DNA of 64,000 nucleotides, taken from contig NW_015622542.1 in the NCBI RefSeq assembly GCF_000835495.1, positions 2,812,485 to 2,876,484 on the forward strand. Direction: 5' to 3'. Shown piece by piece: positions 1-64,000 of this stretch. How positions within the stretch are numbered: position 1 is the first letter of the stretch; each line of letters begins with the position of its first letter. This DNA is from Cladophialophora immunda. Its lineage: Eukaryota > Ascomycota > Eurotiomycetes > Chaetothyriales > Herpotrichiellaceae. A program made the translations under genes and the position numbers. A model generated the notes under the pieces. That model had not been told where the DNA came from, made no database searches, and saw only the letters and a program-made list of their open reading frames with translations.

Positions 1-843
1 TGGTTCTCATTCAGTGCCAGGCAAGACACAGCACCGATGGTAAGGTCCGAATACTTGCCGTCGTGGATTCTGCGGTTGAGTCGATTGAGAATCACCTTCA
101 TGAGCAGATGCGAGTCTTTGAACGTTTGATGCCCGGACCCGACGAAGAAGTGTGTGGCGCATGAGAATAGAATCGTGTGCAGGCTAACCTCGTCTGTCAC
201 AACGGCAGGAAGCCATATTGTTTCAATGGGGTTGTACGTGAGTCGCACCTTTCTGCTGATCGGATACATGGACGCAGCAAGGCGTGTAGGATCTTCGTTC
301 GGCGTCAGCAAATGACTATAGTGATAATTTGTGGGATAGAGGCATACAGTAGGTCATGAACTTTTGGAAGGAGCTCACTTCAGGATCGATGACCGTGTAA
401 AGGGCAGTGGCTGTTCCAGGAAGTGTCTGCTTGAGAAAAGATACATCCTTCCTTGCCTCCGCTAACTCGGTAGGGGGGATATGAAGCTTGACTTTCGTGT
501 CTGCTACTTGCTTCTCTGTCCTTTTGATCTGATCGGTCTTTTTCGACTTGGCAGGCTGTCTTTGTTTCCTCTCCGAGGGTTTGTACGCCATAAACTGGAT
601 TTGACCGGACTCCCTTGGATTGACCTTCGCCTGCGTGTCCCCAAGTCTAGCCTGAGGCGGAGACTTTGATCTTGTTTTGGCCTGCCCATTTGCAACCCTG
701 ATGGTAACTTCAGGCACGCGCGAGGTTTGGAGATCGAGCTCCTGGAATAGTGCGTCATTCTTGGCCTTCTTCTTGCGCCGTTGCCATCCTCTGTCCACCA
801 TGAACAGTGGCTGAGACGGGAAAATCACCGCTTCCTCGGCCAT
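1..843 (-). CDS. Fungal-specific transcription factor-like protein (C-terminus cut by window edge)
   Basis: Partial gene running off the left edge. I read two exons, 843-348 and 292-<1, with a 55-nt intron (293-347; donor GTATGC, branch CTGAC, acceptor AAG). The join gives a phase-correct reading through FMTYYPTRLAASMYPIS and on into a helical region with NPIETIWLP and HLLMKVILNRLN. That layout matches the fungal proteins with a basic, low-complexity N-terminus followed by a fungal-specific transcription factor-like helical domain. No Zn2Cys6 cluster is present at the N-terminus, which is usual for this group. The start at 843 (MAEEAV) is preferred; an in-frame ATG at 858 adds five residues. 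The role is inferred from family resemblance only, and no target can be named. Confidence 0.6.
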
Positions 844-1249
844 GATGGATAACTGCACAACTTCTCTGTCAATATCAACCCCCCGATTAGTAGACGTGAT
901 GACTCGTGTTCAATGAAAATCTGGAAATAGGTCTAGATTGTCAAGTGTCCGGAACGCCTGAGCATCGTAAGACGCCTGACTAATCGACGCCACCCGCAAG
1001 GCTGAATATCTCAGCCTCGTCTTCTTCGCATTCTGGCCCTTTTCACCGAAAAGCTTGAAGCCCTCGGCCGTAGACAGGGGCATCCTTGACCAGGTTTCGG
1101 CGCCCTCGGCCGAGAGAGCTGTCCAACCACAGAAGAGCTGCCGTTTGCAGGCAGCAACATTCCGGTTGTCCACAGGCCGATGGTACAATGATTGATACAA
1201 CCCTATTGATGGAGAACAAACTCGTCTTCCTTCGATCAAAAGACTCAAA
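844..1249. other. Intergenic region between divergent genes
   Basis: Separates the divergently read genes starting at 843 and 1250 and must hold both promoters. I see no clear TATA box, repeat or RNA gene. Confidence 0.5.
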
Positions 1250-2053
1250 ATGAAAGCCATTCTGACTGGGGCCACGGGCTTTATTGGGGGCGAAGTTCTC
1301 AACCAATGCCTCACACATCCTCAAATCACCTCGATTGTGGTGCTCTCTCGCCGTGCATTGCCCGAGCCGGCTGCAAGCAATTCCAAGGTCAAAGTCGTGA
1401 TTCTCCAGGACTTCACGAACTATCCCGATTCGGTATTGCCTGAGCTCAGAGACGCAGACTTTTGCATCTGGTAAGGGCCACTCTGCTTTCTTGAGGGCAC
1501 GTCCGAGCTTGGATGACCGACGCGTTTTGGAAGGTCTCTAGGCACATACACCGGCGGTGAAGAAGTCGAAGCCGGCTATCCACTCGCATTCTGCGAAGCA
1601 ATTGCCAAAGCCCGCAATGGAGCGACGACCAAGCTGTTCCGGATGGTCTACTTAAGCGGCATGTTCGTGATCAATGACCAGAATGCTTCGTTGTGGTTTC
1701 TCACCACGACTCGCAAGGCCAAGGTACCGCTTTGCCCATCGCACGTTTCCAGGAGACTCCATTTCTCTGACAACTCTGCTTAGGGGCTCGCGGAGACGAG
1801 GCTGCTGGCCTTTTCGGACGAGCAGAAACAGAACCACAAAAGCTGGGAGTCATATGTGGTCAGGCCCGGTGGTGTGCTGCACAAGCAGACCGCTGGCCTT
1901 AACACCGCCACATGTGGGAACAGACTCGTGATCGGTGTAGGTGTACTCGCGGCGGCCATGATCGAGACAGCTTTGGAGGGGAATCCTGAATACAAAATAT
2001 TTCATGCTCCACTGTTGGAGAAGGGAAGAGCTGCGCTCCGGAAAGCCAAGTGA
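1250..2053 (+). CDS. NAD(P)-binding Rossmann protein, epimerase/NmrA-like
   Basis: Three exons, 1250-1470, 1534-1723 and 1784-2053, give 226 aa. The introns are 63 and 60 nt with GTAAGG and GTACCG donors. The N-terminus has the dinucleotide-binding pattern TGATGFIG (residues 6-13), then a beta-alpha-beta pattern with VVLSRR. The first splice was chosen because it restores CIWSLGTYTGGEE, a stretch common in this family after the fourth beta strand. VYLSG lies where the catalytic Ser/Tyr region would be, but I see no clear YxxxK, so a redox or NADPH-sensing role is as likely as catalysis. The protein is short compared with full epimerases (about 300 aa). Its substrate is unknown. It converges on the SDR gene at 2210-3307 with 156 nt between the ends. 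Confidence 0.8.
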
Positions 2054-2209
2054 TTATCTCAAGAGGGGATTGACCATCGCTGTGTGTTGAATGCAAGTGC
2101 AGCAAGATAGGAAAGCCGTCGTCAATTTCCCATGTTGACAATCTGTTCGACTGCGCCGCTTTGTATAAAACTGCCTCGTCCACCCCCAATCCGTTAAAGC
2201 ACCTGGCTC

Positions 2210-3307
2210 CTAGAGATAGTCGATCACCTGCTTCTCGCTCCAGGCCCAGAAATCTTCGGCTATACCACTCCCTCCATCCGCTTTGCTCTTACCTGCTTCC
2301 TCGATATCAGCCCTCAACTTCCCGACGCGACCCCAAGGCATTAGCCATGCCCCCGTTTTCTCGAGTGTGATCTCTGGGGAGAGACCGCCGAATAGCTCGG
2401 TATATGCGCCATAGAGAGGGTCGTATTGCAGGGGACGCATGAGGATCTGTCCCCATCTAGGAACGTGCCGCGGCAGATCTGAGTGCAGGTTTCCGGGGTT
2501 GCCGCTCTGGGTGAAACGGATGTGTTAGCCAGAGTCCCAAGATACGGCGTGGCAGAACCGGCTAGACGTACCACAGCAATAACGCCATCGCGTCTGTACA
2601 GGTTTGCGAATTGCAGAGCATACAGCGCATTCCCGGCCTTGCTTACACCGTACATATAGGTTGGATCCTTTTCCCTTTCATCCATCAACCGAAGCATATC
2701 CACTCCTCCAGTCGGCGCAAAGAGGTATGTGGCAGATGAGGCCACAAACACCACCCGGACTGAGCTCGGTAGAGAGATCTTGGCCGTGGTCAACAGCATC
2801 GGCGTCAAAAGCTTAGTGAACAGAAATGGAGCCAGGCAGTTGACGCCGAGTTGTAAGTCCCACCCTTGCTTGGTCTTCGAGCCAGCAGGAGGGGTTAGAA
2901 CTGCAGCATTATTCCACAGGACATCGAGGCGGCTTTCCCTCGAAAGGAACTCTTCCGCTGCTGCTTTGACGCTATTCAGATCCTCGAGGTCGATGTTTAG
3001 ATAAATGAGTCTGCCTGTGGAATTCGGGCTCTGAGTTTTAATATCTGCGTTGACTTCGAGGGCACGCTCTTGGTTTCTCGCTGCGGTGTAGACTGTCGCA
3101 TTTTTCGAGTAGAGGATGCTGACCAGGGCCTTGCCCACTCCACTGGTGGTTCCGGTAACGATGAATACCTGGAGTCCCGCTCAGCATGGCACGAGCAGAT
3201 TCAACAACGGCTTCACGCACCTTTCCTGTCTGGTCGCCCAGTTCCTTTTCTGTAAATCCAGGCCGGGGTGGGAACGATTCTCTGAGAAATTGAAGGTAGT
3301 TGTTCAT
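2210..3307 (-). CDS. Short-chain dehydrogenase/reductase (WWOX/retinol dehydrogenase-like)
   Basis: Three exons, 3307-3221, 3168-2572 and 2506-2210, give 326 aa; introns are 52 and 65 nt. The cofactor motif TGTTSGVGK is at residues 34-42. NNAAV (about 115-119), the strand ending in VASSA (about 173), and the catalytic pair in YGVSK (Tyr202, Lys206) follow in the expected SDR order. After the second intron SGNPGNLHSDLPRH gives the PG motif usual after the active site. The extended C-terminal half with WSEKQV is typical of fungal proteins annotated as short-chain dehydrogenases acting on lipophilic alcohols or ketones. It is probably cytosolic or membrane-associated and NAD(P)-dependent. The substrate cannot be told from sequence. 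The start is the first ATG that keeps the MNNYLQF leader seen in relatives. Confidence 0.85.
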
Positions 3308-3783
3308 CGTGATAGTCGATGTATGTCTGCTAGGATGAATGTCTCATAATAGTCTTTGTCGAAGAGAAGGGGGCAGCGAGAAAGGTGACAAGACGGATAC
3401 TTTGTCGACGCATTCACGTTTTCGCACATCACGGTCCCGTAACCGAGAACCACCATCGCAATCTCAGGCTTCTGAAGATCTTAGAGTCATTGTTCTCTGT
3501 ATCGGCCAATGGCAAAATCGTGACGGGTGGCCTGAATGTCGTTTGTAGGTACATGAGCGGAGTTGTAACTCGGAGTTCTCGGCCGAGCACATTTTATAGA
3601 AGGTCATCAGGCCCCTAGATTAGAAGAGAGCGCTCTCATCTTCTGTCCATCCCTCTGTCCATCTGGAGAAGTTGCCGGGGTCTTTATCTCGAAAGCATCT
3701 TTGCTTGGCTCCAGGGAGAAACTCGTTGCCGATCCCAAGCATTACATTCGACTCTTGCTACGAGCAGTTGGGAGTTTTTGGCC
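3308..3783. other. Intergenic region
   Basis: Upstream of the SDR and downstream of the Zn2Cys6 gene, both on the minus strand. I see no supported gene. Confidence 0.5.
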
Positions 3784-5984
3784 TCAGGCATTCCAGTCAG
3801 GGACGTTCCACAAACTAAACGAGCCACCCCAGGCAGGAATCGTGTCGAAGTCCCATGCTTGCAAAGGAGGAATCCAACCAGAGTCAGGTATATTCGCTTG
3901 CTCAAATGACAGATGATGGCCGTGAACGGGTCCATTGGAGACGCCACTGAGTTGCGGGCCACTTTGAACCTGATTTGACCGCAACAGAGCGTCGATTGGA
4001 TCGTCTTCGTCAAGACCGTCCTGCACAACGGTAACTGGTGTCGGGCCAACTGGGGTACGGTTCCGGGAAATGACAATGGGGCCAAAGAATGGTATGGTAA
4101 ATCGCAGTGTGTCGCTTGTGTTGTGATCCCCGGCACCGTTCTTTAATGCTAGAAGCGCCTCCATGACCTCAACCCCTTGGCGAGCCATGAACTCTCGTGG
4201 TCCTCGAGAGACCGCTCGCATGGATTCCACGACATTGGACACCAGTCTCATGTCTTTCTCTCCATCAGAAGTGGCGGTGTCTCGTGTTGCAGATTCAACT
4301 CGATTGAGAATGAGTGTTGCGGCCGCAATGACGGTCCCAAAATCAACAACACGAGCGGTATTCTGAGTGTTGTTTGTGTCTCGGAGAGCAAGGTATCGGC
4401 GAAGATGCTCTCGCGACGCGGTCAGACAAGCGAATCTGCTGTACTCGTACTTGCTGTCGGTGAACGCTCGCAGCATCCAGGGTATGTGCAAGATGATCGT
4501 AATTTGATAGAACCATATTTGGTTCAGCACCAATTTGAAAGGATCCTCCCCGGCCAGGGGCTGAGGCGAGCTGTATAATGCTGGGATCGTCGTCAGCATA
4601 TCGCCCATATCCTTCGCAAGCTTTTCAAGCTTTTCGTCGATGTCCAGCGTCGTGGTATACCCAGGAGCCGGTTCTTTTTGGTTTCGCGCAGCAATCAAAC
4701 CGGCAATCACGCAGAGTCTGCGCTCAAAAACATCAAGGAAGTTGATGATAGGCGCCATCACCCCATCTTCACCAAAGCAATCGTTGCCAACGCCACATGG
4801 AAGCCCAAGGATAGGAGCCAGAAAGCGATCAAGCATTACGGTTCTGACCCACATCATGGCATCGGGTCTCTGACTGGCATCATCGCTATCTGAATTCCGG
4901 ATACAGCTGAGATAGCTCTTTTGCAACCCCAAAAATTGGGCGGTGCACAAAGCTCGACGACCAGCAAGCCAAGCTCTGCGCAGGTTACCATCATTGATGT
5001 AGAATATGCTCTGTAGAAGGAGGCACTCCAAGCCCTCCATTGTACAAGCAAAATCATCTTTCGAAGTAACGAGATCCGCCACGTAGTACAGGTACTTCTG
5101 TAGCACAGTGTCAATAGGCGAGTGGAATTGGAGTCTCGAAGTGTCGAATTCCGGAGGCATTTGTTGGATGAGAATTGCAAAATGCATCAGTGTTCGCGCT
5201 ATAGTTAGTGGTGAGCCTTTGGACAAAGTGGTGATGTCGAAGTCTGTCTGCGTCGAGTTCCCATTGGCAGCATAAAGCATGTGGCCAAGGCCCCAGGCGT
5301 TCTTTCCAGAGCATTCATTAGCAGCGTGACCCGGCGCGATGCTTTCTAGCACTCACCGTGGAACCAGCAATCAGATCTGCGTCCTCCTGTGTGGGGAGCA
5401 GTGCGCTAAGTACCAGACGCAGCTTCTCCAGCTTAGCATTCTGAGGACCTCCCGCACCTTGGGACGGGCTGCGATGGTCCGGGCCGCTTGAAGGAGTTGA
5501 CTGTTCTTGGTGACCAAACTATGACCATGAGCCATTTCCGATCATGTTGCAACTAAGCGGTTTGTCAAACGTACAACTGCATTGTCGAATAGAGATATAA
5601 GGGGCGGATGAGTGTGCCCTTCGATCGGTGCGGTTATTGATCCATCTCCGGCCCCCACATTCAACGCAGCCTCGACAGCATCCAAGGATTCAACGTCTGT
5701 CAATTTCTCCAGGAGAGATTCCACACGCCGCAGTCTTGCGCTGAGTTCGAGATTGTAGGAATCGGGGGCTTCGGCTGAATGCTCCCATCTCTCACAATCA
5801 ATGCCTCGGCCGGCACAGGCAGTGCATTTGTCTGACGCATTGGAGCTCAAGTCACACCTAATCTTTCGCCTTCTGCCTGCAGCTTGTTAGAGGAGATGGT
5901 AGAAATCGACATACAGAACGCAGGGAACCTACACTCGAGACAGCTATTCACCACCCGCCGAATCTTCTTCCGAGGAGGCTCCAT
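3784..5984 (-). CDS. Zn2Cys6 transcription factor with fungal-specific middle homology region
   Basis: Four exons, 5984-5933, 5876-5575, 5518-5357 and 5301-3784, give 677 aa; introns are 55-56 nt. The first intron splits the codon of the second zinc-binding cysteine, and joining it gives a full Zn2Cys6 cluster at Cys15, 18, 25, 35, 38 and 45 with the basic stretch RRRKIR between. A short coiled linker follows (ELSARLRRVESLLEKL, about residues 63-78). The large last exon is a helical regulatory domain including a conserved-looking DAMMWVRTVMLDR segment and CLTASREHLRRYLALR. This is a nuclear DNA-binding regulator. It is divergent from the sugar transporter at 6773, with 788 bp between the starts, so that transporter is a reasonable candidate target (inference). 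Confidence 0.88.
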
Positions 5985-6772
5985 CTTATTGTTTCATGGC
6001 GCCAAACCATCTCCAAAGGACACCCGTCAGCACGAGATTTTGTGATCGTGCATAGTTCTGCATTACGTAATCTGATAATGTGCCTCCGCGCTATATGCTT
6101 GACCGTACTGCACCTCCGCTCCGACTCACCAATCGTATTCTACCCGCTTGCCTCTCTGCTATCGCCCCCGACGCTCCAACTTCTCCTCCTCTTTTCAATG
6201 TAACGATAACATTCTGATATCCCATCTATCGCAGATCCCCGCTTAGTTGAGGGCTAGGACTCGCTCTTAGGGCCTCGACCTGCGTCGCTCCTCCATGTAA
6301 CAGTGCAATCGCATGGGTTTGCCCCGACGATCCTGGCACCGACCTTGCCTTCCTCGCCTCGATTTGGCCCGAGTCATACGACAAGATGGATGCTATCGAC
6401 GAGCCAGACGAGCAGCAGCCGCTTTTGGCACGTCGGTCGAATCAGGTGCCACCGGCAATTCAAGTTGATAGCGAAGGTGAGGCTTTGCCCTCGTGGCCAT
6501 GATTTCCAACCACGCGAATGGGACACCATTCCATTCCAGACCCTGGCCACATCCCTCGGGCTGCTGTATCTCGCTACCGCCAGGAGGGGTCAAGTCAAGC
6601 GGCAAAGACTGATGAACGCGGTTCTCAAGCTCTTATCGTCCTTGATAACGCAGACTTGTTTGGAAGCGTTTATCAATTGACTATCGCCCGTCATCTGCCA
6701 CTGTCTGTGCGCTCTACTTCTTCCAACTTCCAAAGGACCTGATCAACGGCGCTCACTGCGGGAACCACAGAT
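5985..6772. promoter_or_regulatory. Divergent promoter region, regulator/sugar transporter
   Basis: 788 bp between the oppositely read Zn2Cys6 gene and the MFS sugar transporter. It must contain both promoters. ORFs inside it look like chance frames. No TATA box or CGG-repeat operator stood out. Confidence 0.4.
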
Positions 6773-8686
6773 ATGGACAAGGATATTGAGATCAGAAAAG
6801 AGCCCGTGGGCGTCATTGCGACTGCCTCTATTGACGAAATCAACGCTGAAGCACGCACAGCCACCGACAAAGAACATAGACACTCGTTCTGGGAAGCCGT
6901 GAGGCTGTACCCGGCAGCTGTCGGATGGTCTCTCTTCTTTTCACTGGGTGTTATCATGTAAGTGACCGACATAGTGGAGCACTCACATATTTTTCTAACA
7001 AGTGCATACTCAGGTGTGCCTTTGATCCGCAACTTTTAGGCCAGCTGTATGCGACGCCAGCATTTCAGCGTGACTTCGGTTATCTCTACGACGGAAGCTA
7101 TATTGTCTCGGCCCCATGGCAAACCGGCCTGAGCATGGGCTCCCCAATCGGCCAAGTCGTCGGAGCATTCTTCGCGGCTTATCCGATGGAGTGGTTCGGG
7201 CGTAAGAAGACATTCGGAGCATGTGTCATCCTCACGACCGGTTTCGTCTTTATCCAGTTCTTTGCCAGATCACTTCCCGTCCTGCTTGCGGGCGAATTAC
7301 TCGGAGGATTGGTCTTGGGGAGCTATGCCGTTATCGCCCCGGCGTATGCATCAGAGGTGTGCCCTTTGGCCCTTCGAGGTGTTTTGACATCCTGCACGAA
7401 CATCTGCTTCGTGACAGGCCAATTGATTGCAAATGGCGTCATTGCTGGGACGCATGTACTTGACAGCCACTGGGCTTATAGCGCGCCGTTCGCTATCCAA
7501 TGGCTCTGGCCACTTGTTATTCTGATTGGTTTGCCATTTGCTCCTGAAAGGTGAGAGCTCCCGTGTTCACTCCCCCCCTCATTCGTCTGCTAACGTGAAT
7601 TTAGCCCGTGGTGGCTGCAACGACAAGGTCGGTTCGAGGATGCCGAAAAGTCTCTCAAGCGACTAGCCTCGCCCAAGGTCGACGTTCGACCTACTCTGGC
7701 CATGATAATCGAGACGGATCGATTGGAGAGAGAAATCGAGGCGGGTTCCACTGTACGTTCTTCTGTTCTTGTGGCCTTTTCCCCAGAAGTCACTGGTGGT
7801 TGGCACTCTAGCAACCTGTTTCACGGGACTGACAATTTTGCATAGTACTCGGATTGTTTCAAGAAGATCAACATCCGCCGGACCGAGATTGCCGTCGGTG
7901 TTTATACCATCCAAGTCCTGTCCGGCATCTACCTGGTCGGCTATGCCACCTACTTCTTTACCCGTATGTGAAATGGACCGCCCTCCTTCTGTCCGTGTAA
8001 GTTGCTCACCCGGATCTAGTTGCTGGCCTGCCCTCCGACCAGGCGTTCAACATGGGTGTTGGCTTCCTCGCGATCGGCTTCGTGGGGACTTGTCTCTCAT
8101 GGATCCTGCTGATCTACTTCGGCCGCCGGACCATCTACAACACGGGCCTGGCGCTGCTGGCGGTCCTCCAGATCATCATCGGGATCCTGGACTGCGCGCC
8201 CCACTACGACAGCAGGCCCTCCATTTCTTGGGCCCAGAGCGTCCTGATGCTGATCTGGAACTTCATCTACGACTTGTCCATCGGGCCCGTGTGCTTCGTC
8301 CTCCTCTGCGAGGTGTCGGCCACCAGAGTGCGCGGGAAAACCATCGCCATCGCCACCGCCGTCCAGGCCACCGCCGGCATCGTCATGACCGTGGCGATTC
8401 CCTACATGATCAACCCCGACCAAGCGGACATGCGAGGAAAACTCGGCTTCTTCTTTGGCGGACTGGCGGCGCTGTGTCTGACGTGGTCATACTTCCGAGT
8501 CCCTGAACTGTGAGTTACCGCTTTTGTCCGCCGTTTGGCACTGATCTGTCTCGTTCAACGATGGATGAACCGTTACTGACTCTATTGCTCCACTACAGGA
8601 AAGGGAGAACGTACCAGGAAGTCGACATCATGTTCGAGCGCAACATCAAGACGAAGGACTTCAAGCACTACGTGGTCACCGCTTGA
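6773..8686 (+). CDS. MFS sugar transporter, alpha-glucoside:H+ symporter type
   Basis: Six exons, 6773-6957, 7014-7550, 7605-7752, 7846-7963, 8020-8509 and 8599-8686, give 521 aa. The introns (54-93 nt) have good donors, three of them GTAAGT, GTGAGA or GTGAGT. About 12 hydrophobic segments are visible. EWFGRKKT lies between TM2 and TM3 (the GRR/K signature of sugar porters), PESPWWL follows TM6, and YFGRR follows TM8. The motif CEVSATRVRGKT is near TM10-11. The leader with HSFWEAVRLYPAAVGWSLFFSLGVIM is typical of maltose/alpha-glucoside permeases such as the MAL family. The likely role is proton-coupled uptake of a di- or oligosaccharide across the plasma membrane. No glycosidase gene is adjacent. 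The gene is divergent from a Zn2Cys6 regulator. Confidence 0.9.
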
Positions 8687-9156
8687 GACGCAAGACGAAC
8701 AGTACCAACCAAATGGAGGCATTTGGGGTTCATTGTGTGGACTGCTTTACGAGATATTTGATCTGGCCACGGCGTCTTATAGGACTGAGACAGCCCCTAG
8801 TTTGTACTTCCCAACGGCGGACCACCAAGCCAGCAGTCCTGATGTTACTTGGCCTATAGTCCCGAAGCGCCAATGAAGAAGTTGTGAGACCTGCAGTCTT
8901 CAGCCATAGAAAGCCTCGCTGTCGTCGTTTCTCTTTCTCCAGTAACCCAGAAGTCTTTTAAAAAGTCTGGAATCCAATCCATCTAAAATTAAAACTTTTG
9001 ACATGCCTCTCAAACGCCCTTTTGCGCCGGACCAACAATGCCGTCTAACCACAAGGCGAAAAAAGAGATGGCCTCGCAACGTCGAACGCCGGGTATCATG
9101 GTCGCATCAGCTTCATCCAGTCCGTACACGAGTGATCATGACCGCGGCGCACCAAA
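8687..9156. other. Tail-to-tail intergenic region
   Basis: Between the convergent 3' ends of the transporter and the Rlp24 gene. It probably holds both 3' UTRs. No gene is seen. Confidence 0.5.
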
Positions 9157-9819
9157 TCAGTCGAGATCCATCTCTTCCTCCGTGCCTCCACCGACGAGCA
9201 TCTTCCTCTTCCTCTTCTGCCTGACCCTCTCCTCGCCCAGGACCCTGCTGGTCTCCAGATCTCGCTTGACCTGTTCGACCATGGGCTCCATCTCGGCCCT
9301 CGCGGCCTCCAGATCGGCCAGCTCCTTCTTGATCAAGTGCTCGCCCTGGGCGACCACCTTGAGGTCCTGTCTGCGGCGCGCGTCCCTCTGGGCCTTGCCG
9401 CTCAGCCTCCGCCGGGTATACACGCGTTCCCTCCGTGCCCGGATCTCCTCGATCCGCTCCATGGCCTTCATGGTCGCCTGGACCAGGGTCCGGTCGTACT
9501 TGACGGGGGCGTTGCGCCGCTTCGCGAACTGCGACAGCAGCAGGTTCTGGTCGACGATCATCTCCTTGCCGCGGAGCGCGCGGTGCGTCTTGGTCCACTT
9601 GAGTTTGCGGGGCTGGCGCTTCATCTTGAAGTTCTTGTGGCACTTGGAGCGGCAGAACCGGAACACCTTGGCGTCGTTGCGCACAAAGGTGATGCCCTTG
9701 GAAGGGTAGACGGGCCGGGAGCACAGATGGCACGTTTCGATCCTGCGGGAGACCAGATGTGTTAGCACGAACGAATAAGAGGAGTGTTAGGAGGACAAGT
9801 CGGGTGCGGCGAACCTCAT
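9157..9819 (-). CDS. RLP24: Ribosome biogenesis protein Rlp24 (L24e family)
   Basis: Two exons, 9819-9815 (only ATGAG) and 9742-9157, give 196 aa; the intron is 72 nt with a GTTCGC donor. The join yields MRIETCHLC, the invariant start of eL24-like proteins. Zinc-binding Cys6, Cys9, Cys32 and Cys36 (CHLC...FCRSKC) are all present. The C-terminal half is long, basic and coiled (RIEEIRARRERVYTRRRLSGKAQRD), which separates Rlp24 from the shorter ribosomal eL24. In yeast, Rlp24 holds the eL24 site on pre-60S particles and is released by the AAA ATPase Drg1 in the cytoplasm. This is a housekeeping gene. The five-nucleotide first exon is seen directly, but only if translation starts at this conserved methionine. 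Confidence 0.95.
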
Positions 9820-10380
9820 GGCGGCGGTGGTGAGTCGTTGATGGACTGCAACGGGGGACTTTGGAGGGCTTCGATTGAAGAGACAACTCCCTAAGACCAC
9901 AATCCTCGTAGACTGGCAGTAGCTGCGACGGCCCTTCTCGCACTCAGGCTGCCCGCAAATCGGCGGTTTGAAATAGGTATCAATGCCACCTTCAAGGACA
10001 TTGCAGAAACGCAGAATTGCGGAAAATCCTTGCCAAGGCGTTGGAAAAAGTGCCACCAACGCCGAGTTTCCTTTCGGCTGCGTCTTTGCCTTTTTTGGAA
10101 TAGTCCCGTGCCGCCTTGTGCCTTCGACGTCATCAAAAACGAGTGTCACGTGCACGCCGCTTGCACAGTGTACACGCCACAGGTCCCAATATGCTAGAGT
10201 CAGACGACTTCTGCAACACGAAAGAAGACATGTTGTATCCCATTATCGAAACCGTCTACCGGCAATATGTAAATGTCCCATATCTTCCGCCTCTCTCAAA
10301 GATCCACCAAGTTCTGCGTGCGCTGGAGATGATCCAGGACTTGACCGAGACATTCACACACCTGCCCATATAAGAGGCCC
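9820..10380. promoter_or_regulatory. Divergent promoter region, RLP24/Zn2Cys6-DUF3425 gene
   Basis: 561 bp between divergent starts. It contains a 60-codon ORF (10191-10373) ending 7 nt before the regulator ATG, listed separately. Confidence 0.4.
10191..10373 (+). other. Short ORF directly upstream of regulator (possible uORF or relic)
   Basis: An open frame of 60 codons from ATG 10191 to TAA 10373, ending 7 nt before the ATG of the regulator at 10381. Its composition is protein-like, with EDMLYPIIETVYRQY and a helical end containing ALEMIQDLTETF. If the transcript starts upstream of 10191, this frame would be translated first and would limit initiation at 10381. It could equally be an exon remnant or a chance frame. 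I recognise no family. Confidence 0.3.
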
Positions 10381-12056
10381 ATGAATCAAAGTCGTCCTGG
10401 AATGGAGACTTCCACTCCGGCCTCGGGCTTGAATCCGCCTCGGCGCAAAGCCTCCACAGCCTGTTTCAGCTGCAAGATCCGAAAATCAAAGGTGGCATTT
10501 CTCCGCAGTATGCTGGGTCATGGTATTCTGACTTTGGCTTCCTGGATAGTGTTCCGGCGGCAATCCTTGTAGTGCTTGCAGTCGATCGCGGCTCGAATGT
10601 ATGTACAACGCCAGTCTCGACAGGCGACGCAAGATCCATTGGGAGCGAGCCGAGACCGAAGCAGCGCTGCAGAAGCAGATGCTGCAGCGACTTCTCGAAC
10701 TGATCCGCGCCGGAGGTGACGAGATGCGACAGCGATTGAGAGATGACCCTCTGATTCGCACGCTTTCCCAAAGGCTCGGCATGGACATGCCGGAACATGC
10801 TGCAGCATCATCAAGCTCCGATCCACACGAGTCCTGGGCTTCAGCCCACGCTCGAAAGACAAATCGCCGCGAGTTTGGGGAGGACGTGAGCCAGAAGGAG
10901 GAGTTGACTCGGCGCCGAGGGAGTTTCCCCGAAGGAGTGCAAGATGTTGCCCCCGAAGCAGCACCCTCAAACGCGTTGATCAGTCCGGCAGGCTCGCTCG
11001 ACGAGCTGTGGGATCTGCCAATCCCATCCGAAGCGACTGTGCAGAGGACCAAAAATCCTGACCCCAGAGTCCAATTTCGAATCTTTTGTTCCACCGACCA
11101 CGATGCTCCAAACGTAGAGTCAATCAGGATATTCGGTGACTCCTCGTTCCTCTCGGCCAATCCCAGTACAATTCAGGATTTCGCCTGGCAGCGTCAACAG
11201 CTGCTCAATCTTGACCTTCCCGAATACCTCATCCAGCCGATGCTGTTCGAGGGAGAACGATGTCCCATGGCCGCCGCATATACTGATTTTCGCGATTATG
11301 GACGAGGACAACTGGCTGCAGGATTGCCCATCGAATTTGTGCTGGGGTCTCCGCAGATTGATCTGGCTCTATATTTCCGTGGGCGCACGCCCGAAGATGC
11401 ACACACGCCGGCGACATGGGCCTGCGAGTACATGCGCCTTCTCGCGAATTGCGACATATACGTAGCTCTGGCGTGGATTTTCACCTATGCACATTTCATG
11501 CGCGTTAGTGTCATGACACCAAACACGGGGGAAGACAGAACACTCTGTTGACGGACCAATAGTGGATAATTGCCCCTTCGGCGGAGACATACACCTTGCT
11601 CCCAGAGGCCATGAGACCAACGCCTCTCCAAAGACTAGTCCGTCATCATCCCGGGGCGGATCTGCCCATATTGTAAGTCACCTCTCAAGTGCATAAGTGA
11701 CTTCCGATGCTAATCCTGGGTGCGCGCGCCCCCCTCCCAGCCCTGAAATGCGCGACGGACTGGTCCAGGATATGCGCGACTACATCCTAGCAATCCAGAC
11801 GCTGGGATGCAGCGTCAATTGGGAACATGGACTGGACGCAGCGATCGACACCGACCCAGAGACCGGGGCCATGACCCTGTCCGACCACTTCGCCGCGCAT
11901 ATTTGTAACCTGTCGCACTGGTCCATCAGCCAAAAGTTTGCCGACGTCTTCCCCGAGATGCGGCGCTATTATCAGGTGGTCGCACAGGACACCATCCCGG
12001 CTTCGAAGGTCGACATCGAGGCGTTTCTCGGGCACAGGGCCCCAAAAGCGTCCTGA
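10381..12056 (+). CDS. Transcription factor with Zn2Cys6 cluster and DUF3425-like domain
   Basis: Four exons, 10381-10491, 10550-11503, 11563-11672 and 11741-12056, give 496 aa; introns are 58, 59 and 68 nt. The first intron falls exactly before the third zinc cysteine. Joined, the cluster is Cys28, 31, 38, 44, 47 and 54 with CKIRKSKC in the basic segment. A charged helical stretch follows (ETEAALQKQMLQRLLELI). The second half contains DLPEYLIQP and, across exons 3-4, MRPTPLQRLVRHHPGADLPI then PEMRDGLV. That PTPLQ...HHP...P.RD pattern is what I know from DUF3425, usually found behind bZIP domains. Here a Zn2Cys6 cluster takes the bZIP place. It is a nuclear regulator by family; its targets are unknown. 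Confidence 0.82.
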
Positions 12057-13013
12057 ATCCCACCGCCACGAAGGCAGGTTTGTAAGGAGAAGGGACAGAA
12101 TGAGGACAGATTGACGCGGGGGGTCGATGCGAGGGAGCAGAAACAGGCCACACACTAAGGTTACAAGTAGTCGCTTCCTCCGGCTGTAGTTTCCAGGCTG
12201 TCACTGTCTGGCACAACAATCCGCTGATCCGGATCCTTTGTCCACGTGAGACGCCCGGGGGAGGCTGGGAGCTAATCATATACACAAGGACGACACCGGA
12301 CTACACTATGGGTTCGAGGGACCGATGATGGACCCCAAAGTGATCTTCCATTCATACTCGGTCCTCCGTACTTGGCCTGACCTTGTCTGTATAGAAGCCT
12401 GATGGTCGTTCTTCCGCTGTCCGGGCCTAACAAACTTCCTAATCAGATGGTCTGGCCTTTACCACCCGGCACTGTTGGCTCCAGCCGGCCGTGTACGCCC
12501 CATGGACGCGCCTTAAGGGGCAACCGTTCCTGTAGCGTAGATAAGTAGCCACAACACAGCCGTCCTCCTAGGGCTGATCCCCCAGAGCTGCGTCGCCGTC
12601 CGCTTCGCCCCTTCCCTCCCCCGTGGCGGTCTTAGTATTGCCTTTTTGCTTCAAGCAAGCTGGCCTATGCTCCATGGAGGACTTGAAGCAAAAACAGAAA
12701 TTCTTCGATGCTCCGTGTTTCCCGAGTGTTGTACAGTTGTGCCCAGAGATTTAGAAGGAAAAAGAAACTCCCGAGTCGTCCAAGACGGAGGGGTGGTGTC
12801 GCCGCTTTAGCAGCCAAATTCGAGGGGCGGCGAGGCTGCACGAACAAGGGGCTATCCCGTCCTACCCTGCTCATAGGGGGAGGGTCGTGCTTTTCTTCCT
12901 TTTCTCTTTTCTGCTTGGGACAACGGGCAACGGGCAACGGGCATGAATCGACGAAACGTTCCTTTGTTGGACGACTTTCTCGTGTCATATATACTTTTCT
13001 GCTGCTCAATCCT
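12057..13013. other. Tail-to-tail intergenic region with short 7-bp triplication
   Basis: 957 bp between convergent genes. No gene is supported; the long plus-strand ORF entering from here (12708-13814) is the antisense of the FAD monooxygenase. At 12921-12941 CAACGGG is repeated three times in tandem. Confidence 0.5.
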
Positions 13014-14336
13014 TCAGGACACCGCACCGTTCCCCAGTGCGTGGTCCCGTTGCGCCTCGAGGGCCTTTTCCGCTTCAGCGTTCACGTCATAAGCGAACAG
13101 CCACTCTCTGATGTTGTTCCTGTCGTTGGCCCTGGGCAAGTCCTGTGGTTTCGCAACCTTGATCAATTCCGCCCACATGATTCCCACGGCATCCTCGAAA
13201 TACGGGCAATGACTGATCAACTGCACGGCCGAGGCTCTCGGATGCCTCAGGTCGAAGAACAGTTTCAACCTCCTGGCGATGTTCTCCATACTGTTTTGAC
13301 TCATCCGGGTGAACACGGTGCCCAACGCGCCAGCGTCCTCGATACACATCCCGGCCCCTTGACCCTGGTTCGGGAGCATCGGATGAGCGGCGTCACCCAC
13401 CACGACGAGTCTTCTTTTGAACCACGTCGGAAGCGGCGGTCTCTCGGCCAGCTTCCACACTGGCAGAATCTCGCTTGTTTTGTCCGCGAGCTTTCCAATG
13501 TCGGGATGAAACCCTTCGAGTTCACGACGCAGACTTTCCCGGTTGCATTTGAACCGAGAAACCTGTTCGGTGACTTGTTCACTGGCGGTTATGCGCGAGT
13601 ACATACCATAATTGATTTCGCTGTTGTCGCGAACAGGATATTGCAAGAGCCAACGATTGCGGTCCGGATGGACGAACCACGTGAACTGTCCCGAGGACGA
13701 GATCAGGTGCGCGGTCTGTGGGTCGGAGAGGATGGCAGAGGAGGGAAGCATGAAGCGAATGATGGTGGTGCCCGTGTGAGAGATGTCGTAAGTGGCAGCG
13801 TTCGAGCCGAGTAAATAGTGCGGTGCAAGCGAGTGCACTCCGTCCGCCGCAACAACCAGGTCAGCCTTGTGCTTCGACCCGTCTCCGAGCGTGATGCTCC
13901 CTTCCTCGGGCTCGTGGGCGACCACATCAGCAGAGTAGGTAATGGCCACGGGCGTCCCCGGGGCATCTTGTTGAGTTGCCAGGTCAAGCAGGGCCTGTTG
14001 GAGGTCAATGCGGTGCGCGTAATACTGACGGCTTCCGCGCGCGAGCGTCTCGTATAGACCCGGAGGGAAACTCATTATTTCCTCGAACGTGTCGCCCTTG
14101 ACCATCTTGAACGTTTCAGCGACGTTGATGTGGTACTTTGCGTAGTCTAGACCCCACGACGTGAGTACTTTGGAAGCATTATACCCGATCACGACCCCGG
14201 CACCAAAGGCTGTGGCGGTGGGTGCTCGTTCAAAGAGGTGGACATGGTGGCCGGCACGACGTAGTCCAATGGCCGTACACAGGCCAGCGATGCCGCCACC
14301 GACTACGATAACGTCGAGAGCCGCTTCTGAGGACAT
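13014..14336 (-). CDS. FAD-dependent monooxygenase (salicylate hydroxylase-like)
   Basis: A single uninterrupted reading frame of 440 aa. The FAD ADP-binding motif VVGGGIAG is at residues 11-18 and an acidic residue ends the second strand (LFERAP, Glu36). The DG motif is AADGVHS (163-169). The GD motif GDAAHPMLPNQGQG (314-327) contacts the FAD ribityl chain. This order and length fit class A flavoprotein monooxygenases that hydroxylate aromatic rings with NAD(P)H and oxygen, such as salicylate hydroxylase and related enzymes of secondary metabolism. No membrane helix is evident at the C-terminus. The substrate is not predictable. No pathway genes are adjacent, so it may act alone in degradation or detoxification. 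The lack of introns is unusual compared with its neighbours. Confidence 0.9.
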   Translation of the reverse strand: MSSEAALDVIVVGGGIAGLCTAIGLRRAGHHVHLFERAPTATAFGAGVVIGYNASKVLTSWGLDYAKYHINVAETFKMVKGDTFEEIMSFPPGLYETLARGSRQYYAHRIDLQQALLDLATQQDAPGTPVAITYSADVVAHEPEEGSITLGDGSKHKADLVVAADGVHSLAPHYLLGSNAATYDISHTGTTIIRFMLPSSAILSDPQTAHLISSSGQFTWFVHPDRNRWLLQYPVRDNSEINYGMYSRITASEQVTEQVSRFKCNRESLRRELEGFHPDIGKLADKTSEILPVWKLAERPPLPTWFKRRLVVVGDAAHPMLPNQGQGAGMCIEDAGALGTVFTRMSQNSMENIARRLKLFFDLRHPRASAVQLISHCPYFEDAVGIMWAELIKVAKPQDLPRANDRNNIREWLFAYDVNAEAEKALEAQRDHALGNGAVS

Positions 14337-16417
14337 AGAGCCAGGGAAGAATTCGGAGTAGAGAGACTCTCGGGCTGGTCAGGTATGGACTTCTAGATCG
14401 TCAGTTGAGCTTGAGCAATTGATAGATGTTATATGACCATGAATTCCCCCAGAGGGTCGCCTAAAGGCGGAGACACCCCCTCCAACGCCATCTTGTTTAC
14501 AAAATACAGAAGCGTTCCCCGTGTTCTACCCCAGATTTGTGGCGTATGCCTCGGTTGGATTCTTCAATTCCTTGGCGACGGCGAATGATTGACCGTTGAT
14601 TGCCTCGTCGTTTCTTTCGCTTCCTTGTCTATTCTCCATAGACAGTCCCAGGTCATCTCGGTATGTTGCCATATTGGATGTCTGGGCATCATTTTGTGAT
14701 CAGGCCACCTGAATGATGTCTGTCTGATCGAGCCTGCAGTTCCCGAAGAGATCGCAGCTGCATTCGGCCCACATTTCGGTAAGTGGCCAAACAATCTTCA
14801 ACTTACAAGGTGCCTCAAGAAGGAGGAGGCGATGAATATCACTGCGAAACCAGGATATGCAAAGATGACGGGCAATTGGCGCAGAACAATTGCGCACACA
14901 TCAAGACCCCCCGGGCTCAGCCACACTCATCCAACCGCAATTTGCGGGGGGCCTCAAATCGAGAACCGAATAAGCTAGCATGCGAGTGCGAGCATCTGGG
15001 TGCTAGAGGATGCATTTGGCGATATCTGCGATCCTCACAGTTCTAGCTCGTCATCTACTAAACCACCTTGGTGGCAAACACGGACTCTGACCAGGTAGGA
15101 GGAGGAGACACCGTTCTCGTAACGAAATATGGAACTCGTGCTGTGCTTCCCACGCAGAGCGACAGAAGGCAAGGCCCTCCGTTAGCACTGCCTTGACCTG
15201 GAGGCAAGGGCCACTGACACGTTATCAATTGTGGGGAGGCGACGAAAGGTGCTAAAGGTCGCTCAATCTGCGACCACAGACCCGGCTATACGGAACGGCA
15301 TTTTGGCTTCGCTCCAGTCCCAATCTTCAGGCTCTGTTCAGACCATTCCCTTTTCTCCTAGAGAAGTGTCTTTGATACCCTGAGCCCGAGCCACTCTTGT
15401 GGCCTGGCAGCACGCCGAAACAATGGCACCAACCCTGCTAGCGATATGGGGCGGGACCTCAATGTGAGCCTCGCAAGACTGATTGCACACCGCGACATGG
15501 TCACACTCGCGACCCTCAAGTCCTGTGGAACCAGATTGCTATCTCTCTGAGTTGGTCAGCATGGTCATCAAGAAGCATCCTTTCTGGGTAGATCTCGGAA
15601 GCTCCTTCAGAAACACATCCAAGAAACATGGAGGAATGCCTGAGGCGAGGGCGATGGCGTGGATGTCCTAGCCTTGACGCTGAGCCACAACAACAGGACT
15701 ACGACATCGCTAGTGCTGTAGCACCGTTCGAAACGAAGAGGAACTATGCAGCTAGTTGACAAAATACGGGGCGACCGTCTGTTTCGAAACCACGTGGTGG
15801 CTGGAGTGACAATGGCGCTGAACAGCGACCATGTCCGAATGCTGTTTCGTATCAAGTTAGCTGACAGAGTGAGAGGCAGGAAGTCAAGCGAAAGCGCCTG
15901 CGCACTCCAGGCGAACTAAGAGACCTCTTATTGGAGATAGCAGTCACTGGGAGAACCCAGGCGTGGACAGTCTCCGTTCGAACGGGTTAAGATTTCCCTG
16001 GCACGCGTACGAAGTAAGCTTCCTGGTGTCCTGCCCAGTTTATTCCGGCGTTGCTTGATGCTATCTGCGCAATTTTTGGGAGCGAAACCGAGATGATTTG
16101 TCGGGTCCATCTTGGATGTTTATCTAAAGGTTGTCTAGCGAGACTCGAATCAATTGGTCGACAAGGCCCCTGCGGACAAGTCCCGACTCCTTATCTTTCG
16201 AGGCTTACCACGATGAGCAGGTACGAAAGCTTATATGCTGGCGCCGTGGAAGCATGTATCTTACTCCGAGAATGCAATGGATGCTGAGGTCTAGACTGTT
16301 TTGATTGCATCTTGGATCTTGGTACATGATATTTGGTCAAGCCCGGGTTGTGCCCTCGACCCTCGTTGTCAGAGCATCCCTTCTTTCCCCTGGATTTTGC
16401 CATTTGCACCCGCGAAA
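14337..16417. other. Gene-poor region, 2.1 kb
   Basis: Between the divergently oriented FAD monooxygenase and amino acid permease. I read both strands and found only short frames with unlikely composition. No terminal repeats or transposase motifs stood out. Promoters of both flanking genes must lie here. Confidence 0.45.
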
Positions 16418-18332
16418 ATGACGACTACGGACGACATCCTTCCTCAGAAAGAAGGCCTATACTCGGCGGAGGCAGTTGGCAGCGAGGACAGCAGCGATGC
16501 CATCGACCAAGATGAGAAGGACATGGCTAGGATGGGCAAGAAGCAGGAGTTCAAGCGCAACTTCAACTGGATCAGCAGTGTCGGCTTCACCTCCTGCACC
16601 ATGGGCACTTGATATGTCTCCCCCGTCTCCCTTGCCGCCTGCTCTGGTACTAACAGTTGCCGCACGGAGTTTGTCGCGTTGAACAATTTCCAAATGCTCG
16701 TCGATGGCGGAACCGCGGGCATGTTCTGGAGTTACACATGGGTGATCACGGGCCAATTCTTCATTGTCCTGAGCCTCGCCGAGATGGCCTCCATGGCCCC
16801 CACCGCCGGAGGACAGTATCACTGGGTCAGCGAGTTTGCCTCGAGACGCTACCAAAAGGCTCTCAGCTACACCTCAGGCTGGCTGAGCTCTCTGTGCTGG
16901 CAATCCTTCGTCGCCTCCGACGCAATGTTCGCCGCCCAGCTTGTCATGGCTCTGGTGCAACTCGGGAACCCCGACTTTGACATTAAGAACTGGTACACTG
17001 CCCTCCTGAGCATTCTTATTGGCACCCTGGTCACCGCGATCAATGTCTGGGGCGCGAAGAAGCTGGCATTGTTGGAAAACGTGTTCGTCGCGCTTCATGT
17101 TGCTGGGTTTTTTGTGGTCCTCATCACCATCGCCGTCGCTTCTCCCAAGAACGATGCAAAGGAGGTCTTTCTCACCTTCACCGACAATGGCGGCAACTTT
17201 CCTCTGAGTATGTTGGACTCTCGCACAGACAACGTCCTGTTATCCTTACTGCACCTTGCACAGTGTCTCTACTCGAATCAGTGCGCCGTATACTGACTGG
17301 AGTCTGCAGTGGGCCTTGCCGTCATGGTTGGCCAGGTACCTGCCATGTGGAATGTCCTGGCCTCGGATGCCGTCGCCCATCTCTGTAAGTACACAATGTC
17401 AGAGGTGATTTTGGGAGTAGCAACTGACGGCCGGTGCAGCGGAAGAAGTCAAAAATGCCAGCGTGGTGACACCGAAGACGATGTTCTGGGCATACATGTT
17501 CAACATCCCTCTCGCCTTCGCCATGTTGATCGTGTTCCTGTTTGGCATGACCGACGTCGCCACTGCTACGACCGAAGCATTTCCTTTTGTGTGGATTTTG
17601 CAGAACTCTCTTAGCACGGCGGGTGCTCAAGCCATCACTTCCATCATGTTTGTAAGTTTCACGCGCCATATGCGCTCTTCTCGGTATTGCCCACAATTAC
17701 TCACTTGTGACCAAAGATCCTGGTGTTCATGATCGCCACCAGCTGTTTCGCGTCGACCTCTCGACAGCTGTTCGCCTTCGCCCGAGACGATGGAATGCCG
17801 TTCCCCACGTGGATGAAGAAGGTCAACCCCAGCCTCAACGTCGCTGCAAACGCATGCTTCGTGACCTGGGGGTATACGGTGGTCATGAGCCTCATCTACC
17901 TCGGCAGCCCGGTCGCCTTCAATGCCATCATCAGCTTGGCCATCGTGGCGTTGATGGCCACGTACGCCATCAGCATTGCTTGCGTGCTCTGGCGGCGCAT
18001 CGCCCTTCCAGAGACTCTCCCACCGGTCTTCTGGAGCCTGGGCAGGCGGGGGATCCTGGTCAACGGGCTCGGCCTCACCTACGCCATCTACGCTTTCTTC
18101 TGGGCATTCTGGCCCATCTACTGGGAGCCCAATGCGGAAGAGGTAAGAAAATGGTTCCGTATTGCTTGCTCTGTGACATGGGAAGCGCTGACCTGATCTT
18201 TCTGCACAGATGAACTGGGCGATCGTCCTGTTTGCGGGAGTAATGTTCATCTCGGCGGTCAACTGGGTCCTCAGTGCCCGGCGCATGTACACCGGTCCCG
18301 TGGCGACATGTGAAGGTCGCCAAGAAGACTGA
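16418..18332 (+). CDS. Amino acid/GABA/choline-type permease (APC superfamily)
   Basis: Six exons, 16418-16611, 16666-17207, 17310-17384, 17440-17651, 17717-18142 and 18210-18332, give 523 aa. A hydrophilic N-terminus leads into KRNFNWISSVGFTSCTMGTW, then about 12 membrane segments. WSYTWVITGQFFIVLSLAEMAS and SVPTAGGQYHW-like text (here MAPTAGGQYHWVSEFA) are hallmarks of the fungal ACT family that includes GABA permease Uga4 and choline permease Hnm1. DAVAHLSEE and SRQLFAFARDDGMPF are further family motifs. It probably imports an amine or amino acid with protons at the plasma or vacuolar membrane. The first intron (16612-16665) has AT-AC ends; no GT-AG choice keeps MGTWEF intact, because TGA follows directly. 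The second intron is 102 nt, the longest here. No regulator is adjacent. Confidence 0.9.
16612..16665 (+). other. Putative AT-AC intron
   Basis: 54 nt beginning ATATGT and ending GCAC, with a perfect TACTAAC branch sequence at 16648-16654. Removing it joins TG to G and restores Thr-Trp-Glu in a conserved permease motif. The donor resembles the common fungal GTATGT with the first G changed to A, and the branch is U2-like, so this would be a U2-type AT-AC intron. Confidence 0.75.
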
Positions 18333-19096
18333 GTGCTCACCAAGACAGACTTATCGGTGAATTCCTTCAGATCGCTCTGTCCGGTTTATCGCTGGGACAC
18401 GCGGCCCATATTCATCCTAAGGCTGTGGCTAGTCATTGACTAGATGTTTCCATATATTAGACTATCCAATGTTCGGTCACTCTCGCAAACATGACACTTA
18501 TAGAACAGCAACGAAGCATTGTCCTATCTTAGGTGCCCAAGTGAATCTGGTTCAAGAGTAGAAACCACCCTCCACATGACGCGTAGGTATAGGTGATTCC
18601 TACGCCAGACTCTTGTATATATACGCTCTCCTTTTAAAGACCTAAAGACCCCAAACCTGGAGAGAGCCCCGATCCGTCGTCAAGGAGAGGTGCTGTTTGG
18701 GAATCTCGGGCGCGGCGAGTGCGCTGCAGACGAAGGACTACCGGGAGAGTAGATTGATCCCAAGTGGAAGGCTTACACTTTGGTCGTTTCCGGAGAATAG
18801 AGCCCGTGGGAAAAGGAAGAGTTACTTATTAAAGCACTTATACCGCGAAAGAAGACTGACACGAGAAGGATTGGAATGGAATTGTGACAGCGCGGGAAGC
18901 AGCGCATAGGAACAACATCCTAGTCATAAAGTCACATCCGCAATGTACTCGGTAGAGGCAAGACGTGTCTCGGATGGGAAAGACGTATTTGTGTCCAAGG
19001 AAGATGTGCTAATTACCTGGTAATAGTATACACTCAATAACCCATCCGGCTCCGTGGTTCTATAGAGCTAGGAGCTTCTCTTGCCGGTTCCCTGCT
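18333..19096. other. Tail-to-tail intergenic region
   Basis: 764 bp between convergent genes. A TATATATA-like run occurs near 18615-18622, but no coding frame follows that I can support. Confidence 0.45.
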
Positions 19097-21216
19097 CTAT
19101 GCCCGCTGCACGAGTTTCCAGCCCAGTGCCGTCTGTCGCAGCTGCACGCTCATGTTCTTCGACATGGTCTCCATCGTCTTCAGGTCGTCCGACGCGGGGC
19201 TCGTGGGCTGCGGCGCCTCGAACCCATGCCAGAGCAAGGCCAGCGGCGAGGACTTCCAGACGCCCGCCGAGCCCGGCCGCGAGGACTGCGCAACGGTCAA
19301 CCCCAAAAACAGCACGCTCAGCAGCATGAGCGCCGCGGGCAGCGCCAGCCAGGGCCAGTTGATGCTGATGCACGAGTTCTGCAGCAGCTCGGGCGTCTGC
19401 GCCGGCGCGAGGTCCACGTTGCGTCCGTTGCCATCGAGGAGTGCCTTGGGGTTGCTGCGCGCGAAGTTGGTCATGGTGGCGGCGACGTTGTCGAACATCT
19501 GCGCCACGGTGGCGCCCGTGATGCTGCCGTTGCCGTACAGCGCCACCATGACGTTGCTTTGGTTCGCGTCCAGACCATTGATCCAGTACATGGGTGGTGC
19601 TGCGTCGCCGTAGTTGAAAATGTCGGACGCGATGCCGCCGGTGAGGTTGGTCCCGTTGTAGGTCACCCACGCCGTGAGAGGCTGTTTGAATTGGGTGGCG
19701 AACCAGTTGATGACGTTTTTAATGGGACTCTGCACGCCCAATTCATACGATTCGTACTGGTACAGACATTCATCGGGGACGGAGGGATCAGGGGCCATGC
19801 CTTGCAGCACGCGCAGCCCACTAGGGGTGTTGTTGAGAACGGTAAAGTTGTAGGCAATCCATTCGGGGGTGGTATCGATGTTTTGGCGCATGAGGGCCTG
19901 CTTTGTGGCTGGTGGCAGACAGTCGCGATTCAGCATTCGAGAATAGATAACGTCCCATTGGTACGCTGGAGTGATAGGCGGATCTGGCCATACTTGTGAC
20001 TTTCCGACCAGCTCTTCGGAAAAGCTCCCATTGACGACAGCAGACTTGTAGGACTTGACGCAAGGCTTGACAGAGCAGGAAACGGCCTGGGGCGGGTCCG
20101 CAATCCAAGCAATAGTATGATTGACCGAGTACGAGGCAACCTCGTAGTTCACCAGTTTCCAAAGGTCACCACCCTGGAGCGGTATGGACGTGTCAAAGCC
20201 AATATAGTTGGGATTCTCGCCGTCGCCGGGATCCGTGTGCTCGAGAAACCAGCGGCAACTGGGAAGCGTGGCTGTCACCTGTGGCTGTATGTCTCCTGGG
20301 ATGGTACAATTGCGCTGCAATTGGGCGCTGATATCTGTACAGCTGCTGCAGAGGCCGACCGAATGGTATTCCTGGTCGAAGGTGCAGTTTCCGGACTGGC
20401 ACCTGGGCCTGACCTCGAATGACCCCAACCCGAGGGCAGTCGCCAGCATGTTATATTGCATCGTCAACGGCAGGGTTTCCGGAATCTGCAAGGTGTTTGC
20501 GCGCGGGACGTCGCCCAGTGACGATGCATCGGGGATCTGGCAAGGGTAGATGGTGATGACGGCTTGATTGAAGGGGTCGATCACAAGGGAAGCCAAAGAT
20601 ATGATCGCGCCGATGGTCGCCGTAAGCTGTCGTCCGCGAGTCGCCCACAGTAGCTGGATGACCCCAAACGGGTCTCCTCGGAGGGCAGATTCGTAGATCG
20701 CAATGTCGTTCAAAGGTTGCTTCCGCCGGCGGAACCACCTCCATCTCGACTGACCCAGACCTAAGCCAAGGGGTGAGGAGACTCTAGTCATAAGAGCGGG
20801 AAACACTTACATTCCGATGCAATGAGCATGAGTGGCAACTTGAACAGGGCTGTGTACACCGACACGAGCGTGTTGATGGAGAAGCCATGTGGCCAGTTTG
20901 GCTGAGGTTGATTTTGATACTCTTTCAGCGTAATGACCAGCGCGACGAAGACCAGCAGGATCAAGACGCTACCTGCTACCTCCAGCCACCATGAGCTCCA
21001 GAGCCTGCGAATGCTAACGCCGCTGTTTCTCGCACGGCCCGTGGACGCTCCATCCCGAACTTGTGGCGAGTCGGAGCCGTCATGACGATCCTCAGCAAGA
21101 AATCCAGGAGCCTTCCGAGCTTTCTCTGCTACTGGACTTGTTAGAGGTACACGCTGCTCTTGCTCAGCATCAGCAGTGCCTGCACATTCGTCCGGTGGAT
21201 GGGACGGATCGACCAT
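19097..21216 (-). CDS. DUF3176-type membrane protein
   Basis: Two exons, 21216-20811 and 20760-19097, give 689 aa with a 50-nt intron. An N-terminal hydrophilic part precedes the first membrane helix (WWLEVAGSVLILLVFVALVI), a second one near LVSVYTALFKLPLMLIA, and the splice-spanning ASECLGQSRWRWF. A short segment with PLNDIAIYESALRGDPFG and a further helix (IGAIISLASLVIDPFNQAVI) follow, the order I know from DUF3176 proteins. A large cysteine-containing domain, probably outside the membrane, then leads to a final helix near the C-terminus (WLALPAALMLLSVLFLGLTV). No function is established for the family to my knowledge. It is probably in the plasma membrane or secretory system. Confidence 0.82.
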
Positions 21217-22538
21217 GGTTCAAATGCGCAAGTCAAGGGCAACGCAAAGACAACGGCCACGCAATAAAGCCCTCCCTCTCTCTCTCTCTCTCATATCCGG
21301 GAATAGAGTAGACCATACCTGAGACAAACCATGAAATGTTAAGTACCTACTCTGCCCCTCGTTTGTACTGAATGGGTTTAGAAAGCGGACACATGCCAAT
21401 ACTTATTGTCACCTGAGCGGATGGCTCAAGATTTTTTAGAGACATAACAAGTTCCGTGATGTACTTGTAGATCCCTCGTTTTGGCCTTGGCCCCCAAAGA
21501 TCGCCAGGTTCTCTGGGTCGCGGCTACTGATATGGGAATGGCTTGGCCTATGGAGACGAGGATGCAGCCTGATTAATAGTGCTGACGGGACAGGGTCCGT
21601 CGCTGGCTCTTCCATCGGTGTCGGACGCAGCGTCTTCTCGTGAGGGATATGGTAAGGAATGAGGTATGTAGATGCAGCCCACTTCGGGAGCTTCGGCACA
21701 CGCCATGAGCCATGAGTCCTGCGACATCTCCGGGCATGATGTGCGGTGGTTAGGAGTATATTTGCACAACTCGACACTATTCTTGTATACCTAAATGAGG
21801 TTAGGGATAGAGATGCCAAGCTGGTTATTGACGGGCTTGCGCTTTCAACTCCCCGCACGGCTATTGTTGTCGGGAGTGCTCTCACTGCCACCACTCAGCT
21901 AGGCAATAGCCTGGGATGAAGAGCCTCCAGTCGACCAGTGATTTGTCTGCCGCAGGCAAACAGCGTAAAGGGTAGGCACTTGCCAGTGTCGCAGAGGACT
22001 CTGACCAACACCCAGCCAATGGCCGCGTATCGCTGATCGCTTGTGGTCAGCTTCGGCCGTGCTTGTACCTCACTGGGAAGCTCAGAGAGTGCTCAGCACG
22101 ACCTAGCTCAGGACTCAATTAGAGCACCGGGTAAAGGAGCCTTCGCTCATCCTCAGGATGAAACCGTATTTGGCAATAGGGTTCTTGCGAGTTTTCTCGG
22201 TAGGTAACCAGAAAGACCTGGGACCTCGATTATTTGTTCTTGGTCTTCACGATGTGTGGGCCGTGCACCATGTCAGCTTAGGCGTACTTACCTCCGGTGA
22301 GATGGGAAGGATATAAAACTCTTCGACAGCGGAAGGGAGCGACCACTTCCAAAAGCAGGGGAGGGGTATAAATGGGGTGGAATACAACAGCATAGAATAA
22401 GGACAGCATAGAGAGGCACGACCTAGTGGCTTGTTGGTCTCTTATTACCTCTTTCACGTCGCACGCCCGGAGTGAGCCTTGGACGCGAAATACCTCGAGC
22501 AGCCTACATAGCATCTTATCCATCAACCACTTACCACA
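21217..22538. other. Divergent intergenic region with CT microsatellite
   Basis: 1.3 kb between divergent starts. It contains a short (CT)n run at about 21273-21291. No gene is supported; the 152-codon minus frame at 21436-21894 has no recognisable feature. Confidence 0.45.
22367..22373 (+). promoter_or_regulatory. TATA box candidate
   Basis: TATAAAT about 166 nt upstream of the ATG of the AsaB-like gene, in otherwise G-rich sequence. Confidence 0.4.
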
Positions 22539-23616
22539 ATGCCATCAGCCACGACAACGTCAACGGTGTCTCCCCCTGCTGTCGAGGCCATTTTCCGGTA
22601 CGAAGAGCCTGACCGGTCCGTCCCCGCTGAACAGCGCAGTCTGTTCGCCGCGCCAGCACCTCACAACATCAGGGAGGAGAGATTGACTCTCCACGACTAC
22701 CGCTCCGACACGAAGCTGGCCAAAGGTGTCGAGGGTCTCCACAGGCACGGCTTCACGGTCGTTGAGCACCACATCGACCCCAGCGCGTGGGCAACCGAAG
22801 AAGACGTCCTGCAGACATACATTCCCGCAGTGCAAGACCTTGTCAAGACCGTGACTGGGTGCAAAACCGTGATCGTCAACAACGTCGCCTTCCGCCGCAA
22901 GCTTGCAAAGAAATATGACTCGAACAAAAAGTTTTATCACCCTCGCGGCGGAGAGATGGACAAAATGCTTAGCGCACTCCCATCTGACCGCACAAGAAGT
23001 TTGTTTCCCCGGCCAGTCTTCCCCGGCATCATCTTTGTATAACTCGAAGCCGCGCTGACTTTGCATTTCTCGGGTTGCAGTTGCTCCGCAGGAGGCGGAG
23101 CGATCTCTAGAACCGGCCCGAGCCTTGCATGTGGACTACACGCTCAAAGGTCTCCTCGACACGATCAAATACTCTCGCGCAGATATGGCTGAGGCGGGCG
23201 CCGAGGCGATCAAGGCACACGACGCAGGCACACGAGGACCGCGCGTCGCGGCGTATAGCGTGTGGAGGCCGCTCAAGACAGTAAAGCGGGATCCCATTGC
23301 CGTGTTGGATTGGAAGTCTTCGACGAATATCCAAAAAGACCTCCATGCCTTTGACTACCGAGCCTCGGGCTTTCAGGGAGAGTACCTGCTCGAGGCATAC
23401 ACCATCTCGCGACCCGAGAACCTAGAGGACCACAGATGGTACTATGTCTCGGAGCAGAAGCCGCACGAGGTGATGATGATCAAGTTTGCGGACACGGACA
23501 GCGAGCATGATAAAGATGTTGCGGCGGCTGGAGGACATGGCAGTCCTTCTGTCTTAGGCACTGAGGGCCAGGAGCCTAGAGAAAGCATTGAGGCCAGGGT
23601 GCTGGCATTCTGGTAG
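22539..23616 (+). CDS. AsaB/CmcJ-like oxidoreductase (GA4 desaturase family)
   Basis: Two exons, 22539-22998 and 23081-23616, give 331 aa; the intron is 82 nt with donor GTTTGT. The pattern of EAIFRYEEP near the start, TVIVNNVAFRRK, PARALHVDYTLKG, a WRPLKTVKRDPIAVLDW block and WYYVSEQKPHEVMMIKFADTD is that of the fungal hydroxylase/desaturase AsaB family, which also resembles bacterial CmcJ-type proteins. In relatives, the HVD motif with a later His may bind iron in a 2-oxoglutarate oxygenase-like fold; I infer this and cannot prove it. The protein often stands in secondary-metabolite clusters, but here it stands next to a housekeeping gene. The C-terminal 30 residues are low-complexity. Confidence 0.82.
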
Positions 23617-24228
23617 AGCACCTGTGATGTGGCGGTAGCAGGTACATACCTGGATTGCGTTGCATTTTCCATGGGTTGCTGTTCATCTATGCCCTTTAGG
23701 CTGCCTGTCATTTTGTGACTCACACACTTTGTTCTTTTGTTCTGTTGCTGCTGTTTCTGTCTCACAAGACGGGGTAAAAGCTGCATAGGCCGTTTTCCCC
23801 TCGAGAATAGGGGGTTTGGCGTGCAAATTGATGAGTACGTCGGCAGATTGTTGCGAGTGTCAAGAAATACAAGTGGCCACAACGGCGGAGCATAGACCCT
23901 TCCGGATGTGCTTCGCTTCACGGACCAAGTACTCCGCCCTAGCCCGCCTCGCTGGACTTGTCATATTCGGAGAAATCACGGGCTTCGGAACTTCCGCATT
24001 CGGCAAGCCAGCCGGCTTTCTAGAAAGCGAATCTTTTTCATTCTGTAGCAACTGCAGTTGTCGTCGCCGCAGACCTACCGACCTACCTCTTCTCCGTGCA
24101 GACACAATTACGACCGCGATACCGACTCCCCTTTCCGACCAACAGCATCTCCATATTTTCCAAGGCTCTCTCTCCTTCCAAAGAGAGGCAGAGCGACACA
24201 CTACCGACCTTTCCGATCGCAAACAAGA
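23617..24228. other. Intergenic region upstream of PAM18
   Basis: 612 bp between two plus-strand genes, holding the 3' UTR of the AsaB-like gene and the PAM18 promoter. It has pyrimidine-rich stretches (for example around 24160-24180) that suit a housekeeping fungal promoter. Confidence 0.45.
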
Positions 24229-24622
24229 ATGGCCTCTACGCTCGCCGTCGGCGTGGGCATTGCTGCCGCGGCGTTCTTTGTACGTTCCCTCATATCCCCC
24301 TTCAAACTCTCCGTTTTTTGTCTGTCAGTATACTAACGACATATGGCAGGGCCGTGCCGGCCTCGTCGCATTCCGCCGCTGGCGCAACCCGAACGGCCTG
24401 AACGCCCTCGGCCGACCCTTCTACAAAGGCGGGTTCGAGCCCAAGATGACGAAGCGAGAGGCGTCCCTGATCCTGGACCTCAGCGAGAGGACGCTCACGA
24501 AGGAGAAGATCAGGAAGAGCCATCGAGCACTGATGCTGTCGAATCACCCGGACCGAGGCGGCAGTCCGTACCTGGCCAGCAAGGTTAACGAGGCAAAGGA
24601 GTTTTTGGAAAGAAACGGGTGA
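24229..24622 (+). CDS. PAM18: Mitochondrial import motor J-protein Pam18/Tim14
   Basis: Two exons, 24229-24279 and 24350-24622, give 107 aa; the intron is 70 nt with a TACTAAC branch site. A single N-terminal membrane helix ([22 protein letters not shown]) is followed by [18 protein letters not shown] and a J domain whose HPD motif is at residues 83-85 (SNHPDRGGS). This matches Pam18 of the TIM23 presequence translocase-associated motor, where it stimulates mtHsp70 ATPase in the matrix. It has the length of fungal forms lacking a long intermembrane-space extension, also resembling DNAJC19. Essential housekeeping role by family knowledge. Confidence 0.95.
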
Positions 24623-25386
24623 CGACGGTCAACAGAGCGGAAGAGGGAAATTGGAAACAAAATTTCTGCGGACGCCTCAGCTCTTGGAGAGGTTTATTTT
24701 GCGGCTCCTGGCCGCGCATAGCGTGGGCGTTTTGACATGGGGCTTTTAAACGGGGCAACCGCACGGCGTTCTTACGTGGTATTGTACAGGGATCTCACAT
24801 CTGCAGCGACGAATCTGTTTTGTCTTGTCGCTGTGAGCTGCATATCCAGGAAGCGGAAGACTTGTACAACAGAAGAGTGTATATATCTCCGCTCGACAGA
24901 GAAGGCCATTGGTAGGAGAAATCTGTATATTGACCGAAGAGAAGGATGACGGCGGTCGACATCCAAAAAATGGAGAGAGAATCTCGAGTTGCTTCACCGC
25001 TGTGTTCTGTTGGTCACTATCCTCCCCTCATCTCTTGTCTTCTCGTGAGATCATCCTACCCCGTCTATAAGAACCCTCACAATGTAAATTCCGAGTCTCG
25101 CTGCTACTGATAAAGCCTCTAACACCTGTCGACTTGTCGACCCGATCTAGAGGCGTGAGAGGCGGGAAAGGGTTTTGCTCTACTGTCATTCGTCCTTCCT
25201 TACGCAGCATTATAATACTCCCCTGAACTCCTCTCCGTCTTGCTGTAGGGTATTTATGTAGTAGTGCAATTGCTCTAAACCCGGTCCTCCTGGTTGCGGA
25301 GGGCGCTGATTCTGAACCTCGATATACCAGCGGGACCTGAAACGCCTCGAACAGTAGTTGCGCCATGATGGGATCCGCTTTCGAAA
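24623..25386. other. Tail-to-tail intergenic region
   Basis: 764 bp between convergent genes. No gene is supported. Confidence 0.5.
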
Positions 25387-26718
25387 TCAGCTCCCGAGAC
25401 CAGCGCACGTGTCGAACCTCTCCTGCAAGAACGGGTTGAACTCGTCTTCGACCTCCCAGACCAAGACGTGGCCTTTGCCCTCCCAGACCCGGAACGTGCA
25501 GGACGACGACCCCTCTGAACTCTGCTCGCCGTCGGACAGCTCGTCCCTCAGCATCTCAAAGTGGTGAAAGTCGATCATGCGGTCGAGGGTGCCGTGGACG
25601 ACGGCGATCCGGTGCCGGCCCACGAGGTCGCCCATCTTCTTGATCTGCGGGGCGGACTTGTGGTGCCAGCCCGCGGCGATGGCCTGCAGCATGAAGCCCT
25701 TCCTGGTGAAGCCGTCCTTGTCCATGCGCTTCTGCAGCTCGCCGGCGGCGAAGCGGTCGCGGTTGGTGGGGAAGTTGCGCTCCGGGTGCTCCGTGTCCGG
25801 CAGGGCCAGGAACTCGTCGGAGAAGAGGCGGTGCGCGATCTCCTCCAGCTGCACGTCGATCTCCCGCGGGATGAACATGTTGATGCGCTGGCGCAGGTTC
25901 TGGACGAACGGCACGGTGCGCACGATGCGCGGCGCCGTCGACACCAGCGACAGCGAGGCGATGTGGTGGGGGATCAGGAGCGCGAGTTCCTGGGCGATCA
26001 TGCCGCCCATGCTGACGCCGACGATGTGTATGTCTCGTTTTCCAGGGGAGGTATTTGTGCTGGTCGTGTCGGCTGCTGTCTGGTGATGAGGAGGCGGAGA
26101 TGCAGCGAAAGCAGCAGACGAGGCGGGTAGCCAGCCGACATGTTCGAGCATGTCGATCACGTCGCGAGCCATCTCAGATGTAGAATATAGGCACGAAGGC
26201 TTGTCGCTGAGGCCCATCCCGCGGTTGTCGAACACGAAGCACGAGTACTTGTCCGGCCGGTCGTGGCCGAAGTACTTGGTCTGTCGTTTCCAGGCGGTGC
26301 GGTAGGCGGCGAGGCCCATTATCCACTGCAGACGATGTCAGAACAGGTCTGATATGGATGTAGCTGTAGATGTTCTTTGACGCTTGAAGGTAGCCGGCCA
26401 ATCCCAACAACTCTCACGAGTTCCCAATGCCTCTTTACCGCCTCATGCTGACATGTCCCTCCGCAATATCCAAGCACCGTCACCACCCTGCTGAGGCGAG
26501 AGGCCGGCGAAATCAAACAAGGAGAGTCCGAGAAAACTGAAAGTCGAACATACCACCAACTTGATATCCCCCTTGCCATGAATTTCCCAGTAAAGCTTAA
26601 AGGGACCACCGTGTCTGCCTTTGGCCGCTTCGCAATACCCCGACTTCGAGGGTTCCAAGTGCCAGTCGACGGTATCAAAGGCTGGATGGGCAATGATTTC
26701 GGCCGCCGTGAGCGGCAT
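25387..26718 (-). CDS. Alpha/beta hydrolase
   Basis: Two exons, 26718-26554 and 26325-25387, give 367 aa. The intron is 228 nt, far longer than others in the window; the join KLV-WIMGL is in frame and agrees with the HG...LVW.MG oxyanion strand of the family. FDNRGMGLSD precedes the nucleophile elbow GVSMGG (158-163, Ser160). The acid is Asp303 or Asp307 in HGTLDRMIDF and the base is His341 in EGKGHVL. A serine/threonine/alanine-rich insert (about residues 122-150) separates helix and elbow and looks disordered. It is probably a cytosolic ester or lipid hydrolase. The substrate is unknown. Confidence 0.87.
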
Positions 26719-28581
26719 TGTGGCGCAAAAGGGAGGACGGTTCTGCGGAGGGTCCCTCGGTCGTCGTTGGGAAATGAAGGCAGACTTTGTTCTAGGTAGA
26801 GGAGAACGGGTCGCATATAAGTCTCTTTATTCTATCTCGCAAGTGGCGTCATTCGTACCTTGGAGGACCCGTTCGCGCGCCGAGAGAGGTTCACGTGTGA
26901 TAGATGTACTTGTAAGGAGCAAAGATAGCGGCAAACAATGAGTGAGAGACACACCCGGGCAAGGGATCCGACGAGGCTGCAAGGCTACGAGGCTGCGAGG
27001 GTAGTTAGGTTAGTTATTTAGAGAAATAGATAGGATCGAGATACGGAATGCATGTGTAGGATAGTGATAGATAGAAGAAGATAGATTCGTAGTCCGAACG
27101 ATCACTACACAGACAGCGACGCAATCATTACTGCCTGTCGGGCTTTATTGGGCCGATTCAGCAGATCCATGCGTTGGCTGTTACCAGCCACGTATTTGTG
27201 GTATAGCACATATTAATGATCACATCTGAGCACATCCAGGACTCATGCTGGTCATCTCCTGTCAACCATGTCAATGCATTGACGTCGGTTCAGTCGATCG
27301 TGTTCTTTGCATGCAAGATCGTCCGATTCCCGACCGGAATCCGCCCTCAAGGAAAGGATTGTCGTTCCCCAGCCTGCGCGAACGACGGCCGATGCTCTGC
27401 TGCCCCAGTACTAGAGCTACCTCCATCGCCATCGCTACCAAGTCACGGGCGAACTACACAGACCTGGGTGTTGACATATTCAAGCTAGATTTGCCGACGG
27501 AGTGCTTGCCTTCTTAAAGGGGGCAGATGTGAGCGAGTCTCGTGTACAGCTACTGCAGTCCGGTGTGTAGAGTAACAGTGTCCCACAGAACCAGCGGCAG
27601 ATCAACCAACCCTCATGCGTGACATAGTCACATCACTGGGAATCCTTAAGGGCCAGGGAGGCACAGAGACCTAAGATAGGGGGATCTCGAGATCTTCATT
27701 GTCTCCAGGGGTTCTCCATCCTTCGGCGCCCTCAAAGTTAGTGGCCCCTGATCAGCACTGCCCACCAGAGTGACCTGCATCTGCACATCGAGTTCATCGT
27801 CAATCACGACACTATGCAATTAGTAAAGGGTCAATCCTGCAGATCGAAAACGCGGGGTTGGTTTGGAAATTCTTCCCACAGAATCTCAATGTTGGTGGCA
27901 TCAACTGCGCAACACCAGTAAATGCACTATTCGCCCCCTTGAAATAGTGTTGCCCAAACCAGCAACGTATCGCACATCACAAGAGTTCCCAAAATTGAGA
28001 CAAGCAGACATCATCATTCCTGCCCTCGGCCCTTCTTCAGGACACAAAGGGGTAGGATGCAAGGCTAGCCATGCCAAACCCGGTGGTGCAATGAAATCCA
28101 TTTCGTTATAGCAATATTGTATCCTGCTCAACGCATCGTGCGAGACAGTCCCACTCACTTTAACCTCGTCGGCTTCGTAGCGTCTGCAAGAGTCGACTCA
28201 TCGGTGTTTTGAGGATCTGTCTGCGGAGCATGGAAGTTATATAGTTTTCTTCTCCAAACAATGGGAAAAAGTATAATAGTTCCAGTAGCTTTCGCCTCCA
28301 ATGTTTTCGTCACGTTGAACATTTCCTCCAATGGCGCAACCAAAGACCAGCGTCTTCCTGTCGTTATCTGTCCGAGCAGTTGATTTGGCGTTGCGGACTG
28401 GGCGGCGTCCCCACGACAAGTCCAGATGGAGATGTTAACTGTTTTATGTTGGAATCAAATACGTACAATTGACAAAGGCAATGCCCCCAAGGATGTGGCC
28501 AAATGAGAGTAGAAAAATAAAATCGTCAAAAAGGAGTGGACGGATGTGATCAGCTCGTGGTATTTGCTCCGTTGCAGCGCG
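26719..28581. other. Intergenic region, 1.9 kb
   Basis: Between the hydrolase start and the 3' end of the C2H2 gene, both on the minus strand. It contains short AGATA-type repeats near 27025-27085. I could not support any gene. Confidence 0.45.
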
Positions 28582-29951
28582 TTATTGATCCATCCTGAAC
28601 ATCTCTTCATCGTCCATCGGGACATCTCTGTCGTCACTTCCGTCCCGGTAGTTGCGCTCGTCAGATAAGTTCTGCGTCAAAGCAGGAGGGTGCATCTGCA
28701 ACAACGGATTATATATAGCGGTCAATGTACTGTCGGACGATTTGCTGTTAAAAGATTGGTATTGTTGTGGCAATGGTGGTACAGGTGGCACATCAGCGCC
28801 CAGATAGGATGGCTTCGTACGAGGAGTTCCGCTGCTGAATGTGAGGCCAGCTGTCGCGGCCGCCAGCGTGCCATCGTCAGTCCCCGATGTGCTCGGCCGA
28901 AAGTCTGCCCCAGAGAGTCGATGAGGTGGTAGTCCCGGCGAGTGAAAGCTCTCGGCATACGAGCTAGACGGAATAGATCTGTACGAACGCGAGAAGCCGG
29001 TGCTGCCAGTGCTGAACCTTTTCGAGTCCGGTACTGGGTATGCTGCTTCACTCATGGGGGGAGGGGTTGTCTCGACTGAGCTGAGCTCGTCCTGCATTTC
29101 TGACGAGGAGAACCCTGGGGATGCAGATGAATCTTCGCTTGCGTCGATCGCAGAGGCTTCAATCTCGGATTGGCCAAGTGGCAAATTCTCCGCGGTCATG
29201 TTACACAACACCGAGGCAGCCTCGAGTAATTGAACCTGCTGGTGTTTGGAGATGAGCAGCTTGGACGTGATTGCCCATGCGGGATCATGTTCCCAGCTAA
29301 GATTCGACTGCGTCAGCGAATGTAAAGAGAGCCACCGGAGTTACCTACAGATGCTTGGTGAGGCAGCTGCTGTGTTTGTAGCCCTTGCCACAGGTATCGC
29401 ACCGCAATTCAATAGCCGACTTCTTACCCTCGCCTTTGATGAGATGCGACCCTTCGCTCGCTCGCCTGTTACGATTCTTGAGGTTCTTGGACGAGGCTGG
29501 GGCATCCTCGTCGTGGGAATTGTCCTCGACTGCATCGTTGTCACCGGCAGCCGCCGTGCCAGGGGGCCCGTTGAAATAGGAGTGCATACTGGGCCGAGCA
29601 GTCATCGAGTGTGATTCCGTCATCTTTCTCGAGCTCGTGCTTCTGCGGTGGCTCTGGACCGGAACTCCAGGTAGATCACCCTGGTCCCTCAACGCCGCGG
29701 CAATAGCAGCTTGGGCAGTTGTCGAGGCACCTGCGTTCACGCTCTTCCTCCTGTTGACTCGATGAGAAGGGTTCGTAGCCGACAGCGAAATAGAATGAGA
29801 GTGTTGTCTGGCAGAGGGAGGAGGATGGCGGGATGAGAAGCTGCCAGAGACAGGACGAGAAGTCGGTTGTTCCTTTGTTGTTGAAACCAGGTCAGCACGA
29901 GAACCGGGTCGAGAATGGGCCGTGCCCGGTACTCACCTTGGAGGAGGCCAT
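28582..29951 (-). CDS. Single-finger C2H2 zinc finger protein
   Basis: Three exons, 29951-29937 (15 nt, MASSK), 29872-29349 and 29296-28582, give 417 aa; introns are 64 and 52 nt. Only one classic finger is visible: Cys163, Cys166, His179 and His183 in CDTCGKGYKHSSCLTKHLWEH (the second histidine comes from exon 3). It is followed directly by a helical segment (ISKHQQVQLLEAASVLCNM). The rest is rich in Ser, Pro and acidic residues and ends with an acidic tail (DDRDVPMDDEEMF), a pattern of a nuclear regulator with disordered activation regions. Fungal proteins with this single finger plus WEH exist, but I cannot assign a named orthologue. The upstream intergenic region is unusually long. Confidence 0.85.
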
Positions 29952-32900
29952 GTTGCAGTAGCGTCGAGTCCTTTTGAGATCAGACGACTCTCGAGCTCAA
30001 AACTGTAGGCAGTCTTGAGACTTGAGAGTCGTCAAGAAAGAACAGCAGCCAAGTTAGGTGAGAGGGTGGTGGTGGTGTGTGTGTGTGTGTGTGTTGTGGG
30101 GTTCGGAATGCCCGAGAAATCAGAGGATTGAGGAGCGCGAGGGGGTGAAGGCAGCGGGCAACCGCAGCTGGGGCTCAGAATGTCCACGGTAAGTCGGCAG
30201 CGATGTAGCCGTCACGGTGGACTCTATCGAGAAAAGAAAAAGTCTATCAAAGCAATCCGGCGTTGAAACAGGTGGTTGAAGTCTGGTACAGAAAGTAAAG
30301 TTGTGGGAAAATGTGTGGCCTGGACCGTGAACTGTGTGGGAGAGGCAGCGTGGAACGGAAGGCGGAAATAGTTCTTGTCAGTTGGGGGACTTTTATTAGG
30401 AATTCAGCTTCGGGATTTGCTTGCGGGTGGATTCGTGGTTCGTCGATCGAGGATCGCAGCCTGTGGAGTTCAACTCAGGTTGAGAGAAGGCCGAGCGTAC
30501 TGGCAATGGCACCCAAAGCCCAGCCAGACCTGAACTGGGGTTAAGAAATATCCAAAGGCATCACAGGTCAGATAGTCTGGAGAGACAAGTTTCACGGTGG
30601 TGGAAAGGATTACTATGGTCATGGTCAGGCAGACGGCCGTCTCTTCTTTTTTTTTTTCTGCCTCTCTGACGGACCTGCTGATCGTGCCGATTTGAGTATC
30701 CTCGTGCTGATACTATTCTTTGGGTTTCTCCTCTCCTGGCCTTCTGCTTGACTGGCTGACCGCGTTCCTTGCTTCTGCCGCACCTGCTGCGGGGTCGCCC
30801 GTGCCTGGGCCTAAGCGTGTCAAGCTCGCAGCAGGAAATTAATCGCACCGAGCTCTAGACCAGTTCACTGGCATCTGTTTCAGCAGCACGGGCGGTTGAA
30901 GAAATTATCTCCCTCTCAAGCGCGCCCTCTACGGATCCACGTTACGCGTTCCCGAAACGAAAAACAGACAAAAGGCAAAGCGAAAGGGCGGGATTCCATC
31001 TCAGAAAACCAAGGGAGGCGAGAGGGGGGACAACGCAACCATAATTTTTGGGAATTGATCAGCTCTTTGCGATTGATGCCGGACAGATCACACACTGCGG
31101 GCATGGGGCATGGGCATGGGCATGGAGCCATGGCAAAAGATGGGGCAAAAGAGAGCTGAAAAGAGCATGGTCCTGATCAAGTCATGCACTACTCAAGGTC
31201 ATGGGTCAGGCAAGCCAGGGCTGATGGGCTAAAATGCGCCATCAGACTCCTCGCCCGTACCTGACTAAAAATTGACTGGCTTCAACCCCCCAAGCGCCAG
31301 ACACCACAGCGCCTCCTCCTCTTTTGCCCCCTCGAACTCTCCAAACCTCTGGGCCGACCAGACAGGGTCCAAACGGTGACCCACTGCAACTCCGAATCAA
31401 GAAGACCGGGTGTCGTCTTCTCGGCCACAGTGAAAGAGGGGGGTAAACCGGACCTCTCCTTGATCCGTGCACGCCTGGCGACCGGTGAATTGGAGAGGCA
31501 TGCCGGTCAGGAATATCCTGAAGGACTCGCGCTGCGTGCTGTTCAAAAAAAAAAAAATAAACACTATGGACGCTCCAGGAAGTGATGGGCGCTTGTCGGT
31601 ATCCGCTCCAGACACGACTTGTAGCTGCTACTCCGCGAATCAACATGTCCGCTTCACGGCATGGAAAGAGGTGCTGATTGGCATGGCCCCCTACGAGGAC
31701 AGCCACTGTTCCCGCTGTACAGGACCCGGGTTGGCGACAGGCGTCTCATTGGGCACGATAGCTCGTGGAACAAGGACAGCACTAGCAAGCAATAGGCACG
31801 TCGCCGGCAAGGCACCATGGCTTCTTAGGGAGCTTGTGGGGAACCGAAACTGGGAGTAGTCGAACCATCGATAAGATCGAAGTCCCAGCAGCCATGCCCA
31901 AAAGCGCCAAACCGCCATGCGAACTGGTGCACAACAAGCAGGTGCCAGGTACGGGGTGCGCTCTGACAGGCCCGTTCTTTGGGCGACCTTGCGAGCCGTC
32001 AGGCGAGGTCGCCTGATGCCAATGGTGCACGGTAACAAAATCACGCACCATCCGAATCCTGGATGCCGTCATCGGCTGAAACTTTTGGTTTGCGATGCAT
32101 GCGTTGCGCAAGATACGGCTTCGTCCCGTTGGCCCCGTGGCCCTTTCTGTCAAGCAGCAGGTTTCTTGATTCACGAGGTCAGCAGCGTCACTGGTCAGAA
32201 CTGTTTCGTCATCATTGAGACGATCTGGAAACGGCACGGACGCGGGAATCATTGCGGCCAAACGAGCTAGTCTTGCATACCCTGGGCTTCTATACGCAGG
32301 ACCATGCTACTTGATTCCTGCCTACTGGTCCAATATTTCATGGGGGTATCTGTGGCCCAGAATACTTGTATTCGGACAAATGAGAATACGGCCCGGTGGT
32401 CGCTGGCCATCCGCGTGGCACCGAAACCTGCCGATCAGTAATGGTGCTGATCCTTCGACTGTCCCCAATCGGACAATTCAGCAGGTCACAGACTATGAGA
32501 CAAAGCGCAAAAGATCATCCTGATTGACACACGTTGTCCGAGTTCTGGTTGTATAGGCACTTCGGTAAGCAAGTCCGGAAGAAATAGATGGAGTCCACCC
32601 CGATTTTCCCGGAAGAAACACCCAGGAATATAACACCAACACCCCATCCTTGTGCTTCTGTCTGATCCCCTTCAGAGAAGTCGAACGAGACAGCTAGTGG
32701 CTACTGTACCTACCAGTACAGAGTACATTGACACTATGCAGCGGGGTTCCAGGGGAGCCTCGGCTGAGTCGGGTTAGGGGAACAGCTTGCCCCAGCTTTT
32801 CGATCCAGTTCCCGTCGTGGTCAACCGAGACCCGAGTTTGGGGGAGGGGACCTTTCTGGGATGGCTCTTGGGCGTGCAGGACCGCCGGGAAACGCGAGGT

Positions 32901-34368
32901 CAAGGGGTAGTAGTAGTGCTACCCAAGTTCAGCAATAGAAGTGATGGATTTTCTATACGAAGACTGTCATTCTGCCGAACATATGCCATGCGTCCGTGGG
33001 TCCGAAATCGGCGAGCAGACAAGTAGAAGAGTGACCAGCGCCAGCGATTCTAGCTGATAACGACTGACCAGCATCGTTCGCCCCTATCTGAGGAGTGGTT
33101 CCCTTATCGCATCCTCGCACGCCGTCGGGTCTCGAGTTCGCGCACAAACCCACGCCCTAAACGACCAAGAGGCAAAAGAAGCGCAAAGAGGACTCCCAAG
33201 TGTCTCTGTGATTGCCGTGTTCTGTTCCTAGCAGCAAATGGAATCCATTCGTGCATCATCTGCCTAGCCTCCAAGGCTAGTTCACCGTGCAGCAGGCTTG
33301 ACCGAATACTACCCGCGAGAGGGGAAGACGGTACATGGAGAGGAGTTCTCATCTGCATTGCCGGTGCGGCCCCTCGTTCCAGGTGGGCAAAAAGGGGGTC
33401 GTCAGCCGAAGAATGTTCTCCTCGACGTCCTGTGGCTCTGGAAACCCGGTAGTCTTGATTTCTGGCTTGTGATCAATGCAGGCATGCACAGTGTTGTATG
33501 CAATCTCCTCGGGCCTACCAAGTACAGCACTGTGTGAGCTCGAATGCGCCGGCCACGTGGAATTCGATATTGGGGTGAGGCTTGTCAGATGGAGAGAATA
33601 TCATAAAACACAACGAAGCCTAGCACATCGGTGGCTCGGATGAAGCCAACACATTTATCCACACAGTCGGCCAAAGTCCCCTTCTGGTCTCTCCGTTTCA
33701 TTAGCCCGCCGTTGCGCGAGGCTGAGGGGGCTTATTTGTCTGCGTCCGGTGTGGTCTCTCCGCCTGCTATTGGAAGCCGAGTCCGATACCCTAGGCGCAC
33801 TGCCTCGACTCGTCTCAGTGCGCCCAGCCGTCGTTTCTGTCTCGTTATCCTGACGGAAGATTTGTGGTCGGACTTTGGCCTGAGGCTGTAGACGGCATAG
33901 CCAAGTCATCATTTCCCTCGTGCTTGTGGCTGCTCGATTTCATCTCGCCACGACCCTGTTCGGAGCTTCCAATCAAGCCTCAGCTAGCTTTGCGGTTGCC
34001 TCATACTCCCCTTTTCTTGTCGCTCCGGCGCCACGGACCTTGGAGCTTGTCATGGACTGGTAGGCCATAATACGAAGTCGAGTGCTGGTCACCATTGATT
34101 TCCTCCTTTCTAGTTGTGCGTACGTCTTTGCCCCGGGCATTTGCTTGGAGCGAGTACATTCAGGCACCAGCGGTTTCAAACTGCGGTGTTTATTGGGGCA
34201 GTCGAGTGCTTAGATCTGAAGCCCAAAAAAGCAAATCCCCCACCTTTTTCTCCCAGGGATCCAGATCCTTCGCAGTTGCAACTGCGCTCGTCTCTGCGTC
34301 ATTGCTGAAAAACAACACACAATACAAAAAGGCATTGTATTATTAGTGCGACATCTTCCCGAGTCATA
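29952..34368. other. Long gene-free region, 4.4 kb, with simple repeats
   Basis: Lies between two divergent genes (C2H2 protein and Par32-like protein). It contains a (GT)n run at about 30071-30094, poly-T at 30643-30656, poly-A at 31545-31556 and a tandem GGCATG-type hexamer at about 31100-31126. Frames up to 159 codons occur on both strands but none shows family motifs or convincing splicing. It could hold long 5' UTRs, a non-coding RNA or a decayed element. Confidence 0.45.
30071..30094. repeat. (GT)n microsatellite
   Basis: Alternating GT run after a short GGT run, upstream of the C2H2 gene. Confidence 0.8.
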
Positions 34369-35142
34369 ATGACCTCGACCACGCAGTCCTGGGCAGCAGC
34401 TACGCAATCATGGGCGTCGTGGTTGCTCGATTCCTACGCTTCCTCTGTGTCACCTATGGCCACCGACACCTCCTTTCGACATCACGAGGAATCCAATTCC
34501 ACGTCAGAATACTCCTCCCATGACGATGGCCAATCGTCCGAGTCCTCCGTCTCCATGTCCTCTGCCTATGGACCCTATGTCAAGACCGGCCGCGGTGGCG
34601 CCGGCAACTTCAACTGGCAGACAGACGTCCAGCTCGCCCCGCGATCCACCTCGCCTGTTGACTTGGAAGCGAATCGATCACCACAACCACACTCGTCGCT
34701 CGCGGAGCGCCGCAATGTAGCAGCCAGGTTGGAGAGCATCAATACCCGCGATACGAGGCCCTTGCGCCAGAACTCTGCGCAGTATCTGTCCGCTGGCCGC
34801 GGCGGCGCCGGAAATTATGTTCTCGCTGACATGAAATCTCTTCAACGAAGCCCGAGTTTGCCGGCAAGTTTCGCATCTCCCGTTCCAGGGAAGCCACCTA
34901 GTCCACAGGGTCAAAATTCATATCCCGTCGGAAATGCTGGAAGAGGAGGAGCGGGCAATTACGCAGCCGCCGCAGATGCCAAAGGACGGGGAGAATCAGA
35001 AAAGGAGCAAGAAGAGAGACTCGCGGCCGAACAGAGGAGAGGGCAGATTGCGGAAGAAGTGGACGGGCTGCTACAACCTCCCCCGGGCGCTTGGCTTGGT
35101 GGCGGACGCAGGAAGAGTGAGTCGATGTATGAAGATGTTTGA
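34369..35142 (+). CDS. Par32-like DUF3602 protein
   Basis: A single-exon gene of 257 aa. The heptad GRGGAGN occurs three times, at residues 74-80 (GRGGAGNF), 143-149 and 191-197 (both GRGGAGNY), spaced 69 and 48 residues apart. The rest is Ser/Pro/Gln-rich and probably disordered, with a charged helix near the end (ESEKEQEERLAAEQRRGQ). Repeated GRGGAGN is the mark of DUF3602, which includes yeast Par32/Amu1, a protein phosphorylated on TOR inhibition and involved in controlling ammonium permeases. I infer a nutrient-signalling role here. The start at 34369 is the first ATG of the frame. The gene lies downstream of a long gene-free region. Confidence 0.85.
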   Translation: MTSTTQSWAAATQSWASWLLDSYASSVSPMATDTSFRHHEESNSTSEYSSHDDGQSSESSVSMSSAYGPYVKTGRGGAGNFNWQTDVQLAPRSTSPVDLEANRSPQPHSSLAERRNVAARLESINTRDTRPLRQNSAQYLSAGRGGAGNYVLADMKSLQRSPSLPASFASPVPGKPPSPQGQNSYPVGNAGRGGAGNYAAAADAKGRGESEKEQEERLAAEQRRGQIAEEVDGLLQPPPGAWLGGGRRKSESMYEDV

Positions 35143-36507
35143 GCTCCCTGCAAGATCCTACTGAGAACGGAATTTTTGAGGGACCCATCCGCCAGGGGAT
35201 CTTACAAGCTTCCTGGACGCCTTACATCGCCTCTCACAGTTGGTAAGACGGACAATCGGAGTCAGCCAGGAACGAATCCCCCGATGTACCTACCGGGGCG
35301 CCGCACGAGGCCCAGCAATGGATACGCCTTCCTAAACAGGAATCAGCCTGCTCTGTGCCGAGCTAGACACGCATTGCACTGCTCCAAGATACAATTGTTG
35401 GCAGCCGAATACGCAGCTCTCAAGGTCGAGTCCGACAACCAACATGTCGATATGAGTCTTCTACACATATGACTAGCACCGCCTCCGACTCCCCGTCTCT
35501 ACCAATGGCAATATCTAGCCAATGGGCGCGTACGACATTACCAATTGGACATTTGCAAGGGCTATATGCTTACTTGTCTACCTCAAGTTGAGGATGGTAC
35601 CGTGACGCTACACTGCAAACATTGAGCAGAGAACTTCGATTTGTACTATCTTAGGAGGTATGACTCCATCTATGGACGGTATTTGCGGAAACAATCGGAT
35701 GTTTTCCTAGAGGTTCGACTAGAACCGGGCGCTCCTGCGTGCTCTGCCATTGAGCCTGATCCTGCCGGGCAATGCATGGAGTAGCTGCTCTGAAGACCAT
35801 TCTAGCTAGAGACTGGAGCATCTTCTAGAATTTCCGGAAGTCCTGAGTATTTCAGACGTGGCTTTGGTCAAGTCAGCTCTGATGGTTTTCGTGGAGATGT
35901 CTTTTCATTGAATGTATATGGAGACAGACAAGGTCCAACATGAATGGGTCATCACCTCGTTGATTGGAAAGCCTTTCATGTGACTCGAGTGACCACCTCA
36001 AACCTATCCGAATTCGCGGTATGTACCTGTTGCCTTGTTCGATAGCTCTTCAACACAGCCTGCAGGCTATGCTCTGCTGCCCGCTATTACTGGCTGCCTG
36101 TGGCAGGACGCAAGTGGTGCGCTTGGAATGGCAGGCGGCAGCTGCAGCCACTGCCACCGCCACAGCCGCAACCGCAACCGCAACCACAACCGCAGCACCA
36201 CACCCAAGGTCGACTTCAACCTGACTTTTGTTGCGCAAGACACTTCTTTCTTCCTGTCTGTTGCTTTCTTTTCTTCGTTTATGCCGTTCCAGTCTTTTTG
36301 CGTCCCCCCTTCGACCGGCGTGGATTTATCTGACGGGATTTGTTCCGGCCATTTGGTGGGTTTAGACCGAGGACGACATCCCGCAACAAGGTCGTCGCGA
36401 GGCTGAACCACAGAGGTCTCGCAAGCGCTTCTAGCACTATCCGCGCTGAAACAAACACTGATTTCTCACACGGTCACTCAGTGATTCCAATCATCCCGAT
36501 CGACAAC
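35143..36507. other. Intergenic region with CAACCG repeat
   Basis: 1.4 kb between two plus-strand genes. It contains a degenerate CAACCG/CCGCAA hexamer run at about 36150-36195 and a tRNA-like relic at 35708-35766. The frame upstream of the HET gene is open back to 36340 but lacks HET family residues. Confidence 0.5.
35708..35766 (-). other. tRNA-like relic (weak)
   Basis: Read on the minus strand, GGCTCAATGGCAGAGCA matches an A-box with a four-pair D stem, and TCGAACC occurs about where the T arm should end. The anticodon arm does not fold, the T arm appears interrupted by about 5 nt, and no acceptor stem pairs. It is not a working tRNA; it may be a decayed one or chance. Confidence 0.25.
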
Positions 36508-38496
36508 ATGCATCTGCTCAGCGTACACTCACGCAGATTAAAGCGGTTCGAAGGCACTGACGTTCCTTTGTATGCCATCCTTTCGCATACCTGGGGGGCT
36601 GACGAAATAAGTTTTCAGGACATCGGGGTCTCGGGTGTCGAAAAAAGGTCGGGATATGAAAAAGTGAGGAAAACCTGCGAGATCGCTGCTGCCGACGGAT
36701 TCGATTATGTCTGGATCGACACCTGCTGTATCGACAAAAAGAGTAGTGCAGAGCTGTCGGAAGCCATTAATTCCATGTACCGCTGGTATCAGGAGGCAGC
36801 TTTATGCTATGTCTATCTTTGCGACTTCGGACCGAATTCCGGAGCTTATGAGATATACCCCCAAGATCTTCGCGGTTGCAGATGGTTCAAACGAGGCTGG
36901 ACTCTCCAAGAGCTGATTGCCCCTCCGATCGTTATATTTCTAGACCAAATGTGGCATGAAATCGGGACCAAGTGGACTCTCAGCAACATGCTAACAAAGA
37001 TAACGCGTATACCGGAAAGTATCCTCCAAGGAGGAGATCTTGGACTCGCTAGTGTGGCGCAGAGAATGTCGTGGGCTTCTCATCGGAAAACGACAAGGCT
37101 TGAGGATCGTGCATATTCTCTGATGGGTATATTTGGAGTGAATATGCCTCTGCTGTATGGTGAAGGCGAAAAGGCGTTCATCAGGCTTCAAGAAGAGATC
37201 ATGAAAACAACCGGCGACTGCAGCATTTTAGCATGGTATGAAGTTTCCAATGACAGGGTTGCTGGAGCCCTCGCACCTTCACCAGATTCATTTGATCGCT
37301 GTACCGACATGGTCTTGGCTGCCCACGGCATAAGCCCATCTGACGTGATTATTGTGGATGGGAAGGGAATCCATCTGAAGGCCTGGTACTGGGAACGGAA
37401 ACATCCCCATTTCGACCAGTTGCTGGTCTTGCCTTGTGAACTCAAGTCGAAGACTGATTGTGTGGCCTTGCGCGTGCGGCTGTTATCGGAAAAGGAGGCA
37501 TACTTCGAAAGGGTTGATGGTGGCTGGCAATTTTTCCCGGCACCTTGGGATACTTCATTACGGAGGAAATCAGTATGCATCCGACAGGGATACCATAGAA
37601 CGAACTGCGGGTCAAACCTATCTCGCGCTGCGGCGTACGGAAACGCGAAGGTGGTCCAGCTTCACCTTGACCAAGCCGCGGATCCAAATACCAGCTTCTA
37701 TCGAAACCGTACTGCGCTCGAGCATGCCGCAATGCGCGGTCACGAGGTCCTTGTCAGTATGCTTCTGAGAGAGGGCGTCGACGCGGTGTTCGTGAATGCC
37801 GATGGAAAAACACCTATCCACCACGCCATTCGAGCTGGACACGAGGCTGTTGTGAGGATGCTCATCCAAAGGCTTCCCCACGTCGATTACCGGTTCGATA
37901 AAGGGAAGACACCTCTGATGTTGGCTGTCGAACAAGGTCGTGAGAAGCTTGTCGACATATTGCTTGAGGAAGGTGCAGACCTGGAAGCGAAAGACGACGA
38001 TGCCGCGACGGCTCTGACAGTAGCTGTCGTGGAAGGGAACGGAAAGATGGTGAGGCTCTTGCTTGAGAGAGGGGCAGACCTGGAAGCCACAACCCGAGAT
38101 GGGGAGACGCCTCTGGCAATAGCTGCCCGTACTGGGAATGAAGAAGTGGTAAGAGTATTACTCGAGCACAGTGCATATCTGGAAGCCCAAAACAACTCAC
38201 GGGACACTCCATTGCTGCTCGCTATTGAAAATGGACATGAAAATGTAGTGGGGGTATTGCTAGAAGCGGGCGCCGATCATACTGTCAGAGCGCGGGATGG
38301 GCTTACTGCACTGGATCTTGTGCGTGTATCATGCAACAAGGCTATTGTGCAGGTTGTGGCGTCTTGCCCTACAGAACCGTCGGAGAGGACGCGACGACAA
38401 GATTTAAATGGGACGATAAAGGACAGCGGAAAACAAGATTTCAATGGAGACGCAAAAACAGGACGCATACGGAAGTCTTGTCATGATGGCTATTGA
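36508..38496 (+). CDS. HET-domain protein with C-terminal ankyrin repeats
   Basis: A single exon of 662 aa. The HET domain occupies roughly residues 20-170, with YAILSHTWG (22-30), VWIDTCCIDK (68-77) and RGWTLQELIAP (129-139), all hallmark motifs. A linker with SWASHRKTTRLEDRAYSLMGIF and LLYGEGEKAFIRLQEEI follows, as in most fungal HET proteins. From about residue 370 to 615 there are seven or eight ankyrin repeats (for example DGETPLAIAARTGNEEVVR). No NACHT or NB-ARC motif lies between them, so this is not a full NLR. HET domains trigger cell death in fungal heterokaryon incompatibility and are related to TIR domains; ankyrins would recognise the trigger. The start at 36508 begins with MHLLSVHSRRL, the usual HET beginning; the frame is open further upstream to 36340. 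Confidence 0.9.
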   Translation: MHLLSVHSRRLKRFEGTDVPLYAILSHTWGADEISFQDIGVSGVEKRSGYEKVRKTCEIAAADGFDYVWIDTCCIDKKSSAELSEAINSMYRWYQEAALCYVYLCDFGPNSGAYEIYPQDLRGCRWFKRGWTLQELIAPPIVIFLDQMWHEIGTKWTLSNMLTKITRIPESILQGGDLGLASVAQRMSWASHRKTTRLEDRAYSLMGIFGVNMPLLYGEGEKAFIRLQEEIMKTTGDCSILAWYEVSNDRVAGALAPSPDSFDRCTDMVLAAHGISPSDVIIVDGKGIHLKAWYWERKHPHFDQLLVLPCELKSKTDCVALRVRLLSEKEAYFERVDGGWQFFPAPWDTSLRRKSVCIRQGYHRTNCGSNLSRAAAYGNAKVVQLHLDQAADPNTSFYRNRTALEHAAMRGHEVLVSMLLREGVDAVFVNADGKTPIHHAIRAGHEAVVRMLIQRLPHVDYRFDKGKTPLMLAVEQGREKLVDILLEEGADLEAKDDDAATALTVAVVEGNGKMVRLLLERGADLEATTRDGETPLAIAARTGNEEVVRVLLEHSAYLEAQNNSRDTPLLLAIENGHENVVGVLLEAGADHTVRARDGLTALDLVRVSCNKAIVQVVASCPTEPSERTRRQDLNGTIKDSGKQDFNGDAKTGRIRKSCHDGY

Positions 38497-38868
38497 CAGC
38501 GATGACTAGTTGCGAGTTCTGTACTCGGTCTTCGAGGATTTCGAACAGTGTCGTCGCTGCATTATTGGGGCAAGAGCTCGCACGGGCGAGCCTGATCGAG
38601 CTATCAGCGGTGGAAGCGGTGGAGAGTTGACGGACTAAGGGTATACGTCAGTGTTCTACCCGAGAGAGGTTCTTTTTCGATACGAAGACGACTGCCGCTG
38701 GTGATGGGAGGGCCCCTGTAGGTCGCGAATCCAATTCCTCTAGCTGGAAGACGACCTGTGGGGCCTTGGGGAGACGCCGAACAAGAGCTCTGGTGTGCAT
38801 GGAGGTAGCTATATTTCAGAAACTACAAAGGGAGAGGTAGAGAACGAGAACTTTTTCGGGTCATCAAA
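38497..38868. other. Tail-to-tail intergenic region
   Basis: 372 bp between the convergent HET gene and the membrane protein gene. Nothing further is seen. Confidence 0.5.
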
Positions 38869-40593
38869 TCATATATGCGGCCAATATACAGTCCAATCGA
38901 CAGTCTTAAAGGTACTAGCTGGAAGCGCACGGAGGCCGATGATGTCCTCCAACAACACGTACAAGCGACACACGGTATATAGAGCGCAGATGGGCTGTGT
39001 GAAGAGCATCGACATCAGCGGCACCTCCAGGGCGGGGTCCTTGTCCGGGGAGTTGTTGAAGTGCTTGTCTGCCAGCCTGGCCAGGAGGCCTCGGGGGCTT
39101 CTTCTGCGCCCATCAACACTAGGTTGGTGTGACTTCTGGGCTTCTCCTGCTTCTTCTTCTTCTTCTTCTTCTTCTTCTTCTTCTTCTTCTTCTTCTTCTT
39201 CTTCTTCTTCTTCTTCTTCTTCTTCTTCTTCTTCTCCTCCTCCTCCTCCTCCTCCTCCTCCTCCTCCTCCTCCAGCAGCTACGGCTGTGTGCAAGGATTC
39301 CTCTTCGTCTTGATGGGGGTCGCCAGGCGCGGGGAGGACCACCTCGATGACCCCGACGGCGAGCGTGACCGCCGTGGTCAGCGACGTACAGGCGAGCCAG
39401 AGCAGCCTCTCGGCCACGGAGGGGAACTCGAGGTTCCACGCCGCCATGAAGATGGCCGCGTAGCCCAGCGCCACGGCCAAGGTGACCGCAGACGCCGCGC
39501 GGGACAGCGGCTTGGGGAAGCCGAACGACGAGAGGTTCTGGACCGGCCGCACCCGGGGCCGCTGGCGCACGACGCCCAGCCGGCGCAGGATGTTGACCTT
39601 GTACTGCCACAGTTTGGTGGCGTTCCACTCTTCGCGACTCGCAAAGTCGAGCGGCGTGAGCCGGTAAGGCTGCGCCGCGGCACGGGGCCCTTCGAGCAGG
39701 ATCTGGTCGATGGTGTGCTCGCTGTGCAGCACGGTCACGGTCGAGACGTCCATGGGCTTCTCGCGCCAGCAGATGTTGACCCCCAAGGTGCAGAAGATGA
39801 AGCCGATGGTGGTGATTTCGAGGGTTGTCACGGCCAGGTGTTGCGTGGCTCTGGCGATGACGTTCAAGATAAACCAGATGATCTGGCACGACGTGACGAA
39901 TCTAGGGATCGGATCGACAATTAGTTAGGGAAGACTCGATTTCTGGTCGGTGTGAAGGCTGTTGTGAGATGGGCACTAAACTAACCTCGCCAGTCTGTCG
40001 GATTTGTTCTTGTCCTTGATGGCGGCTTCGTTGATGTCGGGATAAGGGATGTAGCCACGCTTGACCAAGTACAGAACTTGTTTGGCGTCCACCGGGAAGG
40101 ACTTCCAGCCGCTTGGTTGAAAAACAAAGCCGCCCATGTTGGCGTAGAATCCATGCTTGATGGTCCAGCTCTTGTACCCTTGGTCGTGGAACAACTTCAT
40201 CGAGTCGTAGGCGCGCACGTACTGTCCCAGGGCCAGCATGAAGATGAACTCGGGGCCGAGCATGGACAGGCAGACCATGTGCCACTTGTCCCAGAAGAGC
40301 TCCCTTTTGCTATGATCGGAACGGGGAACGTTGACCCATATCGAGGACCAGCTGCACAAGAACACCGTCACTGCGCAGGACAACACCAAGTCGAATGTGC
40401 CCCGTCCGTTTGGCTGCGAGACCCAGCCTCGCACCAGCGTCGTGTCGCTGGCGTTCATCGTGGCATGAGGGATGGATGCTTGAGAGGCGGACTTCTCGTC
40501 TCCATCATTGCACAGCGGATACTGCGATATAAAGATGCTTTCAATCGGGGGAGGGCAGAACAGCGCCAAAACAGCCGCCGCCTTACCGTGCAT
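38869..40593 (-). CDS. Multi-pass membrane protein with poly-Gly/poly-Glu tracts
   Basis: Two exons, 40593-39986 and 39901-38869, give 546 aa; the intron is 84 nt. A hydrophobic N-terminus (MHGKAAAVLALF) could be a signal peptide. RGWVSQPNGRGTFDLVLSCAVTVFLCSWSSIWVNVP then follows in pieces that match a common uncharacterised fungal membrane family. WHMVCLSMLGPEFIFMLAL, FYANMGGFVFQ and several later helices support a channel or receptor-like layout. Between two helices near the C-terminus there are 14 Gly then about 29 Glu residues, encoded by (GGA)n and (GAA)n. A second possible start is at 40458 (MNASDTT). The function of the family is unknown. Confidence 0.8.
39151..39273. repeat. Coding trinucleotide repeats (TTC)n then (TCC)n
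   Basis: About 28 TTC units (39151-39233) run straight into about 13 TCC units (39234-39273). On the minus strand they encode poly-Gly then poly-Glu in the membrane protein. The repeat keeps the frame. Confidence 0.95.
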
Positions 40594-41153
40594 GAGTAAA
40601 ATTAGACTGAAACTCTTGCGCTTCCATGCTGTTGCTCGTAAAAGCCATCTTGCAAGGGTTAGTGGTTCATCGGGCGACGCCTCGCAGCAGCTAGCCGACG
40701 CTGTCCTTGAGAGGGCGTACACGTACAAGTACTCTTCACGGATGGTTGGAAGGATGGTCGTACGCCGTGTCACGAGAGTCTGCAGTGCCCATCGGGTGGC
40801 ATGCTGACTTCGGACTAGCACATCATGTAGGGTCGAGGGCTGTATAGAGATATGAGGACATGATGGAGGTTGATTGAAGTCGCTTGGCCCCCACGCGGCC
40901 CCCTTTTGTACATCTGCGCTTCTGCCCAAATGACCCACCGGAAGAGGATTGCGCAGCCAACTGCCCAACAGTATCACTGAAACTGTCACTTCTCGATTCC
41001 TCAAATGCCCAACATGCGCCGACCTTAGCCAGAATGGCTTCACTTGCTTCTCTCATAGGTCAGGCGTCTACTTCTTTCTGAAATCCTTGTGCAACTCTTG
41101 TGCACCTGGTGGTTTGTTGGATTTTACGACGAAATGGCGGGCAAGTACTTCCA
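40594..41153. promoter_or_regulatory. Divergent promoter region
   Basis: 560 bp between the membrane protein gene and the methyltransferase remnant. No clear motif is seen. Confidence 0.35.
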
Positions 41154-42126
41154 ATGGACAGATCCCCAGTCCATCCAACTGACAACGCAGGCACAGGCCC
41201 AGCGTCACACCGTTTCAAGCTGCGTTATGCGGCCGCAGTCTTGTCCGCGCTCTTTGCAGCACTGTTCGGTGCGCTCAAGTCCTACCACCACCTTACCTTG
41301 GCCGGTGGCTGACACACGGATCTCCCAGCTGTCATCGCGAACAATGGCACCGAAAACCCCTCTGTGCAAGAATACTACACAAGCCTGGAGTCGTGGTTGG
41401 GTTACTGGGTGCTTCTGGGGAACACTCGGCACTGCGGGCTCTATCCCAAAGGCCAGCTCTGGCCATTCCCCGTCAGCAAGGCCCAGCGAGCGATGGAGGA
41501 TCAGCTCTATGCCAAGCTAGGCCGGTGCTGGTTCCGGATATGTCGCCATGCACATGGCCGAGAAGGGCCTTGTGGTTGAAGCCGTTGATATCACGCCCCT
41601 CTACGTCGGGGACGCTCGGCGGAACGTCGCGGTGCGAGGCCTGCAGGACAGAGTCTCCATCCGCCTGGGCGACTACCACAATCTGACCGACTTCCCCGAT
41701 GGCTCGTTCGACGGCATCTACACTATGGAGACGTTCGTGCACGCGGACGACCCCGTCAAGGTCCTGCGAAACTTCTACCGCCTCCTCCGTCCCGGTGGGG
41801 TGCTCGTGCATAACGAGGCTGACTTCAATCGGAACTCGGATCTCTTGCAGGATGTCCTCCGCCTGTCGCACTGCCAGAACACGCTCGAGGAGGGCGCGCT
41901 GACCCAGATGCTACAAGAGGTCGGGTTCAAGGACGTCGAGCTGGACGATCTGACCGACGAGGTCCTCCCGCTGTGGAGACTGTTTGGTGTTCTCGGACAC
42001 GTGCCCTACCGCATCTTGCAATTCTTTGGCCTGCACACGCGCTTCACCAATCTCAGGGCCGGCGTCGAGTCGTATTTGCACTGGGGCGAGGGACAGTACA
42101 TCTCAGTCAGGGCGGTTAAACCTTGA
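41154..42126 (+). pseudogene. SAM-dependent methyltransferase (SMT-like), frame broken in motif I
   Basis: The sequence is readable as a methyltransferase of the sterol C-methyltransferase-like type. Exon 1 is 41154-41268; a 60-nt intron (41269-41328, donor GTGCGC, branch CTGAC, acceptor CAG) removes an in-frame TGA at 41310. Exon 2 then gives ENPSVQEYYTSLESWLGYW, GNTRHCGLYPKGQ and SKAQRAMEDQLYAKLG. At 41522-41524 the frame shifts by one. The next frame begins GAGSGYVAMHMAEKG, so about ten residues that normally carry the first half of SAM motif I (ending in D/E-x-GAG) are gone. The rest continues to 42126 with DITPLY, GDYHNL, MRPGGVL-like LLRPGGVLVHNE and a normal C-terminus. As written the gene cannot make the full enzyme. 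An assembly error is possible, but a pseudogene fits best. Confidence 0.75.
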
Positions 42127-42706
42127 TGTTCGAGTCATCTTACCCATGACTTCAGTATTTGCATGGCTCAAAGATAGCCTGTGTCTAAAGGTAGAGCAAA
42201 CACCCTTATGAATGACCATTGCCTTTTGGCCAACTGTCATTGTGCCTTGGATACCACAGAACCCTTTCCTCGTGAGAACGTGCCATTTGTTTTCGACATC
42301 GGTTTCCCATCAAGCGAGCAGAGGAATTGCTGACTCTTTGCAAGCATTTGATTGCCTGTACTAGATAGCCCCCGGTGTGGCCAGACCCTGTTCTGGGTTA
42401 TCACATCTCTTCGGAGGCACAGGTTCAAATCTAGCAGATGAAATGCTGAACACTGCAAGTGTTGGATCAGATAGCCTCTAGTGGCTCGGGATCGGCGCAG
42501 AATGGTTACGAGCTCACAGCTGCAGGTCTGTCTTCAACAGCCTTCGCCTCAGTTGAACAATGGACTAATTTGTGTGCACAATCCGACTAAAGCGTTGTTT
42601 CTGGACTGCAGCGTGCTTTATCATTGACAAGTATCCTTTGATCTATGACAGTGTTTTGCTATGCTAGAAGAGCTCTTGCTTCGGTGGGATACAAGTTCCA
42701 GTCTTC
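42127..42706. other. Tail-to-tail intergenic region
   Basis: 580 bp between the methyltransferase remnant and the convergent SDR. It includes a 6-bp inverted pair CTAGAT/ATCTAG spanning about 42361-42435 that I considered and rejected as a tRNA. Confidence 0.45.
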
Positions 42707-43471
42707 TCACCACGGGTACTGGGTCTCTGGTGAAGTGGTGAAAGTCGCATGCTGCCCATTCTTGTCAGTGTCAACGATTAGTCGACATGCCTCGAGCGCC
42801 CCATCGGCAGCTTTGCCGGCCTGCTTGTTGTACCCGTTCAAGTTGGTGGCCCTGTGGCCTGGGCAAACCATGTTGACCTTGAAGCCCTCCTTCCCCAGCT
42901 GAACCGCATACAGTGCCCCGACCATATTCTCTGCGCATTTCGACACTATATATCCCTTGATCCCGGGTGCATTTCCCAACCCGTAGTATGGGAAAGAAGG
43001 GTCCAGAGCGAGTGTGATAGAGCCGAGCCCGGAGGACATGAACAGGAGCCGCGGGATCTGGGCCTTTCGCATCAACGGAATGAATGCTTCCGTCACGCAT
43101 GCGGCGCCGACGGTGTTGGTCTGAAGCACTTGAGTCATGCTCTCGCGGAACCCCACGTCCTTGACACTACTGATTCCGGCATTGTTGAGCAGGACGTCAA
43201 GCCGGCCGAACTTCTCCTCGACGTATTTGGCAGCTCTGGCAATGGACTCGTCGTCATCGACATCGAGCTCGAGAGGTTCGACCGAGGTCCCTTGGGCCAG
43301 ATCTGTTATGCTGCTGGCTGCCTCTTTTCCTCGTTGTAGACTTCGGGAGCCGAGCAGGATGTGGTAGTTGGCTTGTTCAGCGGCCAGCTTCTTGACGCAC
43401 TCATAGCCGATCCCTTGGTTGGCGCCTGTGATGAGGACGACAGTGTGATCTGCTGTGACTGATGATGACAT
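42707..43471 (-). CDS. Short-chain dehydrogenase/reductase (classical)
   Basis: A single exon of 254 aa, the normal length of a classical SDR. TGANQGIG (residues 15-22) binds NAD(P). LLGSRSLQRGKEA follows the second strand, LNNAG is at about 95-99, MSSGLGS holds the catalytic serine and GYIVSK provides Tyr and Lys (YxxxK). CPGHRATNLNG is the PG motif. This is a cytosolic oxidoreductase close to carbonyl reductase-like SDRs. The gene is divergent from the Zn2Cys6 regulator at 44072 (600 bp between starts) and tail-to-tail with the methyltransferase remnant. This arrangement suggests joint service in one pathway, but the substrate is unknown. Confidence 0.9.
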   Translation of the reverse strand: MSSSVTADHTVVLITGANQGIGYECVKKLAAEQANYHILLGSRSLQRGKEAASSITDLAQGTSVEPLELDVDDDESIARAAKYVEEKFGRLDVLLNNAGISSVKDVGFRESMTQVLQTNTVGAACVTEAFIPLMRKAQIPRLLFMSSGLGSITLALDPSFPYYGLGNAPGIKGYIVSKCAENMVGALYAVQLGKEGFKVNMVCPGHRATNLNGYNKQAGKAADGALEACRLIVDTDKNGQHATFTTSPETQYPW

Positions 43472-44071
43472 ATTGGGGGTAATAGCCTGGACAGAGAAGT
43501 TGAGATCTCTGCTCTGCTGGCTTGTCTATTAAGAGGTTGTTCTCATTCTGCAGAACATCCTGCGCTTTTGTACTTGGTACCTGGTCGCTGCTGGTCTCCC
43601 GTCGGACATAGCGTATCCGGTGGACGTCGGAGGAATGTCGTCCCGCATTAATACTGCATCTGCAAGGTCTTTATATGATCTGTCCTTGATCGAGCCTTGC
43701 GACTGAAGGTGATACATCGGCTGGGAAACAAAGGAAGGGCACTTTGGGGTCGCGATATGCAGCTAACGTCTAGTTGCGCGAGCGGGCCAATCGCATGTCG
43801 CGGGCTTAAGAGGCGGACTTACTGAATTCGAGGCTCCGTCGCCGACTTCAGATTCCCCAAGGTTTGGTGGCTCCTACGAGGCACGATGTGGCAACATGGG
43901 CCTTGAACTCAATCTTCGGCCGGTTCGTCCTGCAGAAGGTCGACGGCTGCCGAACATGTCTTTGTCGTTTTCAAACCTGCCCCCATCGCAATTCGAATCC
44001 AGCGCAGCCATCCAGGACAGCTGACCCGGAGACGGAATCAATCACTCCCTTCACGGATTTGAAAGCAAGAG
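43472..44071. promoter_or_regulatory. Divergent promoter region, SDR/Zn2Cys6 regulator
   Basis: 600 bp shared by the SDR and the regulator. No obvious CGG-based palindrome was seen by eye. Confidence 0.35.
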
Positions 44072-45830
44072 ATGGTCGAGGTCTTGGATCCTCCTCAGAG
44101 CGCGACAAGGGTCGGCTCGAGAAGGCGCCGCGGAAGAGCCTGTATCACATGCAAAGTCAGGCGTGTTCGGTGCGACTACGGCCAGCCCTCTTGCAACCGC
44201 TGTCTAAGCACAGGCCGCAAATGCGACGGCTATCCAGCGCCCAAGGCAGAGGGACGCGATCCGCCTCCCGTGGCCGTCATGCTGGTAATAGACTCTCCCA
44301 TGCCCACGCAATGCGACCGCGAGGCCGTGACGGCGTTTAGATTCTTCGTTCAAGTCTGTGCCCCTGGCATGCTGAACTACGGGAGCCACTACTTCTGGAA
44401 CGAGCTGGTGCTGCAGGCCTGCCATGTCGACGAGAGCATCAAGCACCTCACCATCGCGGCCTCCAGGCTGGGGTCGTACCGACTCCTCCAGCCCTGCAAG
44501 CCGCCGTCGGACAAGGACACCGTCTTCCTCGCGCACTACGGCAGGGCACTGAAGCTCCTCAGCCGAAGCAAGAACCCGGACCCGGGCTTCCTGCTTATGG
44601 CCTGCCTCCTGCTCGTCCTGTGTGACGAGTTCCAAGAGAATTCGTTCGCGGCCATCCAGCACCTCATCGCCGGCCGAAAGATCCTCGCTGCGTACAGGCC
44701 AGCGGCGGCATCGCTTCACCGCAGTAGGAGCACCAGTAACAACGCGGCCATTGCAGAACTCGACCAGATCTTCTCGAGGCTCGAGCTGCACACCAGCGAA
44801 CTGTATCACATAGCCCGACCACAGTCGATGTCCTGGTGGTGCAAGGGAGACGCCGCCACGGACAGCATCCCGCTGTACCCGCAGCTCGAACCGCTCCAGC
44901 TCTGGGCGCGCATTGAGGAGGCGGCGCGAGCCCTGCAAGGACTTGCCTTTGAATGCACCTCGGCGCAGCTGGACGGCGCGCCCCCGCAGACGAGATTCCA
45001 GATCGTCCCGCACCTCACCGCCCGCCTCAACGCGTGGCTCGACGAGCTGACGGCCTTCGAGTCGGACATGTACGCCCACCTCACCGCGGCGATGCTAATG
45101 GACCTGCACCTGCTGCGGACGTACCACCTGTGTCTGCACGTGCTGTCGCGCTGCGGCCCGTTCAGGCAGGAGGCGGCCTTCGACGCGTATGCGGGCACGC
45201 TCGAGCACGTCGTGGTGAGCTGCAGCCTGCTGGTCCAGCGGCGGCGCACGCGGCTGGTGCCCGCCCTGTTCTTCGTCGCCACCCGGTACCGCAACGCCAG
45301 TTTCCGCCGCCGCGCCGTCGACCTGCTCCGCCAGTGCGGCCTGGACGGCCAGATCCTCGCCCAGATCGCCATGAGAGTCGTCCGCGTCGAGGAGGCCGGC
45401 CTCGCCGCCCCGATCGTCGGCTCCGACGTGCCGGCGAAGAACCGCATCAGGCTGGTCGACGTGGGCTTTGACACCGCCGGGACCGGCTCGTACCTTCTGC
45501 GGTTCACGCGTCATCCACACCGCGCTGTCGCCGGCGAGGGTGGCGGTGACGGCGACTGCGAGAATGACAGGGACGGAGAGAGTGTCCCGCTCGAGCATAC
45601 CGCCCTGTCGACCCAGGCCTGCTGCTGGGCGGTTCCGCCCCAGACGTCTTCCCACGCGGTGAGTTCCGTTTTGTCTCCTTCGTGTGTGCATGTGTGTGTG
45701 TTTATATGTGCTAACTGATGACCCCTTGCAGACCGGACTTCTCGATGCTGTTCTGAGGTTTGACTTTATGGCGTTTTGGAACCAGGAGGACCCGGCATTC
45801 ACCCTCCCGGCAGGCTTTGGCCCAGTATGA
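44072..45830 (+). CDS. Zn2Cys6 transcription factor
   Basis: Two exons, 44072-45658 and 45732-45830, give 561 aa; the 73-nt intron contains a short GT run. The zinc cluster is Cys24, 27, 34, 41, 44 and 51 (ACITCKVRRVRCDYGQPSCN then RCLSTGRKC), preceded by a run of arginines. After it come VAVMLVIDSPMPTQCDREAVTAFRFF and SHYFWNELVLQACHVDESIKHLTIAASRLG, the beginning of the helical fungal regulator domain often seen in regulators of secondary metabolism. The splice adds TGLLDAVLRFDFMAFW at the end. It is nuclear by family. It sits between an SDR and a DHA2 exporter and is therefore a candidate local regulator of both. Confidence 0.9.
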
Positions 45831-45951
45831 TTTCTATACCTGGGCTGTACCGCCAACTAGGAGTAGATTTATATTCTTTTGTTTCTTCTAAGAGAAAAAT
45901 ATCGAATCATCCGTTTTGGTCTTGCTCCTTCTGACCTGTCTCCTCCCGGAT

Positions 45952-47837
45952 TTACGCCGCTCCACCCATCTCAATCTTCTTCCCCTTGACGCTCTTCCAT
46001 TCAAAGCCCAGCGAGAACAAAAATGCAATGGTCGCGCACGCGATGGAGAGGATGTATGAGTGCGTGACGGCGATGTTGTACGCGTACAGCACACCCGCAA
46101 GCTGCGAGGGCGGGGTGACTTCGCGGATGTGGGTGGCACCGGCCATGATGATGGTCTGCGGGTTGACGCCGTGGGTGTACTTTGGGATCTCCTTGACCAG
46201 GGTGTTGGAGAAGATGTTCTGGGCGATGGAGATGGAGATGGCGCCGCCGAGCGAGTTGAAGAAGATGGCCACGGCGTTGCCCACGGGCATGTCCTTCTTG
46301 TTCAGCACCACCTGCACCGCGATGAAGGGGACCTGCACGCACGCCCCCGCCCCGAACCCGGCCAGGATCTGGTACCCGATCCACGTCCCCGTCGACGAGT
46401 TCACCTTCAGGCTGTACAGCATGCCCGACCCCACCGCGAAGATGGCCGAGCCCACCCACGTGAACGGCACGTAGGGCCCCAGCGTCGTGATGCTGGCGCC
46501 CACGACGATGGACGAGATGGTGATGCTGACCAGGTACGGGATCGTGCGGATCCCGGACTCTTCGGCCGTCGTGCCCTTGACCGCCTGGAAGTAGAATGGG
46601 AGGTAGTAGATGTGCGTGTATAAGGCCATGGCGAGGAAGGCGGAGAAGAACGCGCAGACAAAGACGGTGCGTTGCCTGAGCATGATCCGCGGCGGGAGAG
46701 TGGCCAGGTCGCCCTTCCACAGCTGTATGCCGGTGAAGACGATGATCAACAACCCAAAGCCGAGGATGCAGCCCCAGACTTTCGAGTTGGACCACGCGTA
46801 GGTGACTCCACCCCACTGCAGGGCGAGCAGGAGGCAGACGATGGCGCAGATCAGGAAGAACGCGCCGAGAAGGTCGAGCTGGCCGATCTTCTGCCTCAAG
46901 GTCAAGTTGCTATGCCTGCGCTCGGGGTTCTTGAAGAAGAAAAACACGGCCGTGATGGCGATCGCACCGATGGGAAGGTTTATGTAGAAGCACCAACGCC
47001 ATGATACACCTAAGGAGCGATGTCAGCAGACTGTATCTCTCTGAGGTGCTTCAACCGGGACTCACGGTCTGTGAAGGCTCCTCCCAGGATCGGTCCAACA
47101 ACGGATGCAATGCCGAACATGGAGCTCAACAGGCCAATATAGATCGGCCTCTTCCGCAAAGGCACAGAATACGCAACAATTGTCATACCACCGGAGAAAA
47201 TTGCAGCAGCACCAACTCCAGCTACAGCGCGGCCCACGATCAGCATGGTCGAGTTCCTTGCCGCACCACACAGCACTGAGCCGACTTCGAAGATGGCCAG
47301 GGCAGCCATATAGGTCCATTTCACGTTAAAATAGGTATAGATCTTCCCGAAGGACGGTTGCAGCGAGGTCGTCGTGAGCAGATACGAGGAGCCATACCAG
47401 CCCACATCATCCAGAGAGTTGAATACTGTGGTTATCCTGGGGATGGCGGTTGCGATGATGGTGTTGTCCAAAGCAATGACGAACGTTGACAGAGTCAGGC
47501 CGAACGTCAAAAGGTGCAATGGCAAGCCTTTAGCGTACTTGGATTCATCATCTTCTCCCGGCTCCCCCGCATCGGAGGTTGCTGTTGAATCTCTGCGGGA
47601 TAGTTCTTCATGTGTTTCTTCCGCGGACTTTTCATCAGGTGGTGCAGTGGCTGGATTTGATGGCGATTCGAGTGACCCGGGCTCAGCGCCGTTCGAATCG
47701 GCGGGCACCGGTTTCTTCTCGGGGTCAATATTTTCTGTTGAGACTGGCTGTTCCGAAGGAGTGCTGAGATGACTATCTTGGACATCCGAGTCTGATGGCT
47801 TGTCCACCTCTGCGGCCTTCGACCAAGGGAACCTCAT
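45952..47837 (-). CDS. MFS drug exporter, DHA2 (14-TM) family
   Basis: Two exons, 47837-47066 and 47009-45952, give 609 aa; the intron is 56 nt. A long acidic leader of about 105 residues precedes TM1 (HLLTFGLTLSTFVIALDNTIIATAIPRI in pieces); LDNTI is the antiporter D1 motif of DHA2. The splice restores AFTDRVSWRWCFYINLPIG, the motif between TM5 and TM6 of this family. About 14 hydrophobic segments can be counted. Such pumps export toxic compounds or fungal secondary metabolites from the plasma membrane, aflatoxin cluster AflT being a well-known relative. The gene is tail-to-tail with the Zn2Cys6 regulator (121 bp apart). The start at 47837 (MRFPWSK) is preferred; the frame is open to 47981. 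Confidence 0.9.
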
Positions 47838-49775
47838 CTCTCGACGGTGAGGGACGTTAAGAGATGTAAGTAGCAGAAAGGATATTCGCTCAGGAATGCG
47901 GCACGAACGGCTCAAGAACACGCTTGGACTGAACGATGGGGAATAAATGCATGCCGAGATAAACAAGAATGTGAAACACAAACACGTAGCATCAAGAAGA
48001 GTATCAACAAACCTGGGGGAACATCACGACATTTCCGATCGTCCACGAGCTTCTCTCGGAAAGAAGACTATCCGGCCATCAGAAGGGGTACCGCCAGTCA
48101 CTTCGGTAAGGGGATCGAGGATGGGCAAGGCAAGCTTTGACGCCGTTCGATGGGAAATCAGAGCCACCAAGCCAATGGTACGGAGTGATCTCCTCAGCCG
48201 AAGGAAATGACCGCCCAGTGAGAGCCCACCAGCAGAGCTCGCTTGCGATGCGACGAGAGGATTGTCCCCGAGCAAGTTGGCGCATTCCAAGATTCGTAAA
48301 CCATGCCCATCCCGGTTATGTGCAGTCGTGTGATGGGGAGCAGGAGGAGAGGAGGAGGACGCGGTGGGTGAAGGAACGAAGTGCTTGCAAGCGAAGCCGA
48401 GGTCAAGCCACTGGCCGATGCAATGGATTGGATCAGGTAAAGCACACGATGGCGCGCCTCGTATTTCGGGTTCGCTAGGCCAGGATTGATTGCCGCTGGG
48501 CCGGTGTTGGGCGCGGCCGCGGTGAGCATGGCGCCATCAGGATGACTGCGCTGGAACCATTTGCTGGAAGAGGGCTTGCGAGGAGTTAAATTGAACATCG
48601 ACTTCTCTTGTCGAGATGGCAGCCACATGGAATCTGCTTCATGAGCAAAAGGCGCAAACTGATCTGAGTGAGACGAAAAAGGATGTGGTGGTGAGGAAGA
48701 CACGGGGCGGTGTTGGTGCGGTGGGAGGATGGCCATCAAGTCGTTGCCGGTCCCTTCACTCACCACCCACCCACAGCACTCTCACTCTATTCACTTCCTC
48801 TCGAGAAAAAAACAATGATATATTTTTCAAAGCCGCAATTTCTGCCAGCTTTCCGACTAGGGTTCAAAAATCCGACGTCGACGGCGGTGGTAACATCGGC
48901 TTGTCTTAATATCATCTGATCTTCCAGCATCTGTCCAATCTCTTCTCCTGCGTGGCCGAGATGAAGGCGGAGAGAAAGGGTGTGACTTGTAACGAGAGAC
49001 TACTCAACAAACACAAACGACAACAACAACAAGTTAAAAAAAAAAACCTTCTGTGGTAGGGGCCTTGTGCTCCAACCCGGAGTGGTTTCTCTCAGTTCGA
49101 ACCCGGGTTCGAACTGAGAGTTTTTGTTGCCCACGAAGCTGGTCTGTATGGACGAGGTTTCTTTTTTGATATGGGTGCGGAAAGGAAGGGAGGTTTGTGG
49201 GTGTCGTGACCTGAGGCTGCCTCACCCGGCCAGGGTAATTTGTTCTGCTACTTCTTCTCATACACGTCTTCTGTCACATGTAATGGAGATTGTGCCGTCT
49301 TCCATTTGTATCTCCCTCGTCCTCGGTTCCAGGACCAGCAGATGCTTGATCTGCTTCTCAAGCCCACATTCTCCAGAGTCAGCGGATGCAATTGACGTGC
49401 ATATCCATCCACGCCACGTTGTCGCTGACTGTTCTCGCCAATCGCGATGACTGCGAACACGCCTGCGAGATCTGGAGCAGCAAAGCCTTCCTCGCAATTC
49501 CAGAGTGTTGCTCTGGCTCCACACTTGAACAATCCGTGGCGCCCAGTGTCGAGCCTCAAGGGTGATGATAGACAGTGAAATGGCAATGGCCGGGGCCCTT
49601 CTTTTTTCATCTCGTAAGACCTCGTGACTATTATACAACGCGCTTGACCTGTGACGTAGACGGCGGTCAGCCCAAATTCCCACTTTTGTGTTTTGGTCCA
49701 GCCAGATGCAAATTCAGACAGTTCACCCACCCCAACAAATAGAACCGGGCTTAAAGACGGCGCGAAACCATGGGA
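47838..49775. other. Intergenic region, 1.9 kb, with a perfect palindrome
   Basis: Lies upstream of the DHA2 exporter and downstream of the p24 gene. It contains a 32-bp perfect inverted repeat (49089-49120), listed separately. The open frames here have no recognisable motifs. Confidence 0.45.
49089..49120. repeat. Perfect 32-bp palindrome
   Basis: Two 16-nt arms, CTCTCAGTTCGAACCC and GGGTTCGAACTGAGAG, with no spacer, then TTTTT. The inner part has the SmaI-like CCCGGG core, and each arm carries GGTTCGAAC, which resembles a pol III B-box. It could extrude as a cruciform, bind a dimeric protein, or be a decayed element end. Confidence 0.95.
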
Positions 49776-50536
49776 TCATGGAAGGGGTCGGCTATTCACC
49801 TCGAAGAACCGCTTCAGCCACCACACCTGGAACACGCCTTCTCCTATCAACACGCCCAGTTGGAATATCGACCACCATTTGACTCTTGAATTTGTGCTTT
49901 CTGCGGTGTTTCGGTGTGTTCGCTCGCGGACGACAATGTAAGCTTGCTCGTCTTTGACTTGGGCGAGGAGATCGGAGAGTGCGCGGACTAGGCGCATGTA
50001 CAATTAGTCTCGTTGCGGCAGCCTGGGAGAATCGGGAAGTTGACAAACCTTCAGTTTCCAGCGGATCTTGGGGTGCCTCGGATTCAGGAACGTAGACAAT
50101 GCCGTGGACGTTGAACGAGACCTCCTTGCTATTGGCGGACCAATGCTCGTTGCTGAAGCAGTATATGTATTTTCCATCCATGCGGGCATCGAACGAGTAG
50201 TCGCCTGAAGAGACGGAGTTGAGTTGTGTTTCATAAGAGCCTGAAGGATCGGTGATCTAAATGCATGCACAGCCAATGGTCAGCAGGAAGACTCGATATT
50301 GCGATGGGCTCAACGGGTCGTAGATGGGTATTGCATACGTAGAAATCAATCTCCAAGTTCCCGGCACCTCCAAATTCGCGGTCGCCGACTTGGAAGGTCA
50401 CCGTCATCTTGTCGTCCTTGTGCAGCTCTTCATGGAAACATTCTCTTGTGTGTGCTTTCAGCGCGATGTTGTGTGCCAGGGCTGCCCCTATCCAACTCGC
50501 AAACGCGGCATAGGCCGCTGCTCTCCCAAAACGCAT
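49776..50536 (-). CDS. p24/Emp24 family cargo receptor
   Basis: Three exons, 50536-50339, 50256-50049 and 49987-49776, give 205 aa; introns are 82 and 61 nt. A signal peptide (residues 1 to about 21, ending ALA) is followed by a GOLD domain with Cys33 and Cys99, the disulphide pair of p24 proteins. A coiled region (EVRALSDLLAQVKDEQAYI) leads to the family signature RERTHRNTAESTNSRVKWWS, a single membrane helix and the cytosolic KRFFEV tail with the FF motif for COPII coat binding. p24 proteins cycle between ER and Golgi and help select cargo such as GPI-anchored proteins. Emp24 is the closest guess among subfamilies. A housekeeping gene. The final exon adds NSRPLP after FFEV and may contain a further undetected splice. 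Confidence 0.92.
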
Positions 50537-51113
50537 TTTTCTTGAGTCTGCGGGAGAATTTCTCTCTGGCGGGCGTCAGAGACGAGTGTAAGGTAGAGAG
50601 GCGTCTCGGGAGGCGTTGACGGCAGGATCGAGCAGGAGATGATTGAGAAAGACCGCAGCCAAATAAAAGTGTCCTCAAGCCACTTGGGGTTTTGAACTCC
50701 GCAGTTTTTGTCCCTGACTTCCAGGGGCTCCAGAGCTGGCCAATCGGGATTGTGCTTGGCAAGATATATAGAGAGTCCTACTCGGTATCTGCTCGAACAT
50801 CACGTACGACCCACCCAGCCATGGCACTCTGCTAATAGACTTCAATACAGCGTGACTATCCCGTCTACAACGTGGATGTCCGCGATGGCGACTGGTAAAA
50901 CCGGTACCGAGCCCAACGGCGCCTACCGAGACCAGTCCCATGGTAGTCTCTGTGCTTGCCACGGTCCAATCCTCCAAATTTCACCCCCCCCCCCATGGAG
51001 GGTGCTTCGTAATATAAAAGCGGAAAACCAATCTTGAGCCTTGCCAACTGCGACATCGTTGCCATGCAAAATCTGCAACAGCCACCGGATCATGCTGGGG
51101 ATAAGTTACTATG
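50537..51113. other. Intergenic region
   Basis: Between the p24 gene start and the 3' end of the next minus-strand gene. It includes a poly-C run near 50984-50996. No gene is seen. Confidence 0.45.
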
Positions 51114-52834
51114 CTACGGAAGCCCTGGCAAGGCTTTCAGTATGCCAACTTTGACCTCCGTATGAAAACCAGTCCTTCTCTGAATATCCGCCAGGAGTGT
51201 GATGGCTTCGGCCCTTCTAGTGACATCATGGACATGCTTTGCAGCATGAAAGACTGGCTGGAACATAACGACCTGCACGCCGTCAGGCATGTCTGACAGG
51301 GCGATATCGATGACCGTCTGAGCATGTTGCTCTATCTGCTGCTCGAGATTCAAGCCCGAAGTCTGCTCCGCCACTTTCTGGACCGTCTTGGGACGGTTTG
51401 TGAGCAGAAAAACCTGGGATACATGATAGAAGCACAAGGCCGATGCGAAAGAAGATCTCGGGAACCAGTACCGGCGGCGAGAGTCTTGGTCGATATATTC
51501 TTGCCCAAAGAAGATTTTGGGGGCGTTGCGAATCCAGCTGTCCCATTCTTCGTGCAAGCATGACCAGTCGTTGACCCATTTCTTGCCTCGCCTCGTGGGC
51601 TCCGAGCCAAAGATTAGGTGAATGACTTCGGCACACAGCCTTAGAGCGTCATTGCAGTACACATCTTCGCCTATGTTCTCCGCTTGAAGTAGGTCCTGCT
51701 TTGGCCACCTGGTGGGATTCTGCATGGGTGAACGTTCCAAATTCAGTGCCTGTCCAACCTCGTGTCGGGCATAGATCCAGAATGATGCACGCGTCATGCG
51801 ATTCGGAGATTTGTATGCCTCCAGTGCTTCCACGAAGGATTTCGCGCCCCGAAAATGTCGGTGATAGTTGAGGCCTGGAAAGGCTAGCAACTCATAGCTA
51901 CTCAGCAGGATGGTCGCAACTAGTGCATGTTCCGCATTCATGGTGGCTGTTTCGAGTGTTGACCTCAACATGCTCAGACTCTCTCCGTAATGATGTTCTG
52001 CTACAGGAGTCCATGTGTGGGGGTCGGTGATCAGGCTGAGCTGACGGGCGGCGAGAGCACAAGTGGAGTTGAGCAATAGTGGTGACTGTGGTACTAGTTG
52101 CAAGAGGCCCTGTTGGTATGACAAAGAGCAATCGAAAACGTCCATCCAAGGTCCTATCCCTGTTTCGTAGGTCCTCAACAGGAAAGCAGTGCGTGGCGAG
52201 ATAGATGGAGCCGGGGGAGATGAAAAGCCTTGGGTAAGGGAGTGAAACTCGATCCACTTTGGTGTTACGTATTTCAGTTTGTCGTCTGCGGGCAGCAAGA
52301 TCTCATCTAATGCTGTAGGACCCCAGGGTGCAGGGTCGTATGCCACAGCAAGTCCGCCCGTATCAGCGGCGGCGTCCTGTGCAAAATTCGGCGCCTCGGA
52401 ATAGATGGTCGAGTGCCCAGGACGCTGGGACCTGGGCCCGAATTCTGCACCAGTCAGCGACAGGATCACAATCTATAATGACATGTGTCATCCAATTCAC
52501 TGCACGGACCATCTGGCCTCGTCTCACTGCGAATTCTTGAAGAAGCACTCTGGGGCAGTGCATGGATAAAGTCTGGTTGATGGCACTGCCGCCGTGCTTT
52601 GCGGCACACGGCGCAGATTGGCCTCTCCTCTCCACACTTAATATGGCGCGCACGGCACGTCAGGCTATAGATTAAGATACGTCAGCATGAGCGTTGTGGC
52701 AGCGTGGCAAGCTTACCAGCCTGTTGCGCCATTGTCAGTCTGCTGATGTTACAACACGCAGGAAGATGACTCGTACCTCTTCGACTTCTGGCTTTATTTA
52801 CTCGCGCTGTCTGTAGCTCTCCGAGCATTTCCAT
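51114..52834 (-). CDS. Zn2Cys6 transcription factor with a 4-nt microexon
   Basis: Five exons in my model: none but 52834-52777, 52720-52717 (4 nt), 52664-52528 and 52444-51114 is coding, so four coding exons, giving 509 aa. Introns are 56, 52 and 83 nt. Joining the first three builds KARSRRGCLTCRARHIKCGE, with zinc ligands Cys21, 24, 31, 38, 41 and 48. Gly20 and Cys21 each straddle an exon boundary. The last intron (donor GTGAGA, branch CTGAC) removes stops after SSRIR. The long final exon is a helical regulatory domain (SLSYQQGLLQLVPQSPLLLNST, LLSSYELLAF, RASFWIYARHEVGQALN) typical of fungal regulators. It is on the same strand as the P450 gene 480 bp upstream of it and may control it (inference). 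Confidence 0.82.
52717..52720 (-). other. Putative 4-nt microexon (GCTG)
   Basis: Flanked by GTACGA...CTGAC...CAACAG (56 nt) on one side and GTAAGC...CTGAC...TATAG (52 nt) on the other. Adding these four bases is the only way I found to give the invariant RRGCLTC. Confidence 0.7.
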
Positions 52835-53313
52835 CCTATGTAACTCGGCGCGAGGATAATCGGTTTGGATTGAGCCTCTTGAGCGCAGTTTGAGGCGTGC
52901 CGTTGGAACTAGCTACAGTAAATCTATCTGTCCCGAAGGCTGTTTTTATACCAAATAGGTACAGTTGCTAGCGCCTTGGCTATAAACCCCTTGACGGTTA
53001 AAGGGCAAATGGTGCGGGGCCATTTACATGTTCATATTCTCGTCAATACTGGCTCGTGCTGTGTCTGTGACGAATATACGCCACCTTTTTTGACTCTTTA
53101 ATGGCCACATGTGCACAATTGCAAAGGATCTGCTGTATAGAAAATGCGCTGACAACCCGGATTAGGGTTGAAATTCTCACGGGAGGACATAAGACATGCC
53201 CTCATTAGCATTGTCAATCCCCTTGTAGTATGTCTTATTTGAAAAACGATTCACCCTGTTCAGAGCACAGAAGTATTTCTATCCGTCACACCTGCTTCAC
53301 AACATCTGCCAAA
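52835..53313. other. Intergenic region
   Basis: AT-rich 479 bp upstream of the Zn2Cys6 gene and downstream of the P450. No gene is seen. Confidence 0.45.
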
Positions 53314-54919
53314 TTAGTCCTTATTACACCTGCGCGATATCCTCAGTGGCAAGGCGCAAGGCCAAAGGTTAAAGCGTTCTTCCCACGTCAACTCCCAGTC
53401 CTTGTATGGCAAGGCCAGATCGTAACGTTGCACCAAAGTTGCTATGAGCATAAACTGCTCGATATAGGTGATATTCCTGCCGATGCAGCCCCTGGCACCC
53501 GCACTGAACGAGATAAAATACTTTTGGATCTCCTTTGCCCCGTCTACGAGCCATCTTTCTGGAACGAATTTGTCGGGCTCGGGAAATACGACTGGATCCC
53601 GGTGTGCCGTGTATGCCGGGACCGAGACCAGCGTGTTGCCTGCGACCCACTGACCAGCAATTGTTGTTCCTTCTGGAGGCGTTTTGCGCTCGAGACCAAA
53701 AGACACGGGCGGCGAAAGGCGCAGAGATTCGTCAAGGCAAGCTCGCAGATATGGCAGATTTTTTACTGCCCCATATGAAGGTATTGCATCCTGCTGCCCC
53801 AGGGACTGATCCAGTTCTTTCTGTAGTTTTGCGAGCTTCTCCGGGTTTTTGAGTAGGTAGTACAGGACATGTGTCAATGCTATGGCTGTAGTGTCGGACC
53901 CGGCGTTCACTGTAGTCTGTTAGATATATCCTCACGGACACAACGATGAGAAACATACTAAACACGCTGACTTCAGCCTCGATTTCGCCGACCTGTAAAT
54001 TCGTCACATGTCCCTGCTTGTCATGCCAGAGGGAGGCGAAGAAGTCATCCAGTGCTTCCCCCTTGATTTGTCTCCGTATACGATTCTGCACTAACCAGCG
54101 AACAATGTCATCGTAGGTAGTATTCTTAGCCTGTTCTTTTTGGAAGCTCGTTGAGAACACGGGCACCACCCGTTTTAGGAGACCATAAGCTCGCCCCGAC
54201 CATACGATTGGGGCTATTGATCGCCCCAATCCGTGGAGACTGTTGATAAAGCTCACTTCGCGGGTCATACCGTTCTTCTCTAGAGCCAGTATCTTGTCGT
54301 CGCCAGCTTCGAGCATCCCAAGGCGCTCACTCAAAGCGATATCTGCAATGGCTTCGACGGTGAAGAGATTCGTCCACTTTCGCAGGTCGACCATCTCGGT
54401 GTCAACAATACCCTCCTTGAGACTAGGGACACAACGGCGATCTAATTGTGCCACAAGCATCTCGCATTTGTCAACGACTTTCCATTCCCACGCCTCGAGA
54501 TGCTTGGTTGCGAATGCAGCGGCCAATCGCCTCCTTTTTTCGGCATGCTCCTGTTTGTCCACGCTATCCAGAATGCTCCGATGCTCGCCGGCCGGCACGG
54601 AATACATGTCGCCTTTGGAGCACGGAGTGCCATGTCCGTAGATGTCTTTGATTGCTCGCAAATCTCCAAAGGAAAGAGCATTTGGTCCGAGGCGGACCAC
54701 CTTGTGACGACGGTGGGCTTCCGTCAGTTCGCGCGTTCGAAATACATCCCCACGCCAAAGATGGAGGATGTATCCTAGGTTGGTAATACCACAAAGAAGG
54801 TTGAGGTTGTGGTACCTCCGAAGTCCCTTCGGGTCCGAAAGATAGATCGCTACGTGTTCCACGACCACGAAGAGAAGGAGTGTTGCAAGACATGCTGGGA
54901 TAAGCCATAAGAGAATCAT
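53314..54919 (-). CDS. Cytochrome P450 monooxygenase
   Basis: Two exons, 54919-53959 and 53909-53314, give 518 aa; the intron is 49 nt. The N-terminal hydrophobic anchor (LLWLIPACLATLLLFVVVEHVAIYL) puts the enzyme on the ER membrane. The oxygen-binding I-helix motif AGSDTT is at 323-328, immediately after the splice. ExxR is ESLR (381-384), PERW follows at about 437-440, and the heme loop FSAGARGCIG has its ligand at Cys462. All essential elements are intact and the length is normal. The pattern resembles fungal CYP families acting in pisatin-type or mycotoxin-type hydroxylation, but I cannot assign a family number. Its substrate is unknown. Neighbours are a Zn2Cys6 regulator and two sugar transporters. 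Confidence 0.92.
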
Positions 54920-55816
54920 TGTGGAAGAGAGTCTGGAGGCAGGAAATGAGATAGAATGATTGTTGTTGCAGTTGTTGTAGGAAATGATCTTTGGACAACA
55001 TTACCGATATATATTCATTCAACCTTTTGATGATGCCAACAAGACGTAACTCCAACCTGATTTGCATCTGGATGTTGAAAGAGCCCATAGGACCCAGAGA
55101 CGACTTGCTTGTTTACCCAAGGCCGTTAGGAATCCCCTTTCGGGGATATCTGGCGAGAATTGATGTCGGATGGTAACTATTCAGTCCTGGGCCACCTTAC
55201 TGGCCTAGCCTGAAGTCAATCGGAGCAGTTTGGCGGCTATATGACCCAATTTGGCATTATAGACGAGTGTTTCCACCTCCTTGTGATCGGGTTTGACTCG
55301 CCTCGAGCGTCACCACCACCAACAACCCGGCTCGCGTAACAAGGGCAAGCTGTCATGATTGGTCTGAGTCAGTAGCGGCCACTTCGTTCTCACCGAGGGA
55401 AGTCACCGCTGGCCGTGTAAGTGCCTAGAAACGGAGTGATTGCCTAGCTTTCAGACGCAGAGTGCCTTGATCAACACAGCGATTTTTCAAGCCTTCGAGA
55501 AGTGTAAACACTGATCCAGGATGGACTCAGATGGACTAATCGCTGAGTCGATGCAATCCCAGCGACTATATCCCCATTATGGGGAAGATAGCCGTATATC
55601 TTTCATGCCCAGGTTCGTTCTACAGAAGTCTAGGCCATGCTTCCTGTGAGATTCGTCGGCCCCACAATCCTTGGGCGGCCATAGATGAGACTTCTCCATA
55701 TGGGGACTCCGCGAAAACCAGAGATGCTGCACAGGATGTGTATATATACTTTATGCGATTTCATTCCTCTGAAGATTGGCTCCTAGTTCTCAATCCTTTC
55801 TCAGTAACAATCCGCA
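54920..55816. promoter_or_regulatory. Divergent promoter region, P450/MFS transporter
   Basis: 897 bp between divergent starts. A TATATATACT stretch at about 55740-55750 lies some 70 nt upstream of the transporter ATG and may serve as its TATA element. Confidence 0.4.
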
Positions 55817-58134
55817 ATGGCGACTAAATTCGATCAAGTGGTGGCGCACGAGGAGCATCACTCGTAAGTCTTGTTATGCTCAACGTACCTCCTCAGGCTT
55901 ATCAATATGGCAATAGGAGTGGCAGTGACATCGAGAAGAGCGTGCATAGGAGCGACGCTGGTGTCGATCTCAATCATAACACATCTGCAAAGTGAGCAAT
56001 GAATGGTTGTACAATCAAGATGCGATCTGCTTACAAGTCTAAAGGATCACCAATCCGCTGGCAGGTATCCCTGCAGAAGAGTTACTACAAGACGTGAAGA
56101 ATTTTGCTCAAGGAAACGACCTTGTCGACATTCTTCTCCTCCTCGAAAGGGGTGCATTAGTCGCTCAGGATCCAGCTGCCTTTGACAGTGTCGACGGCAT
56201 CACCGACGCCGAAAAGACTGCCCTTCAAGACGAAATTTTACGCAAATGGCGTCAGCCTTGGACACTGTATCTTACCATAGCACTATGTTCTATCGGTGCT
56301 GCGGTACAGGGTTGGGACCAGACCGGATCCAACGGCGCCAACCTATCCTTCCCTGTGGAATTCGGCATTCCCGACTCTGCGGATTCTCCTAACGCAGCTC
56401 GAAACCAGTGGATTGTTGGAGTGGTCAATTCTGCTCCATATATGGCCTCGGCGTTGTTCAGCTGCTGGCTGTCGGACCCTCTAAACAATTGGCTAGGGCG
56501 ACGTCCTGTTATCTTCATCTCTGCGATATTTTGCTGCTTTTCGGTCATTGGATCCGCTGTCACTCAAACCTGGGAGCAACTTTTCGTGACCAGGCTTCTT
56601 CTAGGGGTGGGAATGGGACTGAAAGGATCAACTATTCCCATCTTTGCTGCCGAGAATACCCCAGCTCCAATTCGAGGCGCGGTAAGTTCTCCTAGCAACC
56701 AAATGTCTTTCATCCTACGCGTTGTCTCTCAATCCACAATCTCCAAGCAGAGAGTCAGCAACTAACAACCTCTAGCTTGTGATGTCCTGGCAATTATGGA
56801 CTGCTTTCGGGATCTTCCTCGGCTGTGCGGCCAACATGGCGGTGAAAGATGTTGGTCGCATCGCATGGCGATTGCAGCTGGGCTCAGCCTTCATTCCAGC
56901 AGTGCCGTTGTGGGCTTTTATTTTCCTTGTGCCCGAATCTCCTCGTTACTACATCAAGAAACGAATGTACCGGAAAGCCTACAATTCCCTTGTCCGCCTT
57001 CGCAATACCGAGCTACAGGCTGCCAGAGATCTATACTACATCAGCTACCAGATCAAGCTGGAGAAAGAGCTCCTGGGCGCTCATCCTTCCACATACTTCC
57101 GCAGATTCACCGAGCTCTTCACGATTCCACGCATCCGACGTTCTACTCTAGCGTCCTTTGTGGTGATGATTGGCCAACAGCTTTGCGGAATCAACATTAT
57201 TGGTAGGAGATGCTCCCTCGTCTGTGGTTTTATGATTTGTCTGATGTCAGATTAGCCTTCTACTCCTCGACAATCTTCGCTCAGGCCGGTGCTTCAGTAA
57301 CAGGAGCCCTGGCTGCATCACTGGGATTTGGCCTGGTTGCCTTTGTCTTCGCGTGGCCGGCTGTATTCACCATTGACACCTTTGGTCGTCGATCGCTTTT
57401 GCTATTCACTTTCCCACAGATGGCGTGGACTTTGTTGGCGGCTGGCTTCTGTTATTGGATTCCGTCAGAAAGTAAAGCCCATGTCGGACTTGTAGCGCTC
57501 TTCGTCTACATTTTTACGGCATTCTATTCCTGTGGAGAAGGCCCCGTGCCTTTCACCTACACAGCAGAAGCATTCCCGCTGTCTCATCGAGGTACCTTCC
57601 CCGTGTTTGTCCCCATGTATTTCTGTCCCATAGCTAACTTCAAACAGAGGTCGGCATGGCGTGGGGTGTGGCGACGTGTTTCTTCTGGTCTTCAGTATTG
57701 AGTCTAACATTCCCTCGCATGTTGGGAGCCTTGACTCCTCAGGGAGCTTTTGGATTCTATGCGTCAGTCACATCGCTTTCTCAGACACAAAAATCCCTTG
57801 CTAACTACCAGAAGCGCCTTGAATATCGTGGCATTTGTGATGATATTTCTTTGGGTTCCAGAAGTAAGTCATTCCAAATTCCTACCCATGAGCTTCACCA
57901 GAAAGATCAACTGACCAATTCGTCTTAAAGACCAAACAACGAACTCTAGAGGAGCTGGATCACATATTTGCCGTCCCCACGCGAAGGCACATGGCTTACC
58001 AGGTCAAGCAAACACTTCCATACACTTTCAAGCGCTACGTACTGTTCAACAAGGACGCCAAACTCGAGCCTCTGTATCACTTTGACAGGAATCTCGCCGA
58101 TGGGCAGGCATTGCACGATCGACTACACCACTAG
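55817..58134 (+). CDS. MFS sugar transporter, lactose permease-like
   Basis: Eight exons, 55817-55863, 55917-55991, 56045-56681, 56776-57202, 57256-57591, 57648-57762, 57815-57863 and 57931-58134, give 629 aa. All introns are 52-94 nt and all joins are in frame. A hydrophilic leader of about 100 residues precedes TM1. [15 protein letters not shown] is the GRR signature after TM2, [11 protein letters not shown] ends TM6, IGQQLCGIN is in TM7, and [20 protein letters not shown] then [14 protein letters not shown] are the standard PESPR/PETK sugar porter motifs. The long leader and the [13 protein letters not shown] stretch place it among fungal Lac-type permeases. It probably imports a sugar or related small molecule with protons. 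Acceptor of intron 6 is a CAGAAG tandem, so isoforms differing by one residue are possible. The many introns contrast with the single intron of the next transporter. Confidence 0.9.
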
Positions 58135-59641
58135 ATTGCGAGCCCAGGGATCAGAATATAGGTGGAAGATGACTGGGGGTTGAAGGCAGAAGCGGACATC
58201 CAGCAGTGTGAGCCTATGTGCAGACTCTTGCTCTACCATAGTCGACAGCAGAGGACTGTTCGCCATGATTTTCGTATCTCAGTATCTGTCGAGTACGAGA
58301 GTGGGGGAATGTAGGAGGGGATGTCTTGACGTTCGTTGTCTGAAGGAAGAAGAAACGTTCTAGTCTTGATGAGTACAAGATAGCTCTATTCAGATATTTA
58401 TGATCAAACGGCCTTAGTGCGTGATGGTATAGGGCCCGTCGACAGCTGGTTCCCTTGAGTCGACGCTGAAACTTCATATTATCGAATCTTCCTTGTCCTC
58501 GCCTGGCAGGGCTTGAATGTTGAGGATAGGCAACTCGCACTTGATTGTCCAGTCACCTAGAACTGCAGAGCGATATTGAGAATCAGGTCCCCCTCAGCAC
58601 GTCAAAGACCTAGGAAACCCAGGGCCGTCGGAAAAAGCACATCAAGAGTAGGCACAACTCGATCAAATGCTCGAAAAAAGCCACCGAACATGCAAAACTC
58701 GCGGGTTGGGAGCATTGCTTTTTCATGGTCCGGACGGCGGTGTTCTGCTTGAAGCATCGGGTGATTGCCCCAAAACTCATAACTAGGCGGGTGGCGTTGT
58801 TCCGCTCCTGATCCTCCTGGTACTCCCTATATCAGCGTTACTGGAGAAAAGACCCCTTCCCAATCTCTATTAGCCCATACTGGAAGTGCAACCTTTCGTG
58901 GCTACAGCAATACAATGAATGCGGACCACCATTTCCTTCATAGGAAAACCGGACAGCGAATCAAGCGGGAGGGCACTATAGCACTGGCCGGACAGGAGCT
59001 CGTTCCACCATGAACCTTTCGACATTCGCCAATATTGAAATCGTCATTTATCTGAATGCAGGGAGGGTATTTCGGCAAGCATTCCATAGCTCTATTTGGC
59101 TCCAACCATATCAACGAAGAAAAACACTCGGCAAGTTTACTCTTTTGGGTTGAATAGCCAGACGATCTTCAGAGGTCCACTGCTTCTATCCCTTCTTCCC
59201 TTGTCGCTTGCAACATATCCGCAGCCGGCCCGAGCTCAAGGATTCCCTTCCTACAATCTGCCTTCCGTGACTTCGATTGGCGCTTAATGCCCTTCATTCT
59301 CCCATTTGGGGGATGCGGCAGGACTATAATCATGGCAACGAGTCTCATAGAGCCGGAATATAATCATAGTATCCACCCGAGGGCTGGTGGAGACTGGGGA
59401 TACTTCAGCGCCTGGTATCCCATGCGTGGGACCGGCGGTTCCACCATGGGGGTGAAGGTATATATAATATGGGTTCATCCTTTCAATATGCATCGAAACC
59501 CTCAAGAATTGTTTTTCGCATGAGTCTAACCTCTTAACCCTTGACCCGGTATTTCACATTGGGCTTGCGCACCAGAAATTCAGTACTTGGCCGAGCAGAC
59601 TTTGAACGAGGGCATTTACTTAATTTGCCAATCACTTTGTT
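58135..59641. other. Intergenic region, 1.5 kb
   Basis: Between two plus-strand transporters. Small frames (for example 59096-59287) have no family match. A short TATATATAAT run lies near 59459-59468, about 175 nt upstream of the next gene. Confidence 0.45.
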
Positions 59642-61278
59642 ATGAAGCTGTCGTTGAAGAGGCCGGTAGACTCTGCTGGGTCTTCGGGCTCAGCAATCCT
59701 GATCGGCATATTTGTTGCGTCCGGAGGCGTGTTGTTTGGGTATCGTGTTGCGCCCTGTCTCCTTTCCAGGACCGTTTTCTCACAAGATGGCGCAGATATG
59801 ACACCGGCACCATCAGCGGCATCCTCGCCATGAAATACTGGAAAAACACATTTTCCACAGGCTATGTTGACGACACAGGTGAACTCAACGTTACCGCCAG
59901 CCAGACGTCAGAAATCGTGTCCATCTTGTCTGCCGGCACGTTCTTTGGAGCTCTACTCGCCGCCCCAGTCGCCGACACCTTGGGTCGACGCCGGGCTCTG
60001 ATGGTTGACAACATCATATTCACCTTCGGAGTCATCTTGCAGACTATTTCCACCGCAATCCCCCTGTTTGTTGCAGGAAGATTCTTTGCAGGTCTGGGCG
60101 TCGGCATGCTGTCGGCTACTATCCCCCTGTATCAATCAGAAACGGCTCCCAAATGGCTCCGTGGGACGATCGTGGGCGCGTACCAGCTATGTATCGCCAT
60201 CGGACTGTTCGTGGCCGCTATAGTCCTCAATGCCACCAAGGGAAGAAACGACACAGGGTGTTACCGGATCCCAATTGCCGTGCAATTCGCCTTTGCATTG
60301 TTTCTCGCCGTCGGCTTACTGGTACTTCCCGAAACTCCTCGTTTCTACGTCAAGAAATCGCAAGAGGATCTTGCAGCTAAATCACTCGGCCGACTACGCC
60401 GACTCCCCGTCGATCATCCGGCCATCATCGACGAGATCTCCGAGATTCGAGCCAACCACGAGTTTGAGTTGTCGATTGGCAAGGCCAACATTATTTCTTG
60501 CTTCCGTCCGCCTTTGCTCAAACGGCTTTTGACCGGCTGTGGCCTGCAAGCCCTTCAGCAGCTTACTGGCGTCAACTTCATTTTCTACTACGGCACGTCG
60601 TTCTTCCAACGCTCAGGTATCTCCAATGCCTTCACAATCTCGGTAATCATCAATGTTGTCAGTGTCTGCACGACGCTTCCCGGGCTCTACCTGGTCGAAA
60701 AATGGGGCCGGCGTCCACTGCTTCTATTCGGTGCTGCTGGAATGGCGATATGCCAACTCATCATCGCATCAGTTGGCACCGCCCGGCCCACAGACCCTGC
60801 TTCAAACCAAGTCTTGATTGCCTTCGTTTGCATCTACGTCTTCTTCTTCTGCTCGTCGTGGGGACCGGTTGCCTGGGTGGTGACTGGAGAGATCTTCCCT
60901 CTCAAGGCACGGGCAAATTGCCTTGCGCTCACCACAGCGTCTAACTGGCTTCTCAACTGGGCCATCGCTTATGCGACGCCATACATGGTGAACTCGGGCC
61001 CTGGAAATGCGAATCTCCAAGCCAAGGTCTTTTTCGTCTGGGGCGGGTTCTGCCTGATATGCCTTGCTTTCGTCTACTTCTGCATCTACGAAACCAAGGG
61101 TCTGTCGCTCGAGCAGGTGGATGAGCTTTACCTTCAAGTCCCGTACGCGTGGCAGTCCCACAAGTATGGCGGCACCTTCTTACATGGCGACGCGCACGAG
61201 TCCCGTGAATTGAAAGTGTCTGGTGCTCACCAAACGAAGCCACATTCTGTCGCTCATGTCGAGGATTCGAGGGGCTAG
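59642..61278 (+). CDS. MFS hexose transporter-like protein
   Basis: Two exons, 59642-59739 and 59796-61278, give 526 aa; the intron is 56 nt with donor GTATCG. The join gives LFGYDTGTISG, the usual TM1 motif of hexose transporters. DTLGRRRALMV (TM2-3), GVGMLSATIPLYQSE and PKWLRG (TM4-5), PETPRFYVKK (after TM6), QQLTGVNFIFYYG (TM7), EKWGRRPLL (TM8-9) and GEIFPLKARANCLA (TM10-11) are all in order, followed by ETKGLSLEQVDELY. These are the full set of sugar porter signatures, and the length is normal. It probably carries glucose or another monosaccharide across the plasma membrane. It lies on the same strand as the lactose permease-like gene, 1.5 kb apart. Confidence 0.93.
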
Positions 61279-62238
61279 CTCCACCGAAAGGGGGGATCGC
61301 CGCAGGAGATCTCCACCGAAGAAGTGAAGAACCAGCATTTATGGGAGGGCACAGATCTGAAGGGAAATTATACGAGAAGGCTCCATTACTGAACACAAGG
61401 ATGAAAGTGACTTGTTGAAGGTTTGGTGCAGTGCACAAATATGATGATGAAGTTGGAGGGGTTTGGGCTTTGCTTCATCATCATACGTGATTCTTCTAGA
61501 TAGTATAGGATCACGAATGACGAATGATTTGGTTGTTGGATACTACAGAGTTCTGGGAACTTGCTATGTGACTATGGCGACTGGCGAGGCTGAAATTGAG
61601 AAAGGGGCTGTCAGCGCCTGCCCCAGTCCTTCGGCCCGAGGACCTGACTTGACGGTCATTACATCTCTTGGCAGCTCTGTCCGCGTCACATCCTTTGGGC
61701 CTCCACAAATGCAACCTCTCATCCAGCCCTTCGCCTATCTAAGATGTCATGTTCACCTACGGCAAACACTTTCACTTGATTCAGAAGCTCACAAAAGGCT
61801 GCCTGATCCGACTTCAGAAGGACAACTGGCATTAACTGACGTCGGTAGTCACATTCACGTTCCTCAACGACGAGATGGCCACAGTGCTACGGAGGGGGCA
61901 TCTGCTACGGCAACCCTTGTTCAAACAATGGCATGATAGTATTGAATACAGCTTGGCGATAGACTGCCACTAACGACTGTGTGTTCTAACCTATCACAGT
62001 ATGTCTTCCAATGGTCGTTTCAACGGCCTAGTGTGATCAACATGACGCCCTCTTCACTACCAAGTGCCTGCCGGACGCATGCGACAATGTGGCAACACTA
62101 AGACCAGAATCTTCCCTTCGCCTGCCTTTCATTTCCCAAATCAATCCTCTGTGTTAAAATCCTATCCTCCCCTTCTTCGCGAATCCAAGGGTTTCAACAC
62201 TAGACCTCCAAGCCGAAGGTGCCTCCACAGCCGTCACA
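61279..62238. other. Intergenic region
   Basis: 960 bp between two plus-strand genes. The 157-codon frame at 61463-61936 has no recognised motifs. Confidence 0.45.
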
Positions 62239-63163
62239 ATGTCTTTTACAATGTGGTACACGAAGCCTGACGGCAGACAAGTCCCAATCAGAATGTCGAT
62301 CTGGGACGCCATGAAGGGTGTCCCGGACCCGAAGCCGAGAAAGCCAAAGCCGGTAAGGAATCCAGCCGTCAAAGTCGCATGTTGCAGAGCTGGGATGAAA
62401 TGTTTGAGCATGAGTTGCTAATGACTGTTTTAGTGCTCTTGTTGTGGAAAACCTCATGTCAAGGACAAGTCCAAGGGAGATGGCAAGTGCGAAGACAAGA
62501 AAGATGCCAAAACCAAGGATGACATCAAAGATGGCAACGAGGACCCAGAGGGAAAAGACAAGAACAGTGACTCTGATCTTACCGAAGACGATCGGACCCT
62601 GCTACGCATGAAAGGCGAGAATCAGCAAGCACAGTGGAAAGAGATCCTCGCAGAGACCACCAACTTCAAGAATGTGGGCGAGCTCAAAGCACGCTGGAAA
62701 CAAATCAGCCACCGACTCGACGTGGGGGACAAGAACAATTCTGGCGAGAATAAGAAGGACAAGAAAGATAAGGATTCTGCGAGGGAGGAGAAAGCTAAGA
62801 GAGATCGTGAAGAAGGCTTAAGGAGAAAAGCGGAAAGGGAAGCTGCCAAAGCCAAAAAGGAAGAAGAAGGAAAGAAAGCAGAAGAGCAGACGGAAGACAG
62901 CACCAAGTCTGACAACAAGGTATGCACAGGCGAACAATATAGCCTGACACTCGAGTGAACTAACTTGAACACAGGACGACGCCAGCAAATCCCCAAAGTC
63001 GGACGGTAAAGCGAGGAAACTCAGCTCATCTCCCCATAGTCTCAAAGCATGGGCGGACAATTACGACAAGAAGAAATGGCAGACTCTGGCTTCGAAACAC
63101 TATGACAGGACAGGAGAGCGTATCACCCCCGCCCAAGCTCGGAGGTTGGCTGAAGAGAAGTGA
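62239..63163 (+). CDS. Lysine-rich protein with Myb/SANT-like segments
   Basis: Three exons, 62239-62352, 62434-62919 and 62975-63163, give 262 aa; introns are 81 and 55 nt. After a short N-terminus (MWYTKPDGRQVPIRM) exon 2 opens with CSCCGKPHVK, a compact cysteine pattern. A segment with EDDRTLLRMKGENQQAQWKE then KARWKQI resembles a Myb/SANT-like fold. It is followed by about 80 residues of charged, Lys/Glu-rich sequence that would form a long single helix or be disordered. The C-terminus (LKAWADNYDKKKWQTLASKH then GERITPAQARR) looks like a second helical repeat of the same type. It may be a nuclear or chromatin protein, by composition only. No named orthologue is recognised. Confidence 0.78.
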
Positions 63164-64000
63164 AGCTACGGGCCCGAGAGATTGCAGGTGTTCATTTCCT
63201 TCATACAAAGTTGGTCACGTTGCTGTAACTGCGAAAAGCTGCCTTGGTCAATGGCAGGATTGAATGCCTGCGGTGGCAAGACCGGGTATTGAGAGCAGAT
63301 TATGGATAATAGATGATCAATATCGCCTCCCGACCCCTCTAATAGGTGCATGGATCGATGGATTTCGATGGATTTCTTTTCGTCTCTTTGCCCGTCTCTC
63401 AGGTCCAGCGTCTTGGTGGTCAGGAGATGCCAAGACTTCGCAAGGCTGGCGCCCTCCTTTTCTTCCGAGCCTGCGCCTTCTTCACTTCTGCAGAAACGTC
63501 TTGGACACCAGATTCAACAGCTTGAAGGACATTTTGCAGCCAACATTTCCCTGGCAGAGAAGACAAGAGAAGGGTCACAGGCGCAACCCGGTTTTGGCAT
63601 CCTCCGCACCTCCACCTTGCCCACAAAGATTGCGGGGGACAGGGCGACGATCCACACATCCTTTCAGGCTGAATTCCGGCATATCCCAAACCACCCTCCG
63701 TCACGCCGTCAATATCAGCTTCCAAATCTGTCGAGGTCTCGATGTCAATGACGCGTGGAATCGAACCTTTCATTTGCTGCAACCCCCCAACACTGTTCAA
63801 GTGCCGCGCACACAATGGGGCTCCTGTTTACTGTCCACTGTTATTGGGCCGGGTCGCAGGATTCTGTGTTCCCGAATCACCTGTACTACCGACAATCCTC
63901 CGGGTTGGAATGGTAGCAGTACTGTGAATTCTCCCGTGATATTGGATCAGGTCCAGTCCCTCATGAGCTAAAGTTCGGTTCTGCAAGAGGGTAGACGGAA
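63164..64000. other. Right end without recognised gene
   Basis: Overlapping frames of 130-235 codons occur on both strands, which shows low stop density but not coding. None carries motifs I know. A gene entering from beyond the window cannot be excluded. Confidence 0.4.

What the first reader, a model, noticed from the sequence alone, without database searches (positions are those of the whole stretch)
16612..16665. AT-AC intron in an amino acid/choline-type permease gene
Seen: the reading frame stops one base after the conserved MGT (TGA). Removing ATATGT...TACTAAC...GCAC restores TW-EF and the family frame. No GT-AG pair does so without deleting conserved residues. Known: U2-type AT-AC introns are rare, and a first-G-to-A donor is normally tolerated only when the last base is also changed (G-A to A-C interaction). 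Inference: the paired change at both ends has been selected together. If relatives share it, this intron is an old natural test of that interaction.
Basis: partly seen in the sequence, partly recalled or inferred. Interest (0 to 1): 0.75.

Follow-up and report, generated by a model that had tools for sequence, protein, structure and literature searches.

The report
Conserved AT-AC intron in fungal permease
A black-yeast-type fungus carries, inside a nutrient-transporter gene, a rare kind of intron that starts with AT and ends with AC; relatives appear to share it, some seem to have two side by side, and it seems to have misled gene models, so it offers a natural test of how the splicing machine matches the two ends of an intron.

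Summary
Confirmed. The permease gene (16418-18332, +) has a 54-nt first intron, 16612-16665: ATATGT...TACTAAC...GCAC, splitting the conserved Trp codon TG|G. Of 6205 open in-frame intron choices it scores best against homologues (302.6 bits; next 297.5, non-canonical ends; best GT-AG 240.9). Donor and branch motif are U2-type.

Relatives seem to share it. Of 51 short exon-1 ORFs from public records, 24 stop exactly after MGT, as A at +1 dictates. Another 24 fit ATGR|ATNNGT, none GT: an additional AT intron 7 nt upstream. All 5 of these that read far enough fit YAC|GCACNTG|AT: two AT-AC introns around a 7-nt exon. Four relatives readable at the 3' end fit AC, not AG; a fifth (P0145) fits AC in a looser test. 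P0149 fits G at both ends: a paired switch. Five of the seven closest database proteins are broken at this spot.

No RNA or DNA of relatives could be read: splicing is inferred, and relatives' bases are decoded from proteins. The window's intron is a new member of a known kind; the tandem pair is the surprising part.

The parts
16418..16611 (+). Exon 1 of the permease gene (64 codons + TG of the Trp codon)
   Evidence: Open from ATG to MGT, then TGA; a 91% identical 64-aa ORF is annotated as its own gene in Cladophialophora bantiana, P0121
16612..16665 (+). AT-AC intron, 54 nt, phase 2
   Evidence: Best of 6205 open in-frame intron choices; removal restores MGTWEF
16612..16617 (+). Donor ATATGT: U2-type GTATGT with A in place of G at +1
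   Evidence: Direct reading
16648..16654 (+). Branch motif TACTAAC; putative branch A 16653, 12 nt before the 3' end
   Evidence: Direct reading; TACTAAC also decodable in P0145 and P0177
16655..16656 (+). AG directly after the branch motif, not used in this model; using it would give MGTCCRTEF and lose the Trp
   Evidence: AT-AG row, 290.3 against 302.6 bits
16662..16665 (+). Acceptor GCAC; last base C
   Evidence: Direct reading
16666..17207 (+). Exon 2, starts with the G that completes TGG (Trp65), then GAG TTT (EF)
17208..17309 (+). Intron 2, GT-AG (modelled)
17310..17384 (+). Exon 3
17385..17439 (+). Intron 3, GT-AG (modelled)
17440..17651 (+). Exon 4
17652..17716 (+). Intron 4, GT-AG (modelled)
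17717..18142 (+). Exon 5
18143..18209 (+). Intron 5, GT-AG (modelled)
18210..18332 (+). Exon 6 to the stop codon; product 523 aa, PF13520
   Evidence: (which printed one base too many at the end)

Best explanation
16612-16665 is a U2-type (major-spliceosome) AT-AC intron in a PF13520 amino-acid/choline-type permease gene of a fungus close to Cladophialophora and Fonsecaea. The donor AUAUGU is an ordinary GUAUGU with A at +1. The branch site is a perfect UACUAAC, and step 2 uses the YAC that lies 12 nt past the branch A, because intron base A1 is matched with last base C in place of the usual G1-G(last) contact. Retained, the intron puts UGA after MGT, so unspliced RNA codes for only 64 residues. 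The intron is old within the group, and a sister clade appears to have a second AT-AC intron 7 nt upstream. Shown: the sequence, the restored frame, the motifs and the ORF patterns of relatives. Inferred: that splicing happens, that the major spliceosome does it, the A1-C(last) contact, and the relatives' exact bases.
Against: No RNA reads. No DNA of any relative was readable; bases are decoded from protein records. P0001 and P0004 are gene models, so their Thr-EF could in principle span a modelled junction; P0176 and P0177 are unannotated ORFs without that problem. could only return short proteins (about 35 to 112 aa), so its counts are no census: genes without the intron were shut out by length. 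P0132 (4.5-kb contig) and P0175 (7.0-kb contig, still carrying other intron-like inserts) read through the site, so the intron is not universal; P0172 also reads through. Three Diaporthe proteins (P0008-P0010) read MGTWEF; whether they have an intron there is unknown. U6atac and U12 searches found nothing in G000 but rang in no control genome, so they do not show absence. P0006 could be an intronless copy rather than a transcript. Paralogues do not have it: in 18 of 23 paralogue pieces covering the site the Trp codon is uninterrupted, and the other 5 have no Trp aligned there.
Confidence: 0.93

Rival explanations
1. No intron: the UGA is read through, and the 54 nt (18 codons) add an insertion in the first membrane segment.
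For: 54 is a multiple of three and only one stop lies in the frame (one search shows MGT*YVSPVSLAACSGTNSCRTEF).
Against: In P0176 the homologous insert decodes to 55 nt, not a multiple of three, if its first ATG is the one in ATATGT. P0145 enters exon 2 in another frame. E. viscosa P0003 and P0006 read MGTWEF without an insert.
Confidence: 0.02
2. Sequencing error, or a dying gene with a nonsense change.
For: One stop in an otherwise open gene.
Against: 24 separate ORF clusters stop at the same codon after a conserved exon 1; the rest of the 523-aa product is intact.
Confidence: 0.02
3. A minor-spliceosome (U12) AT-AC intron.
For: AT-AC ends.
Against: Donor ATATGT, not ATATCC; branch TACTAAC, not CCTTAAC (consensus as given in PMC3033335, passages). 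U6 found, U6atac and U12 not found (absence not proven). A survey found no convincing minor introns in Ascomycota (PMC10639083, passages).
Confidence: 0.01
4. GT-AG splicing from an upstream donor, as the Fonsecaea, Phialophora and E. xenobiotica models suggest.
For: Those public gene models (P0001, P0002, P0004, P0007) skip the stretch.
Against: They delete conserved residues of VGFTSCTMGTW and the four outcomes differ. The best GT-AG pair in the window scores 61.7 bits below AT-AC.
Confidence: 0.02

Closest known systems
U2-type AT-AC introns (AT-AC II; Wu and Krainer 1997, not read, cited in PMC6726248)
   Same: AT...AC ends with major-type donor and branch site
   Different: Here in a short fungal intron of a permease gene, apparently shared by many related ORFs, and in a sister clade apparently doubled with a 7-nt exon between
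Yeast G1-to-A / last-G-to-C compensation (Parker and Siliciano 1993, not read, cited in PMC6726248; the exact base changes are recalled)
   Same: Same pair of end bases, A first and C last
   Different: That was a mutated reporter; this looks like a natural intron held over evolutionary time, with one relative that fits G...G
AT-AC protointron in SUT635 and alternative AT-AC junction in RPL30 of S. cerevisiae (PMC6726248, passages)
   Same: AT-AC junctions handled by a fungus without a minor spliceosome
   Different: Those are a noncoding protointron and an alternative junction of a GT-AG intron; this one is needed for the coding frame
AT-AC junctions in Trichoderma longibrachiatum RNA-seq (69 of 14305, PMC4324775, passages)
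   Same: AT-AC ends in a filamentous ascomycete
   Different: The two passages I read give counts and method only, nothing on conservation
Stwintrons (PMC12403724, PMC9024468; abstract starts in the listing)
   Same: Two fungal introns excised at almost one place
   Different: In stwintrons one intron interrupts a splice signal of the other; in the tandem relatives a 7-nt coding exon seems to lie between two complete AT-AC introns

Membership tests
U2-type AT-AC intron | Starts AT, ends AC | tested here: met
   best-scoring choice
U2-type AT-AC intron | Major-type donor after the first base (xTATGT / xTNNGT) | tested here: met
   ATATGT in the window; 24 of 24 upstream donors of tandem-type relatives fit ATNNGT
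U2-type AT-AC intron | Major-type branch site | tested here: met
   TACTAAC at 16648-16654
U2-type AT-AC intron | Removed by the major spliceosome | not testable with these tools
   Needs RNA and snRNA work
U12-type AT-AC intron | Donor ATATCC | tested here: not met
   ATATGT
U12-type AT-AC intron | Branch site CCTTAAC | tested here: not met
   TACTAAC
U12-type AT-AC intron | Minor snRNAs in the genome | tested here: inconclusive
   U6atac and U12 not found, but no control genome rang; U6 found; U11 and U4atac not searched
GT-AG intron | A GT-AG pair that keeps the frame and the conserved residues | tested here: not met
   4 open in-frame GT-AG pairs, best 240.9 against 302.6 bits
Stwintron (for the tandem relatives) | Inner intron interrupts a splice signal of the outer one | tested here: not met
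   Decoded from proteins: the 5 of 24 ORFs that read far enough all fit YAC|GCACNTG|AT, a coding 7-nt exon between the two introns

The most novel reading that the evidence does not exclude
In a sister clade this AT-AC intron gave rise to a second one: an intron copy re-inserted 7 nt upstream (local intron transposition, for example by reverse splicing), leaving two adjacent U2-type AT-AC introns around a 7-nt exon. The A/C end pair is heritable as a unit, copied with the intron, lost again in some species and switched to G/G in at least one. The tandem structure is read from proteins; the copying step is a guess from how unlikely two neighbouring AT-AC introns are by chance (AT-AC is 0.019% of annotated fungal splice-site pairs, PMC7072748, passages). 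The two introns could not be compared base by base.
Probability: 0.35. Interest if true: 0.8.

Novelty: new member of a known kind. Interest (0 to 1): 0.62.

Why it matters
The contact between the first and last intron bases was inferred from mutants (recalled; cited in PMC6726248). Here nature seems to have run the test: A/C kept in many relatives, G/G in one, and a doubled form in a sister clade. It gives a comparative system for step-2 splice-site choice in fungi, and it shows how standard gene prediction can break such genes: five of the seven closest database proteins are wrong or split at this site if the reading is right.

Tried and rejected
Genome-wide class of AT-AC introns: three coarse patterns gave no excess over the reversed pattern (ATATGT/CTAAC 21 v 51; ATAAGT/CTAAC 33 v 68; ATATGT/CTGAC 57 v 59). 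The canonical pattern GTATGT/CTAAC/YAGG gave only 111 v 84, so these patterns are weak detectors and do not exclude further AT-AC introns. In an open-frame test of the 21 hits only the window's intron and L023 are open for the full 100 codons on both sides; L023's stretch is 57 nt, a multiple of three, and was not followed further.

L011 looked like a second AT-AC case (ATATGTCTCCC...) but reads better as an ordinary intron: GTAAGT lies just upstream and TTCAG after CTAAC.

Paralogues: 30 loci were fetched, three of them the window's own gene and several pairs overlapping. Of 24 distinct pieces covering residues 60-66 one is the window's gene; in 18 of the other 23 the Trp codon is uninterrupted, 5 have no Trp aligned. 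Several have introns nearby.

Solved structures: no match. Tree of exon-1 ORFs: 58 rows, 61 columns, bootstrap not settled; tandem needs 3 changes and single 5; two MGT-stop rows (P0136, P0139) lie inside the tandem clade and P0168 beside it; P0149 has a long branch. Direction of change not settled. One branch-site pattern that I tried on P0149 (CTGAC four bases before AG) did not fit.

Full report
WHAT IS THERE. The window lies in a 42.2-Mb fungal genome. Its permease is 93% identical to a Fonsecaea monophora protein and 95%, over 86% of its length, to one of Cladophialophora bantiana, so it is most likely a black yeast of that family (inference). The gene runs 16418-18332 (+) with six exons; introns 2 to 5 are modelled as GT-AG. 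The 523-aa product matches PF13520 at 3.4e-48. Intron 1 is 16612-16665: ATATGT, TACTAAC at 16648-16654, GCAC. It splits the Trp codon TG|G.

IS IT THE ONLY READING? I tried 27440 start/end pairs; 6205 were in frame and open. The AT-AC pair ranks first with 302.6 bits against a profile of seven homologues that read through the site (P0003, P0006, P0008-P0010, P0172, P0175). The next choices (297.5, 297.5, 297.1) have no known splice-site ends. Four GT-AG pairs were open and in frame, the best 240.9; the best AT-AG pair scores 290.3. An AG at 16655-16656 touches the branch motif and would lose the Trp.

THE SECOND INTRON. The other 24 fit ATGR|ATNNGT in 24 of 24 and ATGR|GTNNGT in 0 of 24. A CTRAC branch motif is possible at one and the same offset (40) in 17 of 24. 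Only five read at least 70 nt past the ATG (P0142, P0145, P0155, P0161, P0169), and all five fit YACGCACNTGATNNGT, at offset 54 in four and 57 in P0169; with shuffled tails the mean was 0.03 of 24 and the most 1, in 300 rounds. So these relatives appear to have intron 1a (ATAAGT-like ... YAC, 53 nt in four, 56 in P0169), an exon of 7 nt (GCACNTG), then intron 1b (ATATGT-like ... AC). P0145 reads on to a possible TACTAAC and fits NACGGAR 12 nt past its branch A. After splicing this gives MGTWE, which is what P0006 shows; P0006 groups with tandem-type P0150 at 100/90. P0006 is one ORF in a 2013-base contig, most likely a transcript (inference).

RELATIVES, 3' END. P0001, P0004, P0176 and P0177 read Thr before EF: 4 of 4 fit YAC|GGARTTY and 0 of 4 fit YAG|GGARTTY. 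P0145 lacks the Phe, so that strict test does not apply; it fits the looser NAC|GGAR, and by the code the base before GGAA can only be C or A. P0176 and P0177 come from the 120 listed of 623 hits; of those 120, four carry this exon-2 start: these two, and P0172 and P0175, which read MGTWEF through. P0176's insert is 55 nt if its ATG is that of ATATGT, which speaks against read-through. P0149 fits TG|GTNNG at the start and AG|GGARTTYGTNGTN, not AC, at the end: a G...G version at the same place, on a long branch of the tree.

BROKEN GENE MODELS. F. monophora P0001, F. nubica P0002, P. macrospora P0004 and E. xenobiotica P0007 skip part of the conserved stretch, with four different outcomes; C. 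bantiana P0005 starts in exon 2. E. viscosa P0003 has MGTWEF although P0160, 90% identical over 60 residues, stops at MGT; its model may rest on transcripts (guess).

NOT UNIVERSAL. P0175 and P0132 read MGTWEF straight through on contigs of 7.0 and 4.5 kb. P0175 still holds intron-like inserts elsewhere, so it looks like DNA without intron 1. Paralogues of the window's genome do not show it: Trp codon uninterrupted in 18 of 23 pieces, no Trp aligned in 5. The tree has few columns and does not settle gain or loss.

HOW IT WORKS. Donor and branch motif are of the major kind. A survey found no convincing minor introns in Ascomycota (PMC10639083, passages); my U12 and U6atac searches were silent but without a working control, while U6 with its ACAGAGA box is present. 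In yeast, AT-AC is reported as the most efficient end pair after GT-AG in a mutated intron (PMC6726248, passages). So A1 and the last C most likely take the place of the usual G-G contact at step 2, at a YAC 12 nt after the branch A.

KNOWN OR NEW. U2-type AT-AC introns are known. AT-AC makes up 0.019% of annotated fungal splice-site pairs (PMC7072748, passages), 69 of 14305 junctions were AT-AC in one Trichoderma study (PMC4324775, passages), and 59 AT-AC introns were called in C. elegans, at least 42 thought real (PMC3033335, passages). My paper searches showed no title or abstract start on this gene's intron or on tandem AT-AC introns with a tiny exon; two of these lists were cut (25 of 588, 10 of 257), and subscription papers are mostly not held. 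The window's intron is therefore a new member of a known kind. Its apparent age, the G/G switch and the tandem form are what make it interesting.

Noticed in passing
[not shown]
   Followed up: yes
P0149 (1875-base contig): Same-position intron that fits G at both ends: the likely GT-AG counterpart.
   Followed up: partly
G000:C4:5967970-5969599 (L037, L056): Paralogous permease with many stop codons, a decayed copy.
   Followed up: no
G000, e.g. C1:2807750, C1:4226970, C3:2006264, C5:1481070, C8:14374: Near-identical dispersed ATAAGT...CTAAC stretches, a repeat family rather than introns.
   Followed up: no
19097-20806: 569-codon stop-to-stop frame on the minus strand with a DUF3176 match (PF11374, 4.8e-14).
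   Followed up: partly
P0175, P0176, P0178: Relatives read through further short intron-like inserts in exon 2 (near GGQ/QYHW) that the window lacks: fast intron turnover in this gene.
   Followed up: no
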